This document shows, in pieces, positions 1 through 64,000 of a stretch of 64,000 nucleotides of DNA; positions within the stretch are counted from its first letter, which is position 1, and every line of letters begins with the position of its first letter. The translations under genes and the position numbers were made by a program. Source of the stretch: Chitinophagaceae bacterium (GTDB taxonomy: Bacteria; Bacteroidota; Bacteroidia; Chitinophagales; Chitinophagaceae); contig JAIXOJ010000216.1 of NCBI GenBank assembly GCA_027486835.1, forward strand, positions 1 to 64,000, read 5' to 3'. A model generated the notes under the pieces. It saw nothing but the letters and a program-made list of their open reading frames with translations, was not told the DNA's origin and made no database searches.

Positions 1-22
1 ATTTAGACCTGTTTTCCTGGGT

Positions 23-316
23 TTTTGAAATGCTTCTTTGTGGCTTGGATTTGATTCTTGTTGTCTTAGAAATGCTTCCAAGGGTCTTGGATTTAACACT
101 TGTTGTCTTGGATTTAACATTTGTTGTCTTAGAAATGATTTCGAGGGTCTTGGATTTGGCACTTGTTGCCTTGGATTTGGCATTTGTTGGCTTGGAAATG
201 CTTCCGAGGGTCTTGGATTTGATACTTATTGGCTGGGAATGGCTTTCGAGGGTCTTGGATTTGGCACTTGTTGCCTTGGATTTAACAATTGTTGTCTTGG
301 ATTTGATTCGAGGATT
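23..316. repeat. 21-bp tandem array A
   Basis: About 14 consecutive units of exactly 21 bp. The typical unit begins CTTGGATTTG and ends CTTGTTGY. A second unit class begins CTTRGAAATG and ends GAGGGT, and it appears roughly every third unit. Positions about 10-15 of each unit vary while the flanks stay constant. Two forward frames are open across the array only because 21 is a multiple of three and the unit lacks stops in those frames, so this is not taken as a gene. No codon-position bias supports coding. Confidence 0.9.
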
Positions 317-317
317 T

Positions 318-473
318 GCCCCCGTCCCCTAAAGGAGTGTTGTGGGAGGGTGGGTGTTGTAGGGGTTGGTGGGGAGGGCTTAACTGTGATTTTTTGCCCC
401 CGTCCACTAAAGGGGTGTTTTGGGAGGGTGGGTTGTTTGGGGGTTGGTGGGGGAGGTTGTCTGAACCATGATT
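318..473. repeat. Two 78-bp direct repeats with G-quadruplex motifs
   Basis: Two copies, 318-395 and 396-473. Each starts GCCCCCGTCC with a TAAAGG core, then a G-rich tract. Both tracts (344-378 and 422-456) hold four runs of at least three G separated by loops of 1-7 bases (GGGAGGGTGGG followed by another G run), which fits the intramolecular G-quadruplex pattern on the + strand. No gene is seen between 1 and 853. Confidence 0.75.
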
Positions 474-521
474 TTCTTGATTTTTAGGATTACTAGGATT
501 TTTGGAGGCTCCAATTTGTTA

Positions 522-547
522 TAGAGAAGCAATGCATTGCGTCTCTA
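522..547. repeat. 26-bp near-perfect palindrome
   Basis: TAGAGAAGCAATG is followed directly by CATTGCGTCTCTA. The two 13-bp arms match except for one position (A versus C). Its isolated position between genes suggests a dispersed intergenic repeat rather than a gene-specific terminator, since no T tract follows. Confidence 0.6.
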
Positions 548-792
548 CGGGGTAGGGGTTCATTTGCTGTGGATTATCTATTTTCTGAACTATGATTCCT
601 TTGAGTTTTATGATCTTTAGGAATTGTGTGTATTAAAATGGTGTAGCTGATTGTTGTTTGTGGAAGGTTGGGACTTTTGTGCCGATCTAAGTAATTTTTT
701 TATGGAATTATGGAGTGGCTGTGTTGATTAGAGATATTATTGGGCGGGTGTAGTACGCTGCTCCTACTTGTTATTAATAAACTAGGGATTAA

Positions 793-830
793 ATTCTAAT
801 TCATAATTCCAAATTCGTAATTCCTAAATC
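793..830. repeat. 7-bp-period ATTCNNA repeat
   Basis: Successive ATTC words start at 793, 799, 806, 813 and 820, giving heptamers ATTCATA, ATTCCAA, ATTCGTA and ATTCCTA just upstream of rsgA. It is low-complexity and may overlap the rsgA promoter region. Confidence 0.6.
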
Positions 831-853
831 ACACTAGGTTATCTTCGTTCTTC

Positions 854-1783
854 ATGAAAGCATTGGTGTATAAATCTACAGGTAGTTGGTACCAGATAAA
901 AACGGTGGAGGGAAAGTTTTATCAAGCTCGTATTAAGGGTATTTTTAAAATTGATGACATCAACTCTACCAACCCCCTTGCTGTGGGCGATGAGGTGGAA
1001 ATGGATATTGAGAATGAATTGGAGGATACTGCTACCATCACTTTTATCTACCCACGCCGTAATTATGTGGCAAGAACCAGCCCTAGACACAAAAACCAAT
1101 TACACATCATTGCTTCTAACCTTACCCAAAGTGTGCTTTTTGCTACCCTTAAAGATCCTAGAACGAGTACTGGATTTATCGATCGCTTTTTGCTTGCCTG
1201 CGAAATGCAGCATATTCCTGCCGTGCTTGTGTTTAACAAGAGCGACCTCTATCGAAAAAAAGAATGGGCTGCCTTTGAAACCATCAAAACTACTTACGAA
1301 AAAATAGGCTATCCTGTACACCTTACTAGCGTACTACATCAAGAAGGCATTGGGTTGCTTAAAGATTTGTTGCATCAAAAAACAACTTTATTGGGGGGGC
1401 ATAGCGGTGTGGGAAAATCTACCTGCATTAATGCTATTTTTCCCGAGCTAGCGTTGAAGACACAAGACGTGAGCGGGTGGAGCGGTAAGGGTATGCACAC
1501 GACCACTTTTGCCGAAATGTTTGATTTGCCCTGGGGCGGACAAATAATTGACACTCCCGGCATCAGAGAATTGGGGCTGGCTGATATTTCTAAGCAGGAA
1601 ATCAGTGGCTATTTCCCAGAAATGAAAGCTTTATTAAATGAATGCCAATACAATAATTGTATGCACCTAAACGAGCAACAATGCGCCATTAAGGATGCGG
1701 TGAATGAAGGAATTGTTTCGGCTGAACGGTATGTGAGTTACCTGAATATTGTAGATAGCATTAAAGAAAACACTTGGAGCTAA
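854..1783 (+). CDS. rsgA: Ribosome small-subunit GTPase RsgA
   Basis: Circularly permuted GTPase that acts in late 30S subunit maturation. The G motifs occur in the permuted order typical of the family: NKSD (G4) at residues 128-131, GHSGVGKST (G1) at 182-190, and DTPG (G3) at 233-236. An N-terminal OB-like segment comes first (about 1-75). The C-terminal zinc site is C264, C269, H271 and C277. At 309 residues it has normal family length. The ATG at 854 is preceded by an A/T-rich leader without a Shine-Dalgarno sequence. It is a single-gene unit facing the convergent lipoprotein gene. Confidence 0.97.
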   Translation: MKALVYKSTGSWYQIKTVEGKFYQARIKGIFKIDDINSTNPLAVGDEVEMDIENELEDTATITFIYPRRNYVARTSPRHKNQLHIIASNLTQSVLFATLKDPRTSTGFIDRFLLACEMQHIPAVLVFNKSDLYRKKEWAAFETIKTTYEKIGYPVHLTSVLHQEGIGLLKDLLHQKTTLLGGHSGVGKSTCINAIFPELALKTQDVSGWSGKGMHTTTFAEMFDLPWGGQIIDTPGIRELGLADISKQEISGYFPEMKALLNECQYNNCMHLNEQQCAIKDAVNEGIVSAERYVSYLNIVDSIKENTWS

Positions 1784-1795
1784 GGGGGGGGTGCA

Positions 1796-1835
1796 GGTAG
1801 TAGGTTCTAGGGTGTAAGTTGTAGGTTGTAAAGGG
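1796..1835. repeat. 7-bp-period TTGTARG repeat
   Basis: Just after the rsgA stop the sequence falls into heptamers such as TTCTAGG, GTGTAAG, TTGTAGG and TTGTAAA. The same word family recurs at 43611-43653 and, inverted, at 56263-56304. Confidence 0.6.
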
Positions 1836-1931
1836 TATTGGAGCTTACTATTTAAAAGTTGAACTTATTCTATTAACATTTCAAAGACATAGAAACTAAA
1901 TTCCTTCCTCTTTTTGCTCATCACTTTTCAC

Positions 1932-1968
1932 AAAAAAACCCATCAGATTTTTAAAACCTAACGGGTTT
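1932..1968 (-). terminator. Terminator of the lipoprotein gene
   Basis: Read on the minus strand, AAACCCGTTAGG and CTGATGGGTTTTTTT bracket an A/T loop, giving an imperfect hairpin followed by seven T. It lies about 30 bp past the stop of the minus-strand lipoprotein gene. Confidence 0.7.
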
Positions 1969-1996
1969 GAAAGATTATTTTATTAAATCGGCAAAG

Positions 1997-2467
1997 CTAA
2001 TAGGGCAAATTGGCCGTTCTTTTTGCATCCCTTCTGTCCCTGCGCAATTGTTTTTCAATGGCTATCCTTTCTAGGTATTCTTTCCTTTTAAGCTTTCTTT
2101 CTTTCTTAGTCATTCTTGGAGGGCGTTCAATTTCGCCTGTGCGAATGCCTTGGGCTTGGGTGGTAACTTGTCCAGTTACAGGATCGGTTTTGTGGGTGTC
2201 TTTTTTGCCTACAGCGGCTTTGTCTAAATAATTCAGAATTTTCTCAGCACCAATTGCACCTGGAGGGCAGCCTCTTTTGGCTTTTACTTTTTCGGGTGCA
2301 GCAGCAGAAACATTGGCAGGGCAATTGTTTTCTTTCTTAAATCGGATGGTGGGAGTTGCTGTATTGGCTGGGCAGTTCAACTCTGAGGATGACTTACATC
2401 CAACTAAAAAGAACAGCAAACTGCTCGCACAAAAAGTAACAACAGAAAATGGCTTATACTGGCACAT
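1997..2467 (-). CDS. Putative lipoprotein with a basic C-terminus
   Basis: 156 residues. A hydrophobic N-terminal segment ends in the lipobox LVGC with the lipidation cysteine at residue 24, so it is probably an envelope lipoprotein. The middle part is rich in cysteine, proline and alanine (two NCPAN motifs and one GCPPG). Residues about 113-150 are very rich in Lys, Arg and Glu and probably helical. No family is recognised. It starts 8 bp after the stop of the carbonic-anhydrase-like gene, so the two are likely cotranscribed. Confidence 0.7.
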   Translation of the reverse strand: MCQYKPFSVVTFCASSLLFFLVGCKSSSELNCPANTATPTIRFKKENNCPANVSAAAPEKVKAKRGCPPGAIGAEKILNYLDKAAVGKKDTHKTDPVTGQVTTQAQGIRTGEIERPPRMTKKERKLKRKEYLERIAIEKQLRRDRRDAKRTANLPY

Positions 2468-2475
2468 AACTTTTA

Positions 2476-3006
2476 TTATTTAGCTTCATTATAATCTGCA
2501 AACCAACCGGCATAGTGTACATAGTTCTGGGCAATCCTGCTGATTTCAGCATGTGTACTCCCAGTTTGTAGCTGCTTTACTTTCTTAGCAGGTACACCAG
2601 CGAAAATAGCTCCTTCTTCTACCACCGTTCCTTCTAGCACTACTGCACCTGCGGCAATGATGGAATTGCTGTGAACTACGCACCTGTCCATCACGATGGC
2701 ACCCATGCCTATTAGTACATTGTCGTGAATGGTACAACCGTGTACCAACGCATTGTGGCCAATAGATACATTATTGCCAATGAGGGTGGCGTTTTTTTGG
2801 TAGGTGCAATGAATTACTGCACCGTCTTGCACATTTACACGGTTGCCCATGGTAATGGCATTAACATCGCCCCGAATCACGGCATTGAACCACACACTAC
2901 ATTCATCTCCCATCTGTACATCGCCCACAATGGTGGCATTGGGTGCAACAAAACAGTTGCTGCCTAGCTGGGGTGATTTACCTAAAACAGAAAGTATCAA
3001 TGCCAT
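2476..3006 (-). CDS. Gamma-class carbonic anhydrase family protein
   Basis: 176-residue left-handed beta-helix protein built of hexapeptide repeats (for example IGNNVSIGHNALV and VVLEGTVVEEGAIFAGVP), of the YrdA/PaaY/gamma-CA group. Putative metal ligands are H66, H84 and H89 in the arrangement VIHC...IGHNALVHG. It probably forms a cytosolic trimer binding Zn or Fe at subunit interfaces. Whether it hydrates CO2 cannot be told from sequence, as many YrdA-type members lack proven activity. It is first in a two-gene unit with the downstream lipoprotein. Confidence 0.93.
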   Translation of the reverse strand: MALILSVLGKSPQLGSNCFVAPNATIVGDVQMGDECSVWFNAVIRGDVNAITMGNRVNVQDGAVIHCTYQKNATLIGNNVSIGHNALVHGCTIHDNVLIGMGAIVMDRCVVHSNSIIAAGAVVLEGTVVEEGAIFAGVPAKKVKQLQTGSTHAEISRIAQNYVHYAGWFADYNEAK

Positions 3007-3427
3007 AAAATGTGGAAAACTAATGGTCTAAAAATGGGGTAAATATATTATTGGGGAAACAATGATACAACTAAACAACAAAAAGTCTTGCGTTTATACC
3101 TAATTAACCGCCAAAAATTCAATTATGATGGGTGTTAATAAATTTTGAACAACCTATTTTTCCACAAGTTGAATTTGGGTACTAAGAACTTTTATCGTGC
3201 CAAATGATGGTTTAAATGTGTCCATTCTTAGTAAAAACCAATAGGAATGCAAATGGATTATCTACATTAGCCTAGCTTACACAGTTTTCGGCATTTATTA
3301 TAGCAGAAATGGGTAAAATTGGTATGCGTTAATATTTAGTAGAACAATCGATGATACCACTATATGTAGCTCAATTAAACGCTACTTTCACCCGCTTATT
3401 TTTCTCCCACAAACCACGATTGCTTTC
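3007..3427. other. Divergent intergenic region, no gene seen
   Basis: 420 bp of A/T-rich DNA between the divergent carbonic-anhydrase-like gene and the chemosensory kinase gene. It must contain promoters for both, but no motif could be assigned with confidence, and there is no repeat or strong hairpin. Confidence 0.6.
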
Positions 3428-6400
3428 ATGAAAAGTAAAACCCTTATTGCTATTGGTGCGTCTGCGGGCGGACTTGAAGCATTACAAGATTTTTTGTCAC
3501 ACCTACCTGCCGAAATCAGCAATACCGCCATTATTGTTGCACAACACCTCAGTCCAACGCATAAAAGCATGTTGGTACAACTGCTTAGCCGCGAAACCAA
3601 GCTAAACGTAATAGAAGCCACTCAACAATCGACCTTGTTGGCTGGCACGGTATATATAACCCCTCCAGATTGCGAAATATTGGTAACCAATGGCATTGTG
3701 GAACTACGCAAACCCAGCGCAAGCAATGGCCCCAAACCATCTGTAGATATATTGCTAGAATCGCTGGGCCAAAACACCGAATACAACCTAATTGGGGTTA
3801 TTCTCTCTGGCACAGGATCCGATGGCGCAATGGGGGTAAGGGCATTAAAAGCTGCTGGCGGCCTGATAATGGTGCAAGATCCGGCCACCGCTAAGTACGA
3901 TGGTATGCCACTTGCCTCCATTGACACTGGCGTGGTTGATGTAATTGCTCACCCTGCAAAAATGGGCGAGGAGATTAAAGAGTTTTTAAACAACCCTCAG
4001 TGGATTAAAGAACTTTTTCCTGACATGGCGGCTTTTCAAGGAACTAGCTTGCAGCATATTTTCAAACTTTTGTCTAACCGTTCGGGCACCGATTTTGGTA
4101 ATTATAAGCCTACTACCATTTGCCGGCGCATTAATAAACGCTTACTGAAGTTGCACCTAGACAGCATTGACGATTACTTGCAGTTTATCCAAAACGAACC
4201 ACAAGAGCTAGACGAACTATTTAACATGATACTCATTGGGGTTACTAACTTTTTTAGAGACCCCGAAGCCTTTGAAGCCCTATGTACCTACCTCTTAGCA
4301 CTAATTGCCTCCAAGAAAGAAAAAGAGAGCATAAGGATATGGGTGGCAGGTTGTGCCACAGGCGAAGAGCCCTACTCCATTGCTATTCTGCTTACGCAAT
4401 TACTTGGAGACCGAAAATTCAAATACAATATCCAAATTTTTGCTACCGATATTGATGAAAAAGCCATTGCAATAGCGAGGCGGGGTATTTATCCAGAAAG
4501 TAGTTTGGAATTGGTGGACAAACACATCATCCAAGCATATTTTATCCAAAAAGGGCAGTATTTTGAATTGAACAAGACCATCCGCTCCATGGTGTTGTTT
4601 TCGCGTCATGATTTAACGAGCAACCCTCCTTTTTTGCGGCTAGACCTGATCAGTTGTAGAAACCTGCTGATTTATTTTGGGGCAGAATTGCAGAAGCAAA
4701 TCATGCCCATTTTCCATTATGCGCTATTGCCCGAGAAATATTTATTCCTCGGCAAGTCAGAAACCATCGGCGAATTCCAGGATTTATTTGCTACCCTCAA
4801 TACAAAGAACAAAATCTTCCAACGCAAAATTGGCAATAGCCTTTCGTCGGTTCGTTTTTCGGGTCTTCGGGCACAAAAGCAAATTCAGTTGTTGCCCCAG
4901 CAACCGATGGGCAAAACAGAAAGCAGGCCCAATACCCTGAAAGAACTAGTGAAAGAAACTTTTTACAGTTCTTTCGAACATCCTTATGTGGTGGTAAACG
5001 AACAATTTGATATTCAGGAAACCGTGGGAGATGTGCGGCTGTACTTGAGTTTTCCTTCGGGAAGCATGACCATTAATTTGCTCAAATATGTTCATCCCGA
5101 TTTATTGATAGAATTGCGCTCTTTGCTGGTGGGTGCTTTTAAATCGAACGAACATGGAACTGGTAAAACAAAACAATTGACTGTTTTTGGTCAGTTACAT
5201 TATGTGAAACTGACCGTGAAACCAGTGGCGGGCAATGCGCTTTTGCCAGATTGGGCCATTGTAATTTTTGAGGCTGTTACCAACCACGATTTGGCAATTA
5301 CGCCGAGCGATTCCGCCATTAGTGAGGATGTACAATCGCGAATGATTCAGCTAGAACAGGAGTTAGCTGCCACGAAGGAACACCTCCAATCGTACATTGA
5401 AGAAATAGAAACTAGCAACGAAGAACTACAGTCGCTGAACGAAGAAATGCAGTCCACCAATGAGGAATTGCAATCGAGCAACGAAGAGCTGGAAACCAAC
5501 AACGAGGAGCTACAGTCCACCAACGAGGAAATACAAATTGCCTACAACGAGTTGAAAGTAGCCAACGAAGAACTAGAGCGGAAAGAAAGGGAGTTGAACA
5601 AGGCAAATGCCCTGTTTACAGCGCTGTTTGACAATGCTCAACAAGGAAACATTTTACTGGAAAATAATTTCACCATTCGATTAATCAATGGTAAAGCACA
5701 GGAACTGTTTGCTGCCATTGGCATTAACCACGCACATGAGAACCGAAATATTTTAGAAATAATACCCGAACAGTTAGTGGCCGATTTTCTGCCATTTCTG
5801 CGCAATGCCATCGTATCTAAAGATGTGCAGAAGCAACTGTTTACGATACATGAAAATGGGAAAACCATTTACATGGAGTTCTGCTGCACCCCTGTGAGCA
5901 GCACCAATAGTACCACCAGTGAATTGCAGTTCTTTAACATTGGATTGATTGACTTTACAGAACTCTATGAAAGAGAAAACACCATTTTCAAAAAAGATGA
6001 AATGTTGGTTTCCCTTTTAGAGTCCAATACTACCTACTTGGTACGAACCGATATGACGGGCATTTACACTTATGTAAACGAAGCATTCTGCAACAAATTT
6101 GGCCTCACCAAACAGGAGTTAATTGGTAGTCACTTCATTACAACGGTCCACGAAGGCGACTTGGGTCACTGCGAACATGCGGTTGGGAACTTGTTTGCTA
6201 ATCCGGGTTCTGTACAAACAGTGGAAATGCGCAAGCCCAACCCAGTAGGGGGCTATTTTACCACCATCTGGGAATTTGTAGCCATACGCAACAAACAGGG
6301 CGAGGTGATAGAAGTCCAATGTATGGGCAGGGATATTACCGACGAAAGAAAAGCCCAAAAACAATTATTGGAAGAGCGCGATCAACTAGAAATGGTTATC

Positions 6401-9094
6401 CGAAGCGGTAGGCTGGGTACTTGGGATTGGGATGTTACCACTGGACACATTGAGTTTAACCAACAATGGTTGAAACTATTGGGATACACAAAACTAGAGC
6501 AGTTTACCAATTTTGAAGAGTGGAAAGAATTGCTACACCCAGCAGATAGAGAGCGTGTATTATTCCAACTACAAAGATGCTTAGACGGCCATGAATTATT
6601 TTACACCATAGAACACAGAAAAAAAGCTAAATCTGGTGAATGGAAATGGTTGATTGCTTCAGGTAAAGTATTGGAAAAAGATGATTTGGGCAAAGCCACC
6701 AGAATCATTGGTATTCATCAAGATATTACCCCTTTAAAGTCTGCAGAAGAAAATGCCCTACTCATAGAAAGTAGAAATTCAGCCATCCTTCAATCGATGC
6801 AAGAGGGCGTGGTTGTTCAAAATTTAGAAGGGGCAATTGTTTCGTGCAACCCAAGTGCAGAACGGATTTTGGGTTTAAGCTTTCAGCAAATGATTGGAAA
6901 AACTTCTGTTGACAGCACTTGGCGAACTATTCGCGAAGACGGCCAACCTTTTCCTGGAGAGGAGCATCCAGCAATGATGACGATTAAAACGGGAAACCCA
7001 CAAAAAAATGTAGTGATGGGGGTGTATAAACCCGATGGCTGCCTAACTTGGATTGAAGTAAACTCCCTCATGCTTCACCAGCCGGAAACGGGACGGCCAG
7101 AAGCCGTTTATGCCATATTCCATGATATCACAACTACCGTGGAAGCTCAAAAGGCATTAGGCTCGGTAAATAATGATTTAATACAATCACAATCTATCCT
7201 TTCGAAGCATGTAGAGGAATTAAAAACCGCTCAATTATCTATTCAAGACAATGAAAGGCGGCTTAGCGAACTATTAAATGGGCTGCCCGTGGCTGTTTAT
7301 ACCATTGATAGTGAGGGGTATCTTAACTTTTATAACCAAGCGGCCATGGAATTATGGGGCCGCGAACCAGTATTATTTTCTGACAAATGGACAGGTGCGC
7401 ACAAACTGTTAAGTCCTGTTGGTGAGGAAATAAGCGTACATAATTGCCCACTGCTACAGTTAATACAAGAAAAAACATTAGAGATTACTTACGAGGGCGT
7501 ACTAGAAACACCTACAGGTGAGCTGGTGAGCTTTTTAGCCCATGCCTCTGCCATTCATGATAGCCAACAGCAAATGGTAGGTGCTATGAATGTACTGGTA
7601 GATATTACAGAGCGGAAAAATGCCGAAAGGGAAAAACAACTGTTGCTCGACCGATTTGAAACCATTGCAGACCAAGTGCCTGGAATGCTATACGAATATG
7701 GACAAACCGAATTAGGCAACAAATCTTGGATTAGCTATACCAATAAAGGGGTTGCAGACATATTTGGGGTTAGCCCCGATGCCGCTAAAGAAGATGTAAG
7801 CCAGTTATTTGCTAAAATCCATCCTGATGACTTGCCAAATGTGCTGGTTTCCATTCAAGAATCGGCAAGGCAGGTAAGCTTGTGGAAATGTGAAGCCCGT
7901 ATTATGAAGTCGAAGGATTCCTGTATTTGGATAAAAGGGATTGCCAGCCCGCAGCGTAGTGCAGATGGTACTTTGGTGTGGCGTGGGTTTATGCACGATG
8001 TTACAGAACAAAAACAAATGGATCTGGAGTTGCAGAAACTCTCTTTGATTGCCGAAAAAACGTCCAATGCAGTAGTGATTACTGATGCAAACGGCTGTAT
8101 CACTTGGGTAAATGATGGATTTACCCGCATTTCTGGTTACAAAATTGAAGAAGTAATCGGTAAAAAACCAGGAAGTGTTTTACAATGCGAAAATACCAAT
8201 CCCGATTCAGTGGCACTTTTCCGAGAGAATATTGCTAAACAAATTGGCTTTACCATAGAAATTCTAAACAGAAGTAAAAATGGCCAAGATTATTGGGTAG
8301 AAATGGAAGTACAACCACTCTTCCACAACGAAACGCTTACTGGATTCATGGCTATAGAAACGGATACTACAGAACGGAAATCAAAAGCTGAGGAACAAAA
8401 AAGGTTAATTACCCAGTTAACCCATACCATTGAAGATCTTACGCAGTTTAGCTACATTGTTTCTCACAACCTTAGGTCGCCGCTCACCAACATTCTAGGT
8501 TTAACCAATCAACTCTTGAAAGTAGAACTGGAAGGTCGCCCTCGCACCATGATAGAACTTCTAAAAACCAGTGCAGAAAAACTAGACCAGGTCATCTTTG
8601 ATTTAAACGACTTACTCACCCTGAAAAATGATAAACTGGAGTATCAGTCTATTAATTTAAACGAAGTCTTAGCCGAAACGAAACAATTATTAGCCCAACA
8701 AATAGAAGAGGTGAACGCTACGATTGAAGCAGATTTTACCACAATACCAGAATTATTCTCCGTAAAGTCATACATCGCTAGCATTTTTTACAATTTGATT
8801 AATAATGCTATTAAGTATGCCAAAAAAGAGGTGCCACTAGTACTAACCATTCAAGCCCATATTATGGACAATCAACTGCATTTGTCATTCCGCGATAACG
8901 GCATTGGCATTGATTTAAAGAATGCTAAACAAAAATTATTTGGGCTTTACCAGCGGTTCAATATCACCAAAGAAGGCAAAGGCATTGGGCTATACCTTAC
9001 CAAGTCTAACGTAAAAGCATTGGGCGGCAACATCTCAGTAGAATCAACGCTACACGAAGGCACCACCTTTTATGTTGTACTACCTTTGAAATAA
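3428..9094 (+). CDS. CheB-CheR-multi-PAS hybrid histidine kinase
   Basis: 1888-residue cytosolic signalling protein. Domains in order: CheB methylesterase (about 5-185) with catalytic S12, H40 and D132 (GASAGG, AQHLSP, GSDGAMG); CheR methyltransferase (about 205-480) with the SAM loop VAGCATGEE near 305 and FLGKSETIG; a coiled coil of NEELQS-type repeats (about 641-728); seven PAS domains (about 727-845, 858-980, 987-1113, 1117-1240, 1277-1398, 1407-1532, 1537-1655); HisKA with phospho-acceptor H1680; and HATPase_c (about 1779-1888) with NLINNAIKYA, DNGIGID and GKGIGLYL. No transmembrane segment, no receiver domain, and no chemoreceptor or response-regulator gene nearby, so its partner is unknown. 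Intact reading frame throughout. Confidence 0.95.
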   Translation: MKSKTLIAIGASAGGLEALQDFLSHLPAEISNTAIIVAQHLSPTHKSMLVQLLSRETKLNVIEATQQSTLLAGTVYITPPDCEILVTNGIVELRKPSASNGPKPSVDILLESLGQNTEYNLIGVILSGTGSDGAMGVRALKAAGGLIMVQDPATAKYDGMPLASIDTGVVDVIAHPAKMGEEIKEFLNNPQWIKELFPDMAAFQGTSLQHIFKLLSNRSGTDFGNYKPTTICRRINKRLLKLHLDSIDDYLQFIQNEPQELDELFNMILIGVTNFFRDPEAFEALCTYLLALIASKKEKESIRIWVAGCATGEEPYSIAILLTQLLGDRKFKYNIQIFATDIDEKAIAIARRGIYPESSLELVDKHIIQAYFIQKGQYFELNKTIRSMVLFSRHDLTSNPPFLRLDLISCRNLLIYFGAELQKQIMPIFHYALLPEKYLFLGKSETIGEFQDLFATLNTKNKIFQRKIGNSLSSVRFSGLRAQKQIQLLPQQPMGKTESRPNTLKELVKETFYSSFEHPYVVVNEQFDIQETVGDVRLYLSFPSGSMTINLLKYVHPDLLIELRSLLVGAFKSNEHGTGKTKQLTVFGQLHYVKLTVKPVAGNALLPDWAIVIFEAVTNHDLAITPSDSAISEDVQSRMIQLEQELAATKEHLQSYIEEIETSNEELQSLNEEMQSTNEELQSSNEELETNNEELQSTNEEIQIAYNELKVANEELERKERELNKANALFTALFDNAQQGNILLENNFTIRLINGKAQELFAAIGINHAHENRNILEIIPEQLVADFLPFLRNAIVSKDVQKQLFTIHENGKTIYMEFCCTPVSSTNSTTSELQFFNIGLIDFTELYERENTIFKKDEMLVSLLESNTTYLVRTDMTGIYTYVNEAFCNKFGLTKQELIGSHFITTVHEGDLGHCEHAVGNLFANPGSVQTVEMRKPNPVGGYFTTIWEFVAIRNKQGEVIEVQCMGRDITDERKAQKQLLEERDQLEMVIRSGRLGTWDWDVTTGHIEFNQQWLKLLGYTKLEQFTNFEEWKELLHPADRERVLFQLQRCLDGHELFYTIEHRKKAKSGEWKWLIASGKVLEKDDLGKATRIIGIHQDITPLKSAEENALLIESRNSAILQSMQEGVVVQNLEGAIVSCNPSAERILGLSFQQMIGKTSVDSTWRTIREDGQPFPGEEHPAMMTIKTGNPQKNVVMGVYKPDGCLTWIEVNSLMLHQPETGRPEAVYAIFHDITTTVEAQKALGSVNNDLIQSQSILSKHVEELKTAQLSIQDNERRLSELLNGLPVAVYTIDSEGYLNFYNQAAMELWGREPVLFSDKWTGAHKLLSPVGEEISVHNCPLLQLIQEKTLEITYEGVLETPTGELVSFLAHASAIHDSQQQMVGAMNVLVDITERKNAEREKQLLLDRFETIADQVPGMLYEYGQTELGNKSWISYTNKGVADIFGVSPDAAKEDVSQLFAKIHPDDLPNVLVSIQESARQVSLWKCEARIMKSKDSCIWIKGIASPQRSADGTLVWRGFMHDVTEQKQMDLELQKLSLIAEKTSNAVVITDANGCITWVNDGFTRISGYKIEEVIGKKPGSVLQCENTNPDSVALFRENIAKQIGFTIEILNRSKNGQDYWVEMEVQPLFHNETLTGFMAIETDTTERKSKAEEQKRLITQLTHTIEDLTQFSYIVSHNLRSPLTNILGLTNQLLKVELEGRPRTMIELLKTSAEKLDQVIFDLNDLLTLKNDKLEYQSINLNEVLAETKQLLAQQIEEVNATIEADFTTIPELFSVKSYIASIFYNLINNAIKYAKKEVPLVLTIQAHIMDNQLHLSFRDNGIGIDLKNAKQKLFGLYQRFNITKEGKGIGLYLTKSNVKALGGNISVESTLHEGTTFYVVLPLK

Positions 9095-9584
9095 GGATGG
9101 AATGGAATGAACGACCCTTTTAGATACCGAACTTCTTCACTAGAGTTTAAACCTTTTGGGGTATTGCCACAAATGCACGAATGGCGATTTAGACCTGTCG
9201 AATGCTACAAGTAGAGATATTAGTCGCATTCGCTCCAATGGCACGAATCGTAGAATTATTCAAAAAATGGTTGAATTCTGGGCTATTTGAAAAAGTGACC
9301 ACTGACTAAAACTTTTTAACCTTTAGCGCCTACATCAACATCCCGAAAGTTGTGAACTTTCGGGATGTTTAACCAAGCAAAACACTAAATACCTCTTTTT
9401 ATCTCCTTTATAAACTACTTGTGTCGTATTCGCTCAAATGCCCCGCTTCGTTGGGTGGGTTAGTGCTCATTCTTGGAATTCTGACAAACTTCTTGAAGTG
9501 CTGACTTACCATCACCTTTAATAAAGCTAGTTCCTACCCTTAATTTATCATGCTTGCATGCCGTTTTACCCCCTCCTATTGTGG
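9095..9584. other. Intergenic region with one hairpin
   Basis: About 490 bp between the large kinase gene and the insertion sequence. Apart from the hairpin at 9337-9369 no gene or repeat is seen. It may contain the remains of whatever intergenic DNA was there before the insertion sequence arrived. Confidence 0.5.
9337..9369. terminator. Perfect 15-bp stem hairpin
   Basis: AACATCCCGAAAGTT, a GTG loop, then AACTTTCGGGATGTT: a perfect 15-bp stem with a three-base loop. It lies about 240 bp past the kinase gene. The T tract after it is short (one further T), so it is either a terminator or a dispersed palindromic repeat. Confidence 0.55.
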
Positions 9585-9623
9585 TTTTTACGGGCTAATT
9601 CTTTTATTGAGGTGCTAGGCTCT

Positions 9624-10019
9624 ATGAATTTTATACATTTGCATATGGAAAAGTCAGTTTCTAGTGGTTCATCAAATTTATTATATGATTTATCAAGGGT
9701 ACTTGTACCTGCTGAATATTTGGAATCCTTTGAAGTGGTTGAAGTCAAAGAAATAGCTAACGAATGGCGTATTGTTTTGCATGAGAAAGCATCCCTGATA
9801 CCTGTTTTTTTGGAGTCGAACCCCTTAACAGTTCTTGATGGTTTTTGTCGGCCTTTGAGCATTCTAAGTCATGCTTTTTCCTTAAAACCAGTGTTTTTAA
9901 TAGTGTACCGCCGCAGGTGGAAGTTGAGTAATACAGATAAGCATTACAGTAACGAGTATCAATTAACGAAGGACTCTGCCAGAATCACCCCAGCTTTGGC
10001 AGATTTTTTTAAAATCTAG
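9624..10019 (+). CDS. ISAon1-type transposase N-terminal protein
   Basis: 131 residues from the ATG at 9624, the first in-frame ATG inside the element. An earlier ATG at 9558 lies outside the left inverted repeat and is rejected. A later ATG at 9645 is also possible. It resembles the separate N-terminal region protein found before ISAon1-family transposases. The frame ends at 10019, just after a T7A4 run (10004-10014). The transposase frame is open through this run, so slippage could fuse the two products. Confidence 0.8.
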   Translation: MNFIHLHMEKSVSSGSSNLLYDLSRVLVPAEYLESFEVVEVKEIANEWRIVLHEKASLIPVFLESNPLTVLDGFCRPLSILSHAFSLKPVFLIVYRRRWKLSNTDKHYSNEYQLTKDSARITPALADFFKI

Positions 10020-10059
10020 GATAGAGCAACATCCCGGGAACATCAGTTTTGTTGCGTTC

Positions 10060-11043
10060 ATGTTCGCAGTAAAGCCCAAAACCCTGCACCATTGGTACAA
10101 ATCTCAATTGAGTGGTTATAAACAGTCGGTAAAGGCAGGTACATGGGGCGATAAAGCAATAAAGATATTGGATGAGCATACGGGTGAGATTTTGAAACAA
10201 AAAGCTGTTCCCATCGCCAAGCCGGAGAACATGGGCAGCCACATGGCCATAGATGAAAAACAGGTGGGCAAGAAGATGTACACACTGATAACGAACATCG
10301 AGACAGGTAAAATTGCCTTCATGGCACAAAGTATAAAGTCATCTGAAATAGCGCAAGCCATCCATGAATACTTAGGGGGGACACTAGGTGCCGTCAAATC
10401 AATGAGTTGCGATATGGCAGCATCTTTCATAAAGTTGTCCAAAGAAGTTTTTTTAAACGCCAATTTAGTAGTCGACAAGTTCCACGTTATCAAGCACCTG
10501 ATGGATGCCCTACAGCAAGTGCGCAGGGAACTAAAAACGGAATGCCTCAATAAGGAAACAAACGTTCCGAAAAAAGCAGGAGGGGTAAATAAAAGTGAGG
10601 AAGAACGAATGTGGACTGATGCAGAAATGTTGGAACGAAGTAGGTATGTTCTGGTAAAATCGGAGATAGAATGGGATGACGAAGAAAAGGAAATCATGGC
10701 GGATTTATTCAAAAAATATCCAGTTCTGAAGACGGCTTATTCCCTCACACAGGACTTGAGGAAGTGGTACGACAAATCAAACGTAGGTAAAAGAAAACAG
10801 GAGATGGAAAAAGAATTTGACGACTGGTGCGCGGCAGTCAATAAATCTGGAATCAACCCGTTCAAAGCCGTAAGGAAAATGATGGAGAAACACCTAGGGG
10901 ATATCCTAAACTACTTCTTAGAGGGAAAGACCAGTGCTAAGGCTGAAAATATGAATGGTAAAATACAACGCTTTTTGGCCAATAATTTTGGAATAATCGA
11001 TAGAGATTTCTTTTTATACAGGCTCGCAGGGTACTTCTCCTAG
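10060..11043 (+). CDS. ISL3-like DDE transposase
   Basis: 327 residues from ATG 10060. Catalytic residues likely include D65 in AIDEKQVG, the Asp of VVDKFHVIKH (near 140) and the Glu of AENMNGKIQ near the C-terminus, as in the ISL3 DDE fold. An N-terminal TLHHWYKSQL segment looks like the end of a DNA-binding region. The frame is open upstream to at least 10003 and overlaps the first reading frame in the +1 (or -2) phase at a T7A4 run, so the active form may be a frameshift fusion. The stop lies inside the right inverted repeat. Confidence 0.9.
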   Translation: MFAVKPKTLHHWYKSQLSGYKQSVKAGTWGDKAIKILDEHTGEILKQKAVPIAKPENMGSHMAIDEKQVGKKMYTLITNIETGKIAFMAQSIKSSEIAQAIHEYLGGTLGAVKSMSCDMAASFIKLSKEVFLNANLVVDKFHVIKHLMDALQQVRRELKTECLNKETNVPKKAGGVNKSEEERMWTDAEMLERSRYVLVKSEIEWDDEEKEIMADLFKKYPVLKTAYSLTQDLRKWYDKSNVGKRKQEMEKEFDDWCAAVNKSGINPFKAVRKMMEKHLGDILNYFLEGKTSAKAENMNGKIQRFLANNFGIIDRDFFLYRLAGYFS

Positions 11044-11085
11044 CACCTCAATAAAAGAATTAGCCTTTTTACGTGGCTACACCAA

Positions 11086-11280
11086 TTTTTCCAAAAATTC
11101 ATGTAACATTTCAAAAAATCTTTGAAACGTTTCAAAAAATTCGTGAAACGTTTCAAAAAATTCGTGAATCGTTTCAAATAAATCGTGAACCATTTCAAAT
11201 AAATAATGAACCGTTTCAAAAAAACAATGAACCGTTTCAAAAAAATCTTGAAACGTTTCAAAAAATCTTTGAAATGATTT
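11086..11280. repeat. 21-bp tandem array B
   Basis: Nine units of exactly 21 bp, typically CGTTTCAAAAAA, four variable bases, then TGAAA plus one variable base. Successive units create GTTTCA...TGAAAC dyads. Both strands have long open frames, explained by the 3n period. It lies between the insertion sequence and the MATE gene (177 bp before its ATG). Confidence 0.92.
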
Positions 11281-11461
11281 ACTAAACTAGTGATAGCAAT
11301 TACCAAAACCTCGATGAGGCTTTTATTCCACTTTATTAAACTCCTTTTAATGGGTAACAATTTGATTTTTAGGAGAAAGCGCGTCACTTTTATGCACGCG
11401 TGCTCATTGCTTATAAAATATATGACTCCCCCCCATAACCACTCCCCTATTTTTACTGCGC

Positions 11462-12802
11462 ATGAAAAATGAATTTAAAGCAACCGCTACCATCGCCATA
11501 CCGCTGATTTTGGGTAATCTTACCCAAGTGGCTTATGGGCTTATTGATACCTCGATGATTGGTGCTTTAGGTTACAAGCAATTAGCGGCTGCTTCTCTTG
11601 TAGTAAATATTTTGGCCATTCCCTTGGTGTTGGGTATTGGTCTTTCTATGGCCGTTACACCATTGGTGGCCATAGCCAATGGACAAAACAAACGCTTAAA
11701 ATCGGCTCATGTATTGTTTAACGGATGGGTGCTTAGCCTGCTTGTAGGCATTCTTTTAGCCGTAGGGGTACACGTTTTTTCCTTATTTATATTCCAATTG
11801 GGGCAAGAACAAGAAGTGGCCGCTTTGGCAAAAAACTATTTAATTATCATGGGCTATTCCTTAATACCCATGATGGTATTTTCTGCCTCCAAAAACTTTA
11901 CCGACGGGCTACAGTTTACCAAAACAGCCATGACATTATCGCTCGTGTCTCTCCCCTTGAACGCTTTTTTGTGTTGGTTGCTTATTTATGGTCACTGGGG
12001 TTTTCCGAGGATGGGGGTAGATGGTGCTGGTGTGGCCACTTTATTGTCCAGATTATTTTTAGCAGTGGCTATGATTGTGGTAATTCTGCGCCATAAAACA
12101 TTTGCGCCTTACTTGCAAAAAAGAGACAAAACATGGTTTTTAAAACGCACCACTTTTCGGGAAATGTTAGGCATTGGCATACCCAGTAGTCTGCAATACT
12201 GCATGGAAGCAGGGGCTTTTTCCGTTTCTGGGGTAATGGTAGGCTGGCTTGGCGCAGTGCCTCAAGCGGCACACCAAATTGCGCTCAATTGTGCCTCGGC
12301 TACTTTTATGGCCTCTTTGGGTTTCTCTATGGCTGGCTCAATACGCATTAGCGAAGCTTATGGTAAAAAAGATCCCATTGCCCTGTTGAAAATTGGCAAG
12401 AGTACTGCCCTTAGTGGATTGGTTTACGGCATCTTCTCTGCAATTTTATTAATCCTCTTTGGCAACTATCTTCCCCTAGCTTTTACCAACGACACCATCG
12501 TTGTAAAAGTGGCCGCCTCCTTACTTGTATTGGCCGCCATCTTTCAAATATCCGATGCCACACAGGCCATTGGAGTGGGGCTATGCAGGGGTGTGAGAGA
12601 TGTGGTAAAACCCACTATTTATGTAGCCATTGCCTATTGGGGCATCGGCATTCCCGTGGGTTATTGGTTGGCTTTTCACCAGCAAATGGGGGTAGAAGGC
12701 ATTTGGATTGGCTTTGTTGTCGGGCTTTCTTTTTCAGCCATTTTATTAAACTATCGTTTTTTTAAAAACATACCATTGGTACAACAAGGGTTTTCTGCAT
12801 AA
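11462..12802 (+). CDS. MATE family efflux transporter
   Basis: 446-residue integral membrane protein with the 12-helix MATE layout in two six-helix halves. The N-terminal IPLILGNLTQVAYGLIDTSM matches the conserved first helix of the NorM/DinF-like families. It exports cationic or other small compounds in exchange for Na+ or H+; the substrate cannot be predicted. A single-gene unit, with the promoter probably in the 177 bp after array B. Confidence 0.95.
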   Translation: MKNEFKATATIAIPLILGNLTQVAYGLIDTSMIGALGYKQLAAASLVVNILAIPLVLGIGLSMAVTPLVAIANGQNKRLKSAHVLFNGWVLSLLVGILLAVGVHVFSLFIFQLGQEQEVAALAKNYLIIMGYSLIPMMVFSASKNFTDGLQFTKTAMTLSLVSLPLNAFLCWLLIYGHWGFPRMGVDGAGVATLLSRLFLAVAMIVVILRHKTFAPYLQKRDKTWFLKRTTFREMLGIGIPSSLQYCMEAGAFSVSGVMVGWLGAVPQAAHQIALNCASATFMASLGFSMAGSIRISEAYGKKDPIALLKIGKSTALSGLVYGIFSAILLILFGNYLPLAFTNDTIVVKVAASLLVLAAIFQISDATQAIGVGLCRGVRDVVKPTIYVAIAYWGIGIPVGYWLAFHQQMGVEGIWIGFVVGLSFSAILLNYRFFKNIPLVQQGFSA

Positions 12803-13011
12803 TGTATTATGCTTAGTCTGTGGCTTTTAATTACGGGCTATTTCATCAACTTATCTCATTTTCACACTACAGTATAAGCAAAAGGATAATAGAAAATACA
12901 ACAGCTTTTACAAAAGGGATGTATTGGTACAAATCAATCTAAATGACCCGTTTTTTAAAAGAAAAGAAATTTATAGCGGCTTATCTATTATTTTCGCCGC
13001 CCTTTAATGGA

Positions 13012-13083
13012 GGTCTCATAGTTCAATGGATAGAATAGAAGTTTCCTAAACTTTAGATACAGGTTCGATTCCTGTTGAGACCA
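13012..13083 (+). tRNA. tRNA-Arg (anticodon CCT)
   Basis: 72-nt cloverleaf. The acceptor stem GGTCTCA pairs with TGAGACC, followed by discriminator A and no encoded CCA. The anticodon stem GAAGT/ACTTT encloses loop TTCCTAA, anticodon CCT. The T arm contains GGTTCGATTCC. It reads AGG codons. No partial copy of its 3' end was noticed elsewhere in the window. Confidence 0.96.
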
Positions 13084-13088
13084 CAAAC

Positions 13089-13139
13089 AAAAAAGCAAGG
13101 TTTGCTGGATATATTTCTCTAGCAAACCTTGCTTTTTTT
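13089..13139 (+). terminator. Terminator after tRNA-Arg
   Basis: AAAAAAGCAAGGTTTGCT pairs with AGCAAACCTTGCTTTTTT across a 14-base loop and is followed by T. It starts 6 bp after the tRNA 3' end and can also stop transcription arriving from the minus-strand operon. Confidence 0.9.
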
Positions 13140-13212
13140 ATGCCTATAATGTACCCGTTATTAATCAATAAATACCCATAGTGAAAGCTCGATTTACTAT
13201 TCGCCTATACGC

Positions 13213-14112
13213 TCAATTGCAAGAGCGCATTAAAAACAGTAGCTTAATGATTAATAATATTATCCAAAAGAAATTTTTGAAACTAATTTCTTCGGAGGAT
13301 TTAAATGAATAGTCAGACTCTATAAGGTATAGCCCTTTTAGTCTTACAATATGGTCTTTCAAGTCTTGGGGTAGATTGTTCAATTCTATTAGCTTACCGA
13401 CAATGGCAGCGCAATCGCTTTTACTAGTGTTTCGAATTTTGATAGAGGTATTAATCAACCCTATCACCATATCTGTTTTTAGTTGGTATAAATCATCGGG
13501 CAGCATATTAAACATCCTATCCCAACTTTCGTATATCCAAGGGTGTAGCTGGGTGCTGAATAATTTTACATTGTCATTGTTCAGATTGGCGAAAAGTTTC
13601 AATGCTTCTTCCAAAAAGATTTTGATGGGTTTGAACGCTTCTTCTCTATCCCCCCCTTTTAAGAAGTCTTCAAATGCTAATAATTCTGACAGTTTGATTA
13701 AGGCATAATTTCCTGGTTTTAATAAACTTCTGCTGCAAATAGCAAAGGAGGTTTTAAAATAGCTAGAAAAGAACATGTCAAAATGAGGGTCGTTTTCAAA
13801 CTGTCTGAATTCCTGCACTATTAGAAAAGAGGTATCCGTCACTTCGTTTTTTTCTAACAATTGCAGAATGCCCTTGCTGTTCCAAAGCTTGATATGGTAG
13901 GGCAGCCGTGCAGCAAAGTCGCTTCGCTCTATTTCTTCTAATACATCCTGCTTGCTGTAGCTAAATTCATTTATTTGAATAAAGCCATCAGTGCTGTGGC
14001 TAAAGCCTATAAGTAATAGTTTCTTTAGCCGTTGAAAATCTATTTCGCCTGAGTAATCGAATCCGCAGTCTTCTATCAGGCGTACGATGGAGATATATTG
14101 TGTATTAGCCAA
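13213..14112 (-). CDS. Membrane-anchored protein of the Hsp70 operon
   Basis: 299 residues, family not recognised. An N-terminal alpha/beta region (about 1-105, including DFAARLPYHIKLWNSKG) is followed by a helical region. Residues about 279-295 (FFWIILLIIKLLFLM) form a single C-terminal hydrophobic segment followed by RSCN, so the protein is probably tail-anchored with its bulk in the cytosol. There is no signal peptide and no J-domain HPD motif. Its start overlaps the end of the Hsp70 gene by 8 bp, which implies translational coupling. It may recruit the Hsp70 to the membrane; that role is inferred only from context. Confidence 0.75.
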   Translation of the reverse strand: MANTQYISIVRLIEDCGFDYSGEIDFQRLKKLLLIGFSHSTDGFIQINEFSYSKQDVLEEIERSDFAARLPYHIKLWNSKGILQLLEKNEVTDTSFLIVQEFRQFENDPHFDMFFSSYFKTSFAICSRSLLKPGNYALIKLSELLAFEDFLKGGDREEAFKPIKIFLEEALKLFANLNNDNVKLFSTQLHPWIYESWDRMFNMLPDDLYQLKTDMVIGLINTSIKIRNTSKSDCAAIVGKLIELNNLPQDLKDHIVRLKGLYLIESDYSFKSSEEISFKNFFWIILLIIKLLFLMRSCN

Positions 14113-16642
14113 TGCCGGTTCCTTTAAAATAATCGTTATTGTTTTCTCTTGCTATATTCAATAATGAGGAAATGCTGAATACATGCCTCCTGAATTCAAA
14201 ATAGCGTTGATTTTCTAAAGCCGTATCTGCCATTTTAAAGAGGGCTCTTGCCGCATTCGCATCTTTATAATAAGCGGAATCCAATGCTTTAAATTCTACG
14301 AATCGGGTTATCAAAAAGCTGGTGGTGTTGGACAGAGCCTGCCAATGCAAATCGTCAAGTTGCTTTATTTTATTTTCCACCACAGAAATGCTTTTTGAAT
14401 TTAAGACACTTGATTCGGTTTGTTCAATCTTACGCAATACTTTATTCAGTTCCTCCTTTTCAAAGTCTGCTTGGTTGATGGTATGTACTATGTTTTCCTT
14501 CAAGTAAAAATAGTTTTCTATCAACTGCGCCATTCTTTCATTACCCCCCAGCCGATCATATTCCCTAGAAATCCGGGTAATTTTTTCGGCCAAAATGTAT
14601 TTTTCATCAGATTTGTCTTGGGGTTTCAAGGCAAATAGTTTTTCTCTTAACGCCCGCAGACCATCGAGCACCGATGCGGCTTTAATTTCCCAAATCTCAT
14701 CACTATTCTGTTGAAACTCCCTGATGGTACCCACCAATTCGTTTTCTAATTGTAGGTACTGCTCCTTTATCCTATCTAAGTCAATTATTTTTTCTGAAAT
14801 GGCAAAGACATTTTTAAACTCCTGCTGGGTCATTACCAAAAAAACTTGTGTGTGCAACACCCTTGAATCGGTCAGGTGAATTTGAATTTCAATATCAGAT
14901 CCTTTAATTAAATCTGTCTGCAAATCTTTTCCCGAAACGGTGATACATCCAATGGTCAAATTAGAAGAAGGTCTGGCGTCACCGTCTCCCTCCATTATGT
15001 TAATAGTAATGGCATCATCGCTTCCCTTTTTGATGGTTTTTGAAATTTCTCTGTAAAGGGTTCTTTTTTGAGGCAATAAGGAGTTTCGTTGGAAAATAGT
15101 TTCCAGCTTAGTGGTATTGTTGGCCACATCGTCTACTTCAATTGATATGTCGTGCGGAAGTGGTTGGCCATCAATGTTGTATATGCCTTGTGTAATGGTT
15201 ATCTCTTTTTTTAAAGTGGTAATTTCTTGTCCAGCGGCATCATAAATCTGCAAGAAAAATTTGTTTTCCATACCAGTCAGTAACGGGAGAAATTCAGATT
15301 TCTTGGCACGAACTGGCATCAAACCAGTATCAAAACCACCATCGGTACGCACTATCCGGTAAGTTTTCTTTTCTAACTGACCTGAACATGCAATCATCAA
15401 AACCTCCTCTTTGTCTTTGGTGGAATGCGCATGTTTTAGCTCCACTTCAATGTCTGTAGGCTCATAAGCAATGCTAGTGAGCAACTCATTCACCCGCTGT
15501 TGTTCTTCCGCCGAAATTCCCGCGGGTACTATAGGTGTAAATTGCTTATTGGCAGCATAATAAGCCGCCCCAACGGCCACGCAAGTGGTGGGGTCTACAG
15601 CATAGTTCAGCGGGATACCTGTTTGCAATTGTAGCTGCTCGCGCACCTGTGGCAAAAAAGTACTTCCGCCTACCAGAATAATTTCATTGATGTCTGTAGG
15701 TTTTAGTTGCTTATTTTCCAGTATGTTGTTCAATAAAAGAATGGTTTCGTTAACGAGTGGTAGAAAGATGGTATCTAAATCACCTCTAGAAATCGGTATT
15801 GCAAAATCGTATCGCTTACCATTTAGTTCTGCAGCAAAATCAATGGAGGTAGATGGATAGCTAGACAGTTCTTTCTTAGCTTCTTCGGCATAATACATTA
15901 CTTCATAAAACAGCTTTTCATACATGCCATGTTTAACCCTAAACTGTTCTTCAAAGTCTGCAATACCTGTTTGACGAATGATTTCTGGGACCACTATTTT
16001 GTCTATGATGGCAAAATCAAAATCTAACCCACCTAGAAAATTATTGCCTTCATGATTGATTATTTTTAATTCATCGCCTTTATTCTCAACCAAAGCCACA
16101 TCAAATGTGCCGCCACCAAGGTCGTACACCAACCAATAGCCTTCTTTCTTTGCTGTTATTTCGCCATTATTAAAGAATGCAAGACAAGCTGCAATGGGTT
16201 CCTGGAGTAATACTACCTCTTGAAAACCAGCTTGCTGTCCTGCTCTTAAGGTGGCATTGCTTTGCATACTATCAAAAGAAGCAGGTACGGTTATAACGGT
16301 GGCCAAAGGCTGGTCTTGCGGGGGGAGGAATTTTTTCAACTCCCTTAGTACCAATGTTGATAATTCTACAGGTGTAACATTGTCGTCGATATTCACCACA
16401 TAGTATTTTTCATCTGTCCCCATCTTCCGCTTAAACCCAGAGAAAACATTTACTGCATCTTTGGTTAGGTAATCTCTTGCTTTATCTCCAATCATAATAC
16501 GCTCAGGCCGGTAAGCTACCACAGAGGCTAATGTTTCTTTCTGCCCTATTGGATTCTTATACACTTGTACTTTTCCTTGGCTATACTTTGCAATGAGCGA
16601 GTTAGTGGTGCCGAGGTCTATACCAAAATTGAAGGGTTGCAT
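14105..16642 (-). CDS. Divergent Hsp70/DnaK family protein
   Basis: 845 residues against about 640 for DnaK. The actin-like nucleotide-binding domain (about 5-370) has all ATPase motifs: GIDLGTTNS at 7-15, VYDLGGGTFDV near 172-182, and LVGGSTFLPQV near 323. A beta-rich region follows (about 375-600) in the position of the substrate-binding domain. The C-terminal 190 residues are predicted helical and longer than the DnaK lid, with no DnaK-type EEVD-like tail. It lacks adjacent dnaJ or grpE, so it is a specialised Hsp70 rather than the housekeeping DnaK. It is the middle gene of a three-gene operon (16 bp gap upstream, 8 bp overlap downstream). Confidence 0.93.
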   Translation of the reverse strand: MQPFNFGIDLGTTNSLIAKYSQGKVQVYKNPIGQKETLASVVAYRPERIMIGDKARDYLTKDAVNVFSGFKRKMGTDEKYYVVNIDDNVTPVELSTLVLRELKKFLPPQDQPLATVITVPASFDSMQSNATLRAGQQAGFQEVVLLQEPIAACLAFFNNGEITAKKEGYWLVYDLGGGTFDVALVENKGDELKIINHEGNNFLGGLDFDFAIIDKIVVPEIIRQTGIADFEEQFRVKHGMYEKLFYEVMYYAEEAKKELSSYPSTSIDFAAELNGKRYDFAIPISRGDLDTIFLPLVNETILLLNNILENKQLKPTDINEIILVGGSTFLPQVREQLQLQTGIPLNYAVDPTTCVAVGAAYYAANKQFTPIVPAGISAEEQQRVNELLTSIAYEPTDIEVELKHAHSTKDKEEVLMIACSGQLEKKTYRIVRTDGGFDTGLMPVRAKKSEFLPLLTGMENKFFLQIYDAAGQEITTLKKEITITQGIYNIDGQPLPHDISIEVDDVANNTTKLETIFQRNSLLPQKRTLYREISKTIKKGSDDAITINIMEGDGDARPSSNLTIGCITVSGKDLQTDLIKGSDIEIQIHLTDSRVLHTQVFLVMTQQEFKNVFAISEKIIDLDRIKEQYLQLENELVGTIREFQQNSDEIWEIKAASVLDGLRALREKLFALKPQDKSDEKYILAEKITRISREYDRLGGNERMAQLIENYFYLKENIVHTINQADFEKEELNKVLRKIEQTESSVLNSKSISVVENKIKQLDDLHWQALSNTTSFLITRFVEFKALDSAYYKDANAARALFKMADTALENQRYFEFRRHVFSISSLLNIARENNNDYFKGTGIG

Positions 16643-16658
16643 ACGTTGTTGTTTATTA

Positions 16659-16967
16659 CTATTCTACAATCACTACCGCTTTCTGTATTAAATGCAGTCC
16701 AGTTTCATTTTTTTGGTAAATAATAGGTTTTAAGGTCTTGGTAATGCGCATTTTGTTAGCAATTCTTCCCACAATATTAGCCTCACAATCGGTTCTAGAT
16801 TCCGAATAAGATTCTCCTGTGGGATCATGTATCACGAAGTTTTCTTCCTCAAAAATGTTATTGACCCTATTAAAGTTCCTTTCAAACATGGATTCTTTAT
16901 CCATGTCGGCTATTTTGCTCTTTATCTCAAAAAATTGATTGACTAATTTGACTAGATTATTCGTCAT
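16659..16967 (-). CDS. Small first gene of the Hsp70 operon
   Basis: 102 residues, family not recognised. Residues 1-45 look helical (LVKLVNQFFEIKSKIADMDK). The rest looks beta-rich and ends VVIVE. It sits 16 bp before the Hsp70 gene and must be cotranscribed with it. Its size, helix-then-beta order and position would fit a nucleotide-exchange or co-chaperone factor, but no GrpE signature is visible, so this is only a suggestion. Array C lies about 190 bp upstream. Confidence 0.65.
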   Translation of the reverse strand: MTNNLVKLVNQFFEIKSKIADMDKESMFERNFNRVNNIFEEENFVIHDPTGESYSESRTDCEANIVGRIANKMRITKTLKPIIYQKNETGLHLIQKAVVIVE

Positions 16968-17157
16968 TATAAAAAAATTTACATCGGGATTAAATGTAGC
17001 CCGTTAGGCAATAGAAGCATTATAAATATACCTTAAAGTTATTCCTCTTCCCTTCTTAGTCATCAAAATCATGCTCCAAGTAAATTCAAATATCTACCTC
17101 CCTATTTAATTTTCTTTGAAGTTTGTTTTAAGTGAAATGCGCTTAGAAACTCGTTTT

Positions 17158-17346
17158 TGGAGTACTTCCGAAGTCAGTCGTAGCTCTACAGAAGCTAGCC
17201 GTAGAGCTACAGAAGTTGGCTGTAGCTCTACAGAAGTTAGTTGTAGGGCTACCGAAGCTAACTGAAGCGATAAGGGAGTCAGCTGTAGAGCTACAGAATC
17301 TAACTGTAGAGCTACGGAAGCCAGTTGTAGCGCTATAGAATTGCCA
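17158..17346. repeat. 21-bp tandem array C
   Basis: Nine units of exactly 21 bp, typically TGTAGAGCTACAGAAG followed by five variable bases. Each unit carries the dyad TGTAG-NN-CTACA. It begins about 190 bp upstream of the Hsp70 operon and ends 3 bp from the truncated DinB gene. Confidence 0.92.
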
Positions 17347-17349
17347 AAA

Positions 17350-17598
17350 TCATTGAACCCAAGTGCTTATATCTTCAAACCTACCTTGCCATAAAGGTTC
17401 AAGATCAATTAGGTGTCCAACATTTTCTTTGATTGACCAAGTATCATCAATTCTCTCTGTCAATAAGGTGGAATTTATTCCTTTGAATTTATCTTCAAGT
17501 CTTAAAGGGGTACCTGAAAGCCTTTCAAGAATAGAAGGGAAAATATTTTGATCTAAGGCAAAATCAAATTTTCTGTTGAACCATTTTATCTGTTGCAT
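17350..17598 (-). pseudogene. DinB-family protein, 5' fragment
   Basis: 82 residues against about 150-170 for the DinB superfamily of four-helix metal-binding proteins. The segment WSIKENVGHLIDLEPLWQGR matches the region around the first metal-ligand histidine. The frame stops right where array C begins, and no continuation is seen beyond the array, so the 3' half appears to be lost or replaced. It might still be translated as a short protein. Confidence 0.7.
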
Positions 17599-17654
17599 AA
17601 TTGTCCCATCCTGCGCTTATTCTTGGTTATGCAGCTAATTTCTTAATCATAGCA

Positions 17655-18317
17655 TTAAGATTGCTTAGATGTTATTTCATTTACCACCTCTTGCAGTCTT
17701 GCATAAACAGTATCGTAGTTAGCATACCCTCTTGCCAAGAGGTAAAACTTAGTTTCTCCTGTTTGTAATAGAAGGGTGGGAAACCCTGTTACCTGTAGTT
17801 GTTTACAAAGCTGAAATTCATAGTATGCTTTTTCTAGGTAGAGCGGGTCGCTCAATTTGGTAATAAAAAGCGCATCATCCATACCATATTTATCTGCGAG
17901 ATGCCGATAAGATTCATTATCAGTAAGATCCCTTCCTTCAAAAAAATGGGCATATTGTAAGTCAGCGACGAATTCTACCTGTTTTTCTGGCGCGTGTTCT
18001 TTAATGATGCACATTGCAACCGCCGGCTTTTCACTATTTGGAAACCAATCTGTATCGCTTGGGTTTTCTAAATGCCATAGGTATTCTTTTCCAAATACCA
18101 CCCCTGTGGTAGTTTCCACATTTTTATAAGCACCTAAAATGTACTCGGAAGTAGCACTAATATGGGTTGGTTTTTCAGGCAGCACCATACCCCCAGACAA
18201 CACTTCAATTTGCATGTGGAGGCCAAATTTTTCATCCAACTCCCGCATTACACTACTAAATCCGTAACACCATCCACAATATGCATCGTAACAATAAATC
18301 AAAATAGGACTAAACAT
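17655..18317 (-). CDS. DsbA-family thioredoxin-like oxidoreductase
   Basis: 220 residues from the ATG at 18317, chosen because MFSPILIYCYDAYCGWC gives the usual N-terminus; an ATG 39 bp earlier is less likely. The redox motif is C14-GW-C17. An inserted helical domain and the later TGFPTLLLQ cis-proline loop fit the DsbA/FrnE-like fold. There is no signal peptide, so it is probably cytosolic. Substrate unknown. Confidence 0.9.
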   Translation of the reverse strand: MFSPILIYCYDAYCGWCYGFSSVMRELDEKFGLHMQIEVLSGGMVLPEKPTHISATSEYILGAYKNVETTTGVVFGKEYLWHLENPSDTDWFPNSEKPAVAMCIIKEHAPEKQVEFVADLQYAHFFEGRDLTDNESYRHLADKYGMDDALFITKLSDPLYLEKAYYEFQLCKQLQVTGFPTLLLQTGETKFYLLARGYANYDTVYARLQEVVNEITSKQS

Positions 18318-18589
18318 TTGGCAAAAATGTGGTTTTCTGTGGCAATGTACTATCAAGGTCTTACAAATAATTCAATTCAGAATATGCAAATGCGGAATAA
18401 ACTCCACTAAAAAATAAGTCCTAGTACCATTTATTCCATAGCCAAACTGTGGCAGATTTGGATTCTTGTTCTAATCAAGAAAATTATTTTGATGCTTTAT
18501 TGCTTTATTATTGCTACGCATTAATGTTGTACTTACCGTGAATAAATCTGCTAAAAGAGCCAGTTAAATTAACCCCCGCAATTGTTACC

Positions 18590-19294
18590 ATGTCGTCAAC
18601 CAAATACCAACATATCTTTTTTGACCTCGACCATACCATCTGGGATTTTGAAACAAATTCAACAGAAACGCTATTAGATCTACATCATCACTTTAAACTA
18701 GCAGAAAAAGGGATTAGCGATTTTGACTTGTTTACCCAAAGGTATAATTACCACAACCACAGATTGTGGGATCGATATTCAAAGGGTTTTATCAAGCAGG
18801 AAGAATTACGGTGGAAACGGATGTGGCTTACCCTGTTAGAATATAAAATAGCCGATGAGGTGCTTTCTAAACAAATGTCGGTTGATTTTTTGCGTGTACT
18901 ACCTACCAAAAAGAAGCTATTTCCACATACGAAAGAACTGCTGGATTATTTAACGGAAAAGCAATACCAAATCCATTTAATTACCAACGGTTTTGAAGCG
19001 GTGCAACATGCCAAATTAGTTAACAGTGGCTTGAAATCTTATTTCAATCAGATCATTACTTCAGAAGGGAGCAACCATGTGAAGCCGCAGAAAGAAATTT
19101 TTGATTTTGCTTTTAGGAGAGCTAACACCCATGCCCAAGAAAGTATTATGATAGGAGATAACCTTGATGCAGACATACAAGGAGGAATTAACGCTGGTAT
19201 GGATACCGTATTTGTAAACCATGTAAATGCAAATCCACACATTAAAGCTACTTATGAAATTTTCTCTTTGAAAGATTTATTCCAAATCTTATAA
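18590..19294 (+). CDS. yjjG: YjjG-type pyrimidine nucleotidase (HAD)
   Basis: 234-residue haloacid dehalogenase-family phosphatase. Motif I is FFDLDHTIWDF with D12 and D14, motif II LITNGF, and motif III/IV GDNLDADIQGGINAG. The WDF after motif I and the overall length fit the YjjG subgroup, which dephosphorylates noncanonical pyrimidine nucleotides and so helps to clean nucleotide pools. Cytosolic, single-gene unit. Confidence 0.92.
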   Translation: MSSTKYQHIFFDLDHTIWDFETNSTETLLDLHHHFKLAEKGISDFDLFTQRYNYHNHRLWDRYSKGFIKQEELRWKRMWLTLLEYKIADEVLSKQMSVDFLRVLPTKKKLFPHTKELLDYLTEKQYQIHLITNGFEAVQHAKLVNSGLKSYFNQIITSEGSNHVKPQKEIFDFAFRRANTHAQESIMIGDNLDADIQGGINAGMDTVFVNHVNANPHIKATYEIFSLKDLFQIL

Positions 19295-19400
19295 AGACTG
19301 ATGAAGTAAGTATTCTAATAAATAAACCTTACAACCTATTGAAGCAGTTAGTGTAATATTAATGTCATTTTATGCTTTCCTTAATTCAACCTTAGGTAAA

Positions 19401-19420
19401 GGACGGTATATTTGCATATA
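19401..19420 (+). promoter_or_regulatory. Bacteroidota -7 box and small palindrome before the AraC gene
   Basis: TATATTTG (19407-19414) matches the Bacteroidota -7 consensus TAnnTTTG, 20 bp before the ATG. The sequence GTATATTTGCATATAC around it is a 6-bp inverted repeat and could be an autoregulatory site. No clear -33 TTTG is seen. Confidence 0.5.
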
Positions 19421-19434
19421 CAAATATTATTAGG

Positions 19435-20355
19435 ATGGAGCAAGCCTTAGAAATTCTTCAGTCGAACGACGTTACAAATCCAACACTTGGTATGCATTTG
19501 CTGTACCAAAAGGAGCAGCATATACCCATGTCTATCAGTTATAAAATCAATAGGTATTATGCTCAAGATGAATGGACAAATGACAATGCTGGGATGCTTA
19601 CGTACCACTACAGTGATTCTAATCCCAAAGAAAATTATTTAGAATTAAAATTTTGCGTGACGGGCAATAAATATTGCTATGAAAAAAGTTGTTCCTTTTG
19701 CAAATCGCAACCGACTAATTGCAATGGAACCCAAGCCACAGCAGATGTATTCACTTTCCACTTTTCAGCTTCATTTTTAGACCAGTTTACACACAACGTA
19801 AAAATAAGCGACAAAAAAGATGAGGTATTAGCATTTAAATATCCTGAATCATTTACCAAAACTTTCCCCCTATGCTTAAAAAGGAAAAATCTGCTTGATG
19901 CACTTTTAAATCATAGCTATACAGGGGCAATGGAAAACATTTTCATCAATGCGAAAATCCATGAACTGCTACTCTATAGTCTTGACTGCATTGTAGAGGA
20001 AAAGGAAGAAACATTTACCTGCAAATTTTTAGAGGACGAACGCAGTAGAGATGGCATATACAGGGCTAGAGAAATACTTTTAGAACATATTGGCGAACCC
20101 ATTACTATCAAAGAATTGAGCAGAAAAGTGGCTATGAACGAATGCTATGTAAAAAAAGGTTTTAAAGAAATTTTTGGGACAACAATATTTGATTTTTACC
20201 AGCAACAAAGAATGGAACATGCCAAATATTTGCTTTACGAAAAAGGTTTGTCTGTAACAGATGTTTCCATTACGCTTGGATATTCGTCTATCTCCCATTT
20301 TTCTGCTGCATTTAAAAAGCACACAGGATTAAAACCTTGTGAATTATTAAAATAA
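19435..20355 (+). CDS. AraC-family transcriptional regulator
   Basis: 306 residues. The C-terminal two-helix-turn-helix AraC domain spans about 205-305 (ITIKELSRKVAMNECYVKKG, then VTDVSITLGYSSISHFSAAF). The N-terminal part (1-190) is an effector domain of unknown ligand with a cysteine cluster CYEKSCSFCKSQPTNC near 81-97, unusual enough to suggest metal or redox sensing. Single-gene unit with a plausible promoter at 19407. Confidence 0.93.
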   Translation: MEQALEILQSNDVTNPTLGMHLLYQKEQHIPMSISYKINRYYAQDEWTNDNAGMLTYHYSDSNPKENYLELKFCVTGNKYCYEKSCSFCKSQPTNCNGTQATADVFTFHFSASFLDQFTHNVKISDKKDEVLAFKYPESFTKTFPLCLKRKNLLDALLNHSYTGAMENIFINAKIHELLLYSLDCIVEEKEETFTCKFLEDERSRDGIYRAREILLEHIGEPITIKELSRKVAMNECYVKKGFKEIFGTTIFDFYQQQRMEHAKYLLYEKGLSVTDVSITLGYSSISHFSAAFKKHTGLKPCELLK

Positions 20356-20520
20356 ATAGCTATAAAAGCTATTCCGTAGATTAAATCAAAATTCTGATTA
20401 TATAATAGCGAGAACGTGTTAAGACATGTTTTCGTGCATTTGCTTTGATAGCATGGTGAATGTGAACAAGGAATCGATAAAAAACCTATTACACATCATT
20501 AATAAGGGTTTATTTTACAC

Positions 20521-20564
20521 AAAAAAAGGGCAGGAATTCTAGTTATGAATCCTGCCCTTTTTTT
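20521..20564. terminator. Bidirectional terminator
   Basis: AAAAAAAGGGCAGGAATTC pairs with GAATCCTGCCCTTTTTTT with one bulge. It has A and T tracts on both sides and lies between the convergent AraC-regulator and folE genes. Confidence 0.92.
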
Positions 20565-20573
20565 ATTGCTGTG

Positions 20574-21296
20574 CTAGAATTTGGTGTTGAATTCTAGGTA
20601 CTTTAAAAATTCACTTTTCGATTTTTCTTCTGCAAATGCACCTCCATAAAAAGCAGTAATGGTGCTACTTGTATCGTCTTTAACCCCACGGCTGGATACA
20701 CATAGATGTTTAGCATCAATCATCACTGCAACATCTTCTGTACCCAATATTTCCTGCAATTTTTTACCTATTTGCACCGTCAGGCGCTCTTGCACTTGTG
20801 GACGCTTTGCAAAATAATCTACTATCCTGTTCAATTTGCTAAGTCCAATTACTTGGCCATTACTGATATAGCCCACGTGTGCCTTACCCATTATGGGTAC
20901 AAAATGGTGTTCACAATTGCTGTAGAAGGAAATATTTTTTTCTACCAGCATTTCCTGATACTTGTATTTGTTTTCGAATAGGGCTACTTTGGGCATATTG
21001 TCGGGATTCAATCCTTGAAATATTTCCTTCACATACATTTTTGCCACTCGCCTTGGTGTACCTTTTAGGCTATCGTCGGTAAGGTCCAGACCAAGGGTTT
21101 CCATAATGGCTTGGAAATGCTGTTCGATGATGCCAATTTTCTCTTCATCGGTTTTGTCAAATGCATCTGCCCTCATAGGGGTGTCAATGGATGTTTGTAT
21201 GTGTCTGTCGCCCATTTCATCAATCAAATCTTCGCTTAATTCAAGCTTATTGTTGCTATTCACATGGATATTCGACAAAATTTCTTTCTGTTTCAT
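20574..21296 (-). CDS. folE: GTP cyclohydrolase I
   Basis: 240 residues. Converts GTP to 7,8-dihydroneopterin triphosphate, the first step of tetrahydrofolate, tetrahydropterin and queuosine precursor synthesis. Zinc and active-site motifs CEHHFVPIMGKAHVGY and HLCVSSRGVKDDTS are present. The first 30 residues are non-conserved, and the chosen start overlaps the upstream queD-like gene by 41 bp. A start at an internal Met near 21215 is possible. Cotranscribed with the upstream 6-pyruvoyl-tetrahydropterin synthase homolog. Confidence 0.96.
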   Translation of the reverse strand: MKQKEILSNIHVNSNNKLELSEDLIDEMGDRHIQTSIDTPMRADAFDKTDEEKIGIIEQHFQAIMETLGLDLTDDSLKGTPRRVAKMYVKEIFQGLNPDNMPKVALFENKYKYQEMLVEKNISFYSNCEHHFVPIMGKAHVGYISNGQVIGLSKLNRIVDYFAKRPQVQERLTVQIGKKLQEILGTEDVAVMIDAKHLCVSSRGVKDDTSSTITAFYGGAFAEEKSKSEFLKYLEFNTKF

Positions 21297-21669
21297 AAAG
21301 TCTAATTTTAAGGATTAATGTATCATCTATCTTAGCCCTAAGCAAATTGTAAATTACAATTGCGATGTTCTCCGCAGTAGGGTTGAGTGTTCTAAATTCC
21401 TCCGTATCAAGGTTTAGGTTTCTATGGTCAAATTTGTCTAGCACTTCGGCCTTTATCAAATCGCTTAATACTTTTAAGTCAATAACGTAGCCAGTGTCTG
21501 GGTTAGGTACACCAATTATTTGAACAATTAATTCGTAGTTGTGTCCGTGGTAATTGGCATTGTTACACTTGCCAAAAACACGTTCGTTTTGTTCATTGTC
21601 CCAGTCGTTATTATGCAACCGATGGGCTGCATTAAAGTGTTCTTTTCTAAAAACGGCAACTTTATTCAT
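21256..21669 (-). CDS. 6-carboxytetrahydropterin synthase homolog, copy 1
   Basis: 137-residue QueD/PTPS-family protein acting on dihydroneopterin triphosphate, the product of the overlapping folE. Zn-binding histidines are in FNAAHRL and YHGHNYEL, and the catalytic Cys is in FGKCNNANYHGH. ETERNFVEYP forms the C-terminal edge. Whether it makes 6-carboxy- (queuosine) or 6-pyruvoyl-tetrahydropterin cannot be decided here; no queC, queE or queF is in the window. First gene of the folE operon. Confidence 0.93.
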   Translation of the reverse strand: MNKVAVFRKEHFNAAHRLHNNDWDNEQNERVFGKCNNANYHGHNYELIVQIIGVPNPDTGYVIDLKVLSDLIKAEVLDKFDHRNLNLDTEEFRTLNPTAENIAIVIYNLLRAKIDDTLILKIRLYETERNFVEYPCE

Positions 21670-21796
21670 GTTTATGTATAGGTATCCTTAATGTGGGGCA
21701 TATTTATGTAAATGAATCCCCCCAAGTGATGAATTCCTGTTTTAAAAAGTAAAAACATTGTCAAAAACGAAATTATCCAGCTATCTGGCACTGCGT

Positions 21797-21891
21797 AAAA
21801 AGTATGTTTACCAAGTGGCTAGATATAAATCTTAGAGAATGAAAGAGAGCTGGAACATCATGAGCCAAAAAGTACGCTTACCTGCTGGCTA
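21797..21891. repeat. Two 25-bp imperfect direct repeats upstream of the folE operon
   Basis: AAAAAGTATGTTTACC (21797) and AAAAAGTACGCTTACC (21867) each run on to TGGCTA. The 25-bp copies are exactly 70 bp apart, 130-220 bp before the operon start. They could be regulator sites or a small duplication. Nothing else is seen in 21670-22075. Confidence 0.5.
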
Positions 21892-22075
21892 ATGATTTGA
21901 AAGAAACTAAATAACGGCACAATCTTTATTTTGTTGGATGGATGCTGATAATATACGCAATTCGTAAATCGAAGGGCGTTTGAAAAAGGAAATAATCAGT
22001 ATGAATTTGGGAAGAAAAAGGCATTAAGAGTGCCATAATTTAACCACAAAAAAATTAGTACAAGCATTAATCTGT

Positions 22076-22486
22076 TTATTCTCCAAAATATTCCACAAAA
22101 ATCCTTCTTGTCTCATACAATTTGATGGCATGTAGCTGCACCTCCTTGGGGATGTGTGGCAGAAGTTCATGCCAAATGCCTAGTGCTAAATTTTCTGTGC
22201 TGCACATTTTTCCACTTAAAAAGGGGACATCCAAGTTTAAATTTTTGTGATCCAGTTTTGCAATCACGTGTTCTTGTATGATTTTGCTGAGTTTTTTTAC
22301 ATCCATCAGGAATCCTGTATCTGGATCTGGTGTACCCTTTATGGTTACGTATAAGTCAAAATTGTGTCCGTGCCAGTTTTCGTTGGCGCAAAGTCCAAAA
22401 ACTTCATCATTCTTTTCTTTACTCCAGTTAGGATTATAGAGTTTGTGGGCGGCATTAAAATGTTCAAGCCTAGTAAGATATACCAT
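22076..22486 (-). CDS. 6-carboxytetrahydropterin synthase homolog, copy 2
   Basis: 136 residues, same family as the gene at 21256, with FNAAHKL, FGLCANENWHGHNF and ETRRIFVEYF conserved, including the catalytic Cys and the Zn-binding His residues. The two paralogs lie 400 bp apart in the same orientation, which suggests an old tandem duplication with functional split. It is a separate unit with its own upstream region. Confidence 0.92.
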   Translation of the reverse strand: MVYLTRLEHFNAAHKLYNPNWSKEKNDEVFGLCANENWHGHNFDLYVTIKGTPDPDTGFLMDVKKLSKIIQEHVIAKLDHKNLNLDVPFLSGKMCSTENLALGIWHELLPHIPKEVQLHAIKLYETRRIFVEYFGE

Positions 22487-22553
22487 TGTATTTCAATCGA
22501 AATTTGGTCAAAGGTAGTGGTATGGATAGTTTGTAAAAGCTGTGCTAGTGGAG

Positions 22554-22646
22554 GGGTGCATAAAAGTTTTTCCTTTTGCCCCTCCCCTTTCGGAGAGGGG
22601 TCGGGGTGAGGTTTAACTAATAACTGCGAAAAACTTTTATGCACCC
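22554..22646. mobile_element. 93-bp MITE-like element
   Basis: Perfect 19-bp terminal inverted repeats (GGGTGCATAAAAGTTTTTC at 22554-22572 and its complement at 22628-22646), flanked by direct repeats TAGTGGAG at 22546-22553 and 22647-22654. The interior folds into a second hairpin (CCCCTCCCC...GAGAGGGG). It has no coding capacity, so it would have to be mobilised in trans. Both the inverted ends and the duplication are intact. Confidence 0.85.
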
Positions 22647-22864
22647 TAGTGGAGGCAAGCCATGTTTGCTTAATTGTGTAAAGGCAAAAGAATCCATTTA
22701 AGTAACAAATCATGGCAGAAGCAAGCAACGAATTATGACTACCGATTGCCCAATACTTCCAATTGCTGTAACATCCCCCTCTATTTAAATGTCACTTATT
22801 ATTGGATGATTCGTAATAATTTATTATCTCTTTGTTTGGAAAACAAATCCATTTCCTTAACCTA

Positions 22865-23638
22865 TTAATCCTTGTAATATTTAACAACAATTGCTGATAC
22901 ATTATCTTGAACATTTCGCTTTAGTGCCTCATTACACAATAGCTGATGTGGTTGAGGATGTTGGAGTAAAGGAATAATGGCTGTTTCGCTCAATTCGCTC
23001 GTAAGGCCATCTGTGCATAGTAGTAAATAGTCATCATCTACCAGCTTTGGCGTAATTTCCTCAAAATCAATAAACATTTCTTTCTGTCCGCCAACAGCAT
23101 TAAGTAAAACAGCCTTCGAGCTATTGATTGTAGTACCAGTTAGTTCTTGTAAAGAATGGTCGCGTGTCAGTCGAACTAGTACGTTTTTAGATAAGCGGTA
23201 AATCCTACTATCGCCCACATGAAGGAGGAATATTTTGCGCTCATAAAACAATATGCCAGAAAAAGTAGAAGCCATGGCCTTTGCCATTTCTGAGGCTTTA
23301 CTGTGTATGAGCAAATGCTCGTTGATATCGTACAGTGTTCTGCTAAATTTACTTTTAATTGCTTCTTGCCCCAGTTCAGGTGATAATGCAGTCACTTGCT
23401 TAGCAATTTTAGTTAGTACAATCTCGCTTGCCATGGCTCCATGTTCATGCCCGCCCAAACCATCGGCAACAGCAAGCATGAAAGGAAAGTCGAAAGTATT
23501 AAAATCTAACTCGTATGATTTGGAATGGTTGCGAAAACAATCATTGCCTATCAAAATCATGTCTTCGTTACTGGGCAAACCTCCTTTGTGGGATATCGCA
23601 TTGATTACTAACTGCATAGAGAAATTAAGCTTAGGCAA
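22865..23638 (-). CDS. PP2C-type serine/threonine phosphatase
   Basis: 257-residue metal-dependent phosphatase. Signature motifs: ISHKGGLPSNEDM, ADGLGGHEHG (metal-binding Asp and Gly), LLCTDGLTSEL and DNVSAIVVKY. It probably reverses Hanks-type kinase phosphorylation, but no such kinase is in the window. Cytosolic; single-gene unit. Confidence 0.94.
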   Translation of the reverse strand: MPKLNFSMQLVINAISHKGGLPSNEDMILIGNDCFRNHSKSYELDFNTFDFPFMLAVADGLGGHEHGAMASEIVLTKIAKQVTALSPELGQEAIKSKFSRTLYDINEHLLIHSKASEMAKAMASTFSGILFYERKIFLLHVGDSRIYRLSKNVLVRLTRDHSLQELTGTTINSSKAVLLNAVGGQKEMFIDFEEITPKLVDDDYLLLCTDGLTSELSETAIIPLLQHPQPHQLLCNEALKRNVQDNVSAIVVKYYKD

Positions 23639-23778
23639 AACAGGAAACCATTATTTCTAAATGGTTTTTTGAGCTAAGGGTTTTACTTATTGGCTGCTGC
23701 AAAGAAATATTTGCAGCCAAGTAACTCCTAAAAGTAAACATCCAACTCGCCAAAAATAGCTATTCTTGCTGCCAACAA

Positions 23779-24450
23779 ATGGCTGCGGCCATTTCTTTTT
23801 TTCGCTCGTTTTTCTACCACGCTCTCGTTTTGAAAATAAATCAATTTTTTGCCTTTTTTTTATTGTTTGTTACCATTTCCGTTGCTGGCCAGCGGGTGGA
23901 TACCATCATTGTAAACAAAGCATACACCTCTTATTTCAACTATCAATTGCACGAGCCGCTTTATGTGGTGTATAAATTGTACCGAGGCGGCGGTGATTGT
24001 AGCCGAAAGAGCCTTAGATTTAAAACAGATAACCTGCCCTACTCGGCAAAAGCATCAGACTACAAAGGCAGTGGTTACGACCAAGGCCATCTTGCCAATG
24101 CAGAAGACTTTGCCAATGATTGTGAAAAAGAAAAACTCACTTTTCGGTTTTACAATTGTGTCCCGCAGACATCCCATTTGAACAGGGGCATTTGGAAACA
24201 ATTTGAAACCATCATAAGAAAAGACAGTCAAAGGGATTCGTTGTTGGTTATATGCGGTTCCATTTTCAGCGGGGCAACTATCGGGGCGCAACAAATTGCA
24301 GTTCCAGATAAATGCTGGAAGGTAGTTATTTCACTTACCTCAAAAGAAGTTACATACTGTGTGCTTTTTGATAATGATAATGCTGAACATTTCAAGCACT
24401 TAACACTTTCTGCCCTAAAAAAACTGTTGCCATACCAATTAAAATATTAG
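23779..24450 (+). CDS. Secreted DNA/RNA non-specific endonuclease
   Basis: 223 residues. The hydrophobic N-terminus (about 20-36) ends VAGQ and fits a signal peptide, so the protein is probably periplasmic or secreted. The NUC-type beta-beta-alpha metal core is present: GYDQGHLANAEDF with the catalytic His (DQGH in place of the common DRGH) and the metal-ligand Asn in the helix SHLNRGIWKQFE. It degrades nucleic acid with Mg. The start is uncertain; an internal ATG-like start cannot be excluded. Confidence 0.9.
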   Translation: MAAAISFFRSFFYHALVLKINQFFAFFLLFVTISVAGQRVDTIIVNKAYTSYFNYQLHEPLYVVYKLYRGGGDCSRKSLRFKTDNLPYSAKASDYKGSGYDQGHLANAEDFANDCEKEKLTFRFYNCVPQTSHLNRGIWKQFETIIRKDSQRDSLLVICGSIFSGATIGAQQIAVPDKCWKVVISLTSKEVTYCVLFDNDNAEHFKHLTLSALKKLLPYQLKY

Positions 24451-24534
24451 TCCTTCACATCTTCTTCTTCTTTTGAAATATCCGCTTTTGTAAAACGGTT
24501 TTTTTAAAGCTATCAAATAAACCCTCCCCCAACC

Positions 24535-24732
24535 ATGCAACCAAATATTGGAAAAATAGATTTAGCGGTAAGAATATTTGTAGCCATTGTGTTCTCTAGT
24601 TTGTTTTTCACCAAATCAGTTAACATGGCAACTGCCCAAATTCTGCTTGGGCTTGGTGGTTATCTGGTTTTTACAAGTGTTTTGTCATATTGCCCCATCT
24701 ATGCCTATTTTAAAATAGACACAAGAAAATAA
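24535..24732 (+). CDS. DUF2892 membrane protein
   Basis: 65 residues. Two transmembrane helices (about 8-24 and 31-50) and the motif FTSVLSYCPIYAYF near the end fit the DUF2892 family, also found at the end of YgaP-type rhodanese proteins. Function not known. Same direction as the nuclease gene, 84 bp downstream. Confidence 0.85.
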   Translation: MQPNIGKIDLAVRIFVAIVFSSLFFTKSVNMATAQILLGLGGYLVFTSVLSYCPIYAYFKIDTRK

Positions 24733-24791
24733 ATGATGCAATTTTCAAAGTGTTATTACGAGTGAAGTAGAAAGAAAAACAAGCACCCACA

Positions 24792-25406
24792 TTATTGCTC
24801 CCACTTGCCTGCACCTTGTCGGATGATTTCGTATTCTTCCTTTGTGCAGTCCACAATAGTTGATGGTACTAAACCACCGATACCACCATCGATAACGACA
24901 TCCACCAAGTTCTTAAAATTTTCGTACATCAATTCTGGGTCTGTATATTCTTCCACCATTTCACCGGGCAAGGATGCAGAAAGAATGGGATGTTGTAGTT
25001 GTTTGGTAATGGCTTTTACAATGTTATTGTCTGGAACGCGCAACCCGATGGTGCTTTTTTTATTTTGCAATAATTTGGGTACTTCCTTGCTTGCTGGCAG
25101 AATGAATGTGTAAGGTCCAGGCAAATAATTTTTCAACATCCTAAAAAGTGGGGTACCAATGCTCTTTGTGTATTTACTCAAATCACTTAAATCATTGCAT
25201 ACGAAACTCAATTGCGCTTTGGCGGGGTTGATATTTTTGATACGGGCAATTCTTTCAATCGCTTTCGGTTGAAAAATATCGCAACCCAAACCATATATGG
25301 TGTCAGTGGGATAAATGATGATCCCCCCTGATAGTAAACAATCCACTACCGTATTAACGTGGCGGGGGTTTGGATTGTCTGGATGAATGTTTAGGAGTAA
25401 GGCCAT
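24792..25406 (-). CDS. Sua5/YciO/YrdC family threonylcarbamoyl-AMP synthase
   Basis: 204 residues. The family makes threonylcarbamoyl-AMP for the t6A modification of ANN-reading tRNAs. Conserved segments: GGIIIYPTDTIYGLGCD, PGPYTFILPA and STIGLRVPDN. The ending VPSTIVDCT fits the YrdC fold. Closer to the YciO branch than to long Sua5, so whether it is the main t6A enzyme is uncertain. Cytosolic. Confidence 0.93.
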   Translation of the reverse strand: MALLLNIHPDNPNPRHVNTVVDCLLSGGIIIYPTDTIYGLGCDIFQPKAIERIARIKNINPAKAQLSFVCNDLSDLSKYTKSIGTPLFRMLKNYLPGPYTFILPASKEVPKLLQNKKSTIGLRVPDNNIVKAITKQLQHPILSASLPGEMVEEYTDPELMYENFKNLVDVVIDGGIGGLVPSTIVDCTKEEYEIIRQGAGKWEQ

Positions 25407-26120
25407 GCTGCAAACTACAGATAATTATTTGGCAACTGAAAAAAGGAAAGCTCTGGCCTTCAAAATTCCAGCCGATAGAAGTGTTATCTGCGTATTATTA
25501 CTAAACAAAAAGCCCCCTTTCAGGAGGCTTTCGTCCTTGAATATATCTATAAACAAGGGGTTATACAGCTATTTTGATTTAGATAGATTAGATGTCAACA
25601 TTGGTTCAGCAATGAAAAAATGGGCTTAAAAAATAATTTGTACCCAACAACTACTATCTTAATACGCTCTAAGGACAAGGCTTGATTTGTTTGCATTCCT
25701 TTTTTAGGAATGCTGCTGAAACGCTAAAGCTACACTCTTTTACAAATCAAGTAATTATTTAGTTGCATGGTTACATCATTGTATAAGTAATTGCAACAAA
25801 TGGAATAATTAAACATTAACTGGGACAATTGCTTACTGGATCATTTCTAAGAATGGAATTCATTTTTATTAGTCAATCTGCAATAAATGAAATTGGCAGC
25901 CATCAAAAATGACATTAATAAAGTAAATACACTCATGAAAGCAACTGTGAAAATTTGAAACTTAATATCGTTGAACATAAAAAAAGGTTGAAAAAATTAT
26001 TAAAAAAATTACATTAAAAAAAGGAAAAAAGTAGAAAGAACTAGCTGCCTATTTGAGCGGATTTAAGGTTGTTTGGCAGCTAGAATCTTTTCTAATTGTA
26101 CAAAGAAATCATCTTAATTA
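25407..26120. other. Gene-poor A/T-rich region
   Basis: About 710 bp without a convincing gene. It holds a weak hairpin AAAGCCCCCTTTCAGGAGGC near 25509, the nested inverted repeat at 25681-25751, and long A tracts at 25978-26035. An 80-codon open frame at 25387 overlaps the Sua5-like gene and has no features of a protein. Confidence 0.55.
25681..25751. repeat. Nested inverted-repeat element
   Basis: Outer arms CTTGATTTGT (25681-25690) and ACAAATCAAG (25742-25751) enclose a perfect hairpin GCATTCC/GGAATGC (25693-25713). Together they make a 71-bp two-level structure in gene-poor DNA. It could be a structured RNA or a degenerate mobile element. Confidence 0.5.
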
Positions 26121-26330
26121 CTACAAAATACTTGTTGACGAAATTGTACAAGTGATTGACGATTTCGTGTTGTACTGCTCTGTATAGTAAGGATGCTGCT
26201 CTGTTTGGTTTTTATCGTTTGCGGTTTGATTGATGGCAAATGCGGTATCATTTAATACCAACGTCACATCTTTCTCTTCGCATTTTATTGTTGCAAAAAA
26301 TGACTCATAAAAATTAAGTAAGGGCATCAT
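26121..26330 (-). CDS. Small hypothetical protein
   Basis: 69 residues with no recognised family. It starts 10 bp after the previous minus-strand gene. Its C-terminal 16 residues (rich in Ser and Thr) are encoded by the TTGACGA repeats at 26135-26176, which suggests that the repeat created or extended the reading frame. Weak evidence overall. Confidence 0.3.
   Translation of the reverse strand: MMPLLNFYESFFATIKCEEKDVTLVLNDTAFAINQTANDKNQTEQHPYYTEQYNTKSSITCTISSTSIL
26135..26176. repeat. 21-bp repeat F, downstream pair
   Basis: TTGACGAAATTGTAC at 26135 and TTGACGATTTCGT at 26156 are exactly 21 bp apart. The same unit recurs at 26744-26847, on the other side of two small minus-strand genes. Confidence 0.75.
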
Positions 26331-26340
26331 AAAAACCGTA

Positions 26341-26604
26341 TTAATTATTACAAATAATGAGGCATTGGTCTGGGGTCTGCTTTCCAGTAGATTCTTCTGT
26401 ATAGCCTTCGGCTACTTCAATCCAAAACAACTGCACAGTGTAATAATGATGGATAATCAATTCATGATTTTTGCAACAGGAGTAATCTTTTTCTCCTTGG
26501 TAATGCTTTCCAAAAGCAAGGGAAAATCGGGATGAGATGGAAGCCGTAAATACAATCCCTGCAAAAGCAATGGCCATAGCGGGATACTTCAATTTTAGTA
26601 GCAT
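26341..26604 (-). CDS. Small putative secreted protein
   Basis: 87 residues from the ATG at 26604, which gives a signal-peptide-like start (LKYPAMAIAFAGIVFTASIS). A longer frame to 26760 enters the repeat unit F and is rejected. The mature part has a CC pair and a C-terminal CLIICNN. Family not recognised. It is followed after 10 bp by another small gene. Confidence 0.5.
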   Translation of the reverse strand: MLLKLKYPAMAIAFAGIVFTASISSRFSLAFGKHYQGEKDYSCCKNHELIIHHYYTVQLFWIEVAEGYTEESTGKQTPDQCLIICNN

Positions 26605-26743
26605 AGTATTTTTATTTTTAAACAATTTGATAAATGATAGCACCGTAAAAGCAAAGCAACTCTTGCCATTTTGGGATTTTAGATGACATGCTTTGTAGTA
26701 TTCTGTTACAAAGTAGCAGACATAATTGACTACAAAAAACACC

Positions 26744-26847
26744 TTGACGAATTTGTGCAAGAGGTTGACGATTTCGTTTCATTGATTGTACTACAGCCCT
26801 AGTTTTTGACGATTTTGTAGGGTATTTTGACGATTTTGTACAACCCC
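26744..26847. repeat. 21-bp tandem array F
   Basis: Units starting TTGACGAWTTYGT at 26744, 26765, 26806 and 26827. The spacing is 21, 41 and 21 bp, with one degenerate unit (near 26786) filling the middle gap. It lies upstream of the small secreted-protein gene and about 200 bp from array D. Confidence 0.8.
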
Positions 26848-27042
26848 TTTTTGTGTTCATTTAGCCGAACGAATGTTTCTTTATCCGGAGTAATTCAAAA
26901 AATCAGACAATGGTCTCCTGCGTTTCTCCAAGAAATTAATAATTGTGTTTGCTTGGATTTTACATCCTATTATTAGAGTGGTTGATTACTGCCAATTTGA
27001 CCTTAGATAGAACATATAATCGCTTAGTTGTGACAAAATGAC

Positions 27043-27263
27043 TCCTTTTGAGGCTGCTAAGCTCCCTTTTGAGGTTGCTAAATGCCCTTTTGAAGCAACC
27101 AAGCTCCCTTTTGCAGCATCTAAGTGTCCTTTTATAGCATCTAAGCTCCCTTTTTGGGCAACTAAACGCCCTTTCGCAGCTTCTAAGAGCCCTTTTGAGG
27201 AATCTAACTGCCCTTTTGGAGCAACTAAGCTCCCTTTTGCGGGATCTAACTGCCCTTTTGCCC
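27043..27263. repeat. 21-bp tandem array D
   Basis: Ten full units of 21 bp plus a partial one. The constant blocks are CCCTTTTG at positions 1-8 and CTAA at about 15-18. Positions 9-10, 13-14 and 19-21 vary. Both strands are open because of the 3n period. It lies between divergent units, about 330 bp before the esterase-like gene. Confidence 0.93.
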
Positions 27264-27589
27264 TTTTTGGGCTTACTAGAAGCATTTTTCGATGATAATG
27301 TTTAACTGCTAACTTTTTTTTAGTGTGGGGATGACGAAATCATTTCACTACAATTCCTGCCGCTTGTGCAATTGGGTAAGGTTTTTCGCTATATTTTTTC
27401 TGTAAATGGGTTATGGGAATTAATAACATTGTCTGCTAATAGCCTTCTAGCAGCTATTTGGTTCAATAAATTCAAAGTAGACCTTTTTGTGAATATGCTT
27501 CATTGCCGATACATTTGGCTGGATTGACGCAATTGTGTTGCGTGTAACAAAAGGTTCTGCATCATTTTAATCAATAACTAAACAGAAAT

Positions 27590-28873
27590 ATGAAATCAAT
27601 TTTCGGAATAACTATCATTTTGATTGCTCTTGCTTTTAGCGTATCTGGACAAAGTAATAAAAGTGAATTTATTAAACCCATTTCGCAAATTTCATTAACA
27701 GACAAAGTTGATGACTTGCTTTTTTTAGATAAATGGGTAGGCAAAAAGAAAGTCGTTGGCTTGGGAGAAGTAACACACGGTTCAAAAGAAATCTTTGAAT
27801 TTAAGGTTAGGCTTGTTCAATACTTAGCTTTAAAGAAAAACGCAAAAGCAATAGTTATTGAAGCTAATATGGCTGATTGCTATGACATCAATAAATTTAT
27901 TACCACAGGTGACGGAAACCCAAGTGAGTTAATTAAGAATTTAAAAATTGCCAGTTTAAACTACAAAGAATTGGTGGACTTATTAGTCTTATTAAAAGAT
28001 ATTAACCTAACAAGGAAAGCAACTGAAAAGATTGAATTTTGGGGCTACGATGTGCAAGCACCTCAGTCAGCAGCAAAAATGGCTCTTACATTCTTTGAGA
28101 AATCAGGTTTAGGTTTATCCGACAGTATCAAAATAGGGGTTAATGAACTAATAAAAACTGGGAAAAGTATTTTTAGTATTAATCCTAAGAATGTTGAAGG
28201 TTATAGCAAGTCTATTGAAAACTTTTACACCACTTTCCAGGCAAACAAAAAAATACTCATTAAAAACAATAACGAAGCAGACTATCTTTTTAATGAAAGA
28301 TTGATTTATTCAATTAAACAATCCTTTATGCTCTTTACGGCAAAATCTCAAATGGACGCATTCTTTATGAGAGACAAACTCGGCTTTGACAATATAAAAT
28401 GGATTGTGGAAAATAAGAAAAAGTTTCCCGTTATATATTGGGCTCACAATGCCCATGTTTTGAAAAAGGAACTTTTTTACGATAATTTTATTACCACGGG
28501 CAACTGCCTTGCAAACGCTTTTAAATCCGACTATTTAGCTATCGGTTCTGTGTTCTATGAAGGTTCGGTAAAAGCCATAAAAGATGAAAAAAAGCCAAAA
28601 TACGAAGCAATTGATTTGCCCGAGGCTTACACGACTAGCGCAGAGACATTTTTCTCCAAACAAAAATTTGAGAACTTTTTCTTGAATATAAACCCCGCTA
28701 CCCAAAGCGATAATTGGAAAAAAGTTTTGACAGACTCCACAACAATTAGGAGTATTGGTACAGCTTATCAGCCAAACGAACCAGGAAGAAATTATCGTAA
28801 GACTATTTTTAATCAACAATTTGACCTAGTTTTTTTTATTCGTAAAAGCAGCACGCCTACAGAAAACAAGTAA
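27590..28873 (+). CDS. Erythromycin esterase family protein
   Basis: 427 residues. The signal peptide (1-20, ending FSVSGQ) suggests export. Family motifs: GLGEVTHGSKEIFEFK with the catalytic His, VIEANMADCYDIN, and WAHNAHV. Resistance enzymes EreA and EreB open the macrolide ring, but most family members, including this distant one, have unknown substrates. Resistance should not be assumed. Single-gene unit. Confidence 0.9.
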   Translation: MKSIFGITIILIALAFSVSGQSNKSEFIKPISQISLTDKVDDLLFLDKWVGKKKVVGLGEVTHGSKEIFEFKVRLVQYLALKKNAKAIVIEANMADCYDINKFITTGDGNPSELIKNLKIASLNYKELVDLLVLLKDINLTRKATEKIEFWGYDVQAPQSAAKMALTFFEKSGLGLSDSIKIGVNELIKTGKSIFSINPKNVEGYSKSIENFYTTFQANKKILIKNNNEADYLFNERLIYSIKQSFMLFTAKSQMDAFFMRDKLGFDNIKWIVENKKKFPVIYWAHNAHVLKKELFYDNFITTGNCLANAFKSDYLAIGSVFYEGSVKAIKDEKKPKYEAIDLPEAYTTSAETFFSKQKFENFFLNINPATQSDNWKKVLTDSTTIRSIGTAYQPNEPGRNYRKTIFNQQFDLVFFIRKSSTPTENK

Positions 28874-29279
28874 TAATGTAGATTAACGAACGGATAATAA
28901 CTACGTTTCGTTACGGCATAAGTACATGCAATGAAACCCTTGTTCTTATACCTAATAATTCTAAACAGTTAAATTTAAATATTTTGCAGTCTCACAAAAA
29001 AACATCTGCATAGAAAAGAAATATTCTTACGATTGCACTAAAACGCTCCCCTATAATCCCCTTAACCCACATTACAGGAGTTTTTGTGCGATTAGTTAAA
29101 CTTTATTGGTTAATTCTTAATAAATTTTGTTTTTTAGGGGGGTAGCGGCATTCTTGGCTCAAAATACGGATAAAAACGTGCGAAATTGATTTGCAGCCCC
29201 CAAAACAAACCCTAATACCCTCAACCCCATGACTTTCATAGATTTACAATTACTTATCTGCAATGTGGGTAAAGAAACA

Positions 29280-29314
29280 AAGAGGGGGCTTACCGAATTT
29301 GGTAGCCCCCTCTT
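29280..29314. terminator. Bidirectional terminator
   Basis: AAGAGGGGGCTTACC and GGTAGCCCCCTCTT form a stem with one bulge and a GAATTT loop, with A and T tracts outside. It separates the convergent esterase-like and DUF4290 genes. The region 28874-29279 before it shows no gene. Confidence 0.9.
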
Positions 29315-29347
29315 TTATATAGACAACTCCGTTGTGTGCCGATTTGT

Positions 29348-30133
29348 CTAATATCTTCCTTTTTTATAGCTCTTAGCACTATTTTTACTATTACCGTTTT
29401 TAACATCTGCCCCCCTAGCACTTTTTACTTCCCTGCTTGGATTGCTTTTGCTTTTAGACTTAGAGCCGCTTTTCATGTTGTGTACATTCTGCGTATCTCC
29501 GCCTGCATGGTTACCAAAATTATCACTACGGTTTTGAATAATTATTGCCCTATTGAATTCTTCCCGATCAAGAACGGGCTGCTTGAACTTCATTGTTGAC
29601 AAGTCTAAGTTCAGTTGCCCATCAGTCATTTCTAGAAGTTCAACCCTTATGGCTTCATCATGCACCATTTCTTTGTGGTGCATTTGATAGCTCAATTTCA
29701 TGTAGTAAGCAATGGTTGAGGTAAAAGCAGATTTTTTGGCCGGATCAGGTTCCTTCAGTGCCTTCTTAACCACCTGCATGATGTTCTTACCCAAATGCGC
29801 ATATTTAGCATGCTTACTTGGATACTTCATCGGCTTACCCTTTTGCTTATACGTATCTTTTTGAGGAATGGGATATGGACTATCCACATCGAGTGAAAAA
29901 TCGCTTATCTCAAAAAGATGATCCCACAGCATGTGCCGATAATCTTCCACACTCCGTAAATGAGGATTCAAATCGCCCATTAATTCAATCACTGCCCTGG
30001 CTTGTTGATTTCGCTTTTCTCTATCCTCAATCGTTAATAGATAATCAACCATCCGTTGGATATGTCTTCCGTATTCCCTAAGCCCAAGTAGTTTTCTACT
30101 GGTGTTATACTGTAATGAATTCATTAGGAACAA
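29348..30133 (-). CDS. DUF4290 domain protein
   Basis: 261 residues. The conserved N-terminal region YNTSRKLLGLREYGRHIQRMV and the helical body to about residue 195 match DUF4290, a family found in Bacteroidota. Residues about 215-261 form a disordered Lys/Ser-rich tail (GSKSKSKSN). Function unknown. The start may be the Met at 30124. It is 25 bp downstream of tig and probably cotranscribed with it. Confidence 0.9.
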   Translation of the reverse strand: MFLMNSLQYNTSRKLLGLREYGRHIQRMVDYLLTIEDREKRNQQARAVIELMGDLNPHLRSVEDYRHMLWDHLFEISDFSLDVDSPYPIPQKDTYKQKGKPMKYPSKHAKYAHLGKNIMQVVKKALKEPDPAKKSAFTSTIAYYMKLSYQMHHKEMVHDEAIRVELLEMTDGQLNLDLSTMKFKQPVLDREEFNRAIIIQNRSDNFGNHAGGDTQNVHNMKSGSKSKSKSNPSREVKSARGADVKNGNSKNSAKSYKKGRY

Positions 30134-30158
30134 AAATTAGCGTGAAAATTGGATGGTG

Positions 30159-31535
30159 TTAAAAATGATGATGGTGTAGTTGTTTAGCAAATGCTTCTGC
30201 ACTTATCTGTTCAACTTTAGTTGGGGTTAAACGACTAGCAATAGTAGATAATAGTTTTGATACTCTAACTCCATGAGCTGCGTCGCTGGTGAATTTCTTG
30301 TCTTGTACCATTTTAATTGCGTATTCATCAAGGGTTTCTGGCGGAAACATGCTCACTTGATTTCCTAGAAATTGGTACACTTGTGCTCTAGCAGCATTCA
30401 ACATGTCTTCTTGAGTTACTTTTATCTGTTCTTTATCGCCTAATCTGGTAACAATAACATTCCACTTTACTTGAGCAAGAAACGTTTTAAAAGTATCATG
30501 CTCATTAAGACCACTGTTCTTCCGGTCGTGTAGCATATATTGAAACACCTTTACTAGAAAATGCTCTGGCAGGTCTACATTTAATTCATCTACAAGATAA
30601 TGATAAACCTGATCTAGTATTTGCCGATTCGATTCCTGATTGTAGTATTGACTGATTTCTGCTTTTAGTTTTTCTCTTAATTCTGCTTCTGTATTCACAG
30701 ATTTGTCAGTATACACTTTTTCGAAAAATGCCACATCCAATGGCGCACTTTCGATATAATTAACCTTAAGTATAGTCATTTGAAAATGCTTGCTTAAGTT
30801 ACTTTCCTCGTTAGTATCCACCATCAACCTATTGAGTATTGCTTTACGATCTAAATCGGAAAAAGCAGTTGACATAGGGACAAAAACCGTTTCATCAATT
30901 TTTTTTCCTACTAATGTAGCACTAAACGCAGGTGTAAAATGATTAACAAGTACAGCAATGGATTGATTAACACCGCCTTCTACAACTTCCCCAGTTTCAG
31001 TAACTTCTACAAATGAGGCATTAATCATACAACTATCATTAACTACATGATCGGGTTCTGTTTCAACGCCATACTCATTTCGCAGCCTAGTTATTTCCTT
31101 GGTTACCATTTCATCAGTAATTTCTACTTCAAATTTGGTAACGGGTATGTTTAACAAATCGACATCAACATCAGGCATTAATCCAACCTCGTAGGGGAAT
31201 GAAATATCTGTAGAGCTAGTAATGTCAATATCTTCTATGTCCTTTATGCTGTAAAGAGAAACTGGTGTGTACAGGAATTTCGTTTCACTTTTCGTAAGGA
31301 AGTTAGACAATTCTGCATTTGCTTTTTTAAGCAGGATATCAGCAAAATATTTTGCTCCTAATTTTTTTACTAGAACCGCTTTAGGTACCATTCCTTTTCT
31401 AAATCCAGGAAGTGTATATTTTTTAGCGTAATCTTTTATTCCTGCATCAACATCTGTTTGATAATCTTGAGTAGAGAGGGAAACAGTTAGTTTTTCATGT
31501 AGCAAACCAATGTTTTCTCTGGTAATTGTTGCCAT
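30159..31535 (-). CDS. tig: Trigger factor
   Basis: 458-residue ribosome-associated chaperone. The ribosome-binding loop is GFRKGMVPKAV (about residues 44-54). The central peptidyl-prolyl isomerase domain is divergent, as often in Bacteroidota. The C-terminal helical arms follow, ending in a His-rich tail (LHHHHF). It binds nascent chains at the exit tunnel. First gene of a unit with the DUF4290 gene. Confidence 0.95.
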   Translation of the reverse strand: MATITRENIGLLHEKLTVSLSTQDYQTDVDAGIKDYAKKYTLPGFRKGMVPKAVLVKKLGAKYFADILLKKANAELSNFLTKSETKFLYTPVSLYSIKDIEDIDITSSTDISFPYEVGLMPDVDVDLLNIPVTKFEVEITDEMVTKEITRLRNEYGVETEPDHVVNDSCMINASFVEVTETGEVVEGGVNQSIAVLVNHFTPAFSATLVGKKIDETVFVPMSTAFSDLDRKAILNRLMVDTNEESNLSKHFQMTILKVNYIESAPLDVAFFEKVYTDKSVNTEAELREKLKAEISQYYNQESNRQILDQVYHYLVDELNVDLPEHFLVKVFQYMLHDRKNSGLNEHDTFKTFLAQVKWNVIVTRLGDKEQIKVTQEDMLNAARAQVYQFLGNQVSMFPPETLDEYAIKMVQDKKFTSDAAHGVRVSKLLSTIASRLTPTKVEQISAEAFAKQLHHHHF

Positions 31536-31582
31536 AAGTAAATTTAAGTATCCTCCTTAGGGGAGGCGGAAGGTTTAAAATT

Positions 31583-31616
31583 AAAAAAAGCCCCTCAGGT
31601 ATAAGGGGCTTTTTTT
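31583..31616 (-). terminator. Terminator after tRNA-Leu
   Basis: AAAAAAAGCCCCT pairs perfectly with AGGGGCTTTTTTT across an 8-base loop. It lies 12 bp past the 3' end of the minus-strand tRNA-Leu and before tig. Confidence 0.92.
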
Positions 31617-31628
31617 TGTAAAAGAAGT

Positions 31629-31709
31629 GCGGATGATAGGGGTCGAACCTACATGCCTCACGGCGCTAGATCCTAAGTCTAGTGCGTCTGCCAATTTCGC
31701 CACATCCGC
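31629..31709 (-). tRNA. tRNA-Leu (anticodon TAG)
   Basis: 81 nt on the minus strand. The acceptor stem GCGGATG pairs with CATCCGC, with discriminator A and no encoded CCA. The anticodon stem CTAGA/TCTAG encloses loop CTTAGGA, anticodon TAG. The long variable arm is typical of class II tRNA. It reads CUN codons. Confidence 0.96.
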
Positions 31710-31890
31710 AGACAGGTCGGCAAATGTATGGGAATGAATCCAATAATTTACCTTCTTCATTAAAAGAATTAACAGGTTTTTTTAACATGGTTTAATTCAA
31801 TGAAAATGATTCACCAAATTAATTTAAATCCTGCTTGTTATTTTTAAGTGCTTCCTACCTTTTTAATCAGAGAATTAAACGGATGTCTTA

Positions 31891-32280
31891 TTAAGGTTTA
31901 CTAACAATAGCTATTACACTTATTTCAACATTTACATTTTTAGGTAATCCTTTTACTGCAACAGTTTCCCGAGCTGGAAAATCTGCTGAAAAATAACTTC
32001 CATACACCTCGTTTACTTCGCTAAACAAATTCATGTCGCTAAGGAAAATGGTTGTTTTCACAATGTTTTCAACAGATGCGCCTGCTTCGGTAAGTATAGC
32101 TATCAAATTATCCATTACCTGAGTCGTTTCCAGATGAATGGTAGCATTATTCAACTGGCCTGTTTTGGGATCGATGCATATCTGACCACTTACAAATAAC
32201 CAATCGCCTGCCCTTACTGCCTGACTATAGGGACCAATTGGCGAAGGGGCGTTAACTGTATTGACAATATTTTTTTTCAT
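31891..32280 (-). CDS. ridA: RidA family enamine/imine deaminase
   Basis: 129 residues of the YjgF/YER057c/UK114 family, which hydrolyses reactive 2-aminoacrylate-type enamines made by PLP enzymes. The catalytic Arg is in FPARETVAVKGLP, and SGQICIDPKTG and VKTTIFLSDM are conserved. It forms a cytosolic trimer. Likely cotranscribed with the TPR gene upstream (63 bp gap). Confidence 0.95.
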   Translation of the reverse strand: MKKNIVNTVNAPSPIGPYSQAVRAGDWLFVSGQICIDPKTGQLNNATIHLETTQVMDNLIAILTEAGASVENIVKTTIFLSDMNLFSEVNEVYGSYFSADFPARETVAVKGLPKNVNVEISVIAIVSKP

Positions 32281-32343
32281 CTAGCTAGTATTTGTTTTTG
32301 GTCAATTATCAAATTCGTTGAGCCACTAAAGTAGAAGTAGCAA

Positions 32344-33000
32344 TTATCCTGGCATTCTAGAGATATATTTTTCAATTTGCACAATTTGCTCAACCACTTG
32401 TTTTGTCTTTGGCTTGCATTCTTTTGCTTTTTTAAAATAATCCTTGGCCGGCCTGAATTGCTTTTTGTTAATGTAAATCTGACACATGCTTAAATTGGCT
32501 ACCGCTTCACTTTCTCTATCTGCAAAACCCAAACGAATGGCTGCACGCATATAGCTTTCTGCCTCTTTTAAATCTCCTTTTTGCATAGCCATCATGCCTA
32601 GTTGTAGTTTGTTGGCTCCTTCTGCCTGAGGCATTGGGCTTCCAATTGAAGCACTTTCTTTCAAGAATTTCTCCGCGTTTGTAAAATCATTACTCATCAT
32701 GGCAAGATTGCCCTTAATGGAGTAATAGGTACTTCTTACTGGTGCATACAAAAGATTAGGATACCATACAGAATCAAGAATTTTTTGCACCGCCTTTACA
32801 TCACCAGATTCCATCGGCCCTTGAATAAGGCGGAGTGGTCCAATAAAAAAATGACTTGCCAATCCAATTACACCAACAAAATATAGTGGAAAAACGGGCC
32901 AGAAACCAGCGAACCCAGTTAGATTCAAAACAACACTTATCACTAGTACAGAAACACTCAGCCAAAACCGATACTGAATAATCAAATTGTAAAACTTCAT
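32344..33000 (-). CDS. Membrane-anchored TPR protein
   Basis: 218 residues. Two transmembrane helices near the N-terminus (about 11-28 and 32-51) are followed by tetratricopeptide-like helical repeats (about 75-205, for example NAEKFLKESASIGSPMPQAE and EAESYMRAAIRLG). Probably a membrane-bound scaffold facing the cytosol. Partner unknown. Confidence 0.85.
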   Translation of the reverse strand: MKFYNLIIQYRFWLSVSVLVISVVLNLTGFAGFWPVFPLYFVGVIGLASHFFIGPLRLIQGPMESGDVKAVQKILDSVWYPNLLYAPVRSTYYSIKGNLAMMSNDFTNAEKFLKESASIGSPMPQAEGANKLQLGMMAMQKGDLKEAESYMRAAIRLGFADRESEAVANLSMCQIYINKKQFRPAKDYFKKAKECKPKTKQVVEQIVQIEKYISRMPG

Positions 33001-33210
33001 AAATAAAATATAGCGTCCAAATATACAGGCAGAGCTGTAATTAAGTCGGAAAGGAAGTTGGTCATGCCTCTTTGGATTTAATTGAGCACTTCAATAAAAT
33101 ATAATACCAGTTACTTCCATTCGAATGTTCTTAGGTTAGTATTAAATTAATTCCACCCAAAAATCTAAAAATGGCTGAGGACATTTAGATTTACCTCTTT
33201 TTAAATTCTA

Positions 33211-34107
33211 TTGCACGAGGTGGTTCGCAAACAATTTTTACAATCTATTCTAGGTTTTACAGCTATGACAACACTCTATGGGTTACAAACATTCGCTAAC
33301 ACATTGGCGCAACAGGAAACGTTGATGCCTGTGCTTTTCATTGGACATGGCTCTCCCATGAATGCTATACAAAACAATGAGTTTACATTGGGGTGGCAAA
33401 AAATTGCGGGGGAGATTCCTAAACCTACAGCTATACTTTGCATTTCTGCCCACTGGGAAACCAAAGGGACTTTCGTTACGGCAATGGAAAAACCTGCCAC
33501 CATCCACGATTTTGGGGGATTTCCACAAGCATTATTTGATGTTCAATATCCTGCCCCTGGTAGCAAATGGCTAGCAAACGAAACAAGGGACTCACTAACA
33601 CATACGACGGTAGGTTTAAATGAAACTTGGGGATTTGACCATGGCTGCTGGAGCATATTAAAGCAACTTTACCCTACAGCAGATGTACCTGTGGTACAAA
33701 TGAGTATTGATTACTCAAAGGATGCCCAGTATCATTTCAATTTGGCAAAAGAACTTGTGGGTCTTAGGAAAAAAGGTGTTTTAGTCATTGGTAGTGGCAA
33801 CATGGTGCACAACTTTCAATATGCTAATTTTAATAGTTTAATAAGCAACCAACACCAAGGACATGATTGGGCCATCGAAGCTAATGAACAACTCAAACAT
33901 TTTATTAGCGATAACAACTTAAAGCCCCTAATCCAATACCAGCAACACAGTCAAGCATTTCGTTTGGCGGCTCCCACACCAGAACATTATTTACCCATGC
34001 TCTATGCGCTAGCTTTAAGGGATAACAACGACTCTTTAAAGTTTTTTAATGATGCCATAATAGGTGGATCATTTTCGATGACCTCTTTTATCATCGACAA
34101 AAAATAA
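33211..34107 (+). CDS. ygiD: YgiD/LigB-type extradiol dioxygenase
   Basis: 298 residues from a TTG at 33211; the next in-frame ATG is 33265. The N-terminal stretch (RKQFLQSILGFTAMTTL...) looks like an export signal, unlike cytosolic E. coli YgiD. Metal-ligand motifs are present: GHGSPMNA, SAHWET, FDHGCW and GNMVHNF. The family opens catechol rings such as 4,5-DOPA; the natural substrate here is not known. Single-gene unit. Confidence 0.9.
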   Translation: MHEVVRKQFLQSILGFTAMTTLYGLQTFANTLAQQETLMPVLFIGHGSPMNAIQNNEFTLGWQKIAGEIPKPTAILCISAHWETKGTFVTAMEKPATIHDFGGFPQALFDVQYPAPGSKWLANETRDSLTHTTVGLNETWGFDHGCWSILKQLYPTADVPVVQMSIDYSKDAQYHFNLAKELVGLRKKGVLVIGSGNMVHNFQYANFNSLISNQHQGHDWAIEANEQLKHFISDNNLKPLIQYQQHSQAFRLAAPTPEHYLPMLYALALRDNNDSLKFFNDAIIGGSFSMTSFIIDKK

Positions 34108-34424
34108 ACTTTATCGGCAAGGCTGCAACATAGGGGTTAACATAAATTGATACTATCGATAGAATGTAATTGCTTCCTAAAATGATAGTTGGTCATTTTT
34201 ATTGGGGAAATTCAATTTGATGGATATTATATGGTGGCAAAAACAAAAACTCTTTTTCCGAAGACAATGAGTCGTATTTTGTTTCAAAAAGCTATTTTTC
34301 TACATCAGTGTCAATCTAAATGGGAAGTGCCCTTACCCCACATGTATTTGAAATTACCATCGATACATTTTACAAAGCAATTTCCATATACTTGCATCTA
34401 TGTTTGTTCAAATTGTTTTGCTAA
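34108..34424. other. Intergenic region, no gene seen
   Basis: 317 bp before the LytS-type kinase gene. A short CTATCGATAG palindrome lies near 34153. A 79-codon open frame (34189) overlaps the kinase start and has no protein-like features. The region probably contains the kinase promoter. Confidence 0.5.
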
Positions 34425-35474
34425 ATGAAAAATAACAACATTGCTTATTGGGCATGTCAAACAGGAGGGTGGTTATCCTATGGCTTTTCCATGTTTCTAT
34501 TTGCTTTTACCTCTGATCAAAGTTTAAGCAAAATCAGGTATGGAAGAATTGGTATTGGTATTACTTTGGGCTTCTTAGTTACACTATTATTACGCGAGTT
34601 TATTTTAAATTTTCATTTGCATCCACCTTTATCAAAAAACAAATGGTGGATGATTTTTTGTACGGTCATTGCGACAGCATTTTTATATAGCGTGGCCAAC
34701 AGTGCATTGGTAGAATGGACTCATTTGTATAATCCAGAGAAAAAAGTAAGTATCCAACAACGTACGCTTTACAATTTTATTTCGGATGGCCCTATTATAT
34801 TTGCTTGGGCAAGTTTTTATTATTTATGGCAATATATAGAAATTAATACCTCAAGCCAACTAGATAAAATACGTCTTGAAAGCTTAGTAAAAGATTTAGA
34901 GCTTAAAACCATAAAATCGCATATCAATCCTCACTTTATTTTCAATGCCCTGAATAGTATTAGGGCACTTGTGGATGAAAATCCTGAAAGTGCTAGAACA
35001 GCCATAACGCTTTTAAGTAGCATTTTACGAAGCAGTATGCAGGCAGAAAAACTAGAACTAGCGCCGCTTGAAAGAGAAATTGGAATTATAAAAGATTATC
35101 TAGCGCTAGAAAAAATACGATTTGAAGATAGGCTTTCGGTTATTTATGATATTGATATAAACTCCTTGAGCCAAATGGTACCACCAATGATGTTGCAAAC
35201 TTTGGTGGAAAATGCACTCAAACATGGCATTGGAAAACTAAAAAAGGGTGGTGAAATAAGGGTTATCTCTCGCATGAATGCCTCAAATTTAGAATTATTG
35301 GTGCAAAATACTGGTCAACTTCCTTCCAATGCCAACCACGAAGGTTTTGGAATTGCCAGCACCCACAACCGGCTTAACCTGCTGTATGGAAAAGAAGCAG
35401 TTTTTAATCTGCAAAAATTGAATGACAACACTGTAGAGGCAAAAGTTTCTATTCCCATTACTAACCAAAACTAA
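34425..35474 (+). CDS. LytS-type membrane histidine kinase
   Basis: 349 residues. Four transmembrane helices (about 8-28, 40-62, 70-90, 118-140) are followed by a His_kinase domain with the phospho-acceptor His in KSHINPHFIFNALNSIRAL. The HATPase region has TLVENALKHG and GFGIASTHNRLNLLYG. No extracellular sensor domain, so the signal may be sensed within the membrane. It lies 47 bp before its LytTR response regulator and they form a two-component system. Confidence 0.95.
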   Translation: MKNNNIAYWACQTGGWLSYGFSMFLFAFTSDQSLSKIRYGRIGIGITLGFLVTLLLREFILNFHLHPPLSKNKWWMIFCTVIATAFLYSVANSALVEWTHLYNPEKKVSIQQRTLYNFISDGPIIFAWASFYYLWQYIEINTSSQLDKIRLESLVKDLELKTIKSHINPHFIFNALNSIRALVDENPESARTAITLLSSILRSSMQAEKLELAPLEREIGIIKDYLALEKIRFEDRLSVIYDIDINSLSQMVPPMMLQTLVENALKHGIGKLKKGGEIRVISRMNASNLELLVQNTGQLPSNANHEGFGIASTHNRLNLLYGKEAVFNLQKLNDNTVEAKVSIPITNQN

Positions 35475-35521
35475 AGCTTCAGCACTAAAACCATTTACTT
35501 TTTACCAATAAATATTTTTTA

Positions 35522-36262
35522 ATGAAAATGCATATCACCGCTATTATCATCGATGATGAAAGACTAGCAAGAATTGAGCTAAGGAAATTATTGCAAGAAT
35601 ACCCTGAAATTGAGATTCTAGAAGAAGCAGCAAATGCAGACGAGGCAATTGAAAAAATTGAACAGCACAATCCTGATTTGATTTTTCTTGACATTCAAAT
35701 GCCTGGCAAAACAGGATTTGATCTTCTAGCAGAATTGGACGCACCTCCAAAAGTTATATTCACTACTGCTTATGATGAGTATGCCATCAAGGCATTTGAA
35801 GTAAATGCTTTAGATTATTTACTAAAACCAATAGAACCGAAACGCCTTTTCGATTCTATTGCAAAACTGCATGATGAATTAGACAAAGAAAAGAATGACA
35901 GCTCTTCAGGAGGAGGTAAGGGTTTGTTGAATGAAAACGATAAAGTTTTTGTGAAAGATGGCGACCGCTGTTGGTTTGTACAGCTCAACGAAATTAGAAT
36001 GTTTGAAAGTGCAGGAAATTATGCTAAGGTATTTTTTGGCACAAACAAACCGCTAATTCTAAAATCATTAAACGCTTTAGAAGAACGATTAGATGAAAGA
36101 GTCTTTTTTAGGGCAAACAGAAAGCACATTATCAATTTGCAGTGGGTAGTAAAGATTGAACCTTATTTCAATGGAGGTTTATTAGTAGATCTCAAAGGCG
36201 GAGAACGCATTGAGATAAGCCGCAGACAAACTGTTAAGTTTAAAGAACAAATGAGTCTATAA
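35522..36262 (+). CDS. LytTR-family response regulator
   Basis: 246 residues. The receiver domain (about 4-120) has D57 as phospho-acceptor (DLIFLDIQMPG) and the acidic pair D11-D12. A Ser/Gly linker follows near 130, then the LytTR DNA-binding domain (about 140-243, VFVKDGDRCWFVQLNEIRM...FFRANRKHIINL). Partner of the kinase at 34425. Target genes cannot be told. Confidence 0.95.
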   Translation: MKMHITAIIIDDERLARIELRKLLQEYPEIEILEEAANADEAIEKIEQHNPDLIFLDIQMPGKTGFDLLAELDAPPKVIFTTAYDEYAIKAFEVNALDYLLKPIEPKRLFDSIAKLHDELDKEKNDSSSGGGKGLLNENDKVFVKDGDRCWFVQLNEIRMFESAGNYAKVFFGTNKPLILKSLNALEERLDERVFFRANRKHIINLQWVVKIEPYFNGGLLVDLKGGERIEISRRQTVKFKEQMSL

Positions 36263-36396
36263 GTAGGTCTTCGCTTAAAGTTCCATCACTACTAATGGCA
36301 TTAGTTGAGCAAAATTTTATTTGAATTCTACCTTAAACCCTCGGATTAATTGGTGAAAATAGTGTAGCATGTCGCTTAAAAAAATCGCTATAAAGA

Positions 36397-36443
36397 AAAA
36401 AGCTGGGAGATATGCACCTATTGTGCGATACCTCCCAGCTTTT
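36397..36443. terminator. Bidirectional terminator
   Basis: AAAAAGCTGGGAG pairs with CTCCCAGCTTTT, with an inner TGCAC/GTGCG stem. It lies between the convergent response-regulator and RNase G genes. Confidence 0.88.
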
Positions 36444-36479
36444 GAATGAAACTCATTCGTGTAAATAAATGTAAATGGG

Positions 36480-38030
36480 TTAGAATTTTATTTCTTCTTC
36501 GTTTTCATCGTAGAATTTAAATTCTACTAGATGGAAGTTGCTGTCTTGTTTAATTTTTAATTTGGTTTTAAATGCTCGCCTCCATTTTCTACCTATTGAA
36601 GTGAAAATCCCTTTGGTTAAATGGGAAAATACAATTGGATGTACAACTAAAGTAAGGTTCTTATGGGCATGGCTTACTAGGTATTTGAGTCTTTTCTCTA
36701 TTTCGTCTTCTAAAAGAATACTCGATGTAACCTGACCCGTTCCATGGCAAACTGGACAAAGTTCAGAGGTATTGATATGCATCTCTGGCTTCATCCTTTG
36801 TCTGGTAATCTGCATTAGGCCAAACTTCGAAATGGGGAGTACCGCATGTCTAGCCCTGTCAGTTACCATAAATTCTTCCATTGCCTCCTGTAGCTTACGC
36901 TTGTTGTCGGGCAATTTCATATCAATAAAATCGACAACAATAATCCCTCCAATATCCCTTAACCGCAATTGACGCGCAATTTCCTCAGCAGCTTCAAGAT
37001 TGGTTTGTAAGGCATTTTCTTCCTGACTATTACCAACGCTCTTATATCCACTGTTTACATCTATTACGTGCAATGCTTCGGTGTGTTCGATAACTAAGTA
37101 AGCACCACTTGGTAGGTTTACCGTTTTTCCAAAAGCACTTTTCACTTGTTTACTTACATTGTATGTATCAAACAGTGGTAAGGGGTTGGTGTACATACTT
37201 ACGATGTCCACTTTATCAGGTGCAATCCTTTGAAGATAGTTTTTGGTATCGGTATAAATGGTTTTGTCGTTGACAATAATTTTATTGAAATCTGCATTCA
37301 ATAAATCTCTTAAAATGCTTGTTGTTTTATTTTCTTCACTTAAAATTTTGACCGGAGCTACCGCATCTTTCAGGCTATTTTGTATCGATTTCCAAGTTTC
37401 AGTTAGCGAAAGCATGTCCTGATGCAATTCTGAAGCACTTTTTCCTTCCGCAGCTGTTCGTACGATTACTCCAAAACCTTTTGGTTTTACACCCTCTACA
37501 ATTTTTTGTAAGCGCTTGCGCTCTTCACCAGAATGAATTTTCTTTGAAACAGCAACAATCTCATTAAATGGGGTAATTACAATAAAACGCCCAGGAAGGC
37601 TAATTTCACAACTAAGCCTTGGCCCTTTTGCAGCAATAGGTTCCTTTAGAATTTGAACAAGAATATTGGGTTTTCCAGAAAGTACTTCATTTATTTTTCC
37701 TGTCTTTACAATTTCAGGCTCTATAGTGAAGTTGGAAAAGTCAAATCCATTTTCATCCTTAAGATGAATAGCTAGTTGTGTAAATTTTAGAAGAGATTTA
37801 GCATAGGGTGACAAATCTGTGTAATGTAAAAAGGCATCCTTTTCGAATCCTACATCAACAAAAGCAGCATTTAAACCAGGAATCAGTTTTTTGACTTTGC
37901 CTAAATATAAGTCACCCACAGCAAAACTGACATTGGTACTTTCTTTATGTAGCTCTACTAGTTTTTTATCCTCTAATAGGGCTATTTCTACACCATTAGG
38001 TGTAGCATTTATAATTAATTCTTTGTTCAC
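36480..38030 (-). CDS. rng: Ribonuclease E/G family protein
   Basis: 516 residues from a GTG at 38030, chosen because NKELIINATPNGVEIALLED is the usual family start; an upstream ATG at 38102 adds 24 non-conserved residues. S1 RNA-binding domain near 40-120. The catalytic DNase I-like region has IDVNSGYKS and VVDFIDM with the Mg-binding Asp residues. The zinc link is CPVCHGTG. Lacks the long scaffold tail of RNase E, so it is RNase G-like. Acts in rRNA processing and mRNA decay. Downstream of the mS38-like gene, with a hairpin in between. Confidence 0.95.
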   Translation of the reverse strand: MNKELIINATPNGVEIALLEDKKLVELHKESTNVSFAVGDLYLGKVKKLIPGLNAAFVDVGFEKDAFLHYTDLSPYAKSLLKFTQLAIHLKDENGFDFSNFTIEPEIVKTGKINEVLSGKPNILVQILKEPIAAKGPRLSCEISLPGRFIVITPFNEIVAVSKKIHSGEERKRLQKIVEGVKPKGFGVIVRTAAEGKSASELHQDMLSLTETWKSIQNSLKDAVAPVKILSEENKTTSILRDLLNADFNKIIVNDKTIYTDTKNYLQRIAPDKVDIVSMYTNPLPLFDTYNVSKQVKSAFGKTVNLPSGAYLVIEHTEALHVIDVNSGYKSVGNSQEENALQTNLEAAEEIARQLRLRDIGGIIVVDFIDMKLPDNKRKLQEAMEEFMVTDRARHAVLPISKFGLMQITRQRMKPEMHINTSELCPVCHGTGQVTSSILLEDEIEKRLKYLVSHAHKNLTLVVHPIVFSHLTKGIFTSIGRKWRRAFKTKLKIKQDSNFHLVEFKFYDENEEEIKF

Positions 38031-38197
38031 AAAAAACGCAACTTTAAGATATGCGACAATAGCATCTTTTTCAAGATGATTAAAAACGTAGGCAAACACC
38101 AAGTACCCTGCTGCCTACGAATAAGAAGAGCTAAAGTAGAAAGTAAAGTTGCAGTGATTGAAATTAACCCAAGAAGGCAACAAACGGCAATGATGCT

Positions 38198-38236
38198 AAT
38201 AAGCTGCAATAATTATTTACATCATTGCAGCTTATT
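38198..38236 (-). promoter_or_regulatory. Perfect hairpin in the rng leader
   Basis: AATAAGCTGCAAT (38198-38210) and ATTGCAGCTTATT (38224-38236) form a perfect 13-bp stem with a 13-base loop. It lies between the mS38-like gene and the rng start, and on the minus strand no T tract follows. It is either a processing or attenuation signal in the rng leader or a weak terminator for the small gene. Confidence 0.55.
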
Positions 38237-38259
38237 GAATGTTTATCAATTAAATAAAC

Positions 38260-38349
38260 TTATTTCTTTTTGTGTCGGTTTTTTCTAAGGCGTTTTTTAC
38301 GTTTGTGTGTTGCTATTTTATGACGTTTTCTTTTTTTACCACAAGGCAT
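38260..38349 (-). CDS. 29-residue AURKAIP1/COX24-like (mS38-like) ribosome-associated protein
   Basis: 29 residues, extremely basic, starting MPCGKKRKRHK and containing KRKKRLRKNRHKKK. This matches the short bacterial AURKAIP1/COX24-domain proteins of Bacteroidota, related to the C-terminal part of mitochondrial ribosomal protein mS38. It is likely a small-subunit ribosomal component. Too short for usual gene finding. The ATG at 38349 follows the TPR gene by about 66 bp in the same direction. Confidence 0.88.
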   Translation of the reverse strand: MPCGKKRKRHKIATHKRKKRLRKNRHKKK

Positions 38350-38415
38350 GTGTAAATTTTTTTTAGTTAGAAATAATTGTTTACTTAAAAAGTGATGTTA
38401 AATTAATAATAATTG

Positions 38416-39267
38416 CTACTTAGACAAGGTTGTTATTCTCGTAGCCAATTCTTTTTGAGCGTCAGGATTTTTGACTTGCCCTTTTACAGAACTGTACCAT
38501 TTAATAGCATTGACCTTATCCCCCTTCAACTCGTAACATTCTGCTAGGTGTAGTTCCGCTTCAATATTACTGGGCGTTTTCTGAACAATTATTAAAAATC
38601 GTTCTATTGCCTTTTCGTATTGACCACTTTTCTTTCCTCCTAGGCCCAAAATAAATTGAGCATACAAGTTATCAGGGTTTTTCTTGGCAATTTCCCTAAT
38701 TGGCAAAATGCCTTGCATCGGGTTATCTGAAATATTGCCGAGAATGTAACAAGCACCCAAACCAATTTTGCTACTATCATTATTGGCATTTAATACTAAA
38801 GCAAGGTCAAATAATTGCTTTGCATTTGAAGCTAACCAGTTTTGCATAGCTGGATCGCCCTCTACCAATAACCGTTCTAAAAATTGTTGGGCGGCAAATG
38901 TGAGGTTTTTTTCTGAACCTACCAACTTTGCTGCTTGGGCATTATAATATGCAAAGGGTTCGAAGAGATGCATGCTGTCTTTCCAGAAGGACGACAATTG
39001 TTCATACATTTTTAATTGCTGAGCCTTGACATCGCCCCTTGTTACGCTATTTTCCAGTTTGGTGATTCGGTTACTTTGTTCATCTGTTAACCGTTGTTTG
39101 GCCTTGGCAAGTAAATCTTTAAACTCAATTGTGGGTTTAGTTGCAGCGGCTTGCATATTGGTGTTGGTAGGTTGTGGTTTCTTTGGGGGTATGGTGTTTC
39201 CGCCAAAAAACAATACTAGCACAAGTGTGCTACCAATAACTAAAAGGATTAACTGTTGTTTATTCAC
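38416..39267 (-). CDS. Membrane-anchored TPR protein
   Basis: 283 residues. An N-terminal transmembrane anchor (about 5-23) is followed by a Pro/Thr/Asn-rich linker (27-45) and tetratricopeptide-like repeats to the end (for example YEKAIERFLIIVQKTPSNIEAELHLAECYELKGD). Probably faces the periplasm. Overlaps the upstream HU gene by 8 bp, so the two are translationally coupled. Specific role unknown. Confidence 0.88.
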   Translation of the reverse strand: MNKQQLILLVIGSTLVLVLFFGGNTIPPKKPQPTNTNMQAAATKPTIEFKDLLAKAKQRLTDEQSNRITKLENSVTRGDVKAQQLKMYEQLSSFWKDSMHLFEPFAYYNAQAAKLVGSEKNLTFAAQQFLERLLVEGDPAMQNWLASNAKQLFDLALVLNANNDSSKIGLGACYILGNISDNPMQGILPIREIAKKNPDNLYAQFILGLGGKKSGQYEKAIERFLIIVQKTPSNIEAELHLAECYELKGDKVNAIKWYSSVKGQVKNPDAQKELATRITTLSK

Positions 39268-39589
39268 TTATTTTATTGATTTTATTTTCGTTTTTATCAC
39301 CCTTCGGGATGTAATTATCTCTAATTAATTCAACAAACTCGTCGGCGGGTTTAAAATTTGGAATAAAATGTTCAGGTATATGAACGCCAACATTTTTTCT
39401 GATATCTCTTCCTGTTTTAGCCGCACGTTTTTTTACACCAAATGTCCCAAAATGTCGGATAATAAGTTGTTCACCGTCTGCGACAGCATTTTTCATTTCG
39501 CTAAACAAAGTATTTATGGTAAGCATTATATCCACCTTGGGGATACCCGTTTTTTCTGCAATTATATCTACAAGAGTAGTTTTCTTCAT
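39260..39589 (-). CDS. HU/IHF-family DNA-binding protein
   Basis: 109-residue histone-like protein. The N-terminal helical dimer region (IAEKTGIPKVDIMLTINTLF) and the beta arm with IRHFGTFGVKKRAAKTGRDI are conserved, and the C-terminus extends by about 15 residues beyond classic HU. Binds and bends DNA. First gene of an operon with the TPR gene, the mS38-like gene and perhaps rng. Confidence 0.93.
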   Translation of the reverse strand: MKKTTLVDIIAEKTGIPKVDIMLTINTLFSEMKNAVADGEQLIIRHFGTFGVKKRAAKTGRDIRKNVGVHIPEHFIPNFKPADEFVELIRDNYIPKGDKNENKINKISE

Positions 39590-39731
39590 ACACTTTTTTG
39601 AGAAAAGAATCTAAGTTAGCGTTTAGAGACTGGCAAAAGAAAGCAATGTTTTACTTTTTTCGCCAATTCATTTTTTCGCCGTTAATAACCTTAATTGTTT
39701 TAACCAATTTTTAAAAAGTTATCCCACTCAG

Positions 39732-40820
39732 ATGATGGTCATTCAACACCCATTTACCCAACTATTAATGAACTGGCACAAAAACTTCAATCGTAGAGAA
39801 ATGCCATGGAAGGAAGAAAAAGATCCTTATAAAATATGGTTAAGTGAGGTTATTCTACAGCAAACAAGAGTGGAACAAGGTCTCCCCTATTATCAGCGAT
39901 TCTTGGCAAATTATCCTACCATCCAGCAGCTTGCAAATGCAAAGGATGAGGCCGTATTTAAACTTTGGGAGGGTTTAGGCTATTACAACCGCTGTAAAAA
40001 TTTAATTGAAACTGCTAGATATATCTCAAACGAGCTTAACGGCATTTTCCCTTCTGATTACGACACAATCGTTGGTTTGAAAGGAATTGGCCCTTATACA
40101 GCTTCGGCCATTGCTTCCTTCGCATTTGATCAACCCTGCGCTGTGTTAGATGGGAATGTATTTAGGGTTTTGTCTAGAACTCTAGGAATTGAAACGCCTA
40201 TTGATTCAACCTCAGGAAAAAAACAATTTGCCCAAATTGCCTTTGACTTATTAGACAAAACAGCATCAGCTCAATATAACCAAGCCATCATGGATTTTGG
40301 TGCTACGGTTTGTAAACCAATGCTGCCTCTTTGCGGTACTTGCCCTATATCCGAACACTGCGTTTCCTTTAATACTGGCATGGTAAATAAACTGCCGATA
40401 AAAGAAAAAATATTGACCAAAAAAAGTAGATGGTTTTACTATTTCATTTTTGAATTTGACCATCAAGTGATGGTACAAAAACGCACAATGAAAGACATCT
40501 GGGAAAACCTTTTTGAGTTTCATTTACTAGAATCAACTGAAAAAATTGAATGGGATGAGCAAGCAATCAGTAGCTATATCTTCCAACAATTTTCAATTGC
40601 TGATTTCAAGTTAATTGAGGTATCTGTACTTCAAAAGCAACAGTTGACACACCAACTAATTAAGGGTCAATTCATTCGGGTTCAGATGGGTTCTCTACCA
40701 CATCAGTTTAATCGGTTTCAATGGCAACCAATTGAAACTTTGAAAGACTTAGCTTTTCCAAGATTCATTACTCAGTACTTGGCCTCTTGGGAGGTTAGTT
40801 GCGCACCCAGGTTGTTTTAG
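39732..40820 (+). CDS. mutY: A/G-specific adenine DNA glycosylase MutY
   Basis: 362 residues. Removes adenine mispaired with 8-oxoguanine. Helix-hairpin-helix GLKGIGPYTASAIASFAF and catalytic Asp in VLDGNVFRVLSR are present. The 4Fe-4S site is C-x6-C-x2-C-x5-C (CKPMLPLCGTCPISEHC). A C-terminal NUDIX-like domain recognises 8-oxoG. The start is either of two adjacent ATGs. Its 3' end overlaps the convergent L,D-transpeptidase gene by 26 bp. Confidence 0.96.
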   Translation: MMVIQHPFTQLLMNWHKNFNRREMPWKEEKDPYKIWLSEVILQQTRVEQGLPYYQRFLANYPTIQQLANAKDEAVFKLWEGLGYYNRCKNLIETARYISNELNGIFPSDYDTIVGLKGIGPYTASAIASFAFDQPCAVLDGNVFRVLSRTLGIETPIDSTSGKKQFAQIAFDLLDKTASAQYNQAIMDFGATVCKPMLPLCGTCPISEHCVSFNTGMVNKLPIKEKILTKKSRWFYYFIFEFDHQVMVQKRTMKDIWENLFEFHLLESTEKIEWDEQAISSYIFQQFSIADFKLIEVSVLQKQQLTHQLIKGQFIRVQMGSLPHQFNRFQWQPIETLKDLAFPRFITQYLASWEVSCAPRLF

Positions 40821-42417
40821 CGAATAATTTATCTGCCATTTTTTTATCGTGTCCGTAGATATCATCTCTGAAGTTGAGCAATCCTTTTTCATCTACCCAC
40901 GCTGTAAAATATTTTATGGTAACTTGGATGGCAGGCTTTGCTGTCATCCAAGTTTCATCGGTTTTAGACATTAGGGCTTTAATGGAATCGGAGGTAATGG
41001 TAGTATCTTTTCGTAGCAAGTACTCTGCTAGTTTAACTGGCTCTCCTAAACGGATACACCCATGACTAAACGTTCGTTTGGAGGAAGCAAATGCTTCTTT
41101 GAATGGGGTGTCATGAAAATAAATATTATAGTTATTAGGGAATAAAAACTTAACCCCTCCTAATGAGTTGCCTGGTCCAGGTTTTTGTCGAATGACAGGC
41201 TGCTTTTTATTGTATTTGACAATTTCCATGTTGTGCTTGGTTAGGTAGTTAGAGTCTAGCTTCATTGCTGGCAAAACTTCTTTTTTTACAATTTCTTCGG
41301 TAACATTCCAATAAGGGCTGAAAACAATATACCTAAGATTGCCATTGAATATGACGGTGTTATTTGCTGCAGTACCAACCACTACATCCATACTAAAGCT
41401 ATGTTTTCCAGAATCGTAGAAATGCAAGGCATATTCTGGAATATTCACTACAATGCGGGGTTCGTTGGATTTTTCGGGAAGTAGCCACCTTGCCCTTTCT
41501 AAGTTAATAACCATTTTCTCTATAAGGGAATCGATTGGTTTGTTTAGTTCATGCATGGTTGATTTACCAATTACCCCGTTAGGTTTTAAGCCCATGCGGC
41601 CTTGAAATTGTTTAACTGCATGAAATAAACTAGAATCGAAACGACGAGAAGAATCTTTCATGGGTAAATCTCCCAGCAGAAAGAGCCTTTCTTTTATCAG
41701 TGCTATCGTTTTGCTTTTATTTCCTTTCCGATAATAAGTACGTGTCATGCGTATGGAATCCCATGATTGTTCTTTTTTTAGTTGATAATACTTTACTAAA
41801 TACTTTTCTATTAAGCGATATTGAACATGGAGGGGCTCTGTTTCTTCTAAACTTTTTTGTGGAAGCACATGAATCATTGTATCGAGTGTGCGAACTAGAT
41901 CCACGTGTTTTCTTGGGATGAACCAGCCCATCTCTTTTAAATCAATAATGCCACCTGCATACACTTTGGTGGAATAGTTGAAGAATTGGCCTGTTAACTG
42001 CAATTCTGTATTTAAAGCAATACTATCTGATATTTTTTTTGCAGTGAGTGTACCTATTTGTTGCTCGTAAAAATCTTTTAGTCTAGTATTAAAAATACTG
42101 CTGTCGTTTAAATTATCTATTATGTTGCTTTGGAGTTTGTAGAATTTGTGGGCTTGCTGAACCAACCCATTGCTATCATACCATACATATTTGAAGTTGC
42201 GTTTCTGGTAGAAAGCAAAGTATTGGTCAGAAAACTTTTTAAGCGAATCATTTCTGTTTAAAAAATTAGCAAGAGCCGTGCTATCAAAAAGAAGCTTAAA
42301 ATGGGTAGTATCTATTTGCGTTTTTGTGGTGGTTTTGGGATCTACTTTTTTGGAACAATGCCAAGAAAATAGTATCAAAGAGGTAAAAAAGATGGCGATT
42401 GATGCAATTTTTTTCAT
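40795..42417 (-). CDS. L,D-transpeptidase (YcbB-like), lipoprotein
   Basis: 540 residues. N-terminal lipoprotein signal with Cys in FSWHCSKK, so anchored in the envelope. A peptidoglycan-binding-type helical domain (about 255-315, FHAVKQFQGRMGLKPNGVIG) is followed by the YkuD catalytic domain with His and Cys in SHGCIRLGEPVKLAEYLL. Forms 3-3 crosslinks in peptidoglycan or attaches proteins to it. Single-gene unit. The 26-bp convergent overlap with mutY may couple their expression. Confidence 0.94.
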   Translation of the reverse strand: MKKIASIAIFFTSLILFSWHCSKKVDPKTTTKTQIDTTHFKLLFDSTALANFLNRNDSLKKFSDQYFAFYQKRNFKYVWYDSNGLVQQAHKFYKLQSNIIDNLNDSSIFNTRLKDFYEQQIGTLTAKKISDSIALNTELQLTGQFFNYSTKVYAGGIIDLKEMGWFIPRKHVDLVRTLDTMIHVLPQKSLEETEPLHVQYRLIEKYLVKYYQLKKEQSWDSIRMTRTYYRKGNKSKTIALIKERLFLLGDLPMKDSSRRFDSSLFHAVKQFQGRMGLKPNGVIGKSTMHELNKPIDSLIEKMVINLERARWLLPEKSNEPRIVVNIPEYALHFYDSGKHSFSMDVVVGTAANNTVIFNGNLRYIVFSPYWNVTEEIVKKEVLPAMKLDSNYLTKHNMEIVKYNKKQPVIRQKPGPGNSLGGVKFLFPNNYNIYFHDTPFKEAFASSKRTFSHGCIRLGEPVKLAEYLLRKDTTITSDSIKALMSKTDETWMTAKPAIQVTIKYFTAWVDEKGLLNFRDDIYGHDKKMADKLFAKTTWVRN

Positions 42418-42780
42418 GTACCGTTAGTTTTGGTTTAGCGAAAATACGGGGTTATCCACATTTCGTTTGGCGGTTATTAACATTTTTGATGCCAAAAATG
42501 AAAATCGCCAAAAGTTTTTTGCTTTTTGAAGAAAAAACCCTATTGCATTCATGATGCTAACTATCCATGTATGTGTATTGGTTGGCTACAGAAGCATGTG
42601 GAAAAAAATCACAACCTTGTGTGTGTGTATGAATTTGGGTTAAATGCTAGTATGTATGATATTGAATACTGTTTAAACAATTGTAGCTGAACATTGATTT
42701 TTTCGTGAAATAGTTTTTCTATTGAATGCACATCTATAGATTGTTTCGCTTATACCCTCAGTCTTAATTTAGAAAACATA

Positions 42781-42816
42781 AAAGGGCAGGATTGCTAATA
42801 GAAATCTTGCCCTTTT
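42781..42816. terminator. Terminator after the SDR gene
   Basis: AAAGGGCAGGATT pairs with AATCTTGCCCTTT (one G-T pair) over a 10-base loop, with flanking A and T tracts. The rest of 42418-42780 shows no gene. The stem resembles the terminator at 20521. Confidence 0.88.
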
Positions 42817-42839
42817 TATCCAATAAGCACTCGTTTATT

Positions 42840-43610
42840 TTATCCTCCTTTATACATGACCGTGCCATTAGCTTGCGAGGTGCAGGTAACCACAAGGTCA
42901 TTAATGCAAACATGTGCTGGCAATGAGGCACAGTAATAAGCAATGTCAGCTATGTCCTCGGCGTGTAAAGGAGTATATCCTTCGTATACCAAAGCAGCTT
43001 TTGATTCATCCCCTTTGTAACGCACTACTGAAAATTCAGTATCTGCTGAGCCGGGATGAATGGCTGTTACTTTTATTTTGTGGGGCAATAAATCGATGCG
43101 CATTCCTTTGCTTATAGCATCTACGGCATGTTTGCTGGCGCAATAAACACTGCCGTCTTTGTACACTTCTTTTCCTGCAATAGAGCCTAAGTTAATGATA
43201 TGCCCCTTTTTGTTGGGAATCATCAGTGGCAGTACGGCCTTGCTTACATACAAAAGTCCTTTTACATTGGTATCGAGCATCGTTTCCCAATCGTCCATGT
43301 TGGCATTATCAAAACTATCCCTGCCCAAGGCCAAACCTGCATTATTAATCAACACATCAATACTTCGCCAATCCTCTGGTAAAGAAGCTACTGCATCCGC
43401 AACTGCTTGTTTGTCCTGAACATCAAAAACCAAAGGCAACACTTTTGCTTGGTATTGGCTACTCAATGTCTCGCTTATCAACGCTAGCTTTTCGCTTCTT
43501 CTGCCAGTAATTATACATTGATACCCCTCCTTGGCAAATCTTTCTGCTATTGCCTTGCCAAAGCCAGAAGTGGCTCCGGTAATCATCACTATCTTTTTTT
43601 CATTCATCAT
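42840..43610 (-). CDS. SDR-family NAD(P)-dependent oxidoreductase
   Basis: 256 residues, classical short-chain dehydrogenase. The cofactor motif is TGATSGFG near the N-terminus, with NNAGLALG, catalytic Ser in GSIAG and YCASK. The overall pattern resembles the YdfG/serine 3-dehydrogenase group, which reduces or oxidises 3-hydroxy acids. The arginines after the Rossmann loop (ITGRRSEK) suggest NADP. Substrate unknown. Confidence 0.93.
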   Translation of the reverse strand: MMNEKKIVMITGATSGFGKAIAERFAKEGYQCIITGRRSEKLALISETLSSQYQAKVLPLVFDVQDKQAVADAVASLPEDWRSIDVLINNAGLALGRDSFDNANMDDWETMLDTNVKGLLYVSKAVLPLMIPNKKGHIINLGSIAGKEVYKDGSVYCASKHAVDAISKGMRIDLLPHKIKVTAIHPGSADTEFSVVRYKGDESKAALVYEGYTPLHAEDIADIAYYCASLPAHVCINDLVVTCTSQANGTVMYKGG

Positions 43611-43653
43611 TTGTAAGTTGTAAGTATTAAGTCCTAGGTTGTAGGTAGGTAAG
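43611..43653. repeat. 7-bp-period TTGTARG repeat
   Basis: Heptamers TTGTAAG, TTGTAAG, TATTAAG, TCCTAGG, TTGTAGG and TAGGTAA follow one another directly upstream of the SDR start codon. Confidence 0.7.
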
Positions 43654-43700
43654 CTTGTGGAAACTACCTATTAATAGCCAAGTCAACCTTTTTCAGGGAT

Positions 43701-46397
43701 TTATTTGGCAATCAGCACAAACGTGCCTTTTCTGGTAATCCGTTGCCCCAAGTAGTTCCACCCACTAACGGTGTAAACATAAGTACCCGTTTGCTGTGGT
43801 TTGCCTTTATAATTACCATCCCACCCCTTTTCTATGTCACTGGTGGAATAAAGCAATTGCCCAAGCCTATTGAACACAGAGAAATTCTCTAACTTAAAAA
43901 TGCCCACAGGAATGGGTTTTTCTATATCGTTCAATCCATCGCCATTGGGGGTAAAAGCGGTGGGTACGAAAATATCAGGAGGGGTTTTATATACCACTAC
44001 TCGCATGGAGTCTAGTGCATAACAACCTTCGGGGGTTGATGCCCTTGCGATGTAGGTAATGGTATCGATGTATTTAGCCAAAGTGGCAATGGGGTTGCGA
44101 ATTTTATTGTTGTTGAGCCCAATAGAGGGTGTCCAAAAGAATGAAGTAGTGGCCGAATCTACATTTCCATCAATTTTTAATTGCAATGGCTGGTCGGCTA
44201 CCACCACTGTGTCGTTTCCTATAGCAATATTCACTTTGGGTACGATTGTAACCTTTACAGTATCTGTAATAATCTTAGGACAGGCATTTGTGCCAAGGTA
44301 GCGTGCAGTAAGTAGGTAAGTAGTAGTGGTGTCAGTTGCAATAAAAGGTCTAAAGTTGGTACTATCCGCACCCACCAGTTTATTAGCAGGTGACCAAACT
44401 ACTTTATTGCCTTCGCCATAGCCAAGCAATTGCAAAGGACTTCCAAAACACAATACTGTATCCCTAGCAGCGATAGCTACAGGATAAGGATATACTTTTA
44501 CTAAAGCCCCATCTGTAGCAAAACAACGCTTACCCAATTGTGCAGTTACGTAATATCCTGTGGGGTTTTGCGATGGTATAACCGTAGGATTTCTTACGGA
44601 GCTTACTTTTTCTAGCGGATTACTGCTTTTCCAAGTAAACTTTTGCCCTAGACCTTTTGCATACAATTGAATAGGATCTGTTAAACAAGCTATGGTGTCG
44701 GGGCCAACTTTCACCGAAATGGACTTGACCACGTTTACCTTAATAGAATCGTCATTAACACACCCTTTATTGAACAGGCTTACATAATACATGGTGGTAT
44801 CGGTGGGAAAAATGGTAGGGTTGGACAATGTGGTATTGTTCATAAACTTTCTTGGTGACCATGTAAATGCACCAGTGCCAAATGCTTCTAACTGCACTGT
44901 ATCTAAATAGCAAATAGTTGTATCTTTTGCTGGAAGATAAAGGGAGGGCTTGTCAATTACCTGAATCACTTTTACCATTGTATCTAAGCATCCAAAAGTA
45001 TTGGAGGCAATGAGCGTAACGGTTTTTTTGCCCAAAGTAGGATAGAGGTATGAAATGTATTTAGCAGTAGAAGTATCGGTAGTAACGGTGGGTTCACCCA
45101 AGTCCCAATTCCACGAAGTAACTTTTCCAAATTTGGAATAGCTGGTATCCTTAAACACATAAGGGTTTAAAATACAACTACTATCTACGGTGAAATCTGC
45201 CGTGAACCCTGGATATACTTTTACGATGGCCTTCGCCGAATCAACGCACACAATAGATCCATTTCCCGAGGTCACGGTAAGGGTAAGGTTATAGCTGCCT
45301 GTGTCGGGATAAGTGTGGGTAGGCGTGGGCAGTGTAGATACATTAGAAGCGGCACTACTCGTGTCGCCAAAAGTCCATAGATACGTCTTAATATTTGTAG
45401 CCGTAGATTCGTTAAAGAACGAAAATGTAAGGTCGTTACAGTTGGTATAGGCTGGTTTTAAATCTGCAGCGGAAATAGAACAATTGGCCACCGTAACATG
45501 GATTTCCTTTTTGGTAGAGCCAATGTTTATCCCATTTCTAAACTCTAAAACACATACGGAGAGTACATATTCGCCTGTAATGGGGGGTGCTTTACCCGAA
45601 ATAATTCCTGTTTTGCTATCAATAACCACCGATGGTCCCAATGGGCTTGTGCCAGTATAAGTAGGTGTGTTGTAAGGTACAGAGGTAAATGGCGGTGCAG
45701 ATGGCGAAGTTGGTTTGGGCCCTATACCGTTAGGCTCTGAGCTTGCTGCATTCGTGCCGCCTGTTAATCCATTGCAAAAAGTATAAACCAGCGAATCACC
45801 CAAATCTTTATCTATTGCACCAAAATCTATAGTAAAAGGAGCTTTAAAGCAAATAAGTGCCGTGTCTTTCTGCGCAAATACAGGGCTGCTGTTGTTTCTA
45901 AACGAGATGCCGTTGATAATACCCGGAATTCTGTTGGAATAGGTAACGCCCACGTCACCAGAGTTGATGATATTTTCAATGCCGTTGATTCTGCAACACC
46001 GCTGCACGGCTAAGATGTAGCCAGCAGGATTGTCCGTCAGCTCCACCACTGTTTCGTACTTGTTAATCAAATAACACACTGCTGGTTTAGGAAATATGCA
46101 GCCACTATACGTACGCTTGTTTAAGATAACCGACCCATTCACCACAGAGTCAATGTCTTTTAAAATAACTAGTTGATTCGTGCCTGCATCAAATATGCCT
46201 AATGTGGCTTTGTCATCTATTTGTGGGCCAATAGAACCACAATCCAAATATTGGCGGATGGTTATTTTGTAGGAAGAGGTATTGGGTAGGGAACCAGGCC
46301 CTAGGTATTCATACTGAATCCACCCCCCCTTTAGATGTCGGGCATTAGCTGCTAGCCCGATACTGAATAGCGTAAGTAGTAAAATAAGTTTCTTCAT
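43701..46397 (-). CDS. Secreted PKD-domain protein with gliding/T9SS type B C-terminal domain
   Basis: 898 residues. Signal peptide at the N-terminus (1-19, ending LAANA). Several immunoglobulin/PKD-like repeats follow (about 305-480, with TYLWTFGDTSS and SWNWDLG), then strings of domains with VTITY-type strands. The last 90 residues (IFVPTAFTPNGDGLNDIE...FVLIAK) match the gliding motility-associated C-terminal domain, a type B signal for type IX secretion. Probably a cell-surface adhesin-like protein. A single gene. Confidence 0.95.
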   Translation of the reverse strand: MKKLILLLTLFSIGLAANARHLKGGWIQYEYLGPGSLPNTSSYKITIRQYLDCGSIGPQIDDKATLGIFDAGTNQLVILKDIDSVVNGSVILNKRTYSGCIFPKPAVCYLINKYETVVELTDNPAGYILAVQRCCRINGIENIINSGDVGVTYSNRIPGIINGISFRNNSSPVFAQKDTALICFKAPFTIDFGAIDKDLGDSLVYTFCNGLTGGTNAASSEPNGIGPKPTSPSAPPFTSVPYNTPTYTGTSPLGPSVVIDSKTGIISGKAPPITGEYVLSVCVLEFRNGINIGSTKKEIHVTVANCSISAADLKPAYTNCNDLTFSFFNESTATNIKTYLWTFGDTSSAASNVSTLPTPTHTYPDTGSYNLTLTVTSGNGSIVCVDSAKAIVKVYPGFTADFTVDSSCILNPYVFKDTSYSKFGKVTSWNWDLGEPTVTTDTSTAKYISYLYPTLGKKTVTLIASNTFGCLDTMVKVIQVIDKPSLYLPAKDTTICYLDTVQLEAFGTGAFTWSPRKFMNNTTLSNPTIFPTDTTMYYVSLFNKGCVNDDSIKVNVVKSISVKVGPDTIACLTDPIQLYAKGLGQKFTWKSSNPLEKVSSVRNPTVIPSQNPTGYYVTAQLGKRCFATDGALVKVYPYPVAIAARDTVLCFGSPLQLLGYGEGNKVVWSPANKLVGADSTNFRPFIATDTTTTYLLTARYLGTNACPKIITDTVKVTIVPKVNIAIGNDTVVVADQPLQLKIDGNVDSATTSFFWTPSIGLNNNKIRNPIATLAKYIDTITYIARASTPEGCYALDSMRVVVYKTPPDIFVPTAFTPNGDGLNDIEKPIPVGIFKLENFSVFNRLGQLLYSTSDIEKGWDGNYKGKPQQTGTYVYTVSGWNYLGQRITRKGTFVLIAK

Positions 46398-46574
46398 AAT
46401 CTAATAATTATAATAGCCAATACATCTATAAACAAGGATGTATGTAGATGCTGTTTTAATACACAAAGAGCTGCAAAGCTGTTTATATGTTGTATGGTTA
46501 AAGTGGAATGTAATAATAATTTAACAATACTACATCATTTGCAACAGCGCCATACAGGAATTAACTAGCCCTAA

Positions 46575-47396
46575 TTATTGAATGGTTTCTAAATAAGCAG
46601 TGATAAATGGATTCACTTTTTCCGTTGCTTCCCACATGCCCATATGTGCCGTTTGGGGCAATACAAGCAGATGGCAGATATGGGGCATTTGTGCTTGTTG
46701 CAATAAATCTTGCAAAGGCACCACGGTATCCTCCTCCCCAGCAATCATCAAAACAGGCACTTGGCTAGCCTTCAGCACAGCCGTTCTGTCTGGCCGTTCT
46801 TTTATGGCCGTGTAATACCATTGTAATATTTGGGTGTCAAACTGTTGGGCCGCTTCCACCAAAACAGCCACTCGCGCCTGTTCCTGCTGCCTAAAAGGGG
46901 AGGCAAATAAATTAGGGATACTGGTTTTTAAAAAAGAGTAACCGCCAAATTCGCCCATTAAAGCAATGGCTTTGTTGCGTTTTTCTTTTCGCTCTGGGGT
47001 ATCGGTATACGCTGTGGAATGTACCAAGCCAAAGCCCTTTAAACAACTCGAATACAGGTCTGCGAATGCCAAGGTTATATATCCGCCCATGCTATGCCCC
47101 AGCACTACCACCTGTTCTATACCTAAATGATCCAGCAATGCTTTGGCTATGTGGGCATAAAAATCAATATTACAGAGCGATGTTTTTTGCGCTTCAGAAA
47201 GGCTATCTACCTCAACAGCCGACTGACCAGAACCCGGCCAATCGATACGTATGATTTTGCAATATTGCTCCAAGGCCGGCAACTGGTATTGCCACACCCC
47301 ACTGTCTTCCCCAAACCCATGCAACAGCAACAGCGGCAGCCCCGCACCAGAAATATGATAATGGATAGAAAACCCCGCATACTCAAAACTATTCAT
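46575..47396 (-). CDS. Alpha/beta hydrolase
   Basis: 273 residues. The oxyanion region LLLHGFGED and nucleophile elbow GHSMGGYI are conserved, and the acid residue is likely in GEEDTVVP and the His in PQTAHMGMWE. No signal peptide. Substrate cannot be predicted; it could act as an esterase or C-C hydrolase. The start lies about 75 bp from the 40-bp repeat array. Confidence 0.92.
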   Translation of the reverse strand: MNSFEYAGFSIHYHISGAGLPLLLLHGFGEDSGVWQYQLPALEQYCKIIRIDWPGSGQSAVEVDSLSEAQKTSLCNIDFYAHIAKALLDHLGIEQVVVLGHSMGGYITLAFADLYSSCLKGFGLVHSTAYTDTPERKEKRNKAIALMGEFGGYSFLKTSIPNLFASPFRQQEQARVAVLVEAAQQFDTQILQWYYTAIKERPDRTAVLKASQVPVLMIAGEEDTVVPLQDLLQQAQMPHICHLLVLPQTAHMGMWEATEKVNPFITAYLETIQ

Positions 47397-47470
47397 TGCT
47401 ATTAAATATTGATTTCGGGTAAAAATAACTGCTAATGAATTTCGGAAGGTTTAATTAGCCGATGCATTAC

Positions 47471-47770
47471 CGAATTTGGGGTTTCTCAAGTTGAAATACC
47501 CTGCGCCAGCCGGAAATGGGGTTTCACAACTTGTGAAACTTTGCGCCAGCCGGAAATGGGGTTTCACAACTTGTGAAACCTTGTGCCAGCCGGAAATGGA
47601 GTTTCACAACTTGTGAAACCTTGTGCCAGCCGGAAATGGGGTTTCACAACTTGTGAAACCTTGCGCCAGCCGGAAATGGGGTTTCACAAGTTGTGAAACC
47701 TTGTGCCAGCCGGAAATGGGGTTTCACAAGTTGTGAAACCTTGCGCCAACCAGAAATGGGGATTCGCAGC
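47471..47770. repeat. 40-bp palindromic tandem array E
   Basis: Seven units of exactly 40 bp plus a partial unit. Each has GTTTCACAA, one central base (C in most units, G in the last two) and TTGTGAAAC, a perfect 9+9 palindrome, separated by the 21-bp linker that contains GCCAGCCGGAAATGGG. The end units are degenerate. The units lack spacer diversity, so this is not a CRISPR. Located in divergent intergenic DNA. Confidence 0.95.
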
Positions 47771-48026
47771 AAGAGAAAATGCTCTGTTTCCTTGAATTTG
47801 CTGGATTTTAGCTTTGGAACCTAAAAAATAGTTATGCTCAATATGCATTGAATATTTTTATGCAAATTGCTATGAGTTGTAGTAAAAAACAACGGTTTTA
47901 AGCACTTTTAATAGGAGTATTTTCTATTTTGGAAAAAAACTAAAAAATGGCTCTAATTATTTGCTCATTTACAGGCCACCCATTTATTTTGCAAGCATCA
48001 TTTAATAATCTAAAAAACTATTTTTT

Positions 48027-48785
48027 ATGTACAATACTTTGCATTACGCAAATTTAACCGCATCTCAATTTGTTGATTTTTTATTTCGAATCCTTAGTAT
48101 TCTAAACTTAACAGACCTCGCAAAACTGAAAATAAAAAAGAGGTACAATGTTTTGAATGCCATATTCATTAAGCTAAATGAAGCTTATAAAGAGGAACAA
48201 GCATTAGCCGAAACCAAAGAAATTAGATCGTTAGAAAATAGAAGGGACAGAGCAATAAGGGGCTTTTCTAAGTATATTGATGGGTTGATTTTAAGCCCCA
48301 AAGCCAACATTGCTAGTGCAGCACTTTTACTCAAGAACTTTTTACGCAATTTAAGTCCCAATATTGCCAAAGAAGATTATGCTAGCGAGTCTTCTATCTT
48401 GAGAAAAGTATATGATGCTTACCTAAATAATACAGAAATAAAAGCGGCAATTATTACTATAGCTGCGCAAGATTGGTTAACAGAAATTAATGATGCCAAT
48501 ACTGCTTTTGAAAATAAATATGCTGCTCGTACAATTGTTATTTCCACTAATAATAACAAGGAATCATTTACTCAATTAAGGCCAAAGGCATTTGAAGCCT
48601 ATAAAAAAGTTTTAAAAATTATTGATTCACGCTATGATGTGGCCTTAGATGAAGAAGTAGATGGAACAGACTATTTGAATTTAATTAACCAAATAAATGC
48701 TACGATAGACCAGGCTGAGCAAATAATTGCATCCACCCAGCCACACACTAAACCAACCACCCCACCAACCACTCCTGGTCTTTAA
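48027..48785 (+). CDS. DUF6261 family protein
   Basis: 252 residues, mainly helical, with a Pro/Thr-rich C-terminal tail (TKPTTPPTTPGL). Matches the DUF6261 family of Bacteroidota, often adjacent to mobile elements. No signal peptide or catalytic motif seen. Start ATG at 48027, 257 bp after array E. Function unknown. Confidence 0.75.
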   Translation: MYNTLHYANLTASQFVDFLFRILSILNLTDLAKLKIKKRYNVLNAIFIKLNEAYKEEQALAETKEIRSLENRRDRAIRGFSKYIDGLILSPKANIASAALLLKNFLRNLSPNIAKEDYASESSILRKVYDAYLNNTEIKAAIITIAAQDWLTEINDANTAFENKYAARTIVISTNNNKESFTQLRPKAFEAYKKVLKIIDSRYDVALDEEVDGTDYLNLINQINATIDQAEQIIASTQPHTKPTTPPTTPGL

Positions 48786-48803
48786 TTAATCATAAATTTA
48801 ACT

Positions 48804-48839
48804 ACAACCGCCCGATAGTTCTATCTATCGGGCGGTTGT
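48804..48839 (+). terminator. Terminator after the DUF6261 gene
   Basis: ACAACCGCCCGATAG pairs perfectly over 15 bp with CTATCGGGCGGTTGT across a 6-base loop, 18 bp after the stop codon. Confidence 0.88.
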
Positions 48840-48915
48840 GTTTGTGGGGGGGAGCTTTTGTAGTTGGTGTTTTTTTGACATGTTTAAGAGGACATACATT
48901 TGGGTGTTTAAGAAG

Positions 48916-49296
48916 ATGAGCTTGGAATATTTTATTCAAGATAATTTTAGAACAAAATTTATGAAATCAAATATTTGGATAGAAAAAGGTTGGGGTGAAG
49001 TAGTTGACTACGCAACATTTAAAGACATTGATACAGCTATAGAAGAAATAATCAATCAAGATGAAGAACACGGAGCTTTTTGGATTGGGAATTTGGAAAA
49101 TGAATATGTCCTAGAAGTTCACAAAAATCTAGACCTTTTCTTTGTTTATGGAGAAAATCAAAATGAACAACTACAAATCAACCTTAATAATTGGGAAGAT
49201 GTAAAAAAGATTTTTGAATTTTATTTTGAAAATGAATTTGAAAAGTTAAAAAATGAACTTGAGATGAGACAACATACTTATAAAAAAATATCATAG
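48916..49296 (+). CDS. Hypothetical acidic protein
   Basis: 126 residues from the ATG at 48916; a longer frame from a GTG at 48838 would start inside the terminator stem and is rejected. Acidic and aromatic-rich (AFWIGNLENEYVLEVHKNLD), which resembles the composition of immunity-type proteins, but no family is recognised. It lies 8 bp before the next gene, so they form a two-gene unit. Confidence 0.6.
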   Translation: MSLEYFIQDNFRTKFMKSNIWIEKGWGEVVDYATFKDIDTAIEEIINQDEEHGAFWIGNLENEYVLEVHKNLDLFFVYGENQNEQLQINLNNWEDVKKIFEFYFENEFEKLKNELEMRQHTYKKIS

Positions 49297-49303
49297 TGCT
49301 AAA

Positions 49304-49849
49304 ATGAGAAGAAGTTTTGTAATTATAACAATGGCAATTATAATTATTAGTCTATTAGGGCTCATTATTTTAAGTAAAAGCTTAAACTTAAGTGGTGGCT
49401 ACATAATAAAAGATGTCTCAAAAAATAAATCACTAATCGTTGAAAACGATACTACTAAAGCAATTAGGTTTTGCATTAGCTATGCAATTGATAGCACACA
49501 TATGCCTTCAGTTTATGAGTCTCTTAAGGAAAGTATTTTTTGTGATTCAATATTACTTACTTCAAATACCATCCCTTTAAAGTATTTACCCTCTCAAGTC
49601 GACTCATTTTCATTTAAAATAATGAAAGAGAAGGAAATTGAGCATATTCTACTTTCTATGCCAGATGAAGCTGATCCTCCTAATTATTTATGTGTAAGGG
49701 GTTTTGAAAAAACGGGGAATACATTTACAGTTACATTAGTAAGTATTAGTTCTGGAATGTTCCCTAGTGGTGGGGGTTCATTATACGAAATTGAGAAAGT
49801 GTCAAATACTTTTAGATTAATTTCTAGTTCAAGCAGTAGTATCAACTAA
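49304..49849 (+). CDS. Hypothetical membrane-anchored protein
   Basis: 181 residues. One N-terminal transmembrane segment (about 4-26, TMAIIIISLLGLIILS) followed by an extracytoplasmic region rich in Ser. No known domain. Eight bp after the upstream acidic protein, likely cotranscribed. Confidence 0.6.
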   Translation: MRRSFVIITMAIIIISLLGLIILSKSLNLSGGYIIKDVSKNKSLIVENDTTKAIRFCISYAIDSTHMPSVYESLKESIFCDSILLTSNTIPLKYLPSQVDSFSFKIMKEKEIEHILLSMPDEADPPNYLCVRGFEKTGNTFTVTLVSISSGMFPSGGGSLYEIEKVSNTFRLISSSSSSIN

Positions 49850-49884
49850 AAAACCAATGCATATATTTTAGTTTATAAATCCCC

Positions 49885-50204
49885 CTACCCCACCAACTGC
49901 TTCACCAACGCTATATAAGTATCAACTCCATCTTTTATTTCTGATAGGTAAATAAATTCATCAGCGGTATGGCTTCTTGCACTATCGCCCGGGCCCATCT
50001 TGAGGGTAGCGAAAGGCATTAATGCTTTGTCGCTCGTAGTGGGCGAGCCATAATAGCCTTTGCCCAAAGCAATTCCAGCCTTCACCAAAGGGTGGTCAAG
50101 CGCAATAGATGTGGATTTCATGCGGGTGGTTCTAGGCTTGAATTGGCTTTTTAAATGCTGTTGTAAGATGCCTAATATTTCATCAAAACTGTACAATATT
50201 TCAA
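49885..50204 (-). pseudogene. M20-family deacetylase (ArgE-like), 3' fragment
   Basis: About 105 C-terminal residues of an acetylornithine/acetyl-lysine deacetylase-like M20 peptidase. GYYGSPTTSDKALMPFA and GPGDSARSHTADEFIY contain conserved C-terminal motifs including the metal-ligand His of ARSHTADE. The first 240 or so residues are absent: reading upstream, the frame stops inside the palindrome at 50205-50238. No ATG remains at its 5' end, so it is almost certainly not functional. Confidence 0.85.
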
Positions 50205-50314
50205 AATCCTATAAGGTTTCTAAAAACCTTATAGGATTAAGTAGGGCGTAGGAATTTTCAAACACATGCGTTAATGCAGCTATTTTTGGGTGCATTAACG
50301 CAATGGAGTTGCGT
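50205..50314. repeat. Three adjacent palindromes at the ArgE-fragment breakpoint
   Basis: Perfect 15-bp stem AATCCTATAAGGTTT / AAACCTTATAGGATT (50205-50238), then 12-bp TGCGTTAATGCA / TGCATTAACGCA (50267-50302), then ACGCAA / TTGCGT (50298-50314). They lie directly at the break in the deacetylase gene, so they may mark a mobile or recombined segment. Confidence 0.7.
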
Positions 50315-50366
50315 TTATTTATGAGTTAGCGGCTATTTTAAACGCAGCCTTCACTTAATCAGAGAC

Positions 50367-51641
50367 ATGAAATCAATCTTGACAATAATTTCAATAATTT
50401 CCTTCTGCCTAACCTCTGACGGGCAGACCAAATCAGAAGCAGTAAAATTAGTCAAGTGGTCAAGCGAATCATGTGACAATACTTTTGACCCCTATCGCTT
50501 AAAAAACCGGGTAAGTAATATTGAATACACAGATTCTACAACAATTTACATTGTTCACTTTTCGGAAAATTGCTGTGTAACTTTCGAGCCTGCTATAAAC
50601 TTTTCAAAAAATAAATTGGTATTGCTTCCTTATCGAGAGTACAAAGGTGATTATTGCAGTTGTAATTGTTGCTTCTCAATTCGGTATGAAATTTCGGGAT
50701 TGACTGGCAAAAAATATCAACTTTACTTTAAAGAGTCTGCGATAAGTTTAACTGACAATTATTATGATACCGTAAAAACCTCATACGAGTTTTTTAACGG
50801 TGAAAAGATTAATAGGTCGAACAAGTATGGCTTCAAAGAAAGCATGTGGATTAAATTTTATAAAGATGGTGCCAAAGAAGTCGTTAGTGAATATCCTAAA
50901 CAATCATTATTTTATAATCCTTCTCCTATTTGGTCAAAAGGCTATTATAAATCAGGAAAGCTTTCTTTTTATGACAGAAATGATACTACACAATCTTGGT
51001 TTGAAGATAGCGAATTAAAATCTCAGTTTATAGAATACAAGATTGGAGACACGACATTTAAAAAAGGACTTAGAAAGTTTGAAAACCGACTATTACAAAA
51101 AGAATATTTAGAAAAATCTTATCCTACAATTTTTAAGAGTGAATTTGACACAGCCTACCAACAAGAAGGAAGAGTTACTGAACCAGTATATAAAAGAGAA
51201 TTTTTTCAAAATGGTAAGCCTAAGTTTTTATTTGGCACAGACACTAGTTTTTCATGGTTTGAAACAGGACAGATTGAATCGAAAAGTTATAAGAATGGAA
51301 AAATTCAGTTTGACGATAAAGGTATTCTGACGGAACAATCATTTTCGTGGCTTGAAAAAGGACCTGAAGATTGGAGAAATTTAGACAACACTCTTTATGT
51401 TCAGTTTTATTCAAATGGAAATATTAAGGAAATCGAACTGGTTAGAAATGAGCCAACTCAAGACGGAATGGCTCCTGGAGTTCGTTATACTTGGGCATGG
51501 AGTAAAGAAATGACTATCATTGAAAGCCCTGAAAACTGGACAGAGGCTTTACCTTGGACAAGATTTCCAGAACTTCAAGTGAAGCCAAAAATGCTAATTG
51601 GACTGGACAAAAAGTCAACACCCACGAAAAATATCCGCTAA
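50367..51641 (+). CDS. Secreted MORN-like repeat protein
   Basis: 424 residues. Signal peptide 1-20 (ending TSDGQ). The body has repeated segments such as YYKSGKLSFYD, FFQNGKPKFLFG and SYKNGKIQFDDKG, typical of MORN_2-type variants. Several Cys pairs (CSCNCC) occur. Role unknown; such repeats often mediate interaction. Its stop codon lies in CGCTAATAT, the left arm of a cassette-junction-like inverted repeat. Confidence 0.75.
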   Translation: MKSILTIISIISFCLTSDGQTKSEAVKLVKWSSESCDNTFDPYRLKNRVSNIEYTDSTTIYIVHFSENCCVTFEPAINFSKNKLVLLPYREYKGDYCSCNCCFSIRYEISGLTGKKYQLYFKESAISLTDNYYDTVKTSYEFFNGEKINRSNKYGFKESMWIKFYKDGAKEVVSEYPKQSLFYNPSPIWSKGYYKSGKLSFYDRNDTTQSWFEDSELKSQFIEYKIGDTTFKKGLRKFENRLLQKEYLEKSYPTIFKSEFDTAYQQEGRVTEPVYKREFFQNGKPKFLFGTDTSFSWFETGQIESKSYKNGKIQFDDKGILTEQSFSWLEKGPEDWRNLDNTLYVQFYSNGNIKEIELVRNEPTQDGMAPGVRYTWAWSKEMTIIESPENWTEALPWTRFPELQVKPKMLIGLDKKSTPTKNIR

Positions 51642-51730
51642 TATGGGTATTGCTGCAAGTGGGGCGGACCGAAGTACAATCGGCAGTTGTGCGCAATTCA
51701 TCTTCAGTTCGGCTGGGCGAGATGTTAGCG
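51636..51730. repeat. attC-like junction after the MORN protein gene
   Basis: CGCTAATAT (51636-51644), which contains the stop codon, and ATGTTAGCG (51722-51730) are inverted copies matching at 8 of 9 bases, 95 bp end to end. GTTAGCG also occurs at 50325 before the gene and at 54424 further on. Similar to the layout of integron cassette ends, but no integrase gene is seen and the inner arms pair poorly. Confidence 0.4.
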
Positions 51731-51900
51731 CAGCGCATCTCGCCTAAACCGATAAAAGGGATTTCCAAATCCCATTTCTCGGTTGCGCATAGTTTCCTAA
51801 CTACGTCCGAGCGTTTGCCAAAATCCCGATTGGCTTGTGAATTTTCCGCTGGCTAACAGGTTCCTCAGCGCATCTCACCTAAACAGATAAACAGTTCCCT
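51714..51900. repeat. TTAGCGC hairpin and dispersed repeat
   Basis: GGCGAGATG (51716) and CATCTCGCC (51736) form a perfect 9-bp stem around the loop TTAGCGCAGCG. GATAAAAGGGATTTCC follows at 51751. The end of the unit, CAGCGCATCTC-CCTAAAC, is repeated near 51868. TGGGCGAGATGTTAGCGCAG and the GATAAAAGGGATTTCC element recur 2700 bp on, at 54414 and 54451. Confidence 0.7.
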
Positions 51901-51931
51901 ACAATCTAGAATGAAGTGATACATTAGCAAT

Positions 51932-52654
51932 ATGAACGACATCGCTAGAAATAGACAAGAACTGTTTGAAAACGGATTTTCAGTAATAAACAATATTTAT
52001 TCTACAGCCGAAGTGCAAAACATTTTGGCGGCCATTGGTAACGCAGACACTTCAAAAGACACTTTTAGAAAAACAACAGACCTGTTTGCCATCCGACAGT
52101 TTTTAAAAGAAGTTCCTTCAACTTTAGATTTGATTTTCAATGAAAAATTGAAAACAATTATCAGCGAGGTTTTGGGAAACAATTTTTTTGTGGTGAAGAG
52201 CATTTATTTTGACAAGCCTGAAACGTCAAATTGGTATGTCTCTTATCACCAAGATTTGATCATTTCTGTTGACAGAAAAATGGAGATTGACAATTTTGTT
52301 TCCTGGACAATAAAGCAAAATCAATTCGCAGTTCAACCCCCAACCGATATTTTGGAGAATATCACTACAATACGAGTGCATCTTGACGACACAGACGAGC
52401 AGAAAGGCGCATTGAGAGTTGTACCAAAGTCGCATGTAAAGAAAATTTACCGACCCGAAACCATCAATTGGGACAACGAAACGGAAACAACTTGCTGCGT
52501 AAAGCAAGGGGGAATCATGCTAATGAAACCATTGACTTTGCACAGTTCTAGCAGAACAACGAACCATAAAAAAAGACGCGTGATTCATATTGAATTGGCA
52601 AACAAAGAATTACCCGATGGACTAAAATGGGCAGAACGAATAGATTTGATGTAG
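51932..52654 (+). CDS. Phytanoyl-CoA dioxygenase family protein
   Basis: 240-residue Fe(II)/2-oxoglutarate oxygenase. Metal ligands are likely the HxD in WYVSYHQDLII and the distal His in LTLHSSSRTTN, and the 2-oxoglutarate-binding Arg is in the same segment. GALRVVPKSH is typical of PhyH proteins. Cytosolic; substrate unknown. Single gene in the accessory stretch. Confidence 0.9.
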   Translation: MNDIARNRQELFENGFSVINNIYSTAEVQNILAAIGNADTSKDTFRKTTDLFAIRQFLKEVPSTLDLIFNEKLKTIISEVLGNNFFVVKSIYFDKPETSNWYVSYHQDLIISVDRKMEIDNFVSWTIKQNQFAVQPPTDILENITTIRVHLDDTDEQKGALRVVPKSHVKKIYRPETINWDNETETTCCVKQGGIMLMKPLTLHSSSRTTNHKKRRVIHIELANKELPDGLKWAERIDLM

Positions 52655-52727
52655 CGTATTGGTTTGCTCTTTTGTAGTCTTTGAGATTCTATTTATAGGG
52701 TTAATGTTCTAGTTTTAAGCAACGAAA

Positions 52728-52758
52728 TTGTTTCCCAATAAAGAAACGCTTACTTTCG
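52728..52758 (+). promoter_or_regulatory. Possible promoter and operator of the toxin-antitoxin pair
   Basis: TTG (52728-52730) and TACTTTCG (52751-52758) are spaced 20 bp apart, close to the Bacteroidota -33/-7 layout. The inverted repeat GTTTC (52730-52734) and GAAAC (52743-52747) lies between them, where a HigA-like antitoxin could bind and autorepress. Weak single-site evidence. Confidence 0.35.
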
Positions 52759-52771
52759 GCAAAACTTTAGA

Positions 52772-53116
52772 ATGAACCCAAAGTTTGAAGTAGAATTTTT
52801 ACCAGAAGCGATTGAATTTTTAGATAATCTGGAAGAAAAAGCGAGGGAAAAGGTTTACTATAATATCAAGAAAACTCAATACTTAAATGACAACGAATTA
52901 TTTAAAAAAATCAGTGAGTTTGTTTGGGAATTTCGTACTTTATACAATGGAAATGCGTACAGACTATTTTCATTTTGGGATAATATTAATGGGAAAGAGA
53001 CTTTGGTTGTAGCAACACATGGAATAGTAAAAAAGACACAGAAAACACCTTCTAAAGAAATAAAAAAAGTGGAAGAAATTAGAAAGCAGTATTTAATAAA
53101 TCGTAAGAATAAATAA
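52772..53116 (+). CDS. HigB/RelE-type toxin (DUF891)
   Basis: 114 residues. The body resembles phage-derived Gp49-like/HigB mRNA interferases: FLPEAIEFLDNL, then WEFRTLYNGNAYRLFSFW, then LVVATHGIVKKTQKTP. Probably cleaves mRNA on ribosomes. The antitoxin gene starts 2 bp after its stop, the toxin-first order typical of HigBA. Confidence 0.9.
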   Translation: MNPKFEVEFLPEAIEFLDNLEEKAREKVYYNIKKTQYLNDNELFKKISEFVWEFRTLYNGNAYRLFSFWDNINGKETLVVATHGIVKKTQKTPSKEIKKVEEIRKQYLINRKNK

Positions 53117-53118
53117 TT

Positions 53119-53439
53119 ATGGAAAATAAGTTTACAACTGTTTCACTGGACACAATGATAGATAAACACATTGGCAAGATTGGAACCGAAAAACGGGATG
53201 CATTTGAAAGCGAATTAAGAATCGATTTGTTGGGTCAAGCAATTAAACAAGCAAGGCAAGAACGTAACTTGACACAAGAACAATTGGGCGAACTTGTTGG
53301 GGTACAAAAAGCGCAGATTTCTAAAATAGAAAACAGTGTGAAAAATGCAAGATTTGAGACCATAATGAAGGTGTTTGATGCTTTAGATGTAAAAGTGAAT
53401 TTTAAAGTTGAGCTAAATAATAAAAAGTTTGCCATCTAA
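53119..53439 (+). CDS. HigA-type antitoxin with XRE helix-turn-helix
   Basis: 106 residues. The helix-turn-helix region (about 35-90, IKQARQERNLTQEQLGELVG followed by KAQISKIENSVKN) is of the Cro/CI type. It should neutralise the preceding toxin and repress the operon. Confidence 0.9.
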   Translation: MENKFTTVSLDTMIDKHIGKIGTEKRDAFESELRIDLLGQAIKQARQERNLTQEQLGELVGVQKAQISKIENSVKNARFETIMKVFDALDVKVNFKVELNNKKFAI

Positions 53440-53702
53440 GTATGTAGTAAAGAAAGTGAGATATTCCACTTTAACAGTCTTCCAAAAAAGAACAATTGGC
53501 CAATGTTTCTAGACAAAGACAGTGAGCGAGCAAATCCACTGATTAGCAATCGATAAGTACTAATACTCCTGCGGTTTATAATAGCAAACCACCACCAGCG
53601 GCTTAAAAGCAGATACCTAATTTTATCTTTTTACCCTAATTCATCACCACTGTTTCCTTATTTTCGCCTTAATATTAACTTTTAACCCCAAAAATGTTTG
53701 CC

Positions 53703-54305
53703 ATGAAAAAAATGTTGTTTGTCATTTTGATTACCAATTTGTTTTTTAACCTAATCCAAGCTCAATCTACACCAGCAAAACCATTAACCGCAGAAGAAAA
53801 AGCTGCAATCAAACAAAAACAAGAAGCCGATTTAGCTGCGGCTTACAAAGAAGCCGGCATTAGTGAAGAATTGGCAGTAAAAATTAAAGCTATCGAAAGC
53901 AGTTATTCAATTAAAGGAAAAGAATTATATGCTTGGAGAGATAGTAATTTGAATTCAATCAATGGGAAAGAGGCTATTAAGAAATTCAATGATTTACTAA
54001 AAAAGAAGAAAGAAACAGATCCTGCTGTAAACCCTCAAGTACCTCAAAGTGCAGAGGAGAAAGCCGCATTGAAAAAGAAGCAAGAAGAGGATAAGATAGC
54101 AGCCCAAAAAGAATCAGGATTTACTGATGCGCAAATTGAGAAATTTAACAGCATTATGAATGATTTTAAGGATAAGTCCACTTCATTGACAAAAGAAAAA
54201 AATACGGCTGTTGAGGAAATTGCAGGTAAAGAAAGCATCAAGAAATTAAAGGACATTCAAAAAAAGCAAAAGGAGGAAGCGGCTAAAGCGCAATTACCCA
54301 AATGA
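53703..54305 (+). CDS. Secreted helical protein with internal duplication
   Basis: 200 residues from the ATG at 53703 (MKKMLF), with a signal peptide ending IQAQ. Two repeats of about 75 residues start at AEEKAAIKQKQEADLAAAYK and AEEKAALKKKQEEDKIAAQK and each ends KKKKE or KKQKE. High charge and helix content resemble periplasmic chaperones of the Spy/CpxP kind, but no LTxxQ motif pair is seen. Function unknown. Confidence 0.8.
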   Translation: MKKMLFVILITNLFFNLIQAQSTPAKPLTAEEKAAIKQKQEADLAAAYKEAGISEELAVKIKAIESSYSIKGKELYAWRDSNLNSINGKEAIKKFNDLLKKKKETDPAVNPQVPQSAEEKAALKKKQEEDKIAAQKESGFTDAQIEKFNSIMNDFKDKSTSLTKEKNTAVEEIAGKESIKKLKDIQKKQKEEAAKAQLPK

Positions 54306-54374
54306 TGACAAACAGTTAAAGAAACATTACCATTTTGTCGTCAGGTTTCATTCAGTGTTTTTTATTCTACCACT

Positions 54375-54475
54375 AGTAAGAATGTTTAGCGCGGCTGAAC
54401 ATTCTTACTCTGTTGGGCGAGATGTTAGCGCAGCACTCCGAGTGTAAATAGATAAAAGGGATTTCCGAATTCCAG
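54375..54475. repeat. TTTAGCGC hairpin and second copy of the dispersed repeat
   Basis: AGTAAGAATGTT (54375-54386) pairs perfectly with AACATTCTTACT (54398-54409) around TAGCGCGGCTG. TGGGCGAGATGTTAGCGCAG follows at 54414 and GATAAAAGGGATTTCC at 54451, the same spacing as at 51714. The stem differs from that at 51716 while the loop is similar. Confidence 0.7.
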
Positions 54476-54493
54476 TCAACTGTAAGATGTTTT

Positions 54494-55291
54494 ATGAAAC
54501 TATACATCTCGCGTATGAATAAAGGAACAGCAATAGTTCAATTATTAATGTTAGGCTTGGGGCTTAGACTATGCAAAACATTTTGGCTAGATTACTCTCC
54601 AATAAAACCTTTCCTACTTATCGCAATGCTAGGATTTGCTTCCTGCCATTCAAATAAAGACAAAACGCATTATCCAAATGATTTTCAAGTTATTATTACA
54701 GATACAACAAGGAATCAAAGTGCAAAGTGGGATCTGGAGGATTTTAATTACCGTTCAAGACTTGCAAAATTACTTGGACTATCTAGCTTGAAGAACTATG
54801 CAGACAGTTTGGAAATAAGGCTTTGGCATGAGTATTCATATAGTAATTGCCTTGACTTATATACATTAAAATTTATAGACACCAATTGTATTGTTTCTTA
54901 TTTTAGAATTTATCCAAAAAGAGAAAGGCGAGATATAAATAACACTAATGGTCATTGGCTACCTTATGAAGAAAGAACAATCGATAGCTCATTTTCTAAA
55001 ACAAAAACAATATCCAAACGCAAGTTTCAAAGCATTAATATTGATAGTGTTTGGCTTTTGAAATCTCAAAGTGATTTAAATATTGCTGACAGCATTGGGT
55101 TTACAGATTGCTACAGCCACATTATAGAAATAGCAGACAGAAGGCATTTAAAATTCATGAGATACCATTGCCCATCTGCTTATTATGAAAAAGTCAAACT
55201 ACAACCAATATTAGATTTTGAATACTTTTATGGCCTACTAGCATCATTGGGTAGACATAACAACGTATATCTCGAGGAAAAATTTCAATAA
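54494..55291 (+). CDS. Putative lipoprotein, start uncertain
   Basis: 265 residues as an open frame. A lipoprotein-like motif FLLIAMLGFASC lies at residues about 40-51, so the true start is probably near residue 35-40, although no ATG lies at the right place. The N-terminal 30 residues are unusual for a signal peptide. Rest unknown, with a Tyr-rich C-terminus (FEYFYGLL). It follows the dispersed repeat. Confidence 0.6.
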   Translation: MKLYISRMNKGTAIVQLLMLGLGLRLCKTFWLDYSPIKPFLLIAMLGFASCHSNKDKTHYPNDFQVIITDTTRNQSAKWDLEDFNYRSRLAKLLGLSSLKNYADSLEIRLWHEYSYSNCLDLYTLKFIDTNCIVSYFRIYPKRERRDINNTNGHWLPYEERTIDSSFSKTKTISKRKFQSINIDSVWLLKSQSDLNIADSIGFTDCYSHIIEIADRRHLKFMRYHCPSAYYEKVKLQPILDFEYFYGLLASLGRHNNVYLEEKFQ

Positions 55292-55320
55292 AACAAAAAG
55301 TAACACAAAGTCCGCCTTCT

Positions 55321-56091
55321 CTATTTGGCATGTTGCACATAAAACGCCTGCATCGTATCAAATACCTTTTGCTTTAGGGCTTCGATGGTTAAATCCTCCG
55401 GTTCAATTGGAGGTAGAAAATGCAATTGGATGCGGGTAGGGAGAAAAAAGAGAGAATACTGGATCGGGCATGCTTTCGCAGACCCAATTATAACACAAGG
55501 AATAATTGGTGTTTTAGTATCCCGGCTTAGCTTGAAAGCCCCATCCTGAAATTTGGCCATGGGGTTACCCGTTTTGTTCCTCGTGCCTTCGGGAAATATG
55601 CACATATGGAATCCATCCTTCAATGCAGCTTTCATCAAATCGAAACTGCGTTTTCTACTCGCCACACTTTCTCTATTAACCAATACGGAGCCTCGTGCAT
55701 AGTACCAACCGAAAATAGGCACTTTGGTAAACGTGTCTTTGGCAATGGTTTGGTTGGGCCCAGGCACAAACGGGCAAAGCAGGGGTACATCCAATAGGGC
55801 ATTGTGATTGCTGGTTACTATATAGGTAGTGCCTTTTTTAAAATGCTCTTTTCCATACACTTTCAAAGGACTGCCTACCAGATATAGCCAAGTGGTATTC
55901 CACCATTTAGCAATGAGAATAAACCACCAAATCCCCTTAGGATTTTTCACAAGTTTGGTAGCCATAGAGGGGATAAATATGACAATGAACGTTGCAGCAA
56001 AACTGATAACTGCCCACACGGCCCAAACGCGAGCAAAGGCAAGGGTTAAGATTCCATACTTGGGCGGCGTGGATAACGATGATTGTGACAT
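55321..56091 (-). CDS. Lysophospholipid acyltransferase (PlsC-like)
   Basis: 256 residues. One or two N-terminal transmembrane helices (about 18-42). The acyltransferase motif is SNHNALLDVPLL, and FPEGTRNKTGN binds the phosphate. Makes phosphatidic acid or another acylated lipid in the inner membrane. Single-gene unit, 207 bp from ung. Confidence 0.93.
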   Translation of the reverse strand: MSQSSLSTPPKYGILTLAFARVWAVWAVISFAATFIVIFIPSMATKLVKNPKGIWWFILIAKWWNTTWLYLVGSPLKVYGKEHFKKGTTYIVTSNHNALLDVPLLCPFVPGPNQTIAKDTFTKVPIFGWYYARGSVLVNRESVASRKRSFDLMKAALKDGFHMCIFPEGTRNKTGNPMAKFQDGAFKLSRDTKTPIIPCVIIGSAKACPIQYSLFFLPTRIQLHFLPPIEPEDLTIEALKQKVFDTMQAFYVQHAK

Positions 56092-56262
56092 GACTATTTT
56101 TATTTTACAATATTTCTAATTGATAAACGCTGCAATAATGGCGAAAAGCTACAATAATGGTTATGCTATATACTGGCAACCGCCCTTTGTTTATAAACTC
56201 CCACCTGAAATTTGGTTTCAGTAAGCGAAAAATCTCTAGCCAAAACTTAACTATCAGAAAAT

Positions 56263-56304
56263 CCTAAAACCCAAAACCTAATACTTACAACCTAATACCT
56301 AAAT
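56263..56304. repeat. 7-bp-period CCTAATA repeat
   Basis: Heptamers CCTAAAA, CCCAAAA, CCTAATA, CTTACAA, CCTAATA and CCTAAAT run through the end of ung, the inverted form of the TTGTARG words at 43611. The ung stop codon lies inside. Confidence 0.7.
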
Positions 56305-56970
56305 CATCCAATCGATAGGGTCTAAGCCCTGCTTGGCCAAAAGCTGATTAGTCCGGCTGAAATGTTTGCATCCAAAAAAACCAGTGTGTGCGCTTAAGGG
56401 CGAAGGGTGCGGAGCTTTCAACACATGGTGTTTGGTAGCATCAATTAACACTTGCTTTTCCTGCGCAAACTTGCCCCAAAGCAAAAAAACAACCCCTTGT
56501 TTTTCTTCAGATATTTTTCTTATAACGGCATTGGTAAAATCCATCCATCCAATCTTGGCATGACTAGCAGGTTCATTGGCCCGAACAGTAAGTACTGCAT
56601 TGAGCAATAGCACTCCTTGTTCTGCCCATTTGGTGAGGTTGCCTGAAGTGGGGATGGGCATTCCAATGTCGGTTTGCAATTCTTTAAACATATTCATCAA
56701 CGAAGGTGGTGGCGGCACACCATCGGGTACACTAAAACTCAAGCCCATCGCCTGATCTGGATTGTGGTAAGGGTCTTGCCCCAAAATAACCACCCTTACT
56801 TTGTTCAAAGGGGTTTTGTCAAAAGCATTAAAAATGAGACTCCCTGGAGGATAAATGGTGGCTTTGGTGGCGCGTTCTGTTTTTAAATGAGCGGCAATTT
56901 GCATAAAATAAGGCTTGTTAAACTCCGCTGACAAAGCCGTTTTCCAGCTCTCCTCCATCTTTACATCCAT
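56299..56970 (-). CDS. ung: Uracil-DNA glycosylase
   Basis: 223 residues from the Met at 56970; a longer frame adds 30 non-conserved residues, and 56958 is another possible start. Family 1 UNG motifs: catalytic Asp in GQDPYHNPDQAMG and the His in APHPSPLSAH. Removes uracil from DNA in the cytosol for base excision repair. Stop lies in a heptamer repeat. Confidence 0.95.
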   Translation of the reverse strand: MDVKMEESWKTALSAEFNKPYFMQIAAHLKTERATKATIYPPGSLIFNAFDKTPLNKVRVVILGQDPYHNPDQAMGLSFSVPDGVPPPPSLMNMFKELQTDIGMPIPTSGNLTKWAEQGVLLLNAVLTVRANEPASHAKIGWMDFTNAVIRKISEEKQGVVFLLWGKFAQEKQVLIDATKHHVLKAPHPSPLSAHTGFFGCKHFSRTNQLLAKQGLDPIDWMI

Positions 56971-57266
56971 ACAATCTACTTTAATTATTTGCGCCGAAAA
57001 TACAATACAATGTAAGTTGTTGATATAATGAGTTTGGGAGCAAGCCATATAATAGTACACTTCATTGTCTCGATATTGATTTGATATCGGTTTGAGGTAA
57101 GCCCATTTAAAAAAATTGAAATTCGCAAAATGCCTAGGAATACAACAGTTTCAGGCATTATTCTAGTCTTTTTTGGTGCGAACTATTTTGCAAAAAAGCT
57201 TGTTACACCACTTTGTTTCAATGCTTTAAAGCACCAATCATTATTTTTACACAAATAGGGCTTTTA

Positions 57267-59201
57267 ATGGAAATAGTACCAGGCGCATTACTTAGAGAAA
57301 TCAATTCACCAGAGGATTTAAAAAAACTCAATAAAAAACAGTTACACAAGGTTTGTAACGAGCTTAGACAATTTATAATTGACACTGTTAGCATACATGG
57401 GGGTCACTTTGCAGCCAGCTTAGGCGTTGTAGAATTGTCGGTTGCTTTACACTTTGTTTACAACACCCCCTACGACCAATTGGTGTGGGATGTTGGGCAT
57501 CAAGCCTATGGTCATAAAATACTAACTGGAAGAAGAGATTCTTTTGTTACCAACAGAAAATACGGCGGCCTAAGTGGCTTCCCAAAAAGAACAGAAAGTG
57601 ACTATGACACTTTTGGAGTGGGTCATTCATCCACCTCCATTTCTGCCGCTTTAGGTATGGCAATAGCGGCTAAGTATAAAGGCGAAAACAGAAAAAGTAT
57701 TGCAGTAATTGGCGATGGTAGTATGACAGCCGGGATGGCATTTGAAGCGATGAACCATGCTGGCGTTGCTGATAGTGATGTGCTGATTATCCTAAACGAT
57801 AATTGCATGAGCATCGACCCCAATGTGGGCGCCTTAAAAGAATACCTTACTGATATTGCCACTTCGCCCACTTACAATAAAATAAAGGATGACGTTTGGA
57901 AAGTAATGGGCAAGCTACCTGTTGGCAAGCGCATCAGCCAAACAATGGCTCATAAATTAGCTGACAGCCTAAAAGGGATAGTAAGCAGCAGCAGTAATTT
58001 ATTTGAAGCATTAAAGCTTAGATATTTTGGACCTATCGACGGTCATAATATCATAAAACTGGTAGATACTTTAAACGACTTAAAAAAGATACCTGGTCCT
58101 AAGTTGCTCCATATTATTACCACAAAGGGGAAAGGATATGAATTGGCCGAAAAAGACCAAACAAAATGGCATGCACCAGGTCTTTTTGATAAGATTACTG
58201 GCGAAATAGTCAAGCAAACCTATTTATCGCCACAAGCACCTAAGTACCAAGACGTGTTTGGTCATACCCTTTTAGAGTTGGCACATGCCAATGAAAAAAT
58301 AATGGGTATCACGCCAGCCATGCCAAGTGGTTCTTCACTAAAAATAATGATGGATGTAATGCCCCACCGAGCATTTGATGTAGGCATTTGCGAGCAACAC
58401 GCTGTAACGCTTAGTGCTGGTCTTGCCACGCAAGGATTGAAGGTGTTCTGCAACATTTATTCCTCTTTTATGCAACGCTCCTTTGACCAAGTGGTACACG
58501 ACGTAGCTATCCAAAAACTACCCGTTGTATTCTGTTTAGATAGAGCTGGTCTGGTGGGCGAAGATGGCCCCACCCACCATGGTTGCTACGATATTGCTTA
58601 TTTCAGGGGTATTCCTAATTTAATTTTATCTGCCCCAATGAACGAGCAGGAATTGAGAAATCTAATGTTTACCGCCCAATTGGATAGCACGGAATTACCT
58701 TTTGTAATCAGATACCCAAGAGGAAACGGAACAATGCCCGAATGGAAAACACCCCTCGAGCCTGTTACAATAGGAAAAGGCCGTAGATTAAAATCTGGTA
58801 GTGATGTGGCCATTTTGAGTTATGGGCATCCAGGCAATTTTGCACAAGCGGCTATCCGCACCCTCCGTTCAGAAGGAATTAATCCAGCGCATTACGATAT
58901 GCGCTTTGTAAAACCGATTGATGAAGAACTACTCCACGAAGTATTTGCCAACTATCGTAAAATAGTAACCATTGAAGACGGTACGGTAGTGGGTGGATTT
59001 GGTAGTGCTGTTTTGGAATTCATGGCAAAACATCGCTACAATGCCGAAGTGGTAATACTTGGTATCCCCGACAGGCTGGTAGAGCATGGAAGTTTAAAAG
59101 AACTGTACAAAGAATGTGGCTTTGATGCCCCTTCCATAGCCGAAACAGTAAGGCAACTGTTGTCTAGCTCTGTTAAAGTAACTGAGATGATTGCAGGTTA
59201 A
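57267..59201 (+). CDS. dxs: 1-deoxy-D-xylulose-5-phosphate synthase
   Basis: 644 residues from the ATG at 57267; a frame from a TTG at 57213 adds non-conserved residues. Condenses pyruvate and glyceraldehyde 3-phosphate, the first step of the MEP isoprenoid pathway. The thiamine-diphosphate motif is GDGSMTAGMAFEAMNHAG ending LNDN. The transketolase-like region DRAGLVGEDGPTHHG and the C-terminal domain are complete. Single-gene unit. Confidence 0.97.
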   Translation: MEIVPGALLREINSPEDLKKLNKKQLHKVCNELRQFIIDTVSIHGGHFAASLGVVELSVALHFVYNTPYDQLVWDVGHQAYGHKILTGRRDSFVTNRKYGGLSGFPKRTESDYDTFGVGHSSTSISAALGMAIAAKYKGENRKSIAVIGDGSMTAGMAFEAMNHAGVADSDVLIILNDNCMSIDPNVGALKEYLTDIATSPTYNKIKDDVWKVMGKLPVGKRISQTMAHKLADSLKGIVSSSSNLFEALKLRYFGPIDGHNIIKLVDTLNDLKKIPGPKLLHIITTKGKGYELAEKDQTKWHAPGLFDKITGEIVKQTYLSPQAPKYQDVFGHTLLELAHANEKIMGITPAMPSGSSLKIMMDVMPHRAFDVGICEQHAVTLSAGLATQGLKVFCNIYSSFMQRSFDQVVHDVAIQKLPVVFCLDRAGLVGEDGPTHHGCYDIAYFRGIPNLILSAPMNEQELRNLMFTAQLDSTELPFVIRYPRGNGTMPEWKTPLEPVTIGKGRRLKSGSDVAILSYGHPGNFAQAAIRTLRSEGINPAHYDMRFVKPIDEELLHEVFANYRKIVTIEDGTVVGGFGSAVLEFMAKHRYNAEVVILGIPDRLVEHGSLKELYKECGFDAPSIAETVRQLLSSSVKVTEMIAG

Positions 59202-59230
59202 ATGATTGTTTTACTTAGTTATACCATTCT

Positions 59231-59275
59231 AAAGGGGTACACGCATTCTTTCGCCAAAAGGAATGGTGTACCCTT
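59231..59275 (+). terminator. Terminator after dxs
   Basis: AAAGGGGTACACGCATTC pairs with GAATGGTGTACCCTTT, with two bulges, and a T-rich end follows. It lies 30 bp past the dxs stop. Confidence 0.8.
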
Positions 59276-59314
59276 TGTTATTGGTGCTTTCTTTACTTCA
59301 ATAATGATTGTAGC

Positions 59315-59953
59315 TTGACTTTCCCAAATCATTACCAAACGTTGCAGGTAGCCCCTACTGCAACAATGGAGGAAATAAAAAAAGCCTACCGTAAACTCGC
59401 CTTACGCTTTCATCCCGACAAAGCGGGCAGCGATGAATCTACCCTTGCTGCTTTTAGAGCCATCAAATCAGCTTATGATGTATTGATAAACAGCAAATCC
59501 AGACAAGCATATCACGCTAAATATTTTTACCACACCACCCCTCCTAAACCAACACTTACTGCCAATGAATTGGCAGATAAAGCCAAAGCATTAGCTGCTT
59601 TTGTTCGTTTGCTCGATCCCTTTAGAATAGACTATGATTTGTTGACGCTTGAAATAGCGCAAATTGTAAATCCGGAGGCTGTACGAATCTTTAAAAACAC
59701 CAAAGAATTATTTCTAATCGAGGGTACTATCAATTCTATATTGGCATGTTTAGCATTGATGCCATATAAAATTGGAATTCCCTTTCATGCAATGCTATTA
59801 TCCATTTCCGAAAACCATGCGATGTTGCTTATTTCCACCAAGTTACAATTGAAAAAACAGCAGCGTATTGATTGGTGGCAGCGTAAAAAGCCATTATTAG
59901 CCCTAGTTGTGGCATTGCTGATTTGCTTGCTGATGTATTGGGCAGCTAAATAA
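59315..59953 (+). CDS. J-domain protein with C-terminal membrane anchor
   Basis: 212 residues from a TTG; no ATG is better placed. The N-terminal J domain (about 4-66) has HPD in ALRFHPDKAG, so it can stimulate an Hsp70. The middle is helical. Residues about 191-210 (LLALVVALLICLLMYWAA) form a C-terminal transmembrane anchor. Lacks the zinc and substrate-binding domains of DnaJ. Its Hsp70 partner is not shown; a divergent Hsp70 lies 43 kb away. Confidence 0.9.
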   Translation: MTFPNHYQTLQVAPTATMEEIKKAYRKLALRFHPDKAGSDESTLAAFRAIKSAYDVLINSKSRQAYHAKYFYHTTPPKPTLTANELADKAKALAAFVRLLDPFRIDYDLLTLEIAQIVNPEAVRIFKNTKELFLIEGTINSILACLALMPYKIGIPFHAMLLSISENHAMLLISTKLQLKKQQRIDWWQRKKPLLALVVALLICLLMYWAAK

Positions 59954-60228
59954 ATCCTTCTTAGGGAATCTGTGTTTTAATCAGACTATTTATCATTTGT
60001 GGAGTATTGCTTGTGAAGTAACTTGAAAGAATGCCGCATTTTTTGCTTTTGCATCGGTTTTTTGCTTTAGTTATTTAGCACTTGTTGCTAGGATGTATAA
60101 AAAAATGCCTTTTGCTTCAATGATTACTTCAAAGAATTAAAAAGGCAAATAATAAAAACAGTGCGAAATACATAATTTATCTAACGCTATTATTAGCGTA
60201 CAAATAAAAAAGGAGTGGGATAACTCCC

Positions 60229-60477
60229 TTAGTTCTTGTTGAAAATAAATACAAATGGCTTGATGTTATTTTCCCTGATTGTTTTTTGGATGAGGTGTGG
60301 TTTGGAAAGAATTTTATATCGATTTAAATCAATTATCTCATTAACTAAGCAGAACGTCCTTAGATTCTCAACGGTGTACAGGATTTTTTCTAAAATCTCT
60401 ACTTCCTTTTGCATGGCAGAAGGCGTTTCTAATTTCAATTTGGTAAGTACAAGCAAATCTCTGTTTACATTTTTCAT
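60229..60477 (-). CDS. Hypothetical short protein
   Basis: 82 residues, with helical Leu/Lys-rich content and no recognised family. The 60-nt hairpin at 60555-60608 lies 78 bp upstream and a small stem (GGAGTGGGATAACTCC) near 60211 follows it, which fits a transcription unit. Little codon or homology support. Confidence 0.4.
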   Translation of the reverse strand: MKNVNRDLLVLTKLKLETPSAMQKEVEILEKILYTVENLRTFCLVNEIIDLNRYKILSKPHLIQKTIRENNIKPFVFIFNKN

Positions 60478-60554
60478 GGCAATAAGAGTGGGGTAAAGCT
60501 TTTTTTAAAATTCCATTTTATTAATCATTGGTGCCAATTCTTTTAGGACACATA

Positions 60555-60608
60555 CACTGTTTCTTGTAAGAGGAGGATTTAGAAAAAACCTTACAAGAAG
60601 AAACAGTG
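60555..60608. promoter_or_regulatory. Long hairpin with bulge
   Basis: CACTGTTTCTTGTAAG (60555-60570) and CTTACAAGAAGAAACAGTG (60590-60608) pair over 16 bp with a three-base bulge. The 19-base loop contains AGGAGGAT. No T tract follows, so it may be a structured leader or small RNA. Region 59954-60228 shows nothing else. Confidence 0.55.
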
Positions 60609-60745
60609 ATTGAAAAAGTTAGTAAAACCAAAACTGTGAAAAATAGTTGTGATACTACACCTTTGTAAGTATTATTCATTTGGAATGAGTTAGGCAATGA
60701 AAATAATACGCATCATCATTCGTGAATTGTCATACAGCAACGTTT

Positions 60746-61840
60746 ATGCAAAAATTTAACAACAAAGTCGTTTTATTATCCCCCTTAGATTGGGGTTTAG
60801 GTCATACGACCCGTTGCATAGCAATCATCAGGCTATTGATAGACAAGGGGAATACTGTTTTAGTTGCATGCAACCATACGCAAAAAACAATATTAACAGA
60901 CGAATTTCCTCAATTAGAATTTTTCCCCCTTGAGGGGTATAATATTGTTTATAGCAAAAACAAGAAAGTACTTCCACTAAAATTGCTGATACAATTGCCC
61001 AAGCTTCTATCTGCGATAATAAACGAACATCTTTGGTTACGAAAGATGGTAAAACATCAAAAGATCGATATCATCATTAGCGATAATCGTTTTGGATTTT
61101 ATAGCAAGCGAATTCCCTGTGTTTTTATTACGCACCAATTGACCATAAAAGCACCGTTTAATTGGATAGAATCGCTGCTTAGGCGCATTAATTATTCTTT
61201 TATTAATCGGTTTGCTGCTTGCTGGGTGCCTGATTTTGAAGGCACACAAAACATAGCTGGCACGCTTTCTCATCCTAAAAGATTGCCCCTTATACCCACT
61301 CAATATATTGGCCCCTTAACCCGATTTACGCCTCTCTCTGTAAATAATGAAAGCACTACTTACGATTGTTGCATCATTATTTCTGGACCAGAACCACAAA
61401 GGTCTTTGCTTGAAAAGATTTTATTAGCGCAATTGCCGCATGTAGATAAGCGATTTTTATTAGTAAGAGGTGTGCTTCATCATCAGGCACCAGCAATCAT
61501 TTCCCCAACCAATACCACCATAGTGCCCCACCTCAAAGGACAGGCATTGAACCAGGCTATCCACCAATCTGCGATGATTATCACCAGAAGCGGCTATACT
61601 TCTGTAATGGAATTATTGGCACTGCAAAAGAAAATGATCGTGATTCCTACCCCTGGGCAAACCGAACAAGAATACCTAGCCCAACTGTTGACTGAGCGCA
61701 AATGGGCTATTGGTATGGAGCAAACTTCTTTTCAGTTATCCGAAGCAATGGACATGGCCACTGATTTTCCATTTCAACTTCCCTTGTTGGCCAAGGATTA
61801 CTTATCAGACATTATTGACCAAACTTTTGCCAAGCTCTAG
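60746..61840 (+). CDS. GT-B glycosyltransferase (MurG/GT28-like)
   Basis: 364 residues from the ATG at 60746; a longer frame from a GTG adds 8 residues. The N-terminal nucleotide-sugar-binding start LLSPLDWGLGHTTRC resembles the GGHxxR loop of GT28-type enzymes. The C-terminal half has the donor-binding motif TRSGYTSVMELLALQKKMIVIPTPGQTEQ. Likely membrane-associated. Donor and acceptor sugars cannot be told. Single gene, convergent with murF-alr. Confidence 0.88.
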   Translation: MQKFNNKVVLLSPLDWGLGHTTRCIAIIRLLIDKGNTVLVACNHTQKTILTDEFPQLEFFPLEGYNIVYSKNKKVLPLKLLIQLPKLLSAIINEHLWLRKMVKHQKIDIIISDNRFGFYSKRIPCVFITHQLTIKAPFNWIESLLRRINYSFINRFAACWVPDFEGTQNIAGTLSHPKRLPLIPTQYIGPLTRFTPLSVNNESTTYDCCIIISGPEPQRSLLEKILLAQLPHVDKRFLLVRGVLHHQAPAIISPTNTTIVPHLKGQALNQAIHQSAMIITRSGYTSVMELLALQKKMIVIPTPGQTEQEYLAQLLTERKWAIGMEQTSFQLSEAMDMATDFPFQLPLLAKDYLSDIIDQTFAKL

Positions 61841-61856
61841 CAAAGCTTAGATGCAT

Positions 61857-64000
61857 TTATTCCTCTACATACACGCGTTTTACGCGCTGGCTAATGCTGG
61901 TCATTATTTCGTAGGGGATGGTTTCTGCCCATACTGCCACATCTTTTATTTGCACATTACTTCCGAAAAGCTCCACGGTATCTCCTTCTTTGGCACTGGG
62001 GATGTCGGTAATATCTACCATCATCATGTCCATACACACACTTCCCACAACTGGTGCAAGCTGGCCATGAATCCAAACCTTGCCCACACCGTTTCCTAAT
62101 TTTCTGGAGTAGCCATCTGCATACCCTATACGCAGGGTGGCAATGGTGCTTTCTCTTGTTAGTTTGCCTCTACGGCTATACCCAATGGTTTCATTTGCAG
62201 CTACCTTTCTTATTTGGGCAATGGTTGTTTTGAGGGTGGCCACTGTGTGCAATTGGAATTGTGGATTGTCCGCCTCTAATGCACTATCAACACCGTACAA
62301 CCCAATGCCGAGCCTTACCATTTGATACTGCAAATAAGGATGCCTAAAAATGCCCGAGGAGTTGGCAATGTGTGTGATAAAGGGATAAGAAATATATTGT
62401 TTTAAAATGCCCACGGCTTCATCAAACAAGGCAGCTTGGTGGCGGGTAAAAGCGTCATGCTCTGCCGATTCGCTGCCCACTAAATGGCTAAAGACCGTTT
62501 GGATATTCATGGTGTTGTGCTGCAGTATGTGCCGGCCTAATGCCTCCATTTCGTGGGGTTCAAAACCGAGGCGGTTCATTCCTGTGTTTAATTTTATATG
62601 CACTGGATAATGTACCACGCCTTGGTTGAGCAAGTATTCATGAAACGCTTGGTAAATGGGGAACGAAAATATTTCTGGCTCCAGCCGATGTTCTAGCAGT
62701 ACACTAAATGCTGCGGCATCTACATTCATCACCATTATTGGCAGTTGAATGTCGCCCTGCCTCAGCTCCACCCCTTCATCGGCATAAGCAACAGCGAGAT
62801 AATCAACTTTGTAAAACTGCATAAGCCGTGCAATTTCCACGCTGCCGCTTCCATAACTAAAGGCTTTTACCATTGCCATCAACTTTGTTTGGGGCTTGAG
62901 GCATTGTTGGTACTGCTTTAGGTTGTGGACCATTGCCGTAAGGTTTATTTCCAATACCGTTTGATGTACTTTTTGCACCAACCATTCATTGATGCGTTCA
63001 AATGAGAATACTCGAGCGCCTTTTAGTAAGATGTATTCTCGGTTAAACAGATGCAGGGGTACGGGCTTTCTGGCAAACTGCTGTAGAAAAACATTGGTGG
63101 AGGCATAGAAACTGGTTTTGGCTACTGCACTTTTAAACAATGATTTATGCTTGGTTATTTGTTCGCCAATGCCGATGAGCTGGTGCACATTTCTTTGTTC
63201 TAACTCCGTTGCTACAAATTGATATAGCTCGGTTTGGTGCATTCCCGTTTGTAATATATCTGACAAGATAACCGTCATGGGGTTATTTCCCGCTTGCTGG
63301 TGTAGGTAATCTAATGCAAGACTTAGGGAAGACAAATCTGTGCTATAGCTATCATTGAGTACATGGCAATTATTAACGGCCTTGTTCAATTCGAGGCGCA
63401 TTTCCAAATGGCGAAGTTGCATGAGCCGCTCTTGGATGGTAGGCAAATCGATATCTAATACCAGCATTACGCACAGGCAAGTCATGCAATTATCAATGGA
63501 AGCATTGTCCGTAAAAGGCACAATAATTTGATGGGGCTCTTCCTGAAAAAGAAAGGAAACGATGGTGTTAGGCCCCTCATATATTTCTCCGGTTATGTAC
63601 ACATCTGCATAATCGTACTCCCTTCCCCAAGAAAAAAGCATTAGTTGGTCATGAAAAAGCGTGTGTTTGTTGGCATCAATGTCTAAATATTCTGCTACAT
63701 GATCTTCACAATAAATCAAAAACTGGCAGAGGGGAAACAACTGTAGCTTCTCCAATAGTTTCTCCTTGTTATCTACAAAGCCTTCTTTATGTGCTTCGCC
63801 AATATTGGTAAGAATGCCGATGGTGGGCTGGATAATGGCCGTAAGCAAGGGCATTTCTTTGCTAGTAGATATGCCCGCTTCAAAAATGCCGAGGGTGTGG
63901 GTAGGCTTCATTTGCCATACACTTAATGGCACCCCAATTTGAGAATTATAACTTCTTGGGCTTCTTACGATATTAAATTCTGGGCTTAACAATTGGTATA
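61857..64000 (-). CDS. murF-alr: MurF-Alr fusion, N-terminus outside the window
   Basis: Bifunctional UDP-N-acetylmuramoyl-tripeptide:D-Ala-D-Ala ligase and alanine racemase, a fusion common in Bacteroidota. About 711 C-terminal residues are in the window; the N-terminal portion of MurF, including the GTNGKT ATP loop, lies past 64000. The racemase half (last 370 residues) starts VLEINLTAMVHNLKQY and has the PLP Lys in MVKAFSYGSG (the more common form is KANAYGHG) and VRLGIGLYGVD. Supplies D-Ala and adds D-Ala-D-Ala to cell-wall precursors. Confidence 0.96.
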   Translation of the reverse strand, partial: YQLLSPEFNIVRSPRSYNSQIGVPLSVWQMKPTHTLGIFEAGISTSKEMPLLTAIIQPTIGILTNIGEAHKEGFVDNKEKLLEKLQLFPLCQFLIYCEDHVAEYLDIDANKHTLFHDQLMLFSWGREYDYADVYITGEIYEGPNTIVSFLFQEEPHQIIVPFTDNASIDNCMTCLCVMLVLDIDLPTIQERLMQLRHLEMRLELNKAVNNCHVLNDSYSTDLSSLSLALDYLHQQAGNNPMTVILSDILQTGMHQTELYQFVATELEQRNVHQLIGIGEQITKHKSLFKSAVAKTSFYASTNVFLQQFARKPVPLHLFNREYILLKGARVFSFERINEWLVQKVHQTVLEINLTAMVHNLKQYQQCLKPQTKLMAMVKAFSYGSGSVEIARLMQFYKVDYLAVAYADEGVELRQGDIQLPIMVMNVDAAAFSVLLEHRLEPEIFSFPIYQAFHEYLLNQGVVHYPVHIKLNTGMNRLGFEPHEMEALGRHILQHNTMNIQTVFSHLVGSESAEHDAFTRHQAALFDEAVGILKQYISYPFITHIANSSGIFRHPYLQYQMVRLGIGLYGVDSALEADNPQFQLHTVATLKTTIAQIRKVAANETIGYSRRGKLTRESTIATLRIGYADGYSRKLGNGVGKVWIHGQLAPVVGSVCMDMMMVDITDIPSAKEGDTVELFGSNVQIKDVAVWAETIPYEIMTSISQRVKRVYVEE

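Follow-up and report, generated by a model that had tools for sequence, protein, structure and literature searches.

Textbook Hsp70 machines need J-proteins, and in the usual view the J-protein is the brain of any such machine; GrpE is a classic class of Hsp70 cofactor. Bacterial Hsp70s are usually sorted into the DnaK, HscA and HscC types (PMC8215388). HscC, at 550-580 aa, is a specialised Hsp70 believed to work without GrpE; it is genetically linked to true J-protein partners, the tail-anchored DjlB and DjlC, with a proposed site of action at the plasma membrane (PMC8215388). In Myxococcus xanthus, the Hsp70 paralogue MxDnaK2 (MXAN_6671) shares one operon with its own nucleotide exchange factor (NEF), the GrpE paralogue MXAN_6672; both proteins are recognisable as DnaK and GrpE homologues by sequence, and the part of the published account drawn on here mentions no tail-anchored partner (PMC11019930). 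The GAP1-N2 conflict systems (HSP70 + GrpE + DnaJ-FNIII) likewise encode an Hsp70 close to a NEF, and these are GTPase-centred, found mainly in actinobacteria and firmicutes, and contain ordinary GrpE (PMC7159879). Finally, CnuD of the CoCoNuT systems, which is tied to McrBC, is a non-canonical Hsp70-like protein in non-housekeeping gene systems and has degenerate ATP-binding motifs (PMC11090510).

The locus described here was found in a 64,000-nucleotide stretch of a Chitinophagaceae bacterium (contig JAIXOJ010000216.1, positions 1 to 64,000), referred to as the window. As the original prediction had proposed, and as the ORF coordinates confirmed, three genes on the minus strand form an operon, with a 16-bp gap between the gene for a 102-aa protein and a divergent Hsp70 gene and an 8-bp overlap between the latter and the gene for a 299-aa partner. 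The predicted position of the operon between a tRNA-Arg gene and a repeat array was likewise borne out. The features are as follows:

13012-13084, plus strand: tRNA-Arg(CCT), flanking the operon
13213-14112, minus strand: third ORF, tail-anchored partner gene, 299 aa; conserved N-terminal cytosolic helical region and C-terminal tail anchor (AlphaFold2, family conservation)
13231-13287, minus strand: predicted membrane-spanning stretch at residues 276-294 of the partner (Kyte-Doolittle 2.09)
14105-16642, minus strand: second ORF, divergent Hsp70 gene, 845 aa (PF00012, E=4e-59)
14108-14125, minus strand: conserved C-terminal tail of the Hsp70, KGTGIG, with the motif [TLIV]-G-[ILFV] at its very end
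14840-15106, minus strand: domain resembling the beta part of the substrate-binding domain (SBD-beta; profile-profile match to DnaK SBD-beta)
15128-15547, minus strand: inserted region of ~140 residues between the nucleotide-binding domain (NBD) and SBD-beta (alignment with DnaK)
15551-16627, minus strand: NBD, with J-domain-contact positions replaced
16659-16967, minus strand: first ORF, small protein gene, 102 aa
17179-17340: repeat array with a 21-bp period, flanking the operon

The TTG start of the partner gene is credible because an AAGGA-type ribosome site lies in front of it and the start residue is the same in the closest homologue (MANKQYISIVRLL in L051 versus MANTQYISIVRLI). An Rfam scan returned the tRNA as its sole match, and promoter and terminator scans gave matches not above chance.

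When the small protein alone was used as query, 80 genome loci were found, 79 of which carried the same Hsp70 directly downstream of the small gene and 70 of which carried the partner gene within 400 bp. The partner gene occurs in four gene arrangements or orientations among the triad loci, so the linkage is not merely inherited gene order. The triad is a real unit, linked far beyond chance. Failure of the flanking proteins to co-occur with the Hsp70 had been set beforehand as grounds for giving up the original prediction, and they do co-occur. The triad is found over many Bacteroidota genera, with all three genes also present on one Pseudomonas plasmid, and pairwise distances among the components co-vary (Mantel r 0.83, 0.88 and 0.80, values that do not control for the species tree). 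A clean empty site was looked for in genus mates and rejected: they retain the MATE and DsbA genes, but at separate places and with no tRNA nearby, so that no insertion junction could be drawn.

The distribution of the triad is patchy (1/13 in the genus, 7/395 in the phylum sample), a pattern that would suit a conflict system, directed against phages or other bacteria, whose Hsp70 machine would detect invading proteins or render them harmless at the membrane. Distant cousins on proteobacterial plasmids lie near BREX, Zorya and restriction genes and inside Tn7-like elements, and a published conflict class uses Hsp70 with GrpE and DnaJ (PMC7159879). However, the third components of those cousins differ, AAA+ and peptidoglycan-binding proteins replacing the 299-aa partner, and the GTPase component of the GAP1-N2 systems was not seen at the triad. 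PADLOC gave no match for any of the three proteins, no defence family was seen more than 3 times among 118 proteins encoded nearby, and the Flavobacterium copies are surrounded by housekeeping genes. The 102-aa protein had no match in 50,697 phage records. A conflict role is distinctly improbable, and for the close relatives in Bacteroidota the data do not support the defence function that the original prediction had raised; for the envelope-stress role that it also named, they spoke neither for nor against.

The 102-aa protein was modelled with high confidence (AlphaFold2 pLDDT 94) as two short helices followed by a six-strand beta 'wing'. In a PDB fold search with this model, ranks 1-11 were all GrpE (best probability 0.99, TM 0.61, ~10% identity), and on this basis the protein is read as a cryptic, shortened GrpE-type NEF, which would carry out nucleotide exchange. 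The likeness to GrpE consists of the predicted short helices, the C-terminal beta wing and the pairing of the gene with an Hsp70; the match itself is one of fold alone (Foldseek E=0.03; pairwise profile E=0.017). In contrast to GrpE, the family is ~100 aa rather than ~190 aa long, and the first helix spans only residues 2-21, without the long N-terminal dimeric helix. The Pfam GrpE profile, PF01025, did not report the protein of the window at E<=1 and was absent among the 25 families listed for 60 of its homologues. The original prediction would also have fallen on a clear match of this protein to a known unrelated family, and none was found in Pfam, NCBIfam or PADLOC. A hint to formimidoylglutamate deiminase for the 102-aa protein (NCBIfam E=0.01, 14.8 bits versus a cut-off of 654) was discarded. 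In the analyses of the triad, a hint to a vacuolar transporter chaperone in a PDB sequence search (E=0.074) was discarded as well.

The ATPase motifs of the Hsp70 are intact, as originally predicted. The phosphate, connect and adenosine motifs are present in the NBD, to which the PF00012 match is confined (residues 6-364), and D8, T11, T12, K70, R71, E171, D194, T199 and D201 are invariant in 58 family members, unlike the degenerate ATP-binding motifs of CnuD; no McrBC was recognised adjacent to the triad. In DnaK, a K55-E267 salt bridge slows ADP release and has no counterpart in the NEF-independent HscA (PMC8215388); in the present family, K/R55 has been retained by 48/58 members and E267 by 58/58, which favours the proposed machine with its own NEF. 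As a point against, 17/58 members have an Hsp70 loop shorter by 2-3 residues where it corresponds to the GrpE signature. The protein scored 202 bits against the NCBIfam DnaK equivalog, below the cut-off of 648 (NF001413) or 823 (TIGR02350), and 201.5 bits against the HscA equivalog, below the cut-off of 708.6.

In all 58 aligned Hsp70 sequences, the J-domain contacts have changed and the linker has given way to other sequence. In the Hsp70 of the window, the replacements at the J contacts are Y145S, R151S, R167V, N170Q, T173I and E217K (E. coli DnaK numbering), and judging from the alignment the usual J-protein docking site seems to have been lost through remodelling. The ~140-residue insertion occupies the place of the DVLLLDV linker, and none of the 58 sequences has a hydrophobic interdomain linker motif. 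Profile comparison indicated that the inserted region is not SBD-beta (P=0.24). Hsp70s were absent from the results when the C-terminal region was searched against PDB profiles, but a targeted profile-profile comparison did detect a match to DnaK SBD-beta beyond the insertion (P=1.5e-4 versus 0.08 to 0.8 for controls). The tail motif is present in 72/74 Hsp70s of the family compared to 15/847 other ORFs (P=3e-89), and in some members the tail reads IGF, VGF or LGL. Clp ATPases dock to ClpP via a tripeptide resembling these sequences, and by analogy such tails may allow direct hand-over from the Hsp70 to a protease at the membrane. It is possible to view the operon as a redundant DnaK/GrpE paralogue pair with an incidental membrane protein, given the precedent of a bicistronic grpE-dnaK paralogue operon in M. 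xanthus (PMC11019930). That view is highly improbable, as the NEF is not recognisable as GrpE by any family model, the Hsp70 architecture differs, and the partner gene is adjacent in those 70 of 80 loci.

The 299-aa partner was modelled as an all-helical protein with a small beta hairpin (AlphaFold2 pLDDT 91.9) and matched no known family and no solved fold. The C-terminal transmembrane segment that had been predicted was confirmed and occurs in 85/92 family members, marking the partner as a putative single-pass membrane protein. This anatomy equals that of E. coli DjlB and DjlC, the tail-anchored J-proteins of HscC (PMC8215388), and the order of the N-terminal helices (9-15, 26-38, then from 54) is loosely J-domain-like. 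The partner could be a very diverged tail-anchored J-protein whose J domain has become unrecognisable, with the usual cycle of J-protein, Hsp70 and NEF moved to the membrane. We regard this as unlikely, since comparison with J-domain profiles gave P=0.45, HPD occurs near the N-terminus in only 5/97 homologues, at scattered positions that do not follow helix II, the top 50 fold matches listed include no J-protein, and the Hsp70 itself is without R167, N170, T173 and E217. On profile, motif and fold, a J domain in the partner was rejected, although it may have one of very diverged form. The triad thus resembles HscC in combining a specialised Hsp70 with a genetically linked tail-anchored partner, but differs in the length of the Hsp70 (~830-850 aa with the insertion; 845 residues in the window), in the linked GrpE-like gene and in a partner without a detectable J domain.

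We consider it probable that the three genes specify a specialised, self-sufficient Hsp70 machine that acts at the inner membrane and is served by a NEF of its own and by a membrane partner other than a J-protein. The co-occurrence of the triad, the GrpE-like fold and the single-pass partner support the earlier proposal that the chaperone is a dedicated one, equipped with a cofactor and a membrane tether of its own. In such a machine, the Hsp70 would hydrolyse ATP and bind clients, putatively at the membrane, via its conserved but re-linked SBD, while the 102-aa protein would act as its private GrpE-type exchange factor. The tail-anchored protein would recruit the Hsp70 to the cytoplasmic face of the inner membrane, perhaps by recognising its conserved C-terminal tail or its remodelled J site. 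Because no J domain is detectable in it, the partner probably replaces a J-protein as docking or activating factor; however, a different J-protein might act on the Hsp70, since the genome has genes for others. A more far-reaching version, possible though doubtful, is an Hsp70 machine that works without J-domain proteins altogether. In it, the J site and linker would have been rebuilt, activation or recruitment of the Hsp70 would fall to a non-J membrane protein and its resetting to a minimal GrpE, and the [TLIV]-G-[ILFV] tail would be the docking point for an additional component.

Specialised Hsp70s are thought to drop the exchange factor and retain the J-protein. The triad family appears to have gone the other way, with the J site lost and a pared-down exchange factor preserved. 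The triad accounts for conserved 'hypothetical proteins' whose genes, in many genomes, neighbour those annotated 'Hsp70 family protein'. The 102-aa family also extends GrpE by a cryptic family that goes undetected with standard profiles. If confirmed, these findings would mean that the J-protein is replaceable in an Hsp70 machine, and the triad, at about 100 + 845 + 300 residues, would offer small and genetically compact material for testing this.

The window contains a three-gene operon on the minus strand, with a 16-bp gap between the first gene (102 aa) and the Hsp70 gene (845 aa) and an 8-bp overlap between the Hsp70 gene and the third gene (299 aa), a layout that agrees exactly with the original prediction.

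The operon and its flanks
13012-13084, tRNA-Arg(CCT)
14112-13213, minus strand, 299-aa ORF
16642-14105, minus strand, 845-aa Hsp70 ORF
16967-16659, minus strand, 102-aa ORF
17179-17340, array with a 21-bp period

The TTG start of the 299-aa gene is credible because its closest homologue (at locus L051 of another genome) begins at the identical residue. Nearby, an 82-aa ORF beside the array (17350-17598, minus strand) resembles a truncated DinB-type protein and an ORF upstream of a MATE gene (10060-11043, plus strand) resembles an ISL3-type transposase, both by appearance; the latter suggests past mobility of the region. Unrelated tandem arrays at 84-306, 11088-11266, 17179-17340 and 27044-27260 all have a 21-bp period and lie mostly outside long genes. 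A similar 21-bp array is found behind the MATE gene of a genus mate (locus L199, about 1752-2018), and such arrays look like a genus-wide habit. A 40-bp repeat with a palindromic core (TTTCACAACTTGTGAAA) occurs at 47477-47765 in seven copies that are 92% alike.

The operon was found in one of 13 genomes of the genus, that of the window, and in 7 of 395 genomes evenly sampled from the phylum, and is thus accessory and patchy at this scale. Its three genes co-occur across genomes, as expected of a dedicated system. When 84,980 species genomes were scanned with an alignment of four homologues of the 102-aa protein, 80 loci were kept, and an Hsp70 of the same 830-aa type lay directly behind the small gene in 79 of them. 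The third gene, sought with two mutually homologous profiles (hhalign probability 99.5, E about 1e-22), was present within 400 bp in 70 of the 80 loci, several of the others being short contigs. Its position was convergent (26), co-directional upstream (18), co-directional downstream (13) or divergent (13), and that it stays a neighbour in four different layouts speaks for selection to keep the genes linked. Distances measured pairwise for each of the three proteins also co-vary (Mantel r 0.83, 0.88 and 0.80, P=0.001), which, with no species-tree control, only says that they travel together. All three genes are present on a conjugative Pseudomonas plasmid, where the partner is fused to TPR repeats.

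The 102-aa protein matched no Pfam, NCBIfam or PADLOC model. By eye, its end (GESYSESRTDCEA ... LKPIIY ... VVIV) resembles the GrpE beta wing, which has the pattern GxxFDPxxHEA ... VLRPAxVxV. Structure prediction gave a confident AlphaFold2 model (60 homologues, pLDDT 94) for which PDB hits 1-11 were all GrpE chains, DnaK-GrpE complexes among them (best match: probability 0.99, TM 0.61, about 10% identity). Profile comparison with GrpE was collinear, although weak taken alone (E=0.017), and GrpE's long N-terminal helix is absent. We conclude that this is probably a cryptic, shortened GrpE-type nucleotide exchange factor (NEF), its predicted exchange function resting on fold and linkage.

All ATPase residues tested are invariant across 58 Hsp70 family members. 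The Pfam Hsp70 match to the 845-aa protein ends at residue 364, after which an inserted region of ~140 residues replaces the DVLLLDV linker, followed by a region that matches SBD-beta of DnaK at P=1.5e-4, where controls gave 0.08 to 0.8, and by an extended helical part. DnaK positions Y145, D148, R151, R167, N170, T173 and E217, which are known to take part in J-domain contact or signal relay, are altered across the family (N170 to Q in 56 of 58, T173 to I or V, E217 to K/R in 54 of 58). K/R55 is kept in 48 of 58 members and E267 in all 58; absence of the K55-E267 salt bridge accompanies the exchange-factor independence of HscA (PMC8215388). The altered J site and the retained pair together predict an Hsp70 that would require an exchange factor yet use no standard J domain.

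Nearly all full-length family Hsp70s (72 of 74) terminate with [TLIV]-G-[ILFV], followed by no more than two residues (KGTGIG in the window), an ending shared by 15 of the 847 remaining ORFs at these loci (P=3e-89, which overstates independence since the sequences are related). Eukaryotic Hsp70 carries the docking peptide EEVD, and by analogy the conserved tail suggests a docking peptide. Some family endings (KIGF, RKVGF or LGLK) resemble the I/L/M-G-F tripeptide with which Clp ATPases dock on ClpP (PMC9753991), while the strict [LIV]-G-[FL] form fits only 27 of 74. Where distant plasmid-borne cousins have a tail-less Hsp70, it is the adjoining AAA+ protein that carries a tail of the sort seen on the main family's Hsp70s (IGFI, IGFV or IGFKP).

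AAA+ proteins with such ends beside cousin Hsp70s
Locus L013, 10503-11855
Locus L014, 10485-11921
Locus L018, 10485-11933
Locus L011, 12514-14328

These cousins, on proteobacterial and Haliscomenobacter plasmids, retain the Hsp70 and, in proteobacteria, a small gene in front that is related to the 102-aa gene (E=7e-5), with AAA+, TerB or peptidoglycan-binding proteins added. In one sub-group (L089, L093, L094, L099, L123 and L011) a TerB-family gene (150-180 aa) lies behind the Hsp70; this sub-group includes Haliscomenobacter, there next to BREX. Cousins occur near BREX, Zorya or restriction genes or within Tn7-like elements, and a defence role is possible for them. In contrast, the defence role raised for the window's operon is not supported for its family, as, among 118 proteins encoded next to it, each PADLOC family had matches to 3 at most, and the Flavobacterium copies lie within a conserved housekeeping neighbourhood.

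The 299-aa partner matched no known family, and its confident, almost all-helical AlphaFold2 model (pLDDT 91.9) found no convincing relative among solved structures. A transmembrane segment is present in 85 of 92 homologues examined, lying within 15 residues of the C-terminus in 25; others have about 200 residues beyond it, an extension that would be periplasmic. Assignment as a J-domain protein was rejected (profile P=0.45; HPD in 5 of 97 homologues, away from the position where it is conserved; no J-protein among the fold hits listed), although a very diverged J fold retains a low probability. Elsewhere in the window, about 43 kb from the operon, a 212-aa protein (59315-59953, plus strand) has an unmistakable J domain at its N-terminus (PF00226, 76 bits) and ends in a hydrophobic tail, making it DjlB/DjlC-like and tail-anchored. 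Genus mates without the operon have J-domain matches of similar size. In an order mate (genome G037) no J-domain match was found, and its contig C238 (locus L224) has Hsp70-like stretches in two adjoining open frames, one 1278 aa and the other 716 aa long.

The nearest functional analogue of the triad is HscC, whose J-proteins DjlB and DjlC are tail-anchored (PMC8215388), and the closest known case of an Hsp70 with a NEF of its own is MxDnaK2 (PMC11019930); the triad family is unlike both in the features tested. No earlier description was found in the literature searched, which included few subscription journals. The computational analysis shows that the genes are linked, that the 102-aa protein has a GrpE fold, that the Hsp70 has its catalytic residues, an SBD-beta, an altered J site and a conserved tail, and that the partner has a membrane anchor. 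Beyond this, we propose that the 102-aa protein would exchange the nucleotide of the Hsp70, that the 299-aa partner would recruit, and perhaps activate, the Hsp70 at the membrane, and that the clients may be membrane or envelope proteins.
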